From Clostridia bacterium (GTDB lineage Bacteria; Bacillota; Clostridia; Oscillospirales; CAG-272), in the NCBI GenBank assembly GCA_017398585.1, contig JAFQFS010000151.1, forward strand, positions 1 through 38,216: 38,216 nt of DNA, read 5' to 3'. Position 1 is the first letter of the stretch, and every line of letters starts with the position of its first letter. The position numbers and the translations under genes are program-made. Below, one piece after another: positions 1-38,216 of this stretch. Below the pieces are notes generated by a model, which searched no databases, was not told the origin of the DNA, and was given only the letters and a program-made list of their open reading frames with translations.

Positions 1-405
1 AATCAGTTCGGAGATGTCGTGTTCGGTGGTGTCCTGGTAGAGCTTTTCGAGCTTGTAGAAGTCGCGGGATTCGCGGTTGAAGAGGTGGACGATGACGCTG
101 CCGTAGTCCTGAAGGACCCATACGCCGGTGTCCGCGCCTTCGGTATGGAATGCGGTGACGCCATAGGGTTCGAGCTTGAACTCGATTTCGTCCGCGAGGG
201 AACGGATCTGAGTACGAGAGGTACCGGTACAGATAACAAAGTAATCTGCAATGATGGTCTGCTTTTCGACGTGGAGAAGCTTGATGTCGCGTGCCTTTTT
301 GGAGTCGAGCACCGATACGATGAATTTCGCGAGAGTTTCCGAATTTTCAAGAGCTTCTTTGGTCAGGCCTTCTTCAATGGGGAGTAAGGTTCTTTCGGTG
401 TCCAT
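1..405 (-). CDS. rsfS: Ribosomal silencing factor RsfS, partial (3' end beyond the window edge)
   Basis: RsfS binds ribosomal protein L14 and blocks joining of the 30S and 50S subunits when nutrients are short. Reading the minus strand from the ATG at 405 gives 135 codons with no stop before the left edge, so the C-terminus is missing. The translation carries the DUF143 signature: an N-terminal SKKARDIKLLHVEKQT helix-strand, ADYFVICTGTS, and a late GVWVLQDYGSVIVHLFNRESRDFYKLEKLY block. There are about 20 extra residues at the N-terminus compared with the short Bacillus form. A GGAGAAACCCT ribosome binding site precedes the ATG, and a small GCCGC/GCGGC hairpin (422-435) lies just upstream of it. 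It is the last visible gene of the long minus-strand unit and follows the LCP gene by 51 bp. The yqeK-rsfS neighbourhood is the usual one. Confidence 0.93.
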   Translation of the reverse strand, partial: MDTERTLLPIEEGLTKEALENSETLAKFIVSVLDSKKARDIKLLHVEKQTIIADYFVICTGTSRTQIRSLADEIEFKLEPYGVTAFHTEGADTGVWVLQDYGSVIVHLFNRESRDFYKLEKLYQDTTEHDISELI

Positions 406-456
406 AGGGTTTCTCCAATCTGCCGCAGAGGCGGCGGAATTAATTTTTCAGTTGGT

Positions 457-1854
457 TCAGTTTCGCGGGATAAAGAGATCTTCGTTGATGGAATCGCCGG
501 TGTAGATGTGGTTGTCGTAGACGTAATCCGATCCGGCGTAGTACACTTCGCTGATCCATGCGTCGTAGTACAGGTTAAACGTGCCGTTCCGGTCAAAGAT
601 GGAGTCGGAAATTTCACGTTCGTAAATGTTGAAGTACTGGTTGATGACCTTCAGCGTTGCCGCACGGTTGACAACGTAGTACTGGTTGGAACGTTCCATG
701 TTGCCGGGGATCGTCAGCAGGCTGATATCTTCCATGTCAATGTTCAGGAACGCTTTCGCGTAGAACATCAGGTCGGAGACGCTGAGGTTGGTGGTGAGGT
801 ATTTCGAAATTTCGGTCGCGATCTCGGTCAGCTTGGACACGCTCGCGGACTTGACGGTCGATTTTGCCTGTTCAAACAGCGCGGTGAGGAAAATCTTCTG
901 CGCGCTCACACGTCCGAGGTCGCCCTGCGTGTAGCCGGAACGGAAGCGGACAAAACATTCTGCCTGATAGCCGTTCAGCCACTGATAACCGGAGCCGATG
1001 TTGATGTAGAGATTCTGTTCCGGGTCTTCGTAATACATGCCTTCCGGCAGATATACGCCGACACCGCCCATGATGTTGACGATATTCTGGAATCCCGCAA
1101 GACTGAGAACCGCCGTGTGGTGGATATTGATGCACAGGCTCTTTTCGTACATCTTTTCAAGTTCCTCGATCGCGTACGGAACGGTCGCATCGTAGGAACC
1201 GCTGTAGCACTGGTTGTAGAAGGTGTTGAACGCCGCGTTTGCACGGTTGGTCGGGACGTTCAGCGAAATGAAGGTGTCACGCGGGATCTGCATGACAGTG
1301 ATGGCATTGTCCTTGGTATTGACGTTGACGATCATCGTCACGTCCGCAAGGAGCGCCGCGTCGTCGTGACCGACGACGAGAATATTGTACACGCCTTCCT
1401 TGATGACGTATTCATCGGCACTGGAGGCAGGCTGCTCCGTCTCACCCGTAACCGGTTCCGTGACTGTGCCGTCCGACGGTGATTTTACCGGATCGTCTCC
1501 GCTCGTCAGCGGCGGCTTGTTCGGGTCGCTCACCACGTTCTGGGACGGCTCCATCGGCGTGATGTCAAACGGAAGCTCCTCCACGGTCGGCTGAGCGGGT
1601 TTGTAGAAAATCATCCATGCGGCAACGACGAGGACGAGCGCGTAGATCACGAAAATAGATACGATCATCGCAATCTGGGATTTCTTCAGTCTGCCGTTTC
1701 TGCGCCGGATCTTCTTCTTTTTCTTTATCGTTTCATTCAGAAACGCTTCGTCGTGGTCATCCCTTGCGATGTGTTCTGCGTCGCCGTCGGGATAATACAT
1801 CGAAACATCTTCTTCATTGTCATTGTTCGCGTTATTGAGGTTGTTCTGCATCAT
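457..1854 (-). CDS. LytR-CpsA-Psr (LCP) family cell-wall glycopolymer transferase
   Basis: LCP proteins attach lipid-linked teichoic acids or capsular polymers to peptidoglycan on the outer face of the membrane. The 465-residue protein has an acidic N-terminus, a basic KKKKKIRRR stretch (about 45-52), one membrane span (about 61-84), and a Pro/Thr/Ser-rich stalk to about residue 150. The LCP domain follows, with VGHDD, the strand ending QIPRDT, and the VRFRSGYTQGDLGRVSAQ motif that holds the arginines contacting the pyrophosphate of the lipid substrate. Length and order fit the family. Two ATGs are adjacent at the start (1854 and 1851). It lies between yqeK (42 bp upstream) and rsfS, a position often occupied by an LCP gene in Clostridia. 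The polymer substrate cannot be told from sequence. Confidence 0.9.
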   Translation of the reverse strand: MMQNNLNNANNDNEEDVSMYYPDGDAEHIARDDHDEAFLNETIKKKKKIRRRNGRLKKSQIAMIVSIFVIYALVLVVAAWMIFYKPAQPTVEELPFDITPMEPSQNVVSDPNKPPLTSGDDPVKSPSDGTVTEPVTGETEQPASSADEYVIKEGVYNILVVGHDDAALLADVTMIVNVNTKDNAITVMQIPRDTFISLNVPTNRANAAFNTFYNQCYSGSYDATVPYAIEELEKMYEKSLCINIHHTAVLSLAGFQNIVNIMGGVGVYLPEGMYYEDPEQNLYINIGSGYQWLNGYQAECFVRFRSGYTQGDLGRVSAQKIFLTALFEQAKSTVKSASVSKLTEIATEISKYLTTNLSVSDLMFYAKAFLNIDMEDISLLTIPGNMERSNQYYVVNRAATLKVINQYFNIYEREISDSIFDRNGTFNLYYDAWISEVYYAGSDYVYDNHIYTGDSINEDLFIPRN

Positions 1855-1896
1855 TTCAATGAATCGTTTCCTTTCCGGATTTCGCTTCCTGGGTTC

Positions 1897-2565
1897 TCAT
1901 TCTTCCGATGCGAGCGCGATGAAATAATTGCGTGCGCATATCGTATCACTGTCGATGATGTCCTGCCCTTCCAGCAGATTTTCAATGGTCAGATCGAAGG
2001 AGTAAATCATGGTATCCCGGAGAACACCGCACCGTTCCCTGTCCGTCGTGCATTCTCCGATGCGGCTGCAGAAATACTGGCGAACCGCTCTGCAGTCGTC
2101 AAAGGTACGGGTAGGCTCGATGTAGTCGGCGAGATAGATGATGGATTCGAATACGGTCATGCCGTACCGGCCGGTGGTATGCCAGCGGATCCCGGCAAGG
2201 ACATCGGCATCCGCGTACTCCGCGAAGTCGCGTGCGGCAAGTCCGGCACCGGTGATCCCGTGAAGGACGCTTGCCGACACGTTTTTTTCCGGTTCTATTA
2301 TTATACCAAATTCTTCACAATATTGCAACTGTTTTTTATAATCCGCCAGTTTCGTGATGTCATGCATCAGGGCGGACACGCGGAGACGGTTCACATCGTC
2401 CTTTGAAAATCCGAAAATTTCGCCGAGACGTGCCGCTTCCTCCGCGACCGAAACGGTATGGGCATACCGTTTTCCGGTCAGGTAGGGCTTTACGCGTTCC
2501 GACAGGGTGCGGATCGCTTCCTCCGTCGGAACGTTCGGGTTCTGTTCAAGTGTTCTCTGCATCAT
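1897..2565 (-). CDS. yqeK: YqeK, HD-domain bis(5'-nucleosyl)-tetraphosphatase
   Basis: This is a 222-residue HD-domain metal hydrolase of the YqeK family, which splits diadenosine tetraphosphate symmetrically into two ADP. The metal-binding residues are visible: His36 (KRYAHTVSVA), the His68-Asp69 pair (ALMHDITK), His102 (VLHGITG), His129 (IRWHTTGR) and Asp147 (IIYLADYIEPTR). The start overlaps the end of nadD by 20 bp, so translation is probably coupled. The gene pair nadD-yqeK followed by rsfS is a standard Firmicutes arrangement and supports the call. Two consecutive ATG codons begin the frame; either could be used. Confidence 0.93.
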   Translation of the reverse strand: MMQRTLEQNPNVPTEEAIRTLSERVKPYLTGKRYAHTVSVAEEAARLGEIFGFSKDDVNRLRVSALMHDITKLADYKKQLQYCEEFGIIIEPEKNVSASVLHGITGAGLAARDFAEYADADVLAGIRWHTTGRYGMTVFESIIYLADYIEPTRTFDDCRAVRQYFCSRIGECTTDRERCGVLRDTMIYSFDLTIENLLEGQDIIDSDTICARNYFIALASEE

Positions 2566-3175
2566 ATAAATTTTCCCGTTTGATAATTTCGGTCACGGCG
2601 GACGGAAGGAAGGCGTCAAGATCTTCTCCGCTTTCGATGCGGCGGCGGATCTCCGTCGAGGACATGTCGATCGGCTCCACCTCGAGGATCTGCGTTTCCG
2701 CGCGGTAGGTTTCCGCGTATTCCGCCTGCTTTTCGGTCAGGACACCGAGGTCGGTGCGGTCACGCGGAATACAGATAATTTTCGCAAGGCGGAAAATGTC
2801 CGCCGCACGGAACCATTTGTCGAGGGTAAGGAACATGTCCGTCCCGCAGACGAGGTGGATCTCGCGTTCCGGTTCGTTCTCCGCAAAATGTTCGAGGGTC
2901 TGGACGGTATAACTGACCCCGCCTTTCCGGATCTCGTAATCCGAAACGGTAACACGGTCGAGCGTTCCGAACGCCGCGCGGCACATCTCAAGGCGGAGTT
3001 CGGGCGTATCGCCCTTTGCCTTCACCTTATGCGGCGGGACAGCGGTCGGCATGATGAGGATTTCGTCCGGTCCGGCATGGCGGAGGATCGTTTCAACCGC
3101 GTGGACATGTCCGAGGTGCGGAGGAGCGAATGTGCCGCCAAACAGGGCGGTTTTGATTTTCCGACGGTTTTCCAT
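2546..3175 (-). CDS. nadD: Nicotinate-nucleotide adenylyltransferase
   Basis: NadD transfers AMP from ATP to nicotinic acid mononucleotide, the penultimate step of NAD synthesis. The 209-residue protein shows the nucleotidyltransferase signature GGTFAPPHLGH (13-23, with the HxGH-type pair His20/His23) and the C-terminal ISSTEIR-like motif (MSSTEIRRR, 171-179) that closes over ATP. Length is typical. It lies 1 bp after the yhbY stop and overlaps yqeK, inside the long minus-strand unit. Confidence 0.96.
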   Translation of the reverse strand: MENRRKIKTALFGGTFAPPHLGHVHAVETILRHAGPDEILIMPTAVPPHKVKAKGDTPELRLEMCRAAFGTLDRVTVSDYEIRKGGVSYTVQTLEHFAENEPEREIHLVCGTDMFLTLDKWFRAADIFRLAKIICIPRDRTDLGVLTEKQAEYAETYRAETQILEVEPIDMSSTEIRRRIESGEDLDAFLPSAVTEIIKRENLYDAENT

Positions 3176-3176
3176 G

Positions 3177-3476
3177 TCAGATCGTCACGGAAATCCTGCG
3201 GTTTTCGGGCTTGGAGGAAACCTTGTAGAGGATGATCTTGCGTCCGATGACGGCAACGACTTCGGAACCGGTCGCTTCCGCGATCTCCTCTGCGGCGCCG
3301 CGTGAGGTTTCCGCAGAATTTTCAAGAACGCTGATCTTGATGAGTTCGCGTGCTTCCAGTGCATCTCCGATGGACTTGACCATGGCGTCGCCGACGCCGC
3401 CCTTGCCGATCTGGAAAATGGCGTCGGTCTGGGAGGCGATTGCTTTCAGTGCGGCTCTCTGCTTGCTGTTTAACAT
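3177..3476 (-). CDS. yhbY: YhbY/CRS1-YhbY domain RNA-binding protein
   Basis: A 99-residue single-domain CRM (CRS1-YhbY) protein, a family associated with pre-50S ribosomal particles. It starts with the typical LNSKQRAALKAIA helix, followed by FQIGKGGVGDAMVKSIGDAL containing the GxxG RNA-contact loop, and ends with a strand GRKIILYKVS. It sits between rdgB (15 bp upstream) and nadD. Grouping with ribosome and NAD genes is common in Firmicutes. Confidence 0.93.
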   Translation of the reverse strand: MLNSKQRAALKAIASQTDAIFQIGKGGVGDAMVKSIGDALEARELIKISVLENSAETSRGAAEEIAEATGSEVVAVIGRKIILYKVSSKPENRRISVTI

Positions 3477-3491
3477 GATGTATAGTCTCCG

Positions 3492-4169
3492 TTATTTACT
3501 GAAAATTACGGCGAGGCGGCGGGTGAATTCCCGCATGGCATTGCCGCGGTGGGATACTTTGTTTTTGTCTTCGCCGGAAATTTCCGCGAAGGTCTGCTGA
3601 TAGTCTTCGTAATAGAACAGGCTGTCGTAGCCGAAGCCGCCCTCGCCGTGTTCTTCGGTGAGGATGCGTCCGGGGCATTCGCCGCGGACAACCATGGCAC
3701 GTTCCTGCGGAATGCCGGAGGCAGCGGACAGTTCGGGAGAAATGCGCCATTCTTCGGGAATGGTGAATCCGCTGTTTTCGGGAAGCACAAGGGCTGCAGT
3801 GCAGACAAAATGCGCGGTGCGCTGTTCTGCAGGAATGCCGTCCAGCTCACAGAGGAGCTTTGCACGGTTCGTTTCGTCGGTCGCGCCTTCACCGGAATAG
3901 CGTGCGGAGTAGATCCCGGGAGCTCCGTTCAGAAAATCGACGGCGAGACCGGAATCGTCCGCGATGCCGATGTGACCGAGCTTTGCGGGAGTTCCCGCCT
4001 TGATGAGGGAGTTTTCTTCGAAGGTGGTGCCGTCCTCGATGATGTCATCGGTGAATCCGATGTCGCGGAGGGACTGCACATTGACAAGACCCTCCGAGAT
4101 TTTCGCCAGAAGCGTCTGGAGTTCGGCGATCTTTTTCTTATTATTGGAGGCTAAAACGATATTTGTCAT
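3492..4169 (-). CDS. rdgB: XTP/dITP pyrophosphatase (Ham1/RdgB family)
   Basis: This enzyme removes deaminated purine nucleotides (XTP, ITP, dITP) from the pool by hydrolysing them to monophosphate and pyrophosphate. The 225-residue protein begins IVLASNNKKKIAEL (SNN at 8-10) and has the catalytic DDSGL (71-75), the NGAPGIYSARYSG substrate loop, and a C-terminal SHRGNAMREF. The family is usually about 200 residues, and the extra length is spread through the middle. The start codon overlaps the ftsY stop (ATGA, 4166-4169). Confidence 0.94.
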   Translation of the reverse strand: MTNIVLASNNKKKIAELQTLLAKISEGLVNVQSLRDIGFTDDIIEDGTTFEENSLIKAGTPAKLGHIGIADDSGLAVDFLNGAPGIYSARYSGEGATDETNRAKLLCELDGIPAEQRTAHFVCTAALVLPENSGFTIPEEWRISPELSAASGIPQERAMVVRGECPGRILTEEHGEGGFGYDSLFYYEDYQQTFAEISGEDKNKVSHRGNAMREFTRRLAVIFSK

Positions 4170-5119
4170 TCTTCGTCTTCTCCGTTTTCTTCCTCGGATT
4201 CCTTCTTTTCTTCTTCCTTCATGAGCGCGTCGATGAACATCTTTGCGTCAAACGGCTGCATATCGTCGATGTGTTCGCCGACGCCGATGTACTTGACCGG
4301 GATGTTGATCTCATCCTTGATGGAGAAGATCGCGCCGCCCTTTGCGGTGCCGTCGAGCTTGGTAAGGATCAGACCGGTGATATCCGCGGTTTCCTGGAAT
4401 TTCTTCGCCTGCATGACGGCGTTCTGACCGGTGGTTGCGTCGAGAACGAGAAGGGTCTCGCGGGACGCATTCGGGAGTTCGCGGGAAATGATGCGGTTGA
4501 TCTTCGCCAGCTCGTCCATGAGGTTGCTCTTGTTGTGGAGACGTCCGGCGGTGTCGATAATGAGAACGTCCGCACGGCGCTTGTTTGCGGCGGCAATAGC
4601 GTCATACACAACGGATGCGGGGTCGGAACCTTCGTTCTGACGGACAAGTTCCACTCCTGCGCGGTCGCACCAGATCGCGAGCTGTTCGATCGCTGCGGCA
4701 CGGAACGTATCCGCTGCGGCAACGATGACCTTCCTGCCGTCTTTGCGGAGGTTGTTCGCGATCTTGCCGATGGACGTGGTCTTGCCGACGCCGTTGACAC
4801 CGATCACGAGAATGACGGACGGAGAGGTTTCCAGATTCAGCGGTTCTCCTTCGCCGACCTGCGCGCGGAGGATCTCGCCGAGGACATCCTTGACATCTTC
4901 CGCGTTCTTGATGTTGTCGGTTTTGATGCGGTCGCGGAGTTCGTCGAGAATCTTTTCGGTCGTTGCCGCGCCCATATCGGCACAGATCATGATCTCTTCG
5001 AGTTCTTCGAGGAATTCCTCGTCGACCTTGCGGAAATTCTTGACGACTTCGTTGATCTGTCCGAAGACAGCATTTTTTGTTTTGGCAAGTCCCTGCTTTA
5101 ATTTATCAAAAAATCCCAT
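4166..5119 (-). CDS. ftsY: Signal recognition particle receptor FtsY
   Basis: FtsY is the membrane-associated GTPase receptor for SRP-bound ribosomes. The 317-residue protein has a short N-domain helix bundle (1-95), the P-loop GVNGVGKT (107-114), the DTFRAAAIEQL box, the DTAGR motif, and TKLDGTAKGG near the C-terminus. The N-terminal acidic A-domain is nearly absent, as usual in Gram-positive forms. The C-terminus ends in a run of Glu/Asp. It follows smc by 27 bp, the standard smc-ftsY order; ffh, which often follows, is not present here. Confidence 0.96.
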   Translation of the reverse strand: MGFFDKLKQGLAKTKNAVFGQINEVVKNFRKVDEEFLEELEEIMICADMGAATTEKILDELRDRIKTDNIKNAEDVKDVLGEILRAQVGEGEPLNLETSPSVILVIGVNGVGKTTSIGKIANNLRKDGRKVIVAAADTFRAAAIEQLAIWCDRAGVELVRQNEGSDPASVVYDAIAAANKRRADVLIIDTAGRLHNKSNLMDELAKINRIISRELPNASRETLLVLDATTGQNAVMQAKKFQETADITGLILTKLDGTAKGGAIFSIKDEINIPVKYIGVGEHIDDMQPFDAKMFIDALMKEEEKKESEEENGEDEE

Positions 5120-5146
5120 ATTTCTTTCTCCAGTGTTGATTGATTT

Positions 5147-8100
5147 TCAGTTTGCGGTAAGCCCGGCGGCTTCTTCAAGTGCGCCGAGCGTAAAGACTTT
5201 TGACACGCCGCTCTGCTGCATCGTAACGCCGTAGAGGGTGTCCGCAATGTCCATCGTACCGCGGCGGTGCGAGATCATGATAATCTGCATATCCTTCGCG
5301 ATCTTGCTTATGTACCGTCCTACGCGGGCGACATTCACCTCATCGAGGGCGGCTTCGATCTCGTCAAAAATGCAGAACGGCGACGGATTGACGCGGATCA
5401 GTGCGAACATCAGCGCGATAGCGATGAATGCCTGTTCCCCGCCGGACAGAAGGCTGAGGTTCTTGATCGTCTTTCCGGGCGGCGCCGCGTTGATCTCGAT
5501 ACCGGAATTCAGCACGTCTTCGGGATCGGTCAGGCGCACTTCGGCGTGACCGCCGCCGAACAGTTCGCGGAACGTTTCGCCGAAATAGCCGTTGATCTTT
5601 TCGAACGCCTCGAGGAAAATCCGCTTCATGTCGCGTTCGATCCCTTCGAGGATATCGAGAAGATCTTTCCGGGCGGTGCGGAGGTCATCGAGCTGCGTTT
5701 TGATGTGGTTATAGCGGTGCTTGACCTCATTGTATTCGTCCACAGCCTCGACGTTGACGTGGCCGAGGGCTTTGATCTTCGCGCGCAGTTCGTTCTGCGC
5801 GGACTGATACGTGCTCCGGTTTCCGTCCGTGACCGTCGGAGCACCGGCTTCCTGTACGAATTTCTTCGCAGCGGCGTAAGTCATTTCGTAGTCGTCCCAG
5901 AGACGTGCGGTCAGCTTATCGGAATCCGCCCGGAGAGCGGCGAGACGGCTTTCGTTTTTCGAATGGGCGATGAAGGCAAGTTCCTTCTTCGCGTTCTGCG
6001 TTTTTTCGGTCTGACGGAGATTCGTGATCTGCAGTTCCAGTGCGTCGCCGCTGGACTCGAGCTTTGTCCGCTGTTCGGTCAGCTCCGCGATGCGGCGGCT
6101 GTAATCGTCGGCCGCCTTTTTCTTCTCTGCTGTCTGTTCCGCAAACGCGAGAATCTGCTGTTCCAGTGCGGTGACAGCGGCAGCATGGGAGCCGCATTCG
6201 GTTTCGAGAGAGGCAATGCGTTCCCCCGTGTCGTCCATCTGAGCGGATGCGGCTTCACGGTCACGGGTAAGTTCCGCCAGACGGATCCGGAGATTGCCTG
6301 TCGTTTCGGTGAGTTCGGCGATCCGCAGTTCGCTTTCCCCGCGCTGCGCGGCGATGTTGTCGCGTTCCGAACGGATCGTTTCGACGGCTGCGGTCTGTGT
6401 CCGTATCTCGCCGCAGATCCGGTCAAGGTCTTCCGAACTGTGAGAACTGTTCTCTTCCAGCACCGCGCTGTCGCTCTTCAGACGTTCGATCAGGCTGCGG
6501 ATGGTACTGCGGCGTCCATCGGTTTCGCTGAAGTTTTTCTGTTCGGCTCCGATGAGGGAATTAATCAGCTTGCGGCGGTCGAGAAGTCCGGCGGTTTTGG
6601 ATTCCTGTTCGGCAATCTTTTTTGCGGCAGCAGCGGCTTCCGCTTTGAGTTTTTCAAGTTCGGAAGCGGTTCGGATGCGTTCCGCAGAAAGGGCTTCGAT
6701 CTGAGCCGCACGGGAGAGCATCCCGGTGTCACGCTTCGTCTGACCGCCGGTGAAGGAACCGCCGGAATTGATCTGCTGCCCGTCGAGGGTGACGGCGCGA
6801 ATACGCCAGTTTTTCTGACGTGCCGCGTTTGCGGCATTGTCGAGAGTGTCGAACACAGCGGTGCGTGCGAGAAGTGATTTTATAATATTGAGGTATTCCG
6901 CGTCGCAGGAGACGAGCTCGTCCGCCCAGCCGAGGAATCCGAACGCACGGTCAACACCGTCGTAATCGTGGCTGCGGGACTGAGCACGGATGGTAGTCAG
7001 CGGATAGAACGTGGCACGTCCGGCATTGTTCCGCTTGAGCGATTCGATGGAGCGCTTTGCCGCTTCTTCGTCGTCGGTGACGATGTTCTGCAGCGCTGCA
7101 CCGAGGGTCGTTTCGATCGCAACGGTGTACTTCGGATCGACCTTGATGAGGTAGGACACCGGTCCGCGGATCCCGCGGAGACGTCCGGCGTGCGCCTCGT
7201 TCATAACATGCTTGATGCTGTTATTATAGCCGTCGAAGTGGTCGCGCATACGCTCGAGCGCGGTGATGCGGCTGTCGAGCGAATCGAGTTCCGCCTGCTT
7301 CCGGCTCACCTGACGTCCGGTTTCGGCGGCAGTGGTGCGGAGCGATTCGGCGGCTTTGCCGTATCCGGCGGTTTCGTCGTCAATTCCGGCGACGATCGCC
7401 CGGTATTTGTCCATCTGACGTTCTGCGGCGGACGCCGTTTTGTCGAGACGGGCGAGTTCTTCTTCGTATTTGCGGATTTCCGACGCAACAGCATCCGTAC
7501 GCTTCTGCTGATTTGCGATGTTGCTTTCCTGCACGTTCAGCCGGACCTTGAGGTCGGTCAGAGCGGATTCCGCCGCTTTCTGACGGACAAGGAGCGCGTC
7601 CAGTTCAGCGGTACGGGATCGGATATCCGTATCGAGCGATGCGATTTCGGCGGCAGCGGATTCATAATCCGCCCGGACGGCTTCGAACGTTTCCATGAGG
7701 AGATCCTGCTGCGCCTGTGCGGCGCCGAGACGTTCCCGCTCCTTCGCGATGCTGCGTTCGGTGGATTCCGCCAGCGCACGCTCGGCGGTGATGCGGGATT
7801 CCGCGTGTTCCGTCTCCTTTTCGAGGACAAGAATCTCCGCACGGGCATCGGTCATCCGACGGGTGACGGCGGCAGTCTCTTCGTGAGTCTTCTGAAAGGC
7901 TTCCTTGTTGCTGTGGGACTCCTCGTACAGACGCTCGATCTTCGCGGATGTCGTTTTGATGGAGTCTTCTGCCATTTCGAGTTCGTGGGAGGAAAGTCTG
8001 GTATCGTTTTCGGTTTTGGTGAGAGCTTCTTTCAGCTTATCGGAATCGTAGAGCCATAGCGCAACGTCGACCTTCTTTTTTTCGGCGTAAAGTTCGAGGT

Positions 8101-8749
8101 ACTGTCGTGCACGCGCGGCATCCTTTTCGAGAGGAACAAGACGTGCGGCAAGCTCGTTCTCAATATCCTCGACGCGTTCCATGTTGGTTTCGGTTTCCGT
8201 GAGTTTCTTCTCGGATTCCGTTTTTTTGTAGCGGAAGCGGGAAATCCCCGCGCTTTCCTCGAACACACCACGGCGTTCATCGCTCTTTTTCGAGAGGATT
8301 TCCGCAATCCTGCCCTGACCGACGATGGAGTAGCCTTCGCGGCCGATGCCGGTATTCATGAACAGCTCGTAGATATCGCGCAGGCGGACTTTTTTCCGGT
8401 TGATAAAGTATTCGCTGTCGCCGCTGCGGTAGTAACGGCGGGTGACGGTGACTTCGTCATAGCCGGCGGTGAGGATGCGCGGTTCGGTACTGTCGTCGAA
8501 GGTGACGGACACCTCCGCGAAACTCATCGGCTTTTTGTCATCCGCTCCGGCGAAAATGACGTCTTCCATCTTGCTGCCGCGGATGTTTTTCGTGGACAGT
8601 TCGCCGAACACCCAGCGCATCGCGTCCGTGATGTTGGACTTTCCGCTGCCGTTGGGACCGACGATGACGGTAGCGCCGTTATTGAATTTCAGAACGGTAC
8701 GGTCGGGAAAAGATTTGAATCCATGCAGTTCCAGTGATTTTAAATACAA
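5147..8749 (-). CDS. smc: Chromosome segregation/condensation ATPase SMC
   Basis: SMC forms the long coiled-coil dimer of the condensin complex with ScpA and ScpB. The 1200-residue protein has Walker A GPNGSGKSN (31-39), a long coiled coil, a hinge domain near 515-640 (LRGIRGPVSYLI and GAALQNIVTDD), a second coiled coil, the ABC signature LSGGE (about 1101-1105), and Walker B FCIFDE (about 1125-1130). Length and layout match the family. Its start overlaps the 3' end of the radical SAM gene by 10 bp. The rnc-smc-ftsY order is conserved across Firmicutes. Confidence 0.97.
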   Translation of the reverse strand: MYLKSLELHGFKSFPDRTVLKFNNGATVIVGPNGSGKSNITDAMRWVFGELSTKNIRGSKMEDVIFAGADDKKPMSFAEVSVTFDDSTEPRILTAGYDEVTVTRRYYRSGDSEYFINRKKVRLRDIYELFMNTGIGREGYSIVGQGRIAEILSKKSDERRGVFEESAGISRFRYKKTESEKKLTETETNMERVEDIENELAARLVPLEKDAARARQYLELYAEKKKVDVALWLYDSDKLKEALTKTENDTRLSSHELEMAEDSIKTTSAKIERLYEESHSNKEAFQKTHEETAAVTRRMTDARAEILVLEKETEHAESRITAERALAESTERSIAKERERLGAAQAQQDLLMETFEAVRADYESAAAEIASLDTDIRSRTAELDALLVRQKAAESALTDLKVRLNVQESNIANQQKRTDAVASEIRKYEEELARLDKTASAAERQMDKYRAIVAGIDDETAGYGKAAESLRTTAAETGRQVSRKQAELDSLDSRITALERMRDHFDGYNNSIKHVMNEAHAGRLRGIRGPVSYLIKVDPKYTVAIETTLGAALQNIVTDDEEAAKRSIESLKRNNAGRATFYPLTTIRAQSRSHDYDGVDRAFGFLGWADELVSCDAEYLNIIKSLLARTAVFDTLDNAANAARQKNWRIRAVTLDGQQINSGGSFTGGQTKRDTGMLSRAAQIEALSAERIRTASELEKLKAEAAAAAKKIAEQESKTAGLLDRRKLINSLIGAEQKNFSETDGRRSTIRSLIERLKSDSAVLEENSSHSSEDLDRICGEIRTQTAAVETIRSERDNIAAQRGESELRIAELTETTGNLRIRLAELTRDREAASAQMDDTGERIASLETECGSHAAAVTALEQQILAFAEQTAEKKKAADDYSRRIAELTEQRTKLESSGDALELQITNLRQTEKTQNAKKELAFIAHSKNESRLAALRADSDKLTARLWDDYEMTYAAAKKFVQEAGAPTVTDGNRSTYQSAQNELRAKIKALGHVNVEAVDEYNEVKHRYNHIKTQLDDLRTARKDLLDILEGIERDMKRIFLEAFEKINGYFGETFRELFGGGHAEVRLTDPEDVLNSGIEINAAPPGKTIKNLSLLSGGEQAFIAIALMFALIRVNPSPFCIFDEIEAALDEVNVARVGRYISKIAKDMQIIMISHRRGTMDIADTLYGVTMQQSGVSKVFTLGALEEAAGLTAN

Positions 8750-9780
8750 TTCTTTGCCTCCCCGTTTTCGTTTATTTCTATATTATATCGCGTAAAATTG
8801 TCTTTTTCAATGAATTTGACAGATTTTACACTATATTTAATTTCTATTCTTATTTTGTTCCGACGTCTCTGCCCGACTGCCATTGAGATGTCTCCGCGCG
8901 GAACGGATACTGTGACGGTACTTCCCTTCACGGGCGGATGTTTGTCGAGCGCGGCACAGATACGGTTATAGTACAGCTCTCCGGAAACCAGCTCGCCGAG
9001 GGACGGATGGTTCGGTCCGGCAAAATACGTGCGGTCGGAATGAAGATTTTCGCTCTCGCACAGTCCGATCCGCAGGCACGGGACGCCGTGACATACGAAC
9101 ACGTCGAGGACGGCGGCACTGCGCGCGACGGCTTCGTCGAGAGTGAGCGGATAATAGCCGCCCTGCTCGGTCATGCGGTGCAGTTCGGTATCGCGGAAGA
9201 CGATCGTCGGATAGATACGGCATCCGGAAGCACCGAGACGGCAGATCTCCTCCGCGCAGGCGAGTTCGTCCGCGAGAGAGGCTCCCGGCAGTCCGATCAT
9301 CATCTGACCGACGGTATGGAATCCGGATTCGCGGAGCATCGTCATGGCGGCGCGGGAACATTCGGAGGAATGTCCGCGTTTGCAGGACGCGAGAACGTGC
9401 TCCGAAAAAGACTGGATGCCCAGCTCGACGGCGGAAATCTTATAATTTTTCAGAATTCCGATGATCTCCTCGTCGATATAATCCGGGCGGGTGGACATAC
9501 GGATCCCGGAGACTCTGCCGGAATTCACATAGGACTGGGCGAGATCGAGAAGGTCGGTCATCAGCGCGCGGTCGATCCCGGTGAAGGAACCGCCGAAAAA
9601 CGCGATTTCACAGTCCGTATCTGCACGGACAGTGGCGAGAACGTCGGCGATAGTCGTTTCGGCGGATTCCCGCAGAAATGAAGAAACGCCCGAAATGGCG
9701 CGTTGATTACAAAAAACACACATATTCGGGCATCCAAGGTGCGGAATAAACACCGGTATGTTCACATGGGGTTTCTTCAT
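8740..9780 (-). CDS. Radical SAM protein, Elp3-like core without acetyltransferase domain
   Basis: A 346-residue radical SAM enzyme. The 4Fe-4S-binding cysteines are Cys17, Cys21 and Cys24 in GCPNMCVFCNQ (CX3CX2C), followed by FFGGSFTGID and STRPDYIDEE, as in the catalytic core of Elp3-type proteins. The GNAT domain found in true Elp3 is absent. The C-terminus is a basic tail of about 60 residues without a recognisable domain. Genes of this type are frequent between rnc and smc in Clostridia, but I know of no established substrate. It lies 9 bp after rnc and overlaps smc by 10 bp, so it is clearly part of the unit. Confidence 0.85.
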   Translation of the reverse strand: MKKPHVNIPVFIPHLGCPNMCVFCNQRAISGVSSFLRESAETTIADVLATVRADTDCEIAFFGGSFTGIDRALMTDLLDLAQSYVNSGRVSGIRMSTRPDYIDEEIIGILKNYKISAVELGIQSFSEHVLASCKRGHSSECSRAAMTMLRESGFHTVGQMMIGLPGASLADELACAEEICRLGASGCRIYPTIVFRDTELHRMTEQGGYYPLTLDEAVARSAAVLDVFVCHGVPCLRIGLCESENLHSDRTYFAGPNHPSLGELVSGELYYNRICAALDKHPPVKGSTVTVSVPRGDISMAVGQRRRNKIRIEIKYSVKSVKFIEKDNFTRYNIEINENGEAKNCI

Positions 9781-9789
9781 TGGAAAATA

Positions 9790-10515
9790 TTATTCAGCCT
9801 CTCCGAACAGGATGAGCGCTTCGTGCGCGGCCTGCTGTTCGGCTTCTCTTTTGGTTCTCGCTTCGCCTCGGCCGATGATATTGCTGTTGAGCCGTGCTTC
9901 GACCTTGAAGAACCGGCTGTGCGCGGGACCGCTTTCCTCGGTACATACATATTCGAGGATCTCGCCGTTGACCTGCTGCACGATCTGCTGGAGTGCGGTC
10001 TTATAGTCGACGAAGACGCCTTTTTCGTTGATGTAGTCGATCTCCTCCGCGATGAACGGAAGGAGGAATCGTTCGACCACTTCAAAGGTTTCGCCGGTAT
10101 CGAGGTAGATGGCGGCAAGGAGTGCTTCGAACGCGTCGGCAATAATGGACGGGCGTTTCCGGCCGTTGTTCATAATTTCGCCGTGACCGAGGTACATATA
10201 TTCGCCGAGGGAGATGGCGTTGGCGTACTTGGCGAGCGCCTTTTCGCAGACAACAGCGGCACGGATCTTGGTGAGGTCACCTTCCTGCTTATTCTTGTAT
10301 TTATCGAAAATGTACGAGCTGACCACGATGGAGAGAACGGAATCCCCGAGGAATTCGAGGCGTTCGTTGAAGGGGGTCTTCTGTCCCTTCGCCTTCATTT
10401 CGTTCGAATAGGACGAATGCGTCAGCGCAACGGTGATGTATTCCCTGTTTTTGAAAGTGTAACCGATCCGTTTCTCGAGACCGTCGAGGGACTGCGGTTT
10501 AATCGGATTGTTCAT
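9790..10515 (-). CDS. rnc: Ribonuclease III
   Basis: RNase III cuts double-stranded RNA, including rRNA precursors. The 241-residue protein carries the signature ERLEFLGDSVLSI (from Glu51, with catalytic acidic residues Glu54 and Asp58) in the N-terminal nuclease domain. A C-terminal double-stranded-RNA-binding domain runs from about 165 to 238, ending KREAEQQAAHEAL. The start overlaps the stop of plsX by 4 bp. acpP, which usually sits between plsX and rnc, is missing. Confidence 0.96.
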   Translation of the reverse strand: MNNPIKPQSLDGLEKRIGYTFKNREYITVALTHSSYSNEMKAKGQKTPFNERLEFLGDSVLSIVVSSYIFDKYKNKQEGDLTKIRAAVVCEKALAKYANAISLGEYMYLGHGEIMNNGRKRPSIIADAFEALLAAIYLDTGETFEVVERFLLPFIAEEIDYINEKGVFVDYKTALQQIVQQVNGEILEYVCTEESGPAHSRFFKVEARLNSNIIGRGEARTKREAEQQAAHEALILFGEAE

Positions 10516-11525
10516 TCTTTATTCTGCTCCACTTGTTTTTTCTGTTCCTGCATAACGGAAGAGATCTGACCGATCACACCGGTATTCACGAAGGCTTCCG
10601 CCTGACGGACGGCGTTGCAGATGGCTTTTGCATCGGAACTGCCGTGTGCCTTGATGACCGGCTTCTGCAGACCGAGAAGCGGTGCACCGCCGTATTCGGA
10701 CGCATCAAAGCTGTTCTTGAGTCCGCGGAGCTGCTCCTTCATGACGAGATAGGACATCTTCGTCATCATGTTCTGCGTGAAGATATCTTTCAGCGTGCCG
10801 AACATAAACTTCGCCATGCCTTCGACGAGCTTGAGGGTAACGTTTCCGGTGAACCCGTCGGTGACGAGAACATCGCACGGTGCGGTCGGGATTTCCTTGC
10901 CCTCAATATTTCCGACGAATTTGATGTATTCGGATGCTTTCAGCTTCTGGTAAGCATCGATCTGGATCTGCGTGCCCTTATGTTCCTCGGCACCGTTGTT
11001 GAGGAGGCCCACTTCGGGATTTTTTACTCCCTGCACGTTTTTCATGTAGATCGAACCCATCAGCGCCCACTGGACGAGATATTCCGCCGTGACATTGACG
11101 TTCGCGCCGCAGTCCATCAGGAGGACGGGACGTGCAAACGGAAGAATGGTTGCAATACCGGAGCGATGCACGCCCTTGATCGGACGGATGATGAGGGACG
11201 AACCTGCGTGAAGTGCTCCGGTGTTGCCGGCGGACACGAAGGCGTCACCGCTTTCCTTGAGCAGACGGAGACCGACGCCCATGGACGATTCCTTCTTCGT
11301 ACGCACCACGGAAAGCGGATCATCCTCCATGGTGATGACCTCCTCGGTGTGTACGATGTCGACGATGCGGGTATCCGCGCCGCAGTCCGCCAGGTACTTT
11401 TCGATGACAGGCTTGTTTCCGACGAGGATCAGTCTGGATTTGTAGTTCTGGGTAGCGAGGGCGGCGCCTTTTACGATCTCTCCCGGGGCGTTGTCCCCAC
11501 CCATTGCGTCAATAATGATATCCAT
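10512..11525 (-). CDS. plsX: Phosphate acyltransferase PlsX
   Basis: PlsX makes acyl-phosphate from acyl-ACP, the acyl donor for PlsY in phospholipid synthesis. The 337-residue protein starts DIIIDAMGGDNAPGEIVKGA and contains SAGNTGAL, LPFARPVLLMDCGAN, DGFTGNVTLKLVEG and GAPLLGL, all characteristic. Length is normal. It is 18 bp downstream of trmFO and overlaps rnc by 4 bp. fabD, fabG and acpP do not follow it here, unlike in Bacillus. Confidence 0.96.
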   Translation of the reverse strand: MDIIIDAMGGDNAPGEIVKGAALATQNYKSRLILVGNKPVIEKYLADCGADTRIVDIVHTEEVITMEDDPLSVVRTKKESSMGVGLRLLKESGDAFVSAGNTGALHAGSSLIIRPIKGVHRSGIATILPFARPVLLMDCGANVNVTAEYLVQWALMGSIYMKNVQGVKNPEVGLLNNGAEEHKGTQIQIDAYQKLKASEYIKFVGNIEGKEIPTAPCDVLVTDGFTGNVTLKLVEGMAKFMFGTLKDIFTQNMMTKMSYLVMKEQLRGLKNSFDASEYGGAPLLGLQKPVIKAHGSSDAKAICNAVRQAEAFVNTGVIGQISSVMQEQKKQVEQNKE

Positions 11526-11543
11526 TGTTCCACTCCATGCGGT

Positions 11544-12872
11544 TTATACGAGTTCTTCGAGGATCTTTGCGAGTTCGTCCGCTTTTTCCAGTGCGCGGTG
11601 TGCATAAGCCTCATTGCGGAATTTCTTGCCGCCCTTGACCTTCTGTGCAAGAGGCGGAATGATGCCGAAGTTTGCGTTCATCGGCTGGAACTGGGTCTTG
11701 TCCCCGCGGGCAACGTAGTGTGCCATCGCGCCGATCATCGTTTCTTCCGGGAAGATAAACGGATCGCGGCCCGCAGCCTTCACGGCGGCGTTGGTTCCGG
11801 CAACGAAGCCGGATGCGGCGGATTCGATGTAGCCTTCGACGCCCGTCATCTGTCCGGCGAAATAGATGTTCCGGTTCGCGCGGAGGGAATAATCGGGTTC
11901 GAGAAGTTCGGGAGAATTCATGAACGTATTGCGGTGCATGACTCCGTAGCGGTGGAATTCCGCGTTTTCGAGACCGGGGATCATGCGGAAGACGCGGCGC
12001 TGTTCCGGGAATGTGAGGTGGGTCTGGAATCCGACGAGATTGAACATGGTTCCCTCTTCGTTTTCGCGGCGGAGCTGGACGATGGCGTAATATTCTTCGC
12101 CGGTCGCGGGATTCTTGATGCCGACGGGCTTCATCGGACCGAAGCGGAGGGTATCTTCGCCGCGGGACGCCATGACTTCAACGGGCATGCAGCCTTCGAA
12201 GACCTTGATCTTTTCGCCCTTTTCGAATTCGTGCAGCTCGGCGGTCTTCGCTTCGGTGAGCGCTTTGTAGAACGCCTTGTATTCGTCCTCACTCATCGGG
12301 CAATTGATGTAGTCCGGCGAACCCTTGTCGTAACGGGTCGCGTAGAACGCCTTGGTCATGTCGATGGATTCGGCATCCACGATGGGAGCGGCCGCGTCAA
12401 AGAAATGCAGGCTGTTGCCTCCGATGAGATTTGAGATATAGGACGCCATTGCGTCGGAGGTAAGCGGACCGGTTGCGACGACGGTGATCTCGTCTTCGGG
12501 GATCGAGGTCATTTCCTGCTCGACGATCCCGATTTCGGGATGGGAGCGGATCTTGTCCGTGATGTATTCGGAGAACAGGACGCGGTCAACGGCAAGCGCA
12601 CCGCCTGCCGCGACCTGAGTTTTTCTTGCGGATTCCATGATGAGCGAACCCATCCGGAACAGTTCTTCCTTGAGAAGTCCGACGCCGTTGGTGATCTCCG
12701 CGGACCGGAGGGAGTTCGAGCAGACGAGTTCGGCGAAGGTATCGGAATGATGTGCGGGGGACTTTTTGTGCGGTTTCATTTCGTACAGCGTGACGTGTGC
12801 GCCATGACGGACTGCCTGCCATGCAGCTTCGCAGCCCGCGAGTCCCGCGCCGTAAATATTGATGTTTTTCAT
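11544..12872 (-). CDS. trmFO: tRNA (uracil-54-C5)-methyltransferase TrmFO (folate/FAD dependent)
   Basis: TrmFO makes 5-methyluridine at tRNA position 54 using methylenetetrahydrofolate and FAD. The 442-residue protein has the N-terminal dinucleotide-binding motif IYGAGLAGCEAAWQ (6-19), LYEMKPHKKSPAHHSD, FAELVCSNSLRS (with a functional cysteine), and a late FAGQMTGVEGYIESAASG motif. The start overlaps the topA stop by 4 bp. The topA-trmFO pairing is the classical Firmicutes order. Confidence 0.96.
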   Translation of the reverse strand: MKNINIYGAGLAGCEAAWQAVRHGAHVTLYEMKPHKKSPAHHSDTFAELVCSNSLRSAEITNGVGLLKEELFRMGSLIMESARKTQVAAGGALAVDRVLFSEYITDKIRSHPEIGIVEQEMTSIPEDEITVVATGPLTSDAMASYISNLIGGNSLHFFDAAAPIVDAESIDMTKAFYATRYDKGSPDYINCPMSEDEYKAFYKALTEAKTAELHEFEKGEKIKVFEGCMPVEVMASRGEDTLRFGPMKPVGIKNPATGEEYYAIVQLRRENEEGTMFNLVGFQTHLTFPEQRRVFRMIPGLENAEFHRYGVMHRNTFMNSPELLEPDYSLRANRNIYFAGQMTGVEGYIESAASGFVAGTNAAVKAAGRDPFIFPEETMIGAMAHYVARGDKTQFQPMNANFGIIPPLAQKVKGGKKFRNEAYAHRALEKADELAKILEELV

Positions 12873-15154
12873 GCTTCGATGTCGGTGTGGTCGGCAGTTT
12901 CGGTTTCTTCCGGCGGAATATCGACCTTATATCCGCAGTTTTCGGTCTTGCATACGAGCTGGTTCTTGCCCTTCTTGCGGTACAGCATACCGTTACAGGT
13001 CGGGCACTTTTCCGGCGTCGGCATATCCCACGAGGAGAAGTTGCATTCCGGATACTTGGAGCAGCTGTAGAATACGGTCTTGTTCTTGCCGTATTTGGTC
13101 ACGATGTCCGCGCCGCACTGAGGGCACGCGACACCGAGAGAACGGGTCTTCTGCTTGGTGAACTTGCATTCCGGATAACGGGAGCATGCGTAGAAGCTTC
13201 CGTAGCGGCCGTTGCGCAGGATCATATCCGCGCCGCAGAGCTCGCACTTGGTCGGCGCAATTTCCGGAACCTTTTCGACCAGACCTTCGCCCGTCTTGGC
13301 AAGGGGCTTGGTGTTCTTGCAGGCCGGGTAGTTCGGACATGCGGCGAATTTGCCGTAACGTCCGTTCTTGACGATCATGCGGCTGCCGCAGTGTTCACAG
13401 ACGATGTCCGTTTCTTCCGCGGGAAGCTCGATGTCGTTGGTGCCGATATTTTCGAGCGCCTTGTCGAGTTCGCCCTTGAAGCCCTCGTAGAAATTGTTGA
13501 GGACGGTGAGCATTGCACACTCGCCGTTTTCGATATCGTCGAGGCGGTCTTCCATGGATGCGGTGAACTTATAGTCCACGATGTCCGGGAAATACTCGCA
13601 CATAAGCTTGGTCGTGATCTCGCCGAGCGGGGTCGGAACGAAGGATTTGCCTTCGCGCTTGACATAGCCGCGGGAGATGATGATAGTGATGATGGGGGTG
13701 TAGGTACTCGGACGGCCGATCCCCTTTTCCTTCAGGAACTTGACGAGGGACGCTTCGTTGTAGCGTGCCGGCGGTTCGGTGAAGTGCTGCGCCGGAGTCA
13801 CCGTCTGAGAGCTGAGAAGTTCGCCTTCTTCGACCGGCGGGATGCGCATGTTGTCGTCGCCCGCTTCGGATTCATCGGCGGATTCCTCGTACAGCGCCAT
13901 ATAGCCGGCGAACTTTACGGTGTAACCGCTTGCGCGGAAGAGGTAACCTTCGCAGGTGAAGTCGGTCTGGACGGTCGCGAGTTCCGCGGATTCCATCTGG
14001 CTGGCGATGAAGCGGTCCCAGATGAGCTTGTAAAGTTTGTACTGATCGAGGGAAAGAAGCTTTTTGATCGCCTGCGGTTCCAGCTTGGCGCCGGACGGAC
14101 GGATCGCTTCATGCGCGTCCTGTGCGTTCGCGGAGGATTTGTAGGTACGGGGCGTTTCGGGATAGTATTCTTCGCCGTACTTGCCGATAATGTATTCCTT
14201 CGCTTCCGCCTTGGCTTCCTCGGAAATCCGGGGAGAGTCGGTACGCATATAGGTGATCAGACCCTGCGTGCCGCCGAATTCGGAACCGAGGTTGATACCT
14301 TCGTACAGTTCCTGCGCGACCTTCATGGTACGCTGGGACTGGAAATTCAGCTTGCGGGACGCTTCCTGAAGAAGGGTCGAAGTGATGAACGGCGGGGCGG
14401 GATTCTTGATCTTTCTGCCCTTTTTTATGTCCGCAACGAGGAACTGCTTTCCGTTTACCGCGTCAACGACTGTCTTGGCTGCGGCTTCGTCGGGAAGATC
14501 GATCTTCGCCTTGGATTCCGCGTCGCCGTAGAACTTTGCCTCGAACGCCTTGCCTTCTCTGTTCTCAAGAACAGCGTCGATCGTCCAGTATTCCTTCGGG
14601 ACGAACGCGCGGATCTCGTTTTCACGGTCGACGATCAGCTTGGTGACCGCGGACTGAACACGTCCGGCGGAAAGACCGCTCTTGACGGCCTTCCAGAGAA
14701 ACGGGCTGACCTTGTAGCCGATGATGCGGTCGAGGATGCGGCGGGTTTCCTGTGCGTTGACGAGGTCCATGTCAATCCCGCGCGGATTCTTGATCGCTTC
14801 CTTTACAACGGACTTGGTGACGGTATTGAACGTTACACGCATCGCCTTTTCTTCCGGGATTCCGAGGGAAACCGCGAGATGCCACGCGATCGCTTCCCCC
14901 TCCCGGTCAGGGTCCGTTGCGAGGTAGATTTTGTCGGCCTTCTTGACCTCTTTTTTCAGTTCCTTGATGAGGTCGCCCTTGCCGCGGATATTTATATAAT
15001 GTGCTTCGAAATTGTTTTCAATGTCAACGCCGAGCGTGGACTTCGGCAGGTCACGGACGTGCCCCTTGGAAGCGACAACTTTGTAGTTCGAACCGAGATA
15101 GTTCTTAACGGTGCTCGCTTTGGTGGGGGACTCCATAATGAGAAGATGTGCCAT
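12869..15154 (-). CDS. topA: DNA topoisomerase I with four C-terminal zinc ribbons
   Basis: Type IA topoisomerase relaxes negative supercoils. The 761-residue protein has the Toprim domain (MAHLLIMESPTKAST and DPDREGEAIAWH near 81-92) and the catalytic tyrosine Tyr302 in ITYMRTDSPRISEE. The C-terminus (about 575-745) holds four cysteine clusters. Three are of the form CxxCG...CPNYPAC / CSRYPEC / CSKYPEC, and the last is CPTCNG...CKTENC. It lies 40 bp after dprA and overlaps trmFO by 4 bp, matching the dprA-topA-trmFO order of Bacillus. Confidence 0.97.
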   Translation of the reverse strand: MAHLLIMESPTKASTVKNYLGSNYKVVASKGHVRDLPKSTLGVDIENNFEAHYINIRGKGDLIKELKKEVKKADKIYLATDPDREGEAIAWHLAVSLGIPEEKAMRVTFNTVTKSVVKEAIKNPRGIDMDLVNAQETRRILDRIIGYKVSPFLWKAVKSGLSAGRVQSAVTKLIVDRENEIRAFVPKEYWTIDAVLENREGKAFEAKFYGDAESKAKIDLPDEAAAKTVVDAVNGKQFLVADIKKGRKIKNPAPPFITSTLLQEASRKLNFQSQRTMKVAQELYEGINLGSEFGGTQGLITYMRTDSPRISEEAKAEAKEYIIGKYGEEYYPETPRTYKSSANAQDAHEAIRPSGAKLEPQAIKKLLSLDQYKLYKLIWDRFIASQMESAELATVQTDFTCEGYLFRASGYTVKFAGYMALYEESADESEAGDDNMRIPPVEEGELLSSQTVTPAQHFTEPPARYNEASLVKFLKEKGIGRPSTYTPIITIIISRGYVKREGKSFVPTPLGEITTKLMCEYFPDIVDYKFTASMEDRLDDIENGECAMLTVLNNFYEGFKGELDKALENIGTNDIELPAEETDIVCEHCGSRMIVKNGRYGKFAACPNYPACKNTKPLAKTGEGLVEKVPEIAPTKCELCGADMILRNGRYGSFYACSRYPECKFTKQKTRSLGVACPQCGADIVTKYGKNKTVFYSCSKYPECNFSSWDMPTPEKCPTCNGMLYRKKGKNQLVCKTENCGYKVDIPPEETETADHTDIEA

Positions 15155-15194
15155 TGTTATTCCCTTCGTTTGTCAGTGTGGGGTGAGAATTGCT

Positions 15195-16718
15195 TCAGTC
15201 GTTGATCGACTGCATGATGTCATCCGGCTGGACGCGTACGAAATAACCTCCTCCGCCGGATTCCACCGCGCCCGCCATCTCCAGCATGGTCAGTGCGCTC
15301 AGAACGGCGCTGACGGACGTTTCCGCATCGACCAGTTCGTCGGGAAGCGTCGGGACGCTTGGTTTCATTTTATTATATACCTTGATTTCCGTTTCATCAA
15401 GCATATCCAGCTCAATTTTTTTCGCCGGAACGATCTTTTCGTCAGATTTTACCCGCTGTTTTTCGGTTTTTCCCCCGCTCTTTTCTTTTTCCAGTCCGAA
15501 AAACGACTTTACTACATTGAACGGCCGAGAGGTCTTCTTCTGCGGTTCCGGTTCTTTTTCCGGTACGGGTTTCGGAGGAACGGGATGCTCCGCCGGTGCG
15601 GAAGGCATCCGTTTTTCGGGAATTCGCGGCAGGATGGGCTGTCCGTCTGCCGTATACTCACTCCGGCGGCCGCCGTACGGACCGGAGCCGTAGAAATTCG
15701 AGGTTCCGAGGGAACCGGATTCGGTACGGGAATTGATTCGCGAGCGTGCCATCGCGGTACGGGACAGTTCGTTCATGTCCCTGCCGCGGAGCATGGAATG
15801 TGCGCGCTGAACGCTGACGGAATGCGGGTACATGAATTCAAATTCCGCGAGGATATCTTCGGCGGTCAGAGCGGTCAGCGCACCGTCGCGGATAAGGGTG
15901 TTCGTACCTTCCGCGCCGGGATCTCCGATTTTTCCCGGAACGGCAAACACTTTTTTGCCCTGTTCAAGTGCATGGGCGGCGGTGATGAGAGAACCGCTTT
16001 TCGCATCGGCTTCGATCACGACGGTTGCGTCGGCAATGCCGCTCATAATGCGGTTGCGCACCGGAAAATGGCTGCCGATCGGCGGAGTTCCGGGCGGATA
16101 CTCCGAAATGACCGCGCCTTTTTCGATGATCTTCCGGTAGATGTCGCGGTGTTCGCGCGGGTAGACAACATCCACACCGGAGCCGAGGACGGCAATGACC
16201 TGTCCGTCGCTGTCGAGCGCACCGATCAGAGCCATGCTGTCCGAACCGAGCGCCATGCCGCTGACAACGATCGAACCGCCGTACGTCAGTCCGACACCGA
16301 TGGAATACGCCATGTTTCTGCCGTAATCGGTCATTTTCCGGGTGCCGACGACGGCGGTGGTCATATTGTAATTGCAGTCGGGCATCGTTCCGCGCAGGTA
16401 AAGCGTAAGCGGACGGTCGGCAAGATAACGGAGCGCGTTCGGATATGCGTCAGATTCGGGAGTCAGAATTTCAATACCCATGCCGGAGCATGTTTCGATC
16501 GTCTGCATTGCATCCTCAAGTGTACGTGTTTTCAGAAGCGCCTTTGCCTGTTCGATCTCCTTTTCCGAAAGGTCGCCGGACGACAGGAGATCGCTTGATT
16601 TTCCGTTATAAACAGCTTCGGGAGAACCGACCGCATCCAGAAGCTTGACGGCCAGTTTGCTCGCCGGACCGAATGCCAGCGCGAGCCAGACGTAATAAAT
16701 CCGTGTATCTTCTGTCAT
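15195..16718 (-). CDS. dprA: DNA-processing protein DprA with long proline/lysine-rich linker
   Basis: DprA loads RecA on incoming single-stranded DNA during transformation. The 507-residue protein is longer than usual. It has an N-terminal SAM-like region (1-80) and a Rossmann fold (about 82-290) with VVGTRKMTDYG, SGMALGSD, IAVLGSGVDVVYP, EYPPGTPP and RNRIMSGIAD. A low-complexity segment rich in Pro, Glu, Lys and Arg (about 300-435) links it to a C-terminal winged helix (about 438-497, LDETEIKVYNKM). The SGMALGSDS segment replaces the more common SGLARGID. A good GGGAGGTAACCT ribosome binding site supports the start at 16718. It is 21 bp downstream of the methyltransferase gene. Confidence 0.93.
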   Translation of the reverse strand: MTEDTRIYYVWLALAFGPASKLAVKLLDAVGSPEAVYNGKSSDLLSSGDLSEKEIEQAKALLKTRTLEDAMQTIETCSGMGIEILTPESDAYPNALRYLADRPLTLYLRGTMPDCNYNMTTAVVGTRKMTDYGRNMAYSIGVGLTYGGSIVVSGMALGSDSMALIGALDSDGQVIAVLGSGVDVVYPREHRDIYRKIIEKGAVISEYPPGTPPIGSHFPVRNRIMSGIADATVVIEADAKSGSLITAAHALEQGKKVFAVPGKIGDPGAEGTNTLIRDGALTALTAEDILAEFEFMYPHSVSVQRAHSMLRGRDMNELSRTAMARSRINSRTESGSLGTSNFYGSGPYGGRRSEYTADGQPILPRIPEKRMPSAPAEHPVPPKPVPEKEPEPQKKTSRPFNVVKSFFGLEKEKSGGKTEKQRVKSDEKIVPAKKIELDMLDETEIKVYNKMKPSVPTLPDELVDAETSVSAVLSALTMLEMAGAVESGGGGYFVRVQPDDIMQSIND

Positions 16719-16739
16719 AGGTTACCTCCCGAAATAACG

Positions 16740-17594
16740 TTATCTGAATTTACGATAGGATTCCCACAGGATACAGACTGCCGCGCTTGCCGCGTTCAGG
16801 CTTTCGGTGTTCCCTGCCATCGGAATACGCACACAGGCCGTGCAGGCGCCGATCACGTCATCGGACAGACCGTGCCCCTCGTTGCCGATCACGGGACAGT
16901 CGCTCACGAGAACATCGTAGTCGCCGAGGGTCAGCGTATGTTCGCCGAGCGCCGCCGCGAGAACGCGTCTTCCGGAATCCTTCATTTTATGAATGAGCGG
17001 GATGCTGTCGTCCGCGATGTAAAGCGGCATGCGGAACAGGGTTCCCATCGCCGCACGGACGGTCTTGCGGTTGTAGATATCCGCGCATCCGGCGAGGATC
17101 ACGCCGGTGATGCCCATCGCTTCCGCAGAACGGAGGATGGTGCCGAGGTTGCCGGGATCGCGGATGCTGTCGAGGAGGAGAAGACGCCGGCCGTTCTGCC
17201 AATCGTCGAATTTGCTTATATCGCCCCGCATCGTAAACATATGAAGCCCGGTCATATAAGCAAGTGCGGCGATTATGCCGTCGGGGGATTTTTCTGTGGA
17301 AATTTTGTCAAACGCGGCGTCGGAGAAAACATAGATCGGGATGCCCGCATCTTTATACTGCCCTGCGGTATCGTTTGCGGCGTCCGTATCAAGAACGGAT
17401 TCCGCGAGAATGAGATACAGCGGGCGGGCATACTTCACCGCTTCCTGCGCCAGCTTCACGCCGTCCGCAAGAAAAACGGATTCCCGGTCCCGGTGTTTTT
17501 TATCGGAAAGTTTGCCGAGCATGACCACCTTCGCGTTGGAACGGGAAGAAATATACTCGGCATCATAATAATGAAGAAATTCGTCTAATCTCAT
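16740..17594 (-). CDS. SpoU/TrmH-family 2'-O-ribose RNA methyltransferase (YsgA-like)
   Basis: A 284-residue SPOUT methyltransferase. An N-terminal substrate-binding domain (1-115) precedes the knot domain with its three motifs: motif 1 DSIRDPGNLGTILRSAEA, motif 2 IGNEGHGLS, and motif 3 RIPMAGNTESLNAASAAV. The family 2'-O-methylates rRNA or tRNA with S-adenosylmethionine; the exact nucleotide is not clear from sequence. It lies downstream of infC-rpmI-rplT, as ysgA does in Bacillus subtilis. It heads the long minus-strand unit. Upstream, the minus strand has TGTTATAGT (17638-17630), which could be an extended -10. No strong Shine-Dalgarno precedes the ATG. Confidence 0.88.
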   Translation of the reverse strand: MRLDEFLHYYDAEYISSRSNAKVVMLGKLSDKKHRDRESVFLADGVKLAQEAVKYARPLYLILAESVLDTDAANDTAGQYKDAGIPIYVFSDAAFDKISTEKSPDGIIAALAYMTGLHMFTMRGDISKFDDWQNGRRLLLLDSIRDPGNLGTILRSAEAMGITGVILAGCADIYNRKTVRAAMGTLFRMPLYIADDSIPLIHKMKDSGRRVLAAALGEHTLTLGDYDVLVSDCPVIGNEGHGLSDDVIGACTACVRIPMAGNTESLNAASAAVCILWESYRKFR

Positions 17595-17642
17595 GTAGTT
17601 CTATCAATTTGCACTGACTTTGTCACTATAACAGATTGAAGA

Positions 17643-17690
17643 TTTTTGAAAGGGGTTCGGGGAAAACTTTTTGCAAAAAGTTTTCCCCGG
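17643..17690 (-). repeat. Dispersed palindromic repeat, copy A (after rplT)
   Basis: A perfect 30-nt palindrome (17659-17688) with arms GGGGAAAACTTTTTG and CAAAAAGTTTTCCCC. Read on the minus strand, it is followed by GAACCCCTTTCAAAAA. The same layout occurs at 22431-22487 and 38155-38216. It lies 3' of rplT, beyond that gene's own hairpin, and before the SpoU gene. It lacks the U-run of a normal terminator on the rplT strand, since the hairpin is followed by a C-rich stretch. Confidence 0.85.
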
Positions 17691-17708
17691 TGCCTCCCAT
17701 TTACAAAT

Positions 17709-17738
17709 ATAGGGTGTTACTCTGGCGCAACACCCTAT
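17709..17738 (-). terminator. Hairpin after rplT, probable terminator of the infC operon
   Basis: A perfect 10-bp inverted repeat ATAGGGTGTT ... AACACCCTAT with a 10-nt loop begins 10 bases past the rplT stop. On the minus strand it is followed by only a weak U-rich tail (ATTTG). It may therefore terminate incompletely, letting some transcripts run into the SpoU unit. Confidence 0.6.
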
Positions 17739-17748
17739 TTATGTTCAA

Positions 17749-18102
17749 TTAGAGAGCTGCCTTTGCGGTTTCAACGAGAGCTGCGAAAGCTTCCTTATCG
17801 GATACTGCGATTTCAGCGAGCATCTTGCGGTTGAGATCAACGCCAGCGAGCTTGAGGCCATGCATGAGAGTGGAGTAGTTCATGCCGTTAACCTTTGCCT
17901 GAGCGGAGATACGAGTGATCCACAGTGCGCGGAAATCTCTCTTCTTCTGCTTGCGGCCGATGTATGCATAGTTGCCGGACTTCATTACGGCCTGCTTAGC
18001 CATCTTGAAGTGCTTGGACTTGGAACCCCAGTAACCCTTGGCAGCCTTTAATACCTTATTTCTTCTCTTGCGCGTCATCATTGCGCCCTTGATTCTTGCC
18101 AT
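17749..18102 (-). CDS. rplT: 50S ribosomal protein L20
   Basis: L20 binds 23S rRNA early in assembly and represses its own operon. The 117-residue protein reads [26 protein letters not shown] at the start and contains [29 protein letters not shown], both diagnostic. It is the last gene of infC-rpmI-rplT, 50 bp after rpmI, and is followed by a strong hairpin. Its control is probably through the attenuator in front of infC. Confidence 0.98.
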
Positions 18103-18152
18103 TTTATTCTATCCTTTCTTAACTCGTATAATCTCTTGCGTCTCGTTGAAAC

Positions 18153-18350
18153 TTAGTCCTGACCGATCAGTCTCTTGACGTTAGCCGTCATAGCGGGGCT
18201 GAGGATCTGGCTGCTTCTGAGGTGTCTCTTTCTCTTCTGGGTCTTCTGACCGAGGTTATGACGGTGGTCGGAATGGAATACCTTTACCTTACCGGTACCG
18301 GTAACAGCAAATCTCTTGGCAGACGCCTTGTGTGTCTTGATCTTTCCCAT
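18153..18350 (-). CDS. rpmI: 50S ribosomal protein L35
   Basis: A 65-residue L35 beginning MGKIKTHKASAKRFAVTGTG and ending MTANVKRLIGQD. The frame is open for six further codons upstream, but the ATG at 18350 is preceded by AAAGGATAT and starts the conserved protein, so it was chosen. It is the middle gene of the operon, 82 bp after infC and 50 bp before rplT. Confidence 0.97.
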   Translation of the reverse strand: MGKIKTHKASAKRFAVTGTGKVKVFHSDHRHNLGQKTQKRKRHLRSSQILSPAMTANVKRLIGQD

Positions 18351-18399
18351 TTTTGTATATCCTTTCAATTGGTGGAATCAGGCGATTTTCTCTTGCATC

Positions 18400-18412
18400 G
18401 GGTCATCGACCC
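18400..18412 (-). other. Small hairpin in the infC-rpmI spacer
   Basis: GGGTC / GACCC with a 3-nt loop lies in the 82-bp spacer between infC and rpmI, next to a CCCC/GGGG pair (18411-18418). In E. coli an L20 translational operator lies in this spacer. Whether this short hairpin has any such role is only a guess. Confidence 0.3.
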
Positions 18413-18432
18413 CAGGGGACAAACCGCGCGTA

Positions 18433-18957
18433 TTACTTAGCCGTGTTTTTCACCGGCGCGATGAACATCGTAAGCTGCTTTCCGTCAAGAACGGGCTTCT
18501 TATCGACGGTTCCGAATTCGGATACTGCTTCCTGGAAACGTTCGAGCATTTCACGTCCGAGTTCCTGGTGCGCAATTTCGCGGCCCTTGAACCGGAGGCT
18601 TACTCTTACTTTGTTTCCGTCCTGCAGGAATTTAATCGCACGGTTGGCTTTGGTTTCAAAGTCGTGCGTGTCAATACGGCAGGAAAGCTGAACTTCCTTG
18701 ACTTCTACGACCTGCTGCTTCTTCTTGGCTTCCTTTTCCTTTTTGTCTGCCTCATAACGATACTTACCGTAATCCATCGCACGTGCTACCGGCGGGGTTG
18801 CGGTGGGAGCTATAAGCACGAGGTCGAGCCCGCGCTCATAAGCGTAAGCCTTGGCATCATTCAGATTCATGATACCGAGCTGACCGTTGTTTTCGTCAAG
18901 CATACGTACTTCCTTGACCCGGATGTCATCGTTGATTGTAAGTTCTTTCGCGCTAAT
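18433..18957 (-). CDS. infC: Translation initiation factor IF-3 with AUU start codon
   Basis: IF-3 prevents premature subunit joining and checks start-codon pairing. The product is 174 residues if started at the ATT codon at 18957, beginning ISAKELTINDDIRVKEVRMLDENNG (read as fMet). It contains the N-domain, a lysine-rich linker (ADKKEKEAKKKQQ), and a C-domain with GREIAHQELGREMLERF. No ATG or GTG is placed near a ribosome binding site. The strong GGAGGTG (18971-18965) is 8 nt from the ATT, correct spacing. Starting further upstream would run through the leader RNA. AUU starts are known for infC in E. coli and Geobacillus, where IF-3 represses its own translation. First gene of infC-rpmI-rplT. 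Confidence 0.93.
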   Translation of the reverse strand: MSAKELTINDDIRVKEVRMLDENNGQLGIMNLNDAKAYAYERGLDLVLIAPTATPPVARAMDYGKYRYEADKKEKEAKKKQQVVEVKEVQLSCRIDTHDFETKANRAIKFLQDGNKVRVSLRFKGREIAHQELGREMLERFQEAVSEFGTVDKKPVLDGKQLTMFIAPVKNTAK

Positions 18958-18964
18958 AGTTATG

Positions 18965-18971
18965 CACCTCC
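18965..18971 (-). promoter_or_regulatory. Ribosome binding site fixing the AUU start of infC
   Basis: GGAGGTG on the minus strand, 7-9 nt before ATT at 18957. The in-frame ATA at 18963 is too close to be used. This site decides the non-canonical start. Confidence 0.85.
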
Positions 18972-18984
18972 AAATGCTGTAAAC

Positions 18985-19015
18985 AAAAAATCGCACCGAG
19001 AATATTCTCCGCGCG
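18985..19015 (-). terminator. Attenuator terminator in the infC leader
   Basis: Minus strand: CGCGCGGAGAAT / ATTCTCGGTGCG forms a stem with one G-G mismatch and one G-U pair, followed directly by ATTTTTTG. It lies 14 nt before the ribosome binding site of infC, so it must be regulated rather than constitutive. Confidence 0.8.
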
Positions 19016-19119
19016 ACACAATAAGACTTTCGTCTTTCCGGGTGGTTATTGACCCTATCGTGCCTCGTTGCCGTAAGGTGAGAACGGAGAATGTTCTGCT
19101 TTGTTTTTAATTCTTGTGT

Positions 19120-19148
19120 ATTATACTCCTTTTCCGCCCGTTTGTCAA
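19120..19148 (-). promoter_or_regulatory. Consensus promoter of infC-rpmI-rplT
   Basis: Minus strand TTGACA (19148-19143), 17-nt spacer, TATAAT (19125-19120). Both hexamers match the housekeeping consensus exactly, fitting a strongly expressed ribosomal operon. Confidence 0.93.
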
Positions 19149-19214
19149 GAGGTTCCGGAACTTTTTCTTCAACAATTCCGATACTTTTTATGTTATCAAA
19201 CTGTATATCCTGCA

Positions 19215-19245
19215 CAAAAAAAGAGGGATACCCGTGTATCCCTCT
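19215..19245 (-). terminator. Rho-independent terminator of the blaI-M56 unit
   Basis: On the minus strand a 10-bp perfect stem AGAGGGATAC / GTATCCCTCT with a 4-nt loop is followed by TTTTTTT. It begins 12 bases after the stop of the M56 gene and separates it from the infC promoter. Confidence 0.92.
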
Positions 19246-19257
19246 CGGTTTCCGGAA

Positions 19258-20769
19258 TCAGCCGTTCCGCTCCGCAAGGTACTGTTCCAGCGCAGCGTTC
19301 AGTTCCTCTTCTCTTTCCCTTGCTTCGTTATACTGCTGAATCAGCAGTTCTTCCTTCTGCAGGGCTTTCTCAAGATCATTGGACAGTATCTCCGTATTCT
19401 GCATCGCCTGCTCCAGTTCCCGTTCCACATCCATTTTCTCATGAATGTACCGGAGATACACATCCTGTGTATGCTCACGCAGACTGATAAAATAATAGTT
19501 ATACAGGACATCATAAAATTCATCGTCGAACCGGTACACCGCGTCGTACGGGCGCATGAGGTATGCCTTCCCTTTCTGACTGTACAGATAATATTTCTGA
19601 AATGGCGGCGAAATGCTTTCATCCGCCAAACTGATGGTCACTTCCAGATAAGCATTATTATCCAGAGAAGTCATATCCAGTGTATCATTATAGGAAGAAC
19701 GATATGTTTTTGTCGCTGTACCGAAAGCCTCCATCAACTGCGGAATTTGCTCTCCGTCCAGTGGGATATATAGTTCGGAAATAGAATGGCTGATCGTTAT
19801 ACCGGCAATTCTCTCTGCCGACGGAAGTCCTTCGATTGGCTGCGGATCGGTCATCAGGCAGACGCCGCAGACCACACATGCCGACAGTGCCAGCACGATT
19901 CCCCAGAACGCCGGTTTCCGGTAATTCAGCACGGACTTTATCCGCGTCTTCACGCCGACTTCGCCGAACGCCACCGGACAGGCGGCAATCAGCCGCTGTT
20001 TTGTGCTGAATTCCAGCAGGACCGTCGAATAAGCTCTGCGCTCGTCCGTGCTCATATTCCGGATGACCCGTTCATCGCACACCAGTTCGATGTCGCGGCA
20101 TAATAAAATGTACGCCGCCCACATCAGCGGGTTGAACCAGTAGACGGACAGCAGAAGGTACGCGAACGGCTTTACAAGGTGGTCACCGTAACGGATGTGC
20201 GTTTTTTCGTGCGCGATGATGTATTCGGCATCCGCATCCTCCACGGAAAACGGCAGATACACCGTCGGGCGGAAAATGCCGAGGACGAAGGGGGCGGTGA
20301 TGTGTTCGGACTGCCTGATATTCTCCCGCAGACGAACAGCGGTGCGGACTTTGCGTTTCAGAAGAATGTACGAAACAGCGGCGGAAATGAGCAGGACGGT
20401 CATTCCGGCAAACCAGACAAACGAGGACAGTGCGGCGACGATCTGAAGCGGATTGACGCTGTCCCCCGGATCGGGCACCGAAGATTCCAGCGAATGATTG
20501 ACAAGGAGATCAAGCACTTCCACGCCGGTGTCAATCGCGGGCGTTTCGCTGTACAGAATCTCATACGGAACCGTCTCCGTACGAGGGATGAGACTGTACA
20601 CACTCTCCACGGAAAACGGCATCACCAGCCGCACGGCGACGAGAATCCACAGGCATCCCGTCACCCATTTCGGAGCGCGGCGGAACAGCACGCGGACAAG
20701 CATCACGGCGAGGATCAGCCATCCGGCGGTGATGCTGCGGTTGAGGAATTCGAGAAACAGTTTTTCCAT
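19258..20769 (-). CDS. M56-family (BlaR1/MecR1-type) membrane zinc protease with coiled-coil C-terminus
   Basis: BlaR1-type proteins sense an outside signal and lead to cleavage of the BlaI repressor. The 503-residue protein has membrane spans near 15-30, 36-52, 112-137, 200-222 and 288-306. The zinc motif HEKTH is at 187-191, with a likely third ligand in ELVCDERV (228-235). The part outside the membrane (about 310-503) is not a penicillin-binding domain. It has a small alpha/beta region with no transpeptidase SxxK motif, then about 55 residues of heptad-like charged helix (ELEQAMQNTEILSNDLEKAL and on). The signal is therefore probably not a beta-lactam in the usual way. It follows the repressor gene by 21 bp and ends at a strong terminator. 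Confidence 0.85.
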   Translation of the reverse strand: MEKLFLEFLNRSITAGWLILAVMLVRVLFRRAPKWVTGCLWILVAVRLVMPFSVESVYSLIPRTETVPYEILYSETPAIDTGVEVLDLLVNHSLESSVPDPGDSVNPLQIVAALSSFVWFAGMTVLLISAAVSYILLKRKVRTAVRLRENIRQSEHITAPFVLGIFRPTVYLPFSVEDADAEYIIAHEKTHIRYGDHLVKPFAYLLLSVYWFNPLMWAAYILLCRDIELVCDERVIRNMSTDERRAYSTVLLEFSTKQRLIAACPVAFGEVGVKTRIKSVLNYRKPAFWGIVLALSACVVCGVCLMTDPQPIEGLPSAERIAGITISHSISELYIPLDGEQIPQLMEAFGTATKTYRSSYNDTLDMTSLDNNAYLEVTISLADESISPPFQKYYLYSQKGKAYLMRPYDAVYRFDDEFYDVLYNYYFISLREHTQDVYLRYIHEKMDVERELEQAMQNTEILSNDLEKALQKEELLIQQYNEAREREEELNAALEQYLAERNG

Positions 20770-20790
20770 CGGTATGCGCTCCTTTCGGGA

Positions 20791-21153
20791 TTACTCGGGC
20801 TGGATGCTGTCGATCATTTTACGGATCTCGTCGATTTCCGCGGGAGTCAGCTTCTTATGTTTTGTGAACGCGGCGATGAACGCGGGAAGCGAGCCTTCGA
20901 ACTTCTTTTCAACCAGTTCGTCGATCTCAGCTGCCTGTACGTCGTCCTGCGAGACGAGCGACGTCACAACGGTATTTTCGCACTTCAGCACACCGCGTTC
21001 CGACAGGCGTTTGATGACGGTATAGGTGGTGGATTTGCTCCATCCGAGCTGTTCTCTGCACAGTTTTACCAGTTCGGTGCTGCCGATCGGTTCGTGCGCC
21101 CACAGAATGGTGCAGAAACGGTATTCGCTTTCGAAAATTTTCGGGGTTGCCAT
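20791..21153 (-). CDS. BlaI/MecI-family penicillinase-type repressor
   Basis: A 120-residue winged-helix repressor starting MATPKIFESEYRFCTILWAHEPIG, with the recognition region GWSKSTTYTVIKRLSERGVL and a C-terminal dimerisation helix region ending IRKMIDSIQPE. The frame is open 21 codons further upstream, but AAAGGAGGG sits 8 nt before the ATG at 21153 and the family start matches there. It precedes the M56 protease gene by 21 bp, the standard repressor-sensor pair. Its own promoter overlaps a candidate operator, suggesting autorepression. No beta-lactamase gene is nearby. Confidence 0.9.
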   Translation of the reverse strand: MATPKIFESEYRFCTILWAHEPIGSTELVKLCREQLGWSKSTTYTVIKRLSERGVLKCENTVVTSLVSQDDVQAAEIDELVEKKFEGSLPAFIAAFTKHKKLTPAEIDEIRKMIDSIQPE

Positions 21154-21178
21154 GGCGGATCCCTCCTTTGACGGAATC

Positions 21179-21235
21179 GGTTTAATGCGTTCAACCTTAT
21201 ATATGTAGTCTAACACATTAAACCTGTTTTGTCAA
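21179..21235 (-). promoter_or_regulatory. blaI promoter with overlapping candidate operators
   Basis: Minus strand TTGACA (21235-21230), 17 nt, TAGACT (21212-21207). The -10 lies in an imperfect 16-nt dyad with ATGT and ACAT ends (21203-21218), similar in style to BlaI operators. A wider inverted repeat, GGTTTAATGCG (21179-21189) and CACATTAAACC (21214-21224), flanks the start of transcription. The promoter is fairly sure; the operator assignment is inference. Confidence 0.65.
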
Positions 21236-21246
21236 GAAAATTTTGC

Positions 21247-21282
21247 AAAAAAGAAAAAGGCGGTATCGGATGGATACATGCC
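21247..21282 (-). terminator. Terminator after the small membrane protein gene
   Basis: Minus strand GGCATGTATC / GATACCGCC, a slightly bulged stem with a 5-nt loop, followed by TTTTTCTTTTTT. It starts immediately after the stop codon of the 79-residue protein and ends the six-gene accessory group before the blaI promoter. Confidence 0.75.
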
Positions 21283-21522
21283 TTAGTCTTTCGTGGATTT
21301 TGAAGCGGACTTCCGGGAAGGACGCTTCAGTTTGCGGTAGGTTGTCCATGCAAGTACCGGGATGGCGAGAAGGTCGATCACGCCGAGGATCCGGATCATG
21401 AGGATCGGCAGTTCCAGCCCCAGAAGCGAGGACGCAAATAGGATCAGCAGGATCCCGCTGATCACGATCAGGCTCGCCGTCCAGAGACGTTCGATGGTTT
21501 TCTTTGAAAGTTTATTGAGCAT
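21283..21522 (-). CDS. Small two-span membrane protein, unknown function
   Basis: A 79-residue protein with two hydrophobic spans (about 14-33 and 39-60) and a strongly basic C-terminus (KLKRPSRKSASKSTKD) that would face the cytoplasm. No family was recognised. A GGAGGACTCCCA ribosome binding site precedes the ATG. It is 15 bp downstream of the 2H-phosphoesterase gene and the last member of that group. Confidence 0.7.
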   Translation of the reverse strand: MLNKLSKKTIERLWTASLIVISGILLILFASSLLGLELPILMIRILGVIDLLAIPVLAWTTYRKLKRPSRKSASKSTKD

Positions 21523-21537
21523 TGGGAGTCCTCCGGT

Positions 21538-22410
21538 TTATTTTCTGCAGAAATACGGGCCGCAGAACGGGTCTTCGTGAGTGTGGACGTACGTCCATGA
21601 GAAATCCGGTGCGGTGATGTAGATGTCGGAATATTTATCGAGGTCGGCGGCGGTCATTTTGCCGACCGTGCGGATTTTGTCGATCCGCGGGAAATCGTAA
21701 CTGGAATACCCGTTCTCGAAACAGATCGCTTCGGTATAATCGAGAGCGTCAAACGCCTGCTTTGCCGCTTCCCCTTCGAGGCAGTCCGCCTCACCCCATG
21801 TGAACGCATGCCACAGAAGGTTGCAGGATTTCAGCACATGGTCGCGGAGGATGTCTGCGGGAACATCGGATGCAAAGGCGCCGAGCCATTTCTGCACGAG
21901 CTTCCGGTTCTCCGCACCGAGTCCGACGGTCGCAATGTGCCGGGACGGGAAGAATTCGTACAGGTACAGTTTGTCGATCCGTGCGGTAAACGGTTTGAAT
22001 TTTTCCAGCACAATCGGGAGTGCGTCGAGAATCACGGACGGTTCGTCAATCAGGAGGGTGGCGTGCGGCGTCCAGCTGTCGTCGGAGAAATCAAAGCGTC
22101 CGTTCAGATGCAGGAGTTCCATCTCCGGATCGGGCGCGGCAAAAAGAACCTTTCCGCCGGAAAAAATCCCGATGTGATTGAACGTAACGGTAAAGTCAAA
22201 CGAAATCTCCGCAACTTCATGTATGATCTCAAGCAGCCATTCTTCGTTTTCCTCATCTGCCGGTCTTGAAGCGAGCGACAGATGGAACGGGATGCCCTTC
22301 GTCTGCGTTCCGGTAAATCCGTTCTCGTACAGCAGATTCTGAAGTTCCGCCAGACGTTCTTCCGTCTCCTCATCAAACCCCGCCATCACATAAAGATATT
22401 TTTCAGCCAT
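21538..22410 (-). CDS. 2H-phosphoesterase (LigT-like) fused to a DUF4275-like domain
   Basis: The N-terminal half (1-165) has the two HxS/TL-type motifs of the 2H phosphoesterase superfamily: HLSLAS (His43) and HATLLI (His116). Members act on 2',3'-cyclic phosphates or 2'-5' linkages in RNA and nucleotides. The C-terminal half (about 185-290) has LLWHAFTWGEADCLEGEAAKQAF, DLDKYSDIYITAPDFSWTYV and THEDPFCGPYF. These resemble DUF4275 as I remember it, a family without known function. The N-terminal call is fairly firm from motif spacing; the C-terminal one is tentative. No specific substrate is suggested by the neighbours. Confidence 0.7.
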   Translation of the reverse strand: MAEKYLYVMAGFDEETEERLAELQNLLYENGFTGTQTKGIPFHLSLASRPADEENEEWLLEIIHEVAEISFDFTVTFNHIGIFSGGKVLFAAPDPEMELLHLNGRFDFSDDSWTPHATLLIDEPSVILDALPIVLEKFKPFTARIDKLYLYEFFPSRHIATVGLGAENRKLVQKWLGAFASDVPADILRDHVLKSCNLLWHAFTWGEADCLEGEAAKQAFDALDYTEAICFENGYSSYDFPRIDKIRTVGKMTAADLDKYSDIYITAPDFSWTYVHTHEDPFCGPYFCRK

Positions 22411-22430
22411 ACCTCGTCCTCCATATCCAG

Positions 22431-22487
22431 TTTAAAAGTTTTTGTGAAGGGGTTTGGGGGAACACTTTTTTCAAAAAGTGTTCCCCC
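22431..22487 (-). repeat. Dispersed palindromic repeat, copy B (after the DUF2961 gene)
   Basis: 15-bp arms GGGGGAACACTTTTT (22456-22470) and AAAAAGTGTTCCCCC (22473-22487) with a 2-nt centre. On the minus strand they are followed by AAACCCCTTCACAAAAAC. Compensating changes relative to copy A (A to C paired with T to G) keep the stem intact. It follows the stop of the DUF2961 gene by 13 bases. Confidence 0.85.
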
Positions 22488-22500
22488 AAGAAAACTCCAT

Positions 22501-23577
22501 TTAAATAATTTCCAGATAATCCTTGTCCGGGAGCGGCGGGAATTCGGTGAACGGGGCGGTCTGGTACCAGTAGGCGACGGAAGAGATGTCGTCCTGGAGG
22601 GGGAGGTATTTGCCGTCCTTGCGCCAGCCGAGTGCCTGGATCGTCACGCGGAGATCGTTTTCGAAGTAGATCGGGTCGGTGATGTGCCAGCGGTAGAGAG
22701 CGAAACGCTGGCTGACGTCGTACGCGCCGTTGCCGCGCATAACCTTCGACAGACCGGTATACGGAGAGGAGAATTCGGTGTACTGACCGTTTACGTCGAA
22801 GTTGTATGCGCCGCAGAAGTAGTCTTCCGTGCCGGTGCCGCAGATGGTCGGGAATTCGGTGTCGCCGTCCATAAAGAACTTGATTTCACCTTCGCCCCAC
22901 CAGCCGTTGTTGTTTACACCCCAGAACAGGTGTGTGCCGACGTACTGGCCTTTCCCCTTAATGCCGTCGATGATAGTGTAGTCCGTCTTGTACGGCAGCG
23001 GGTTGATGCGGTTGAAGCGGGCGCAGAAGTAGGCGATTTCGTCTTCCAGTTTGGTTTCGATATAGTCGATCTGGTAGTAGATCGTAGAATCGTGGTCGCT
23101 GATGTTTTCAAGCGTGATGCGGGCGCGCTTCTTGAACGGCATCGTCCAGTAGCAGTTCAGACCGATCTTCGGGTTCACACAGACCGCGAGGGAGTTGATC
23201 TGCGCGTAAACTTCCGCGTTCGGAGTGCAGAAGAAGTCGCCGAGCGGGCATTCAACGGCGGGAATGTCGCTGTCGTCCCAGTACATGCGGAGGATGAGCC
23301 AGCGCCAGCAGCTCGTTGCGCCGGTGATCCAGAAATGCTTGATCGCACCTTCCGCCTGAATGTCGCAGAGGGTGAACGTGGTGTGCGCCGGAACGGGAAC
23401 AGAGGGAGAAATCTTCCAGCCGCGTCCGAGGTCACGCGCGCAGGATGCGCCGGTACCGGTTTCCGCCATGCCGGCTTTGCCCTTTTCGCCCGTGAAGTTT
23501 TCCGGGCAGACCGAGCGGGTCTTCGCAAACGACAGTTTGGAAATGTCGTTTAAGTCTGCACAAAGTCCGTTGAACAT
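22501..23577 (-). CDS. DUF2961 / glycoside hydrolase family 172 protein
   Basis: A 358-residue protein of the DUF2961 family, now classed as GH172, whose characterised members act on fructofuranose and arabinofuranose linkages. Typical blocks are present: GAIKHFWIT (78-86), LRMYWDDSDIPAVECPLGDFF (96-116), NCYWTMPFKKRARI (141-154), NNGWWGEGEIKFFMDGD (223-239) and GTGTEDYFCGAYNF (247-260). Glu231 and Glu251 lie in the two blocks where the family's catalytic glutamates are expected. No signal peptide is seen, so it acts in the cytoplasm. It is grouped with a Gfo/Idh oxidoreductase, which suggests sugar breakdown. Confidence 0.87.
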   Translation of the reverse strand: MFNGLCADLNDISKLSFAKTRSVCPENFTGEKGKAGMAETGTGASCARDLGRGWKISPSVPVPAHTTFTLCDIQAEGAIKHFWITGATSCWRWLILRMYWDDSDIPAVECPLGDFFCTPNAEVYAQINSLAVCVNPKIGLNCYWTMPFKKRARITLENISDHDSTIYYQIDYIETKLEDEIAYFCARFNRINPLPYKTDYTIIDGIKGKGQYVGTHLFWGVNNNGWWGEGEIKFFMDGDTEFPTICGTGTEDYFCGAYNFDVNGQYTEFSSPYTGLSKVMRGNGAYDVSQRFALYRWHITDPIYFENDLRVTIQALGWRKDGKYLPLQDDISSVAYWYQTAPFTEFPPLPDKDYLEII

Positions 23578-23606
23578 CGTTGTTCCTCCATTATTATTTT
23601 ATGATT

Positions 23607-23888
23607 TTATGTTTGATCTGTATCGTTATCGTCGTCCGATTCGTCTTGTTCCAAATCGTCCGGTGTCAGTTCTTCCGTGGATAATTCGCCTTGCTCCGAC
23701 TCTTCTTCATCCTGACCATAGTCGGTATTTTCGTCATCCGGATCGTCTCCGCCGATTCTGTTCAGAATCATCGGACACATCGCGGCAATCGCCATGATAA
23801 TGCCGAAATCGCTCGTCATTTCAAAAAAGATCAGGTCGATCATCGTGCCGACAAATCCCATAAAAATTATGATGAAAAATGCTCCCAT
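23607..23888 (-). CDS. Small membrane protein with a long acidic tail, unknown function
   Basis: A 93-residue protein with two hydrophobic segments (about 2-21 and 28-44). These are followed by a tail of about 48 residues rich in Asp, Glu, Gln and Ser (GGDDPDDENTDYGQDEEESE onward) with almost no basic residues. No family was recognised. It is 16 bp downstream of the Nudix gene and 29 bp upstream of the DUF2961 gene, so it is probably co-transcribed. The reading frame is supported by spacing and a ribosome binding site (AAAGGAGGT), not by homology. Confidence 0.65.
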   Translation of the reverse strand: MGAFFIIIFMGFVGTMIDLIFFEMTSDFGIIMAIAAMCPMILNRIGGDDPDDENTDYGQDEEESEQGELSTEELTPDDLEQDESDDDNDTDQT

Positions 23889-23904
23889 GGCGGTTACCTC
23901 CTTT

Positions 23905-24369
23905 TCACTCCGTCACTTCCGGATCGCCGGCTTCCTCGTTGCCGAGGTATACCTTATACGGCTTTCCTTCGTACAGATTCATGATCTGCCGGCGGAGCTT
24001 CGACGGATAGAGCGGCGCGGTGTTCAGTGCCGCGAGGTCGAGCCACTCGACGCCCACCTGATTCGTATCGCTGTGCAAAACGGCGTTTTCGATCTCACCG
24101 AGAACCTCGCACAGGAACACCAGATCGACGCGGTGGAAGCTCTCGCCGTGCAGCCCTTCGACGACGAATACCAGTTCCTTTGCACGGACGCGCAGTCCGA
24201 GTTCTTCCGATACCTCCCTGCTCACTGCGTCCGGAAGCAGCTCCTCCGTCTCCTGACCGCCGCCCGGCATGATGTACCAGACGCCGTCGCTGTCTTCGAG
24301 CTTCACGGCTGCCATCTTTCCGTCACGGATGATGAGGGCTTTCGCTGAATTGCGGATGCGCCGTTCCAT
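23905..24369 (-). CDS. Nudix hydrolase
   Basis: A 154-residue Nudix-fold pyrophosphohydrolase. The complete Nudix box is visible: Gly37, Glu43, Arg51-Glu52 and Glu55-Glu56, ending LGL (GX5EX7REUXEEXGU). These residues bind the catalytic metal. The substrate, a nucleoside diphosphate linked to another group, cannot be named from sequence. It lies 6 bp downstream of the oxidoreductase gene and is probably translated from the same message. Confidence 0.9.
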   Translation of the reverse strand: MERRIRNSAKALIIRDGKMAAVKLEDSDGVWYIMPGGGQETEELLPDAVSREVSEELGLRVRAKELVFVVEGLHGESFHRVDLVFLCEVLGEIENAVLHSDTNQVGVEWLDLAALNTAPLYPSKLRRQIMNLYEGKPYKVYLGNEEAGDPEVTE

Positions 24370-24375
24370 CTTCGG

Positions 24376-25446
24376 TCAGAACTGTACGGTCTTGCCTTCG
24401 GCTGCGGACTTGAACGCCGCTTCGATGACCTTGAACGTACGCATGACTTCGCACGGCTTGACGATCAGTTCTTCCGTTCCCGCAAGAACGCCTGCGATGT
24501 TCTTGTAGACAGAACCCCAGTCACCGCCCGCACCGACGTCGGAAACTTCCAGTTCTTCGAATTCTTCAATAAAGTGACGCTTCTGTTTGCGGGTGATGAC
24601 CTTGTGGTCGATGAACGCCGGAACGTCGATGACCTTGTTTTCGTCCTTCTTGATGCGGCGGACCTTGACCGTCGGGTCGCCCATATCCTGCATCGTCATC
24701 GCACCGCGGTCCCCGTAGACCATCCAGCGCGGGAGCGGGATCGGCGAATAGGTGACAACTTCCATGTGCGCAACGAGACCGCTTTCGAACGTGATGATGA
24801 CCTTCGAATAGTCGTCCACTTCTTCCGACCAGAGCGGGAAGACGTTCGCGGAAACGGACTTGATCGGTTCCTTGATGAGCCAGCAGATCTGGTCAAGCAT
24901 ATGAACGCCCCAGTCGAGGAGCATGCCGCCGCCGTGGTCCTTCATGCCGCGCCAGTTGTACATATCGCCGTTGCCGTTCGGGGACTGGATGCGGGATTCA
25001 ATCATGTACGGCTTGCCGATCTCGCCGTTTTCAATCGCGGTTTTGATCATCATGAAGTCACGGTCCCAGCGGCGGTTCTGATGTACGGTGAACAGTTTGC
25101 CGGTACGTTCGGATGTATCGATCATGCGCTGAAGTTCTTCGCTGGTCATTGCCGCCGGCTTTTCGGACATGACGTTGAAGCCCGCTTCCATCGCACGGCA
25201 CGCCATTTCACAGTGGTAGTTGTTCGGTGTTCCGACCAGAACGAGGTCGAATCCGCCTTCATGAGCAAAGAAATCGTCGAGATTGTCGTACGCTGCAAGT
25301 CCTCTTTCCTTTGCGTATGCGAGACGCGCGGGGTCGATGTCGTACGCTGCAACCGGTTCAAACGGGACGTCCGCACGGCGAACCGCGTCCACATGATAAC
25401 CGCCTGCCATACCGCCGAAGCCGATAATACCGAGTTTGTATGCCAT
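24376..25446 (-). CDS. Gfo/Idh/MocA-family NAD(P)-dependent oxidoreductase
   Basis: A 356-residue sugar or inositol-type dehydrogenase. The N-terminal Rossmann fold begins YKLGIIGFGGMAGGYH (3-18) and has the catalytic-site EKP motif in MSEKPAAMT (95-97). The C-terminal domain contains DHGGGMLLDWGVHMLDQICWL with the expected Asp and His. Ten codons upstream remain open, but the ATG at 25446 has GGAGGAAATT in front and begins the conserved fold. It is the first gene of the group including the GH172 protein, so a sugar substrate is likely; the specific one is unknown. Confidence 0.9.
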   Translation of the reverse strand: MAYKLGIIGFGGMAGGYHVDAVRRADVPFEPVAAYDIDPARLAYAKERGLAAYDNLDDFFAHEGGFDLVLVGTPNNYHCEMACRAMEAGFNVMSEKPAAMTSEELQRMIDTSERTGKLFTVHQNRRWDRDFMMIKTAIENGEIGKPYMIESRIQSPNGNGDMYNWRGMKDHGGGMLLDWGVHMLDQICWLIKEPIKSVSANVFPLWSEEVDDYSKVIITFESGLVAHMEVVTYSPIPLPRWMVYGDRGAMTMQDMGDPTVKVRRIKKDENKVIDVPAFIDHKVITRKQKRHFIEEFEELEVSDVGAGGDWGSVYKNIAGVLAGTEELIVKPCEVMRTFKVIEAAFKSAAEGKTVQF

Positions 25447-25488
25447 AATTTCCTCCGTTCTGCCGTAGGGCAGCATATATTTTTCTTT

Positions 25489-25517
25489 ATTTTATACGTT
25501 TTCATCAAAAATGTCAA
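25489..25517 (-). promoter_or_regulatory. Promoter of the oxidoreductase/GH172 group
   Basis: Minus strand TTGACA (25517-25512), 17 nt, TAAAAT (25494-25489). A CTGCC/GGCAG hairpin (25460-25473) lies in the short leader before the gene. It diverges from the putP promoter, whose -35 is about 50 bp away. Confidence 0.8.
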
Positions 25518-25568
25518 TCCTGTACGCAAAAAAATCCCACATTTTTATCAGATATTCTCCAAACCACC

Positions 25569-25597
25569 TTGACAGCATTACAGGAAAATGCTATAAT
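25569..25597 (+). promoter_or_regulatory. Consensus promoter of putP
   Basis: TTGACA (25569-25574), 17 nt, TATAAT (25592-25597), an exact consensus. The spacer begins GCATT and ends AATGC (25575-25591), forming an inverted repeat between the two hexamers that could be an operator. AGGAGTGACCTT precedes the ATG at 25633. Confidence 0.9.
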
Positions 25598-25632
25598 GCA
25601 CAATAAAATAATCCTATATCAGGAGTGACCTT

Positions 25633-27198
25633 ATGAAAATCACAATGATCGTTCTTGCCATCATCTGCTACATGATTATGGTCATGTACATTGGTGTGCG
25701 GTGTTCCAAAAACAACAAATCGTCCGACGATTTCTACCTCGGCGGACGAAAGCTCGGCCCGTTCGTCACGGCGATGAGCGCGGAAGCGTCCGATATGTCC
25801 TCGTGGCTGCTGATGGGGCTTCCGGGCGTTGCCCTGCTGACCGGCGTCTCGGGCGGCACCACAGGATTCGCGGAAGCGTTCTGGACCGCGCTCGGTCTCG
25901 GGATCGGCACGTATCTGAACTGGCTGATCGTGTCCCGCCGGATCCGCATTTATTCCGAGAAAAACAATTCCGCGACCATTCCGGACTTCTTCTCCAACCG
26001 TTTCGGGGACAGCTCCGGGATCCTTACGCTGATCGCGGCACTGGTTATCATCGTTTTCTTTGTGCCGTACACCGGTTCCGGTTTTGCGGCCATCGGCAAG
26101 CTCTTCAATTCCCTGTTCGGGATTGACTATCATGTCGCTCTGATCGTCGGCGGCGCGGTGATCGTGTTCTATACCATGGTCGGCGGCTTCCTTGCGGCAT
26201 CCACCACGGACTTCATCCAGTCCATCGTCATGAGCATTGCTTTGTTCGTTATCGTATGCTTCGGCATCGAAAATGCGGGCGGCATGGCCGCTGTTGCCGA
26301 AAATGCAAAAGCTCTGACTTCCTCCGGTACCCTCTCCGAATACTTCAGCCTGACCGGCACCGACGGTGCCTACGGCTTCCTTCCCATCGTATCGACGCTT
26401 GCGTGGGGGCTCGGTTACTTCGGTATGCCGCACATCCTGCTCCGCTTCATGGCGATCGAAGACACCGACAAGCTCAAGCTCTCCCGCCGGATTGCGACCG
26501 TATGGGTCTTCATCTCCATGGGCATCGCGATTCTGATCGGTTTCATCGGCCTGACATTCGCCATCAACCACGGCTTTATCACCGACGGCGTTGCCGCGGA
26601 AGGATTCGACGCAGAACGTATCATTATTTATATTTCCGATGAGATCGCCAACACTGACAGCTTTGCGGCCGTCATAGCCGGCATCATTCTCTCCGGTATC
26701 CTTGCAGCAACCATGTCCACCGCAGACTCCCAGCTTCTCGCGGCGGCTTCCTCCGTCTCCGAAAACATCGTACGCCGGTTCCTCTGGAAAGACATTTCCG
26801 CGCAGAAGCAGATGTGGATCGCACGGATCTCCGTTGCCGTAATTTCTGTCATCGCGCTCATCCTCGCGTGGAATCCGGACAGCTCCGTTTTCCGCATCGT
26901 ATCGTTCGCATGGGCTGGATTCGGCGCTGCATTCGGTCCGGTCATGCTGTTTGCGCTGTTCTGGAGACGCACCAACAAGTGGGGCGCCCTTGCCGGCATG
27001 ATCTCCGGCGGCGGGATGGTCTTCGTATGGAAGTACGGCATCAGCCGTCTCGGCGGTGCATTTGCAATTTATGAACTTCTCCCCGCATTCCTGATCTCCT
27101 GCGTCTTCATCGTTGCGGTCAGCCTCGCGACGGCGGAACCCTCCGCAGACATCGTGAAGACTTACGACGAAGTGAACGAGCTGGTCAAGAAGAAATAA
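25633..27198 (+). CDS. putP: Sodium/proline symporter, PutP-type (SSS family)
   Basis: A 521-residue sodium:solute symporter with about 13 membrane spans. The N-terminus has DFYLGGRKLGPFVTAMSAEA followed by SDMSSWLLMGLPG, closely matching PutP, and the later family signature ATMSTADSQLLAAAS. PutP brings in proline with sodium ions. Close relatives move other small substrates, so proline is likely but not proven. It has its own consensus promoter and a strong terminator, so it is a single-gene unit. No putA or proline catabolic gene is beside it. Confidence 0.87.
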   Translation: MKITMIVLAIICYMIMVMYIGVRCSKNNKSSDDFYLGGRKLGPFVTAMSAEASDMSSWLLMGLPGVALLTGVSGGTTGFAEAFWTALGLGIGTYLNWLIVSRRIRIYSEKNNSATIPDFFSNRFGDSSGILTLIAALVIIVFFVPYTGSGFAAIGKLFNSLFGIDYHVALIVGGAVIVFYTMVGGFLAASTTDFIQSIVMSIALFVIVCFGIENAGGMAAVAENAKALTSSGTLSEYFSLTGTDGAYGFLPIVSTLAWGLGYFGMPHILLRFMAIEDTDKLKLSRRIATVWVFISMGIAILIGFIGLTFAINHGFITDGVAAEGFDAERIIIYISDEIANTDSFAAVIAGIILSGILAATMSTADSQLLAAASSVSENIVRRFLWKDISAQKQMWIARISVAVISVIALILAWNPDSSVFRIVSFAWAGFGAAFGPVMLFALFWRRTNKWGALAGMISGGGMVFVWKYGISRLGGAFAIYELLPAFLISCVFIVAVSLATAEPSADIVKTYDEVNELVKKK

Positions 27199-27207
27199 AA
27201 TTCCTGT

Positions 27208-27262
27208 AAGAAATACAAAGAAGGTGCAGTCCGAAACGGACTGCACCTTTTCTGTATTTCTT
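27208..27262. terminator. Long bidirectional terminator between putP and the lipoprotein gene
   Basis: The core stem AAGGTGCAGTCCG / CGGACTGCACCTT (27221-27249) has a 3-nt loop and is followed by TTTTCTGTATTTCTT. The flanks AAGAAATACA and TGTATTTCTT also pair, making about 26 paired positions with one mismatch and one G-U. It serves both convergent genes. Confidence 0.93.
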
Positions 27263-27285
27263 GGTTGATCTTGTCAGGACGGTTC

Positions 27286-28770
27286 TCAGCCTTCAACGAA
27301 GGTGTCGACGATTCTGGTGAGGAGCTTGTCGAAGACCTTAGCCTGCTTCTGATACTGGGAAGCGAGGTCGGTGTTGAAGGAGTTTGCCATGGTGTTGAGC
27401 ATGGAGCTGATGCCGATGCCGGAGAGGTAACCGATGTCGTAGCGGATGGAGCCGATGATGATATCGAGGGATGCTGCGGATTCCGCGTCACGGCTGACCT
27501 TACCGATCAGGGTTACGTCATAGTATGCGGGGGTGAGTTCGTTCTTGGATTCCGCGCCGAGGGTATCCATTACATGACCGGTCATGGTGTATTCCACATT
27601 GGTGATCGGAATGAAGTATACGGAGGCTACGTGCGGGTTGACGCAGTGGTAGTAATTTGCCTGGGTTTCGTCATACTTCGGCATGGGAAGTACGCCGAAC
27701 GGGGAGTCCATGGAACGCATGGTTGCAACGGAGTGAAGTTCGCCGTAGTAGAACAGGGACTGGTCCTGCTGATACATGGAGAACGCGGTTTCTTCGGTCA
27801 GACCTGCCTTGGACCAGCTCCAGCTGAGGTTTTCGTCGTACATGAGGGTCGCAAGCTTGTCGACAACGGATACGGCCTTTTCGGAATACAGGGTAACGGA
27901 AGGAACGTCGTTTTCATCCTTTGCAGCCATTTCAACGCCGCAGCCGATGAATGCGAGACCCATCATGTCACAGAAGCAGATGAGACCGTAACGGTCGTTT
28001 GTATCCATTACGCCGTCGCCGTTGAGGTCATCGGATACCATCGCACCCATCTCAACCATCTTGTCAACGGTCCACTTGCCGCTTTCCATAAGTGCGTACG
28101 GGTCTTCGATCTGATAGTCGCCGAGGATCGCCTTGTTGAACATGATCGCACCGATGGACTTCTTGTACATGGTTCCGATGTCACCGGTCAGCATATAGTT
28201 CTTGTGGGCGATGGAAAGGTCATTGATACAGTTCTGGTCCCACCATGCCGCGCCGAGATCGAGAGAACCCTGTGCCGCATAGTTGTTGAGTTCGGAGAGG
28301 AGACCGCTCTGGCTCATGGTGAATACCGCCATGAGATTGTTGGTCGCGAGCTGATATGCGTTGTCCTGTGCGGTCACGGACTGCTGGATCGCGGTGGAGT
28401 TGCCGTAAGCATCCATGTGTTCTACCTTGATGTCCACATTGAGCTTGGATTCCGTATTGAGCGTTCTGGTATAAACCGCGTCGTTGATGGCTTCACCGGT
28501 CATTTCTTCGGCATTCCAGTCAACGTCGCCCCATACGAAAACTTCCACAGGGTATGCGAGAACGGTAAAGGACTTGCCGTCGTAGTCGGTGCCTTCCGGA
28601 ATGTTTGCGGTGTAGCGGGTTTCTTCTTCCTTTGCGGAAGAGGTGTTGGCGGTGTCGGACTGAGCGGAGGGGGTATCATTGACTGCCGCTTCCCCGCTGT
28701 TGTCCGCACATGCGGTGAAAGTGGGGAGAAGAGCAGCCAGAATCAGGAGAAGAGAAAGTGTTTTCTTCAT
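27286..28770 (-). CDS. Extracellular solute-binding lipoprotein (ABC transporter type)
   Basis: A 494-residue secreted lipoprotein. A signal peptide MKKTLSLLLILAALLPTFTA ends at a lipobox cysteine (FTAC), followed by a Ser/Thr/Ala-rich tether. The body resembles family-1 sugar-binding proteins (GAIMFNKAILGDY, WTVDKMVEMG). It contains an EF-hand or dockerin-like loop, DLNGDGVMDTNDRYG, frequent in clostridial binding proteins. A GTG four codons upstream is in frame, but the ATG at 28770 starts a normal signal peptide and has GAGGTC in front. No permease or ATPase genes are adjacent, so its partners are elsewhere. Confidence 0.85.
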   Translation of the reverse strand: MKKTLSLLLILAALLPTFTACADNSGEAAVNDTPSAQSDTANTSSAKEEETRYTANIPEGTDYDGKSFTVLAYPVEVFVWGDVDWNAEEMTGEAINDAVYTRTLNTESKLNVDIKVEHMDAYGNSTAIQQSVTAQDNAYQLATNNLMAVFTMSQSGLLSELNNYAAQGSLDLGAAWWDQNCINDLSIAHKNYMLTGDIGTMYKKSIGAIMFNKAILGDYQIEDPYALMESGKWTVDKMVEMGAMVSDDLNGDGVMDTNDRYGLICFCDMMGLAFIGCGVEMAAKDENDVPSVTLYSEKAVSVVDKLATLMYDENLSWSWSKAGLTEETAFSMYQQDQSLFYYGELHSVATMRSMDSPFGVLPMPKYDETQANYYHCVNPHVASVYFIPITNVEYTMTGHVMDTLGAESKNELTPAYYDVTLIGKVSRDAESAASLDIIIGSIRYDIGYLSGIGISSMLNTMANSFNTDLASQYQKQAKVFDKLLTRIVDTFVEG

Positions 28771-28828
28771 AATTGACCTCACTGTGATTATGTTAATATT
28801 TTAATAAAATTATAAACACGCAAATTTT

Positions 28829-28857
28829 ATTATAAACAATTTTCACGTTTTTGTCAA
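28829..28857 (-). promoter_or_regulatory. Consensus promoter of the solute-binding lipoprotein
   Basis: Minus strand TTGACA (28857-28852), 17 nt, TATAAT (28834-28829), an exact match in a very AT-rich 130-bp spacer. GTTTATAAT occurs a second time about 18 bp downstream, giving a possible second -10 or a protein-binding repeat. Confidence 0.9.
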
Positions 28858-28900
28858 CAAAATTCAAAATTTAATCGCAGACACTTTCTACAAATTTTCC

Positions 28901-31900
28901 CTAAATTTCCACACTTCCTCGGTAAATTTCACAGGTTTCGCCGGTCATTGTCACATTTCCGCCGCTGTACCCGATCGTCAGTGCGCCGCCTTTGACGTAA
29001 ACGGTGATGTCTCCGGGACGGCAGAAGCCGTTTTCCACGGCAGCAACCGCCGCCGCACACGCACCCGTACCGCAGGCGTACGTTTCGCCGGAGCCGCGTT
29101 CCCAGATGTGCGCAACGAGAGTGTGATCATCGATGACCTGCACAAATTCGACGTTCGTGCGTTCCGGGAAGAGCGGATCGTGTTCAATGGCATATCCGCA
29201 GGACTCAAGGTCGGAGATAATGCTCGGGAATTCTTCTGTTTCGTGTGCGAAAATGACGCAGTGCGGGTTGCCCATCGAAACGCAGGTGATCTTATAGATG
29301 TCGCCCGCCAGTTCCGCGCGTGCCCCGACGATGCGGCCGGTGCGGGATTTCAGATTCACGGGAACCGCTTCCGGAGCAAATTGCGGCCGGCCCATGCTGA
29401 CCTTTGCGCGGATGACCTTCCCGTGCCGGGTGACGAGATGCGCTTTTCTGATACCGGAAAGGGTTTCGATCTCCATGTCGCGCTTCATGACAATACCGGT
29501 TTCGTAGAGATATTTCGCAACACAGCCGATGGCGTTGCCGCACATTTTTGCTTCGCTGCCGTCGCGGTTGAACATGCGGATCGCCGCATCCGCAGTACCG
29601 GACATGCCGGGTGCGTCCGGCGGAAGGATCGTGATGGTACCATCGCCGCCGATGCCGTAGTGACGGTCGGTAAAACTGATGGACAGCCCTTCCGGATTGC
29701 GGATGGGGGTGTTCATGCAGTCAAAGTAAATGTAGTCGTTGCCGCAGGTGTGCATCTTCACAAAGTCGAGTGTGACTTTGCCGGAGCGGAGGTTATTGAT
29801 GTCGACGAGTTCAATGCAGTTTTCGTTCCAGCGGCTCGCGATGCTGTCGGCGACGGCGTTTGCGGTATCAAGCGCGGTCAGACACGGGATGGCATGTTCG
29901 ACGGCGAGACGGCGGAGACGGACGCTTGCGTAGCGCGGATCCCTTCCCTTCGCAGAGGTGGACACGATGTAGTTCACAAGACCTTCGCTGATGAGTTCGC
30001 GCGGCGTGGTGCCGGGTTCATCGAGGTGAGAGACAGCGACCACTTTGACGCCGTGCTTGCGGATTGCCTGCGCGGTATTTTCGGTTGCGTAAATTTTGAA
30101 GCCGAGAGCGGCGAATTTCTTTGCGATCGGACCGATTTCGCCCTTGTCGGTATCGCGGACGGACAGGAAAACGCCGCCGTTTTCACGGAGCTGATACCCT
30201 GCCGCGCGGAGTCCCTTGAACAGTGCTTCGCCGAACGTCCCCGCAAGTCCGAGGACTTCGCCGGTGGACTTCATTTCCGGACCGAGTGCGGTGTCGAGCC
30301 CGCTGAGCTTTTCAAAAGAGAAGACCGGAACCTTGACCGCGACGTACGGCGAGGAAGGATACAGACCGGTGCCGAATCCCATGTCCGCGAGCTTTTCGCC
30401 GAGCATGCAGCGGGTCGCGAGGTCGACCATCGGGATGCCCGTGACTTTACTGATGTACGGGACGGTGCGCGACGAACGCGGGTTAACCTCGATGACGTAG
30501 AGTTCGCCCTGATAGATGAGGTATTGGATATTAATCAGCCCCCTCGTCTCGAGTGCGAGAGCGAGGTTGCGGGTATGGCGGACAATGTAGTCGGTCATGT
30601 CGTCGTCGACGTTCTGTGCGGGATAAACGGCGATGGAGTCGCCGGAATGGATGCCCGTGCGTTCGACGTGTTCCATGATGCCGGGGATAAGGATGTCCTC
30701 TCCATCGCAGATGGCGTCGACTTCAAGTTCCGTACCCATAAGGTATTTGTCGACGAGAACGGGGTTTTCAATGCCCTGCGCGAGGATAATCGCCATGTAT
30801 TCGCGGATGTCCGCTTCGGTGAAGGCAATGATCATGTTCTGTCCGCCGAGGACGTACGACGGGCGCAGAAGGACGGGATAGCCGACCTTTTCCGCCGCCG
30901 CGAGGGCTTCGTCCGCCGTCATGACGGTCTCGCCGACGGGACGGTTGATCCCGTAGCGTTCGAGAAGTTCGTCGAAACGTTCGCGGTCTTCGGCGCAGTC
31001 GATCATGTCGGGCGAAGTGCCGATGATCGGGACGCCGCACGCCGCGATATGGCGTGTGAGCTTGATGGCAGTCTGACCGCCGAACGCGACAACCGCGCCG
31101 ACGGGATTTTCTGCCTTGATAATGTTGGCAACATCTTCGGGAGTCAGCGGTTCGAAGTAGAGACGGTCCGCCGTGTCGAAATCGGTGGAGACGGTTTCGG
31201 GGTTGTTGTTGACGATGATGACGTCGTAGCCGGCTTTTTTCAGCGCCCAGACGCAGTGAACGGACGCGTAGTCAAACTCGATGCCCTGTCCGATGCGGAT
31301 CGGGCCGGAACCGACGACCATGACGGTACCGAGCGGGCTTCTGCTGTGCGAAGAGATGAACGCGGAAGCTTCGTCGTCCTCATCGTAAGTGGAATAGAAA
31401 TACGGTGTGTCCGCACCGAATTCCGCCGCGCAGGTGTCGACCGTGCGGAACACTGCGGGGAGTGTGTACGGGATGGTTTTGATGCCCGTCAGGCGGGAAA
31501 CCGCGCTGTCCGGGAAGCCGGTGAGCTTTGCCTGCTTGTACAGGTCGAAATCAAGGGCGGCTCCGGCCGCTTCGAGGGCATTTTCGAGATCGGCGATCTT
31601 CCTGATTTTCGTGAGGAACCAGCGGTCGATCTTTGTGATATTGAAGATTTCCTCGTTCGTGAGACTGCCGCGGCGGATCGCTTCGTAAACGAAGAAAATG
31701 CGCTCGTCGGTGCCTTCCGCAATGAGCTTCGGAAGATCTTCGGACGGGATTTCGCGGTATTTTGCACTGCCTGGGGAATCCATGCCGATGGACGCGCCGC
31801 GGACGGCTTTCATGAACGCCGCTTCGAAGCTGGGAGCGATCGCCATAACTTCGCCGGTCGCCTTCATCTGTGTGCCGAGCCGGCGGGTGGCGTAGACGAA

Positions 31901-32992
31901 TTTGTCGAACGGCCAGCGCGGGAACTTGACGACGATGTAGTCGATCGTCGGTTCAAAGCACGCCATCGTGGTGCCTGTGACCTTGTTTTCGATCTCGTCG
32001 AGGTTGTAGCCGATGGCGATCTTGGTTGCGACTTTCGCGATCGGATAGCCGGTCGCCTTGGACGCAAGCGCGGACGAACGGGAAACACGCGGGTTGACCT
32101 CGATGACGGCATATTCGAAACTGTCGGGATTGAGCGCAAACTGGACGTTGCAGCCGCCGGTGATCTGCAGTTCGTCGATGATGGCGAGAGCGGAATCTGC
32201 CAGCATGGTATATTCGGGTGCCGCAAGGGTCAGCGCGGGTGCGGCGACAATGCTGTCGCCGGTATGCACGCCGACGGGGTCGATGTTTTCCATCGAGCAG
32301 ACGGTGATGTGGTTCCCCGCGTTGTCGCGGATGACTTCGAATTCGATTTCCTTCCATCCGGCGATGCAGCGTTCAATGAGGATCTGACCGATCGGGGACG
32401 CCTGGATGCCCGTTTCGGCGATCCCGGCAAGTTCGTCCGGATCGTTTGCAATGCCGCCGCCCGTACCGCCGAGTGTGAATGCGGGACGGACGATGACGGG
32501 ATATCCGAGCCGTGCGGCGAGGTCGAGTGCACCGTCCACGGTGGTGGTGATATCGGAAGCGATGGTCGGCTGACCGATCTTGTCCATCGCCTCCTTGAAA
32601 AGCTGACGGTCTTCCGCACGATCGATGGTATCGGTCGCAACGCCGAGCAGACGGACGCCGTGCGATTCGAGGTAGCCGTCGTGTTCGAGCTTCATCGCGA
32701 GGTTGAGGCCGGTCTGTCCGCCGAGCGTCCCGAGAATGCTGTCGGGTTTTTCTTCCGCGATGATCCGCTTGATGACATCCTCGGTGAGCGGTTCAAGATA
32801 GATGCGGTCCGCCATCGCACAGTCGGTCATGATGGTCGCGGGGTTCGAGTTCACAAGGACGACCTCAATCCCCTCTTCCCGCAGTGCTTTTGCCGCCTGT
32901 GTTCCGGCGTAGTCGAATTCCGCCGCCTGTCCGATTACAATCGGACCCGAACCGATAAGAAGAACTTTCCTGATCGTAAAATCTCTTGGCAT
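28901..32992 (-). CDS. carB-dapF: Fusion protein: carbamoyl-phosphate synthase large subunit (CarB) + diaminopimelate epimerase (DapF)
   Basis: One frame of 1363 codons. Residues 1-1070 are a complete CarB: GSGPIVIGQAAEFDYAG (14-30), a first ATP-grasp half, a second half from GSGPIRIGQGIEFDYAS, and a C-terminal MGS-like regulatory domain ending near TASRWNEN-like sequence. Residues 1073-1363 are a complete DapF: KMHTCGNDYIYFDC, first catalytic cysteine Cys1151 (MCGNAIGC) and second Cys1307 (ACGTGACAAAV). CarB makes carbamoyl phosphate for arginine and pyrimidines; DapF converts LL- to meso-diaminopimelate for lysine and peptidoglycan. Only a few residues separate the domains. No Shine-Dalgarno precedes a start at the DapF portion. 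The Arg usual in CGNxxRC is Gly here. carA is not adjacent. AGAGGAGAG lies 7 nt before the ATG at 32992. Confidence 0.93.
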   Translation of the reverse strand: MPRDFTIRKVLLIGSGPIVIGQAAEFDYAGTQAAKALREEGIEVVLVNSNPATIMTDCAMADRIYLEPLTEDVIKRIIAEEKPDSILGTLGGQTGLNLAMKLEHDGYLESHGVRLLGVATDTIDRAEDRQLFKEAMDKIGQPTIASDITTTVDGALDLAARLGYPVIVRPAFTLGGTGGGIANDPDELAGIAETGIQASPIGQILIERCIAGWKEIEFEVIRDNAGNHITVCSMENIDPVGVHTGDSIVAAPALTLAAPEYTMLADSALAIIDELQITGGCNVQFALNPDSFEYAVIEVNPRVSRSSALASKATGYPIAKVATKIAIGYNLDEIENKVTGTTMACFEPTIDYIVVKFPRWPFDKFVYATRRLGTQMKATGEVMAIAPSFEAAFMKAVRGASIGMDSPGSAKYREIPSEDLPKLIAEGTDERIFFVYEAIRRGSLTNEEIFNITKIDRWFLTKIRKIADLENALEAAGAALDFDLYKQAKLTGFPDSAVSRLTGIKTIPYTLPAVFRTVDTCAAEFGADTPYFYSTYDEDDEASAFISSHSRSPLGTVMVVGSGPIRIGQGIEFDYASVHCVWALKKAGYDVIIVNNNPETVSTDFDTADRLYFEPLTPEDVANIIKAENPVGAVVAFGGQTAIKLTRHIAACGVPIIGTSPDMIDCAEDRERFDELLERYGINRPVGETVMTADEALAAAEKVGYPVLLRPSYVLGGQNMIIAFTEADIREYMAIILAQGIENPVLVDKYLMGTELEVDAICDGEDILIPGIMEHVERTGIHSGDSIAVYPAQNVDDDMTDYIVRHTRNLALALETRGLINIQYLIYQGELYVIEVNPRSSRTVPYISKVTGIPMVDLATRCMLGEKLADMGFGTGLYPSSPYVAVKVPVFSFEKLSGLDTALGPEMKSTGEVLGLAGTFGEALFKGLRAAGYQLRENGGVFLSVRDTDKGEIGPIAKKFAALGFKIYATENTAQAIRKHGVKVVAVSHLDEPGTTPRELISEGLVNYIVSTSAKGRDPRYASVRLRRLAVEHAIPCLTALDTANAVADSIASRWNENCIELVDINNLRSGKVTLDFVKMHTCGNDYIYFDCMNTPIRNPEGLSISFTDRHYGIGGDGTITILPPDAPGMSGTADAAIRMFNRDGSEAKMCGNAIGCVAKYLYETGIVMKRDMEIETLSGIRKAHLVTRHGKVIRAKVSMGRPQFAPEAVPVNLKSRTGRIVGARAELAGDIYKITCVSMGNPHCVIFAHETEEFPSIISDLESCGYAIEHDPLFPERTNVEFVQVIDDHTLVAHIWERGSGETYACGTGACAAAVAAVENGFCRPGDITVYVKGGALTIGYSGGNVTMTGETCEIYRGSVEI

Positions 32993-33048
32993 ATGTCTGC
33001 TCTCCTCTGAAATTGCAAAATGTGAGTATTTATAAATCTATTCGCATA

Positions 33049-33057
33049 ATTATACCA
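33049..33057 (-). promoter_or_regulatory. Extended -10 promoter of carB-dapF
   Basis: Minus strand TGGTATAAT, a TATAAT (33054-33049) with a TG extension. The -35 region (near TGTCAT at 17 nt) is weak, as is common with extended -10 promoters. Transcription would start near 33042. Confidence 0.65.
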
Positions 33058-33231
33058 CAAATCTGCAGAAAATGACATACCTGTCCGCAAATTTGCAAAT
33101 TTTGTTTTCTTGCATAAACCTCCGCTTTCGATGCGGGATATTTTTGTATGCGGCTTTGTCCGGTCCGGGAAAATTAATTTAACGCCGTTCAGGATATGGA
33201 ATATTGTACACTGTCCGCAGACCGCTCGCGG

Positions 33232-33299
33232 AAAACAAAAACCTCCCGAACCGGATTGCCGCAGACGGTATACCGGTCCGCGGAATTCGGTTCGGGAGG
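33232..33299 (-). terminator. Nested rho-independent terminator after spoVG
   Basis: Outer arms CCTCCCGAACCG / CGGTTCGGGAGG (12 bp, 33242-33253 with 33288-33299) enclose an inner arm pair CCGCAGAC / GTCCGCGG (one mismatch) and a CGGTATACCG dyad. On the minus strand TTTTTGTTTT follows. The stem begins about 90 nt after the spoVG stop. Confidence 0.92.
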
Positions 33300-33388
33300 G
33301 GCAGTCGAGACGTTCTGAAAAAGTCATGGGAAATACATTTTTTTGAGGGGAAGGATTCCCCGCGGATCTTTATAAGGCGTTTGTTCGC

Positions 33389-33709
33389 TTATACGCCTGC
33401 CGGTTCGGCTTCCGTTTCTTCGAGAAGTTCGGTTTCGCGTTCGGCTGCTGCGCGCGCGAGTTCTTCTTCGTAGGCGCGGATCACTTCTTCTTCGAGATGG
33501 CCGCGGAAGTCGGCATTGATCGGATGAACGATGTCACGGTAGGTGCCGTCGGGATTCTTGCGGCTGGGCATAACGATGAAGTTCTTGTCACGTACGCTGA
33601 TTACCTTGATATCGTGAAGTGCGAGCTGATCGTCAAATGTGACGGATACGATTGCCTTCATCGGCCCTTCTTCAAACAACTTTCTTACTTTGATATCGGT
33701 GATTACCAT
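33389..33709 (-). CDS. spoVG: Septation/sporulation regulator SpoVG
   Basis: SpoVG is a small nucleic-acid-binding regulator linked to septation, sporulation and cell-envelope control in Firmicutes. The 106-residue protein begins MVITDIKVRKLFEEGPMKAIVSVTFDDQLALHDIKV and continues NFIVMPSRKNPDGTYRDIVHPIN, all diagnostic. The C-terminal acidic tail (ELLEETEAEPAGV) is variable in the family. AAAAGGGG lies 11 nt before the ATG. It is a single-gene unit, divergent from murC and ended by a strong terminator. Confidence 0.96.
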   Translation of the reverse strand: MVITDIKVRKLFEEGPMKAIVSVTFDDQLALHDIKVISVRDKNFIVMPSRKNPDGTYRDIVHPINADFRGHLEEEVIRAYEEELARAAAERETELLEETEAEPAGV

Positions 33710-33744
33710 TTACTTTATGTCCCCTTTTCATTTTGTCTTGGCTG

Positions 33745-33773
33745 ATTATAATTATACACGTACATTGTGAAAA
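33745..33773 (-). promoter_or_regulatory. Candidate promoter of spoVG
   Basis: Minus strand TTTTCA (33773-33768), 17 nt, TATAAT (33750-33745). A second TATAAT directly abuts it (33756-33751). In Bacillus subtilis spoVG is read by sigma-H; no clear sigma-H motif was seen. Confidence 0.45.
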
Positions 33774-33830
33774 TAATTCAAGCGTTTCATAAATATTTTT
33801 TAAAAGGAATGTATCTTTTTTTAAAAAATA

Positions 33831-33839
33831 TGTTATAAT
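33831..33839 (+). promoter_or_regulatory. Extended -10 promoter of murC
   Basis: TGTTATAAT (TG extension plus TATAAT at 33834-33839) in an AT-rich tract containing runs of T and A. No good -35 was found at 16-18 nt. Transcription would begin near 33846, giving a leader of about 46 nt. Confidence 0.6.
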
Positions 33840-33891
33840 AAATGTGAATATCAATCTCCCACCACCACACACTCTTTCAAAGGATGGAATT

Positions 33892-35316
33892 ATGGCTTTA
33901 CCTAACACTCATTTCGGCGCCGATTACATAAACAACCTGCTCGACGGCAGCAAAAATATCTTCTTCGCCGGCATCGGCGGAGTCAGCATGAACGCTCTCG
34001 CCCACATCACTCACCTGCGCGGCCACCGTGTTTCCGGCTACGACCGGAGCAAAAGCGACATCACCCGCAAGCTCGAAGCGATGGGAGTCACCGTGTACTA
34101 CGAGTCTGACGGCAGCCATCTTAAAGACTGCGACGCGCTTGTCTACACCGTCGCAATGCCCGCGGACAATCCGGAATACGTCTATGCCGGTGAACACGGC
34201 ATCCCCTGCATCTCCCGTGCGGACTACCTCGGCTACATCATGACCGGGTTCAAAAACCGCATCGGTATCTCCGGCACCCACGGAAAAAGCACAACAACCG
34301 GTATGATCTCGCGCATCCTCACCAACGCCGGAGTTGATCCCACCGTGTTCAACGGTGCGGCAATGAAGGAATCCGGCACCGTGGACATCATCGGCGGACA
34401 TGACTATTTCGCGTTCGAAGCATGCGAATACATGGATTCTTTCCTTGATTTCAATCCGTCGGTTGCCGTTGTGCTGAACATTGAACTCGACCACCTCGAT
34501 TACTTCCATTCCATCGAACAGATCATCGAATCCTTCCGGAACTTCATGGCTCTCACAGGCGAAAATGGGTATGCAATTGTGAACCGGAACGACACAAACT
34601 GCATGAAAGCGGCGGAAGGCTATACCGGTACGCTCATCACCTTCGGACGGAACAATCCGGAAGCGGATTTTTATTCCGGGAACGAAGGCGAGTGCGGCGG
34701 CTATCCCGTGTTCGACCTGATGCACCGGGGTGAAAAGATCGCCCGCATCACCCTGCAGGTTCCCGGCGAACACCTCATCGCAGATGCCCTCTCGGCGTTT
34801 GCGGCGGCATCGGTCTGCGGTATTTCCCCGGAAAAGGCAGCGGAAGGTCTGGCAAAGTACGAAGGCATCTGCCGACGGATGGAAAAACTCTGTGTGACCG
34901 CGTCCGGCGCGGCGCTGTTCACGGACTACGCACACCATCCGACCGAAATTGCGGCGACGATGGGCGGTGCGCGAAAGATCTGCGGCGGCAGGCTGAATCT
35001 GGTGTTCCAGCCGCACACGTTCTCCCGTACGGCGGAACTGTTCGACGAATTCGTCGAAGCGTTCGCGGCGTGCGGCGCGGACGAAATCGTGCTGTGCGAC
35101 ATTTATCCGGCGCGTGAAACGAACATTTACGGAGTATCGTCCGACATGCTCGCGGAAAAGATCGCGGCGGCGGGAAAGGTCTGCTCTGTCATCCACACGT
35201 TTGAGGAAGCGGCGGCGTATGCGGACCGGATTTCCGGCGAAGGTGACATGATCCTCGTCATGGGTGCGGGCGACGTCATCAAGGTGGCGGAGATGATCGC
35301 GCAAAACGTTCGATAA
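33892..35316 (+). CDS. murC: UDP-N-acetylmuramate--L-alanine ligase
   Basis: MurC adds L-alanine to UDP-MurNAc with ATP, the first step of the peptidoglycan stem peptide. The 474-residue protein has the N-terminal Rossmann motif FFAGIGGVSMNALA (24-37), the P-loop GISGTHGKSTTT (125-136), NIELDHLDYFHS, and a C-terminal FTDYAHHPTEIAATM then FQPHTFSRTAELFDEF. The frame is open 16 codons upstream, but AAGGATGGAATT precedes the ATG at 33892. It stands alone, divergent from spoVG and ended by a shared terminator. Confidence 0.97.
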   Translation: MALPNTHFGADYINNLLDGSKNIFFAGIGGVSMNALAHITHLRGHRVSGYDRSKSDITRKLEAMGVTVYYESDGSHLKDCDALVYTVAMPADNPEYVYAGEHGIPCISRADYLGYIMTGFKNRIGISGTHGKSTTTGMISRILTNAGVDPTVFNGAAMKESGTVDIIGGHDYFAFEACEYMDSFLDFNPSVAVVLNIELDHLDYFHSIEQIIESFRNFMALTGENGYAIVNRNDTNCMKAAEGYTGTLITFGRNNPEADFYSGNEGECGGYPVFDLMHRGEKIARITLQVPGEHLIADALSAFAAASVCGISPEKAAEGLAKYEGICRRMEKLCVTASGAALFTDYAHHPTEIAATMGGARKICGGRLNLVFQPHTFSRTAELFDEFVEAFAACGADEIVLCDIYPARETNIYGVSSDMLAEKIAAAGKVCSVIHTFEEAAAYADRISGEGDMILVMGAGDVIKVAEMIAQNVR

Positions 35317-35320
35317 ACAC

Positions 35321-35350
35321 AAAAATACCGGTTGGGAAGCCGGTATTTTT
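35321..35350. terminator. Bidirectional terminator between murC and the Ig-like protein gene
   Basis: AAAAATACCGG (35321-35331) pairs with CCGGTATTTTT (35340-35350) around an 8-nt loop. Runs of T follow on both strands, so it serves murC (+) and the convergent gene (-). Confidence 0.92.
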
Positions 35351-35360
35351 CTTTGTTCAT

Positions 35361-35738
35361 TCAATCTTCCTTTATGCTGACGGTGATCGGACGGGAAAAC
35401 AGATCTTCTTTTTCACAATACGCCTGCACGTTTACCACTCCCGGCTTCAACGCGCTCAGAATTCCGCTGTCATCAACCGTACAGATATACAGGTCGTCCG
35501 CATGGACACGCCAGCGTACCGGAAGGTTCTTCGTTTGTTCCTCCGCGGCTTCTTCGCCGTCGGCGGTATAGCCCTTCGCATGAAGCTGCACGGAATCGCC
35601 CGGTCTGAGTTCAAGAGAAGACTCTGCGATCTCCAGTCGTATCACCGGCTCTGCAAGGGCGGAAGTGATGATAATTCCGGCAGCAGCAAACAGGAGTACT
35701 GCCGCCGCAACAAGAATGGTGTATTTTTTCTTTGCCAT
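35361..35738 (-). CDS. Membrane-anchored bacterial Ig-like (BIG2-type) small protein
   Basis: A 125-residue protein with one N-terminal hydrophobic segment (about 8-29, after MAKKK) that would anchor it outside the cell or act as an uncleaved signal. A single domain of about 95 residues follows, with the pattern ESSLELRPGDSVQLHAKGYTADG ... VRWRVHADD ... VDDSGILSALKPGVVNVQAYC typical of BIG2 Ig-like folds. Its role is unknown. A GCGGAGGTTTTC ribosome binding site precedes the ATG. It is convergent with murC. Confidence 0.75.
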   Translation of the reverse strand: MAKKKYTILVAAAVLLFAAAGIIITSALAEPVIRLEIAESSLELRPGDSVQLHAKGYTADGEEAAEEQTKNLPVRWRVHADDLYICTVDDSGILSALKPGVVNVQAYCEKEDLFSRPITVSIKED

Positions 35739-35773
35739 GAAAACCTCCGCAATATCTTTTTTCTTCAGATTTT

Positions 35774-35782
35774 ATTATACCA
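35774..35782 (-). promoter_or_regulatory. Extended -10 promoter of the Ig-like protein gene
   Basis: Minus strand TGGTATAAT (TATAAT at 35779-35774 with TG extension), about 35 nt upstream of the ATG. No convincing -35 element is seen. Confidence 0.55.
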
Positions 35783-35897
35783 CCGACACCGAGGAAATCT
35801 ATCACTATTTTATTACATAAGTTTGAACAAAATGTCCGTGTGCGTACGCAGCGGATTTGGTCAATACCGCTTTTTCCTATTTTATCACGCGGAAAGG

Positions 35898-35927
35898 TTG
35901 ACATTTTCACATCGAATGTGTTAAAAT
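35898..35927 (+). promoter_or_regulatory. deoR-E2 promoter with internal dyad operator
   Basis: TTGACA (35898-35903), 18 nt, TAAAAT (35922-35927). The spacer is a dyad, TTTTCACAT-CGA-ATGTGTTAAAA, centred at 35914. Its position between -35 and -10 suggests a repressor site, most simply for the DeoR-family protein encoded just downstream. Confidence 0.7.
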
Positions 35928-35994
35928 AAATCAGAATAATGTGATTTCCCGATTTTTAACGGGATTAAGTTTCCAAATTCAGTGAAAGGAGCGA

Positions 35995-36780
35995 ATGCGA
36001 TTGTACAACGAACGACGTGAACAGATCCGTTCCCTGCTTCTGTCAAAGCCTTTCATTTCCCTGAAGGAACTGGAAGAAATGTTTCCGGACGTATCGGGTA
36101 TGACTCTGCGCCGCGACATCGAATATTTCGAGCGCGAACACGAAGCCATCAAGGTACGCGGCGGTGCCAGAAGCATGAAATTCATCACCACGCAGACGGA
36201 TGACTCGATCACCGCCCGTATGAAGGAAAACATCCACTGGAAGGATTCCATCACCGCGCGCGCGGCGGAATTTCTGGAGACCGGCCGCTCGATTTTCATC
36301 GACTCCGGTTCGACCCTGCAGCGGATCGTCCCCTATGTTCCCAACGACCGTTTTACCTTCACCACGACTGACCCGGTGTCCGCTCTTGAACTGTGCAAAA
36401 TCGGGCTGCCGATCGTGAATGTGGTCGGCGGACGGCTCGACCGCGACAACCAGACCATCACCGGTCTGCAGGCAACGCGGTTCCTGTCGGACATCAACAT
36501 TGACATTGCTTTGCTCTCCCCGTCCGGTCTTTCGGAGCGCAGCGGTTTTACCGTAGGCAACTACAGCGAATGCGAACTGAAGCGGATCGTGGTGGAAAAG
36601 GCACGGTTAGTGATTATTCTCATGGACGCGTCGAAGATTGACAAGTCCCTTCCGTACACGTTCTGCACGTTCGAGAACATCGACGTGCTGATTACGAGTT
36701 CCGCTCTTCCGGACGAGCTTGCCGCTCTTGCGGAGGAAAACGGCGTACGCGTAATCAACGTGGAGGAAGAAAACAAGTAA
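35995..36780 (+). CDS. DeoR/GlpR-family transcriptional regulator
   Basis: A 261-residue regulator. The N-terminal helix-turn-helix (1-57) has LYNERREQIRSLLLSK and SGMTLRRDIEYFE. The C-terminal DeoR sensor domain, related to phosphosugar isomerases, contains IFIDSGSTLQRIVPYV, NVVGGRLDRDNQTITG and DIALLSPSGLSERSGFTVGN. Such proteins usually respond to sugar phosphates. It starts at the ATG at 35995, 7 bp after AAAGGAG. It is 42 bp upstream of the E2 gene and probably co-transcribed, so it may control that dehydrogenase and itself. Confidence 0.9.
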   Translation: MRLYNERREQIRSLLLSKPFISLKELEEMFPDVSGMTLRRDIEYFEREHEAIKVRGGARSMKFITTQTDDSITARMKENIHWKDSITARAAEFLETGRSIFIDSGSTLQRIVPYVPNDRFTFTTTDPVSALELCKIGLPIVNVVGGRLDRDNQTITGLQATRFLSDINIDIALLSPSGLSERSGFTVGNYSECELKRIVVEKARLVIILMDASKIDKSLPYTFCTFENIDVLITSSALPDELAALAEENGVRVINVEEENK

Positions 36781-36822
36781 GCCAATCTCTATTTTACATA
36801 AAGGAAAGGAACGATAACACAT

Positions 36823-38139
36823 ATGGCTAACATCGTCATAATGCCCCGTCAGGGACAAAGTGTTGAGTCGTGTATCATCACGACATGGCAGAAGAAAAAA
36901 GGCGACCGTGTGGAAGTGGGCGACATCCTGTTCTCCTACGAAACCGACAAGAGTGCCTTTGACGAGCCCTCCCAGTTCTCCGGTACCATCCTCGAACTCC
37001 TCGCTGCTGAAGGCGACGTAGTTCCCTGTCTCGACCCCGTCTGCATCATCGGCGAAGAAGGCGAAGACATCTCCGCTCTTATTCCCGGCGCAGCAAAAGA
37101 AGAAGCTCCCGCAGAAGAAGCAAAGACGGAAGAAGTCGCTGAAACCAAGATCGTTGAAGCGGAAGCTACCGTATCCGAAGCAGAAGGAGCAAGAGTGTTC
37201 ATCTCCCCCAGAGCAAAGAACCTCGCGCTCAAGACCGGCGTTGACATGACCAAGGTCGTTCCGACCGGCCCTCACGGCAGAATCATCGAACGCGACATCA
37301 ACAAGGCACTTGACGCAGGCTTCGTTGCGACCACTTCTCTTGTAGAAGACTTCCTCGCAGGCAAGCCGATCGTTGTTGAAGAAGCTGCTCCCGCAGTTGT
37401 TGAAGAAGTCAAGGAAGCTCCCGCTGCAGCTGCACCTGTGGCTGATGACTTCCGTGCATACACCGACGAACCGATGTCCAACATCCGCAAGGTCATCGCA
37501 AAGTCCATGCACGCTTCCCTCTCCGAAATGGCTCAGCTCACCCTCAACTCCTCCTTCGACGCAACCAACCTTCTTGCATACCGTGCAAAGCTCAAGGCAA
37601 ACGGCGAAGCGCTCGGTCTCTCCAAGATCACCATCAACGATATGATCCTCTTCGCGGCTGCACGCGTTCTCCCGAACTATCCCGAAATCAACGCAAACCT
37701 CATCGACAATACCTTCCGTAAGTACAAGCATGCAAACATCGGCATGGCAGTCGACACCGACCGCGGTCTCCTTGTTCCCGTTATCTTCGGTTCCGACACC
37801 CTCACCCTCGCAGAACTCTCCGCTCAGGCGAAGACTCTCGCAGGCAAGGCACGCGAAGGCAAGCTCTCTCCCGACGAAATGTCCGGCGGCAGCTTCACCA
37901 TCTCCAACCTCGGCTCGATGGGCGTTGAAAGCTTCACTCCCGTTATCAATCCTCCGCAGACTGCCATCCTCGGCGTATGCTGCACCACCAACCGCCTGAA
38001 CGCTGAAGGCAAGGTTTACCCGGCTATGGGCCTCTCCCTCACCTTCGACCACAGAGCCGTTGACGGCGCTCCCGCAGCAAAGTTCCTCAAGGAACTCTGC
38101 ACCGCCCTCGAAAACTTCGACCTTCTTCTGGCAAAGTAA
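36823..38139 (+). CDS. 2-oxoacid dehydrogenase E2 component (dihydrolipoamide acyltransferase)
   Basis: E2 is the core of pyruvate or other 2-oxoacid dehydrogenase complexes and passes acyl groups from E1 to CoA. The 438-residue protein has an N-terminal lipoyl domain (1-78) with the lipoylated Lys43 in YETDKSAFD and an Ala/Glu/Pro-rich linker. An E3/E1-binding domain follows (about 125-160, ISPRAKNLALKTGVD), then a second flexible linker. The catalytic domain ends in LTFDHRAVDG (His410 and Asp414). Pyruvate is the likely substrate but acetoin-type complexes are similar. It follows the DeoR gene; E1 and E3 genes are not in the window. Repeat copy C follows the stop. Confidence 0.92.
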   Translation: MANIVIMPRQGQSVESCIITTWQKKKGDRVEVGDILFSYETDKSAFDEPSQFSGTILELLAAEGDVVPCLDPVCIIGEEGEDISALIPGAAKEEAPAEEAKTEEVAETKIVEAEATVSEAEGARVFISPRAKNLALKTGVDMTKVVPTGPHGRIIERDINKALDAGFVATTSLVEDFLAGKPIVVEEAAPAVVEEVKEAPAAAAPVADDFRAYTDEPMSNIRKVIAKSMHASLSEMAQLTLNSSFDATNLLAYRAKLKANGEALGLSKITINDMILFAAARVLPNYPEINANLIDNTFRKYKHANIGMAVDTDRGLLVPVIFGSDTLTLAELSAQAKTLAGKAREGKLSPDEMSGGSFTISNLGSMGVESFTPVINPPQTAILGVCCTTNRLNAEGKVYPAMGLSLTFDHRAVDGAPAAKFLKELCTALENFDLLLAK

Positions 38140-38154
38140 GAAGTGAAGTTTCTC

Positions 38155-38216
38155 GGGGAAAACTTTTTCGAGAAATGGAGGAACTCCGTTCCTCCGTTTC
38201 CCCGAACCCCTTTCAA
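38155..38216 (+). repeat. Dispersed palindromic repeat, copy C (after the E2 gene, reaching the window edge)
   Basis: Outer arms GGGGAAA (38155-38161) and TTTCCCC (38197-38203) enclose a perfect inner hairpin GGAGGAAC-TCC-GTTCCTCC (38077 offset: 38177-38195). The tail GAACCCCTTTCAA matches copy A. A competing hairpin TTTCTCG / CGAGAAA (38149-38155 with 38169-38175) is also possible. Copy C is thus a longer variant carrying an extra module, and is cut by the window end. Confidence 0.8.

Follow-up and report, generated by a model that had tools for sequence, protein, structure and literature searches.

The carB::dapF gene and its neighbourhood

The stretch of clostridial DNA analysed here (38,216 nucleotides, hereafter the window) comes from an assembly of 178 contigs that is 73.6 % complete. 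Its minus strand carries one gene that joins carB, for carbamoyl-phosphate synthase (CPS), whose product feeds arginine and pyrimidine synthesis, to dapF, for diaminopimelate (DAP) epimerase, which makes an amino acid of the cell wall. The features are, in window coordinates:

28901..32992, minus strand: carB::dapF fusion gene, 1363 aa (reading frame, NCBIfam matches)
29828..32992, minus strand: CarB part, residues 1-1055, with two ATP-grasp halves, oligomerisation domain and MGS domain (domain matches)
29876..30133, minus strand: MGS allosteric domain, residues 954-1039 (Pfam match)
29771..29827, minus strand: spacer, residues 1056-1074, containing ELVDINNLR
28904..29770, minus strand: DapF part, residues 1075-1363 (profile and fold matches)
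29540..29542, minus strand: Cys1151, first catalytic cysteine (C. glutamicum Cys83, H. influenzae Cys73), codon TGC
29525..29527, minus strand: Gly1156, in the CGNxxR loop at the usual Arg position
29072..29074, minus strand: Cys1307, second catalytic cysteine (Cys221/Cys217), codon TGC
33389..33709, minus strand: spoVG, the next gene upstream, about 0.4 kb off (PF04026)
33844..35316, plus strand: divergent Mur ligase gene, which we take to be MurC-like

The single open frame runs from an ATG at 32992 to a TAG at 28901 with zero internal stops or N. Residues 1-1054 match the NCBIfam CarB model NF003671 at 1432.3 bits (cut-off 599), residues 3-1049 match the CarB equivalog TIGR01369 at 1390.6 bits (cut-off 1027) and residues 1076-1361 match the DapF equivalog TIGR00652 at 238.7 bits (cut-off 114.65). 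The first-pass annotation had described a full CarB and a full DapF in one frame, both DapF catalytic cysteines, and a junction that lacks a ribosome-binding site. The frame and the NCBIfam matches bear out the first point and the two TGC codons confirm the second, while the third holds for the three in-frame start codons within residues 1035-1099 (1078, 1080 and 1093), as no Shine-Dalgarno-like word lies in the 18 bases upstream of any of them. The predicted fold of the DapF part has 9mro_A as its best PDB match (E 1.9e-31, target TM 0.89). Residues 1054-1070 in the spacer region have low AlphaFold confidence, and the MGS plus DapF part, predicted from 15 rows, reached a mean pLDDT of 81.9 and a pTM of 0.63, which is too weak for the domain arrangement.

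The fusion is no artefact, because the same frame recurs in many genomes: in 11 of the 25 genomes of the genus (the window's own included), in MAGs from two series with separate titles (RGIG and SIG) and in the one-contig genomes G440 and G755. We thus reject assembly error, frameshift or chance as its source. The copy in G003 ends at a contig edge, yet its two domains share one frame. No description of a CarB-DapF fusion was found among the open-licence papers searched, in line with the annotator's remark on knowing of no such enzyme.

The annotation had also suggested looking for a separate dapF and for carA elsewhere in the genome, and both are there: the assembly carries a separate dapF, an unfused carB and two CarA genes (C17 and C99). 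DapL gave four matches in this genome, none above the cut-off. Since a separate pyrimidine operon holds its own unfused carAB, the fusion encodes the genome's second CPS, and the suggested coupling of nucleotide and cell-wall precursor dosage fits poorly with this arrangement.

Distribution and origin of the fusion

Fused proteins occur across 21 family groups within the class Clostridia, and all 120 distinct fused proteins compared have the same spacer length (residue 1035 to 1079). A CarB tree of 139 rows places all 122 fused rows, together with three long-linker fused rows, in a single clade (SH-aLRT 91). On this tree the join has one origin, and it is both ancient and widely distributed among Clostridia. 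One unfused row (G580) is nested in the fused clade on a long branch, its placement unsure; six other unfused CarBs of the same type fall outside. These include G674, in which carA, carB and dapF are adjacent separate genes, and whose position outside the fused clade fits a pre-fusion state. The single origin, the constant spacer, the low dN/dS reported below and the spread over 21 family groups together disfavour a neutral gene merger, another of the explanations first put forward.

According to the annotation, relatives in which separate genes meet at this junction would speak against a fusion. Such relatives do occur, but those in the genus carry a different CarB paralogue, and G674, with the same type, lies outside the fused clade. 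We rejected the idea that the fusion arose recently from the adjacent carB-dapF pair that unfused congeners carry, as the carB of G016 and G018 is the other paralogue in the tree; only those two are in the tree, and the CarB C-termini of the remaining adjacent-pair congeners resemble theirs. The DapF rows of unfused congeners with the adjacent pair likewise form a separate supported set. Repeated fusion is not needed to account for the longer-spacer f26 proteins (G263, G293 and G331): their CarB lies within the fused clade, which makes an insertion the simpler explanation.

Catalytic cysteines, meso-DAP sources and the substrate pocket

At least one catalytic cysteine is missing from 64 of the 120 fused DapF domains (63 lack the first one), compared with 0 of 109 unfused DapF. 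Position 1151 is cysteine in all 109 unfused proteins; the fused domains have C in 57, A in 38, G in 14, S in 5, F in 5 and T in 1. Cys1307 is kept in 117 of the 120, and its retention in 61 of the 64 cysteine-less domains is not something that a pure binding domain would need. The C83A and C221A variants of C. glutamicum DapF are nearly inactive, according to the part of the source available (PMC5296763), and we infer that the cysteine-less fused domains are catalytically dead. While 42 of the 63 domains without Cys1151 form one old clade, the first catalytic cysteine was probably lost many times; the best tree needs 13 changes of cysteine state, though the starred branches force only 2.

The window's own copy retains both cysteines and may be bifunctional. 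The CGNxxR-loop arginine, invariant in the unfused set, is not present in this protein; position 1156 is Arg in all 109 unfused domains and in 113 of the 120 fused ones, but Gly in the window protein.

We compared the cysteine state with other predicted sources of meso-DAP in 80 genomes, counting either a separate DapF or a meso-DAP dehydrogenase (Ddh) over the cut-off. Another source was present in 50 of 50 cysteine-less genomes versus 20 of 30 intact ones (Fisher p 1.8e-5, with no correction for descent); a tree-aware test found only two supported independent pairs and had no power. Among the separate DapFs counted, the cysteines were read in 13 of 43 genomes and all 13 were intact. As neither Ddh nor a separate DapF was found in 10 of the 30 intact-cysteine genomes, the fused domain should supply meso-DAP there. 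These 10 genomes, and the two cysteines of the window protein, favour a plain bifunctional enzyme in which an active epimerase is carried with CarB for joint expression and decays after another meso-DAP route is acquired. We consider this reading rather unlikely, as no decay is seen: the 42-row clade keeps pocket, fold and spacer despite a summed 13.95 substitutions per site, and strong purifying selection persists on these domains, with a dN/dS of 0.014-0.123 for the DapF part in nine cysteine-less pairs.

The residues that contact DAP in C. glutamicum DapF (N15, N74, N85, N159, N194, E212, R213 and T223, with numbering matched by motif) all have equivalents in the window protein (N1085, N1142, N1153, N1242, N1280, E1298, R1299 and T1309). 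In the 64 cysteine-less domains N1142, N1242, N1280, E1298 and R1299 are each kept in 64, T1309 in 63, N1153 in 62 and N1085 in 56. Compared with all columns these eight are protected (only 10 of 100,000 random sets were as low); compared with columns near-invariant in unfused DapF they have no extra conservation (34,282 of 100,000 random sets were equally low), and much of the domain would therefore be retained under a purely structural role as well. The DapF domain could then be a scaffold that stabilises or oligomerises the CPS and binds no ligand, comparable to the inactive dihydroorotase of some aspartate transcarbamoylases (partial sources, PMC7053772, PMC6022934). DapF is itself a dimer (PMC5296763, in part). 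The intact set of DAP-holding equivalents N1142, N1242, N1280 and R1299 in all 64 domains argues against such a scaffold, which we hold to be slightly more improbable than the bifunctional enzyme.

Changed chemistry, with Cys1307 as the single remaining base driving another amino-acid reaction, is very unlikely: relatives of DapF do act on histidine (PMC11602996, in part) or, by the entry name of 7vdy, on O-ureidoserine, Cys1307 is mostly retained, and Asn occupies position 1301 in 45 of the 64 cysteine-less domains as against 2 of the 56 intact ones, but the varied replacements at position 1151 (A, G, S, F, T) do not suggest a new catalytic residue and the DAP-recognition residues are unchanged.

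A candidate regulatory domain on a probable arginine-type CPS

Loss of the cysteine with retention of the substrate pocket suggests that the domain has turned into a sensor. Because catalysis appears lost and the pocket kept, the pattern points to the DapF domain acting on CarB and makes the opposite direction, the control of DapF by the MGS domain proposed earlier, less likely.

Part of the cysteine-less copies have a genomic context of arginine synthesis. Of 39 loci counted, 17 have argF upstream; each of these is cysteine-less and belongs to the 42-row clade, the largest cysteine-less one, in which every locus with sufficient sequence upstream has the gene in an arginine operon. The window's clade has both cysteines and no argF close by, with spoVG and the divergent Mur ligase gene as recurrent neighbours; at the window locus itself no argF lies nearby, and the genome's own argF is on C167.

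In the CarB part, the equivalents of E. coli Thr977 and Thr1042 in the MGS domain are T973 and T1039, that of Ser948 is S944, directly before the Pfam match, and that of Lys993 is H989. The Lys993 equivalent is kept in 45 of 56 intact versus 32 of 64 cysteine-less proteins, so that the UMP-site lysines are gone in about half of the latter group; the equivalent of Thr1042, at the ornithine site, is kept in 62 of the 64.

We lean towards the view that an active fused epimerase repeatedly lost catalysis and turned into a regulatory domain, probably one that binds DAP, of an arginine-type CPS. The starting point would be a carA-carB-dapF cluster, still unfused in G674, in which the carB stop was lost once, early in a large part of the class Clostridia. 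The product is one of two CPSs in the window's genome, with the other in the pyrimidine operon, and the attached domain would at first be a working epimerase; in some genomes it is still the only meso-DAP source among those searched for. Where a separate DapF or a meso-DAP dehydrogenase exists, the first catalytic cysteine could go, with fold and spacer length unchanged and the residues holding both ends of DAP staying in place. The DapF domain would then be an allosteric arm that binds a ligand and sits at the regulatory C-terminus of CarB. DAP binding would close its two lobes as in ordinary DapF, and closure would alter CPS activity or oligomer state, tuning the arginine branch to DAP/lysine supply. 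The sequences themselves show the fusion and its distribution, the missing cysteine, the retained pocket and spacer, the arginine operons and the lost UMP-site lysines, from which we infer loss of activity, ligand, and direction and sign of control. The more specific proposal of an amino-acid-sensing CPS, whose DapF-derived pseudo-epimerase binds DAP, gates carbamoyl-phosphate for arginine and replaces nucleotide control, is possible but more doubtful.

Parts of this regulatory reading have parallels in known systems. Like E. coli CarAB, the fused CarB is covered from end to end by the equivalog models and keeps the ornithine-site Thr and several MGS positions, whereas the window protein adds a C-terminal DapF after the MGS domain and has His at the Lys993 position. 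The fused domain shares sequence family, predicted fold and DAP-contacting residues with DapF, but it is joined to CarB and often cysteine-less. In E. coli the inactive DapF(C73A,C217A) still activates RppH, so DapF can regulate another enzyme without catalysis; there, however, the two are separate proteins, RppH is an RNA 5'-end hydrolase and no ligand role is described in the part of the source available (PMC4227774). Human CPS1 is switched on by N-acetylglutamate, likewise an amino-acid-type effector working via the C-terminal domain, although it has no DapF domain and the effector binds the CPS's own C-terminal domain (PMC4655335, in part). Fungal CPS-ATCase and ATCase complexes with an inactive dihydroorotase also retain a dead enzyme domain (PMC6022934, in part), but that domain is from the same pathway, whereas DapF belongs to lysine/peptidoglycan synthesis. 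In the multifunctional CAD-type fusions of pyrimidine synthesis, CPS is joined to the enzyme that follows it in the pathway, instead of to DapF.

If true, the regulatory reading would connect peptidoglycan/lysine precursors directly, at the protein level, with the supply of arginine or pyrimidines, and a true pseudo-epimerase would let the cell-wall/lysine precursor level directly set arginine-branch flux. The fused proteins would also serve as a natural series, with active epimerase domains at one end and probably inactive ones at the other, all on a common scaffold; along it, one could test stage by stage how an enzyme turns into an allosteric domain. If the cysteine-less domains are inactive, annotating DAP synthesis from a DapF match would give a false result in roughly half of the fused proteins in this comparison. 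DapF is regarded as a drug target (PMC5296763, in part), and DapF-directed drugs would hit the genomes with the fused protein as the only meso-DAP source found through an unusual enzyme. The bacteria concerned occur in many gut metagenomes.

The fused carB::dapF gene and its distribution

The first-pass annotation had described a full-length CarB joined to a full-length DapF in one uninterrupted frame, with both DapF catalytic cysteines and no ribosome binding site at the junction, and each of these points held. Translation of the window gives a frame of 1363 residues from the ATG at 32992 to the TAG at 28901. The CarB equivalog model matches residues 1-1054 and the DapF equivalog model residues 1076-1361, both far above cut-off, and the Pfam domains follow in the order ATP-grasp halves, oligomerisation domain, MGS domain (the C-terminal allosteric domain of CarB) and DapF. 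Cys1151 and Cys1307 are present, and no Shine-Dalgarno-like word precedes any of the three in-frame start codons around the junction.

28901-32992, minus strand: fused carB::dapF gene
27289-28782, minus strand: 498 aa frame 3' of the fused gene, without a Pfam hit at E 1e-5

The upstream neighbour is spoVG, beyond which lies a divergent Mur ligase gene; carA is not adjacent in the locus neighbourhood.

Recurrence of the fusion in relatives was one of the suggested checks, and the fused frame is found in 11 of 25 genomes of the genus, own genome included. A family search found about 61 of 196 genomes with a match in an open frame of at least roughly 800 aa spanning the spacer, a count among the matches listed with some weak rows outside it. 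In a named collection, 14 of 80 loci taken from 204 relatives are fused; they come from MAGs of Clostridia, among them Candidatus Alloclostridium, Candidatus Ornithoclostridium, Christensenella sp. UBA7703 and Candidatus Pseudoscilispira. Order and class searches gave many further fused cases among the matches listed. In some order genomes (for example G262, G244, G316, G393 and G434) the fused open frame reaches about 1500-1570 aa, where the surplus may be a genuine additional segment or merely open by chance. We found no description of a CarB-DapF fusion in the open-licence papers searched, including those on DapF residues and structure, absence there not being proof.

Loss of a catalytic cysteine and other meso-DAP sources

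Our set of fused DapF domains has 120 distinct members, taken from 110 genomes (21 family groups) and 10 loci of the named collection; 59 order loci and one class locus were picked by completeness, contig context and DapF match number, blind to cysteine state. Position 1151 is Cys in 57 domains, Ala in 38, Gly in 14, Ser and Phe in 5 each and Thr in 1; in unfused DapF the first catalytic cysteine is present in 109 of 109. The second is kept in 117 of the 120 fused domains, and 64 lack at least one of the two (hereafter cysteine-less; the others are intact). In C. glutamicum DapF, changing either cysteine to Ala nearly abolishes activity, as do Ala changes at N15, N74, N85, N159, N194, E212, R213 and T223, which hold DAP (excerpt of PMC5296763). 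The equivalents N1142, N1242, N1280, E1298 and R1299 are kept in all 64 cysteine-less domains, T1309 in 63, N1153 in 62 and N1085 in 56 (Asp in 8).

In the tree of fused domains, one 42-row clade without the first cysteine has support 100, a median pairwise identity of 62 % and a branch-length sum of 13.95 substitutions per site, and Cys1307 is kept in all 42 rows. The best tree has 13 cysteine-state changes, only 2 of them forced by starred branches. Nine pairs of close relatives without the cysteine give a dN/dS of 0.014-0.123 for the DapF part. These are rough Nei-Gojobori estimates, with silent distances exceeding 1 in four pairs, and a tenth pair (G248/G294) had reached saturation. The window's domain falls in an 11-row clade (support 100) with both cysteines kept. 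At position 1156 it has Gly where Arg is nearly invariant, along with further changes at positions conserved in unfused DapF. Between the window and its two nearest relatives, dN/dS is 0.105-0.141 for DapF versus 0.033-0.046 for the last 490 CarB residues, so the DapF part is under selection here, yet faster-evolving than CarB.

A separate dapF, for which a search had been suggested, is present in the window's own assembly (178 contigs, 73.6 % complete) on contig C153, with 47 % identity to the fused domain and both catalytic motifs readable. A meso-DAP dehydrogenase lies on C102 (441.8 bits), so that this genome has both alternative sources of meso-DAP. The dehydrogenase and any separate DapF, both above model cut-off, were searched for in 80 of the 110 genomes, namely the window's own and 79 that are at least 90 % complete. 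All 50 genomes with a cysteine-less fused domain have at least one of the two; among the 30 with intact cysteines, 20 do and 10 lack both (Fisher p 1.8e-5, in a test that ignores descent; an independent-pairs test had no power). In these 10 genomes (G078, G216, G240, G275, G307, G341, G466, G468, G472 and G518) there is no meso-DAP source of the two kinds searched other than the fused protein, whose DapF part should on this genomic evidence be an active epimerase. Separate DapFs, found in 43 genomes, have intact cysteines in 13 of 13 genomes read. A second, separate dapF lies directly 3' of the fused gene on the same strand in G426 (L266), and 2-3 kb downstream, also on the same strand, in G523 (L267) and G392 (L268).

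Arginine context and origin of the fusion

Gene neighbours were counted at 39 fused loci; to qualify, a locus needed at least about 0.9 kb of visible upstream sequence or an argF nearer than that. Upstream argF, often with argD and argB, occurs in 17, all without the cysteine; of the 22 loci without argF, 21 have both cysteines and one (G058) does not. Two loci with little upstream sequence (G465, G269) were counted since argF was seen, biasing toward argF, and the figure is 15 of 37 without them. Five rows with no residue-table entry were dropped: L025-L028, whose sequences are counted under other loci, and L334. All 17 argF loci are rows of the 42-row clade and thus represent one evolutionary association. 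In some bacteria ArgD can act in arginine as well as DAP synthesis, and such a dual role would give genes of the two pathways one reason to share an operon; the ArgD neighbour of a fused locus matches the succinyldiaminopimelate model below cut-off.

Effectors of E. coli CPS act on the C-terminal domain, where the response to UMP involves Thr977, Lys993 and Ser948, that to IMP also Ser948, and that to ornithine Thr1042 (excerpt of PMC6245113). In our alignment, Lys occupies the Lys993 position in 45 of 56 intact versus 32 of 64 cysteine-less fused proteins (His in the window's CarB), and Thr the Thr1042 position in 56 of 56 versus 62 of 64. The position of Lys954, a further UMP-site lysine, is Lys in 52 of 56 versus 29 of 64. 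Together with the argF context, these residue counts suggest that the CPS of the cysteine-less group is arginine-specialised; its nucleotide control looks weakened and its ornithine site kept.

The check for carA elsewhere in the window's genome found two copies, on C17 and C99. The C99 genes form a pyrimidine operon of dihydroorotase, carA, an unfused carB, a dihydroorotate dehydrogenase electron-transfer-like subunit (below its model cut-offs), dihydroorotate dehydrogenase and orotidine-phosphate decarboxylase. As this operon has its own carA-carB, the fused CarB is the other CPS found in the organism. The C17 carA (L206:4961-6028), not beside any carB, is its likely partner.

The number of residues from MGS position 1035 to DapF Lys1079 is the same in all 120 fused proteins. 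Three f26 proteins (L328, L329 and L330, from G263, G293 and G331), excluded from the 120, are fused with a longer spacer, which may be an insertion or mark a separate fusion event. A tree of the last 470 CarB residues (139 rows) places all fused CarBs in one clade (SH-aLRT 91). Seven pyrimidine-type CarBs are set apart by a long branch, including those of the carA-carB-dapF-dapL clusters of unfused congeners. Unfused CarBs of the same type as the fused ones lie outside the fused clade in G227, G723, G921, G620, G674 and G718. In G674, carA, carB and dapF stand side by side as separate genes and dapL follows after 1.6 kb, the arrangement to be expected before the fusion. No dapF was seen next to carB in G620, nor in the short sequence visible after carB in G718. 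Agreement with the DapF tree is looser: of 52 fused rows, 50 group with eight rows counted as separate DapFs in a weak clade (90). One unfused carB (G580, L326), with no dapF seen beside it, is nested within the fused CarB clade on a long branch whose place is unsure, possibly by later loss of the DapF part.

A different CarB paralogue adjoins dapF and dapL at L139-L147, L183, L185, L194 and L195, in some as purF-carA-carB-dapF-dapL, and G032 and G099 have both such a cluster and the fused gene. The carB-dapF neighbourhood thus exists in two CPS lineages.

Proposed role and other DapF fusions

We hypothesize that the fused DapF domain is a DAP sensor of CPS, and put the probability of this slightly above even against a scaffold, an ordinary bifunctional enzyme or new chemistry. 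DAP binding causes a large closing movement in C. glutamicum DapF (excerpt of PMC5296763). A two-lobed domain closing on DAP, directly after the CarB allosteric domain at constant distance, where CPS is normally controlled, would be well placed to act as a sensor. The proposal draws on E. coli DapF, which regulates RppH without its cysteines (excerpt of PMC4227774), and on human CPS1, in which N-acetylglutamate acts as a switch at the C-terminal domain (excerpt of PMC4655335). Against a sensor, the pocket columns are no better kept than comparable columns, and the kept second cysteine is left unexplained. An AlphaFold model of residues 920-1363 (15 rows) has a mean pLDDT of 81.9, low at the spacer (residues 1054-1070); its DapF part has its best match among DapF structures (9mro_A).

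DapF has other fusion partners in these genomes. Separate second DapFs at L152 (G004) and L154 (G017) carry an N-terminal 2-thiouracil desulfurase domain (PF04463), and that at L157 (G011) looks to have the same type of N-terminus by its first residues. In G059, DapF shares a 794 aa frame (L189:2547-4928) with a Mur ligase (PF01225, PF08245, PF02875); the partner in this second type of fusion is a cell-wall enzyme.
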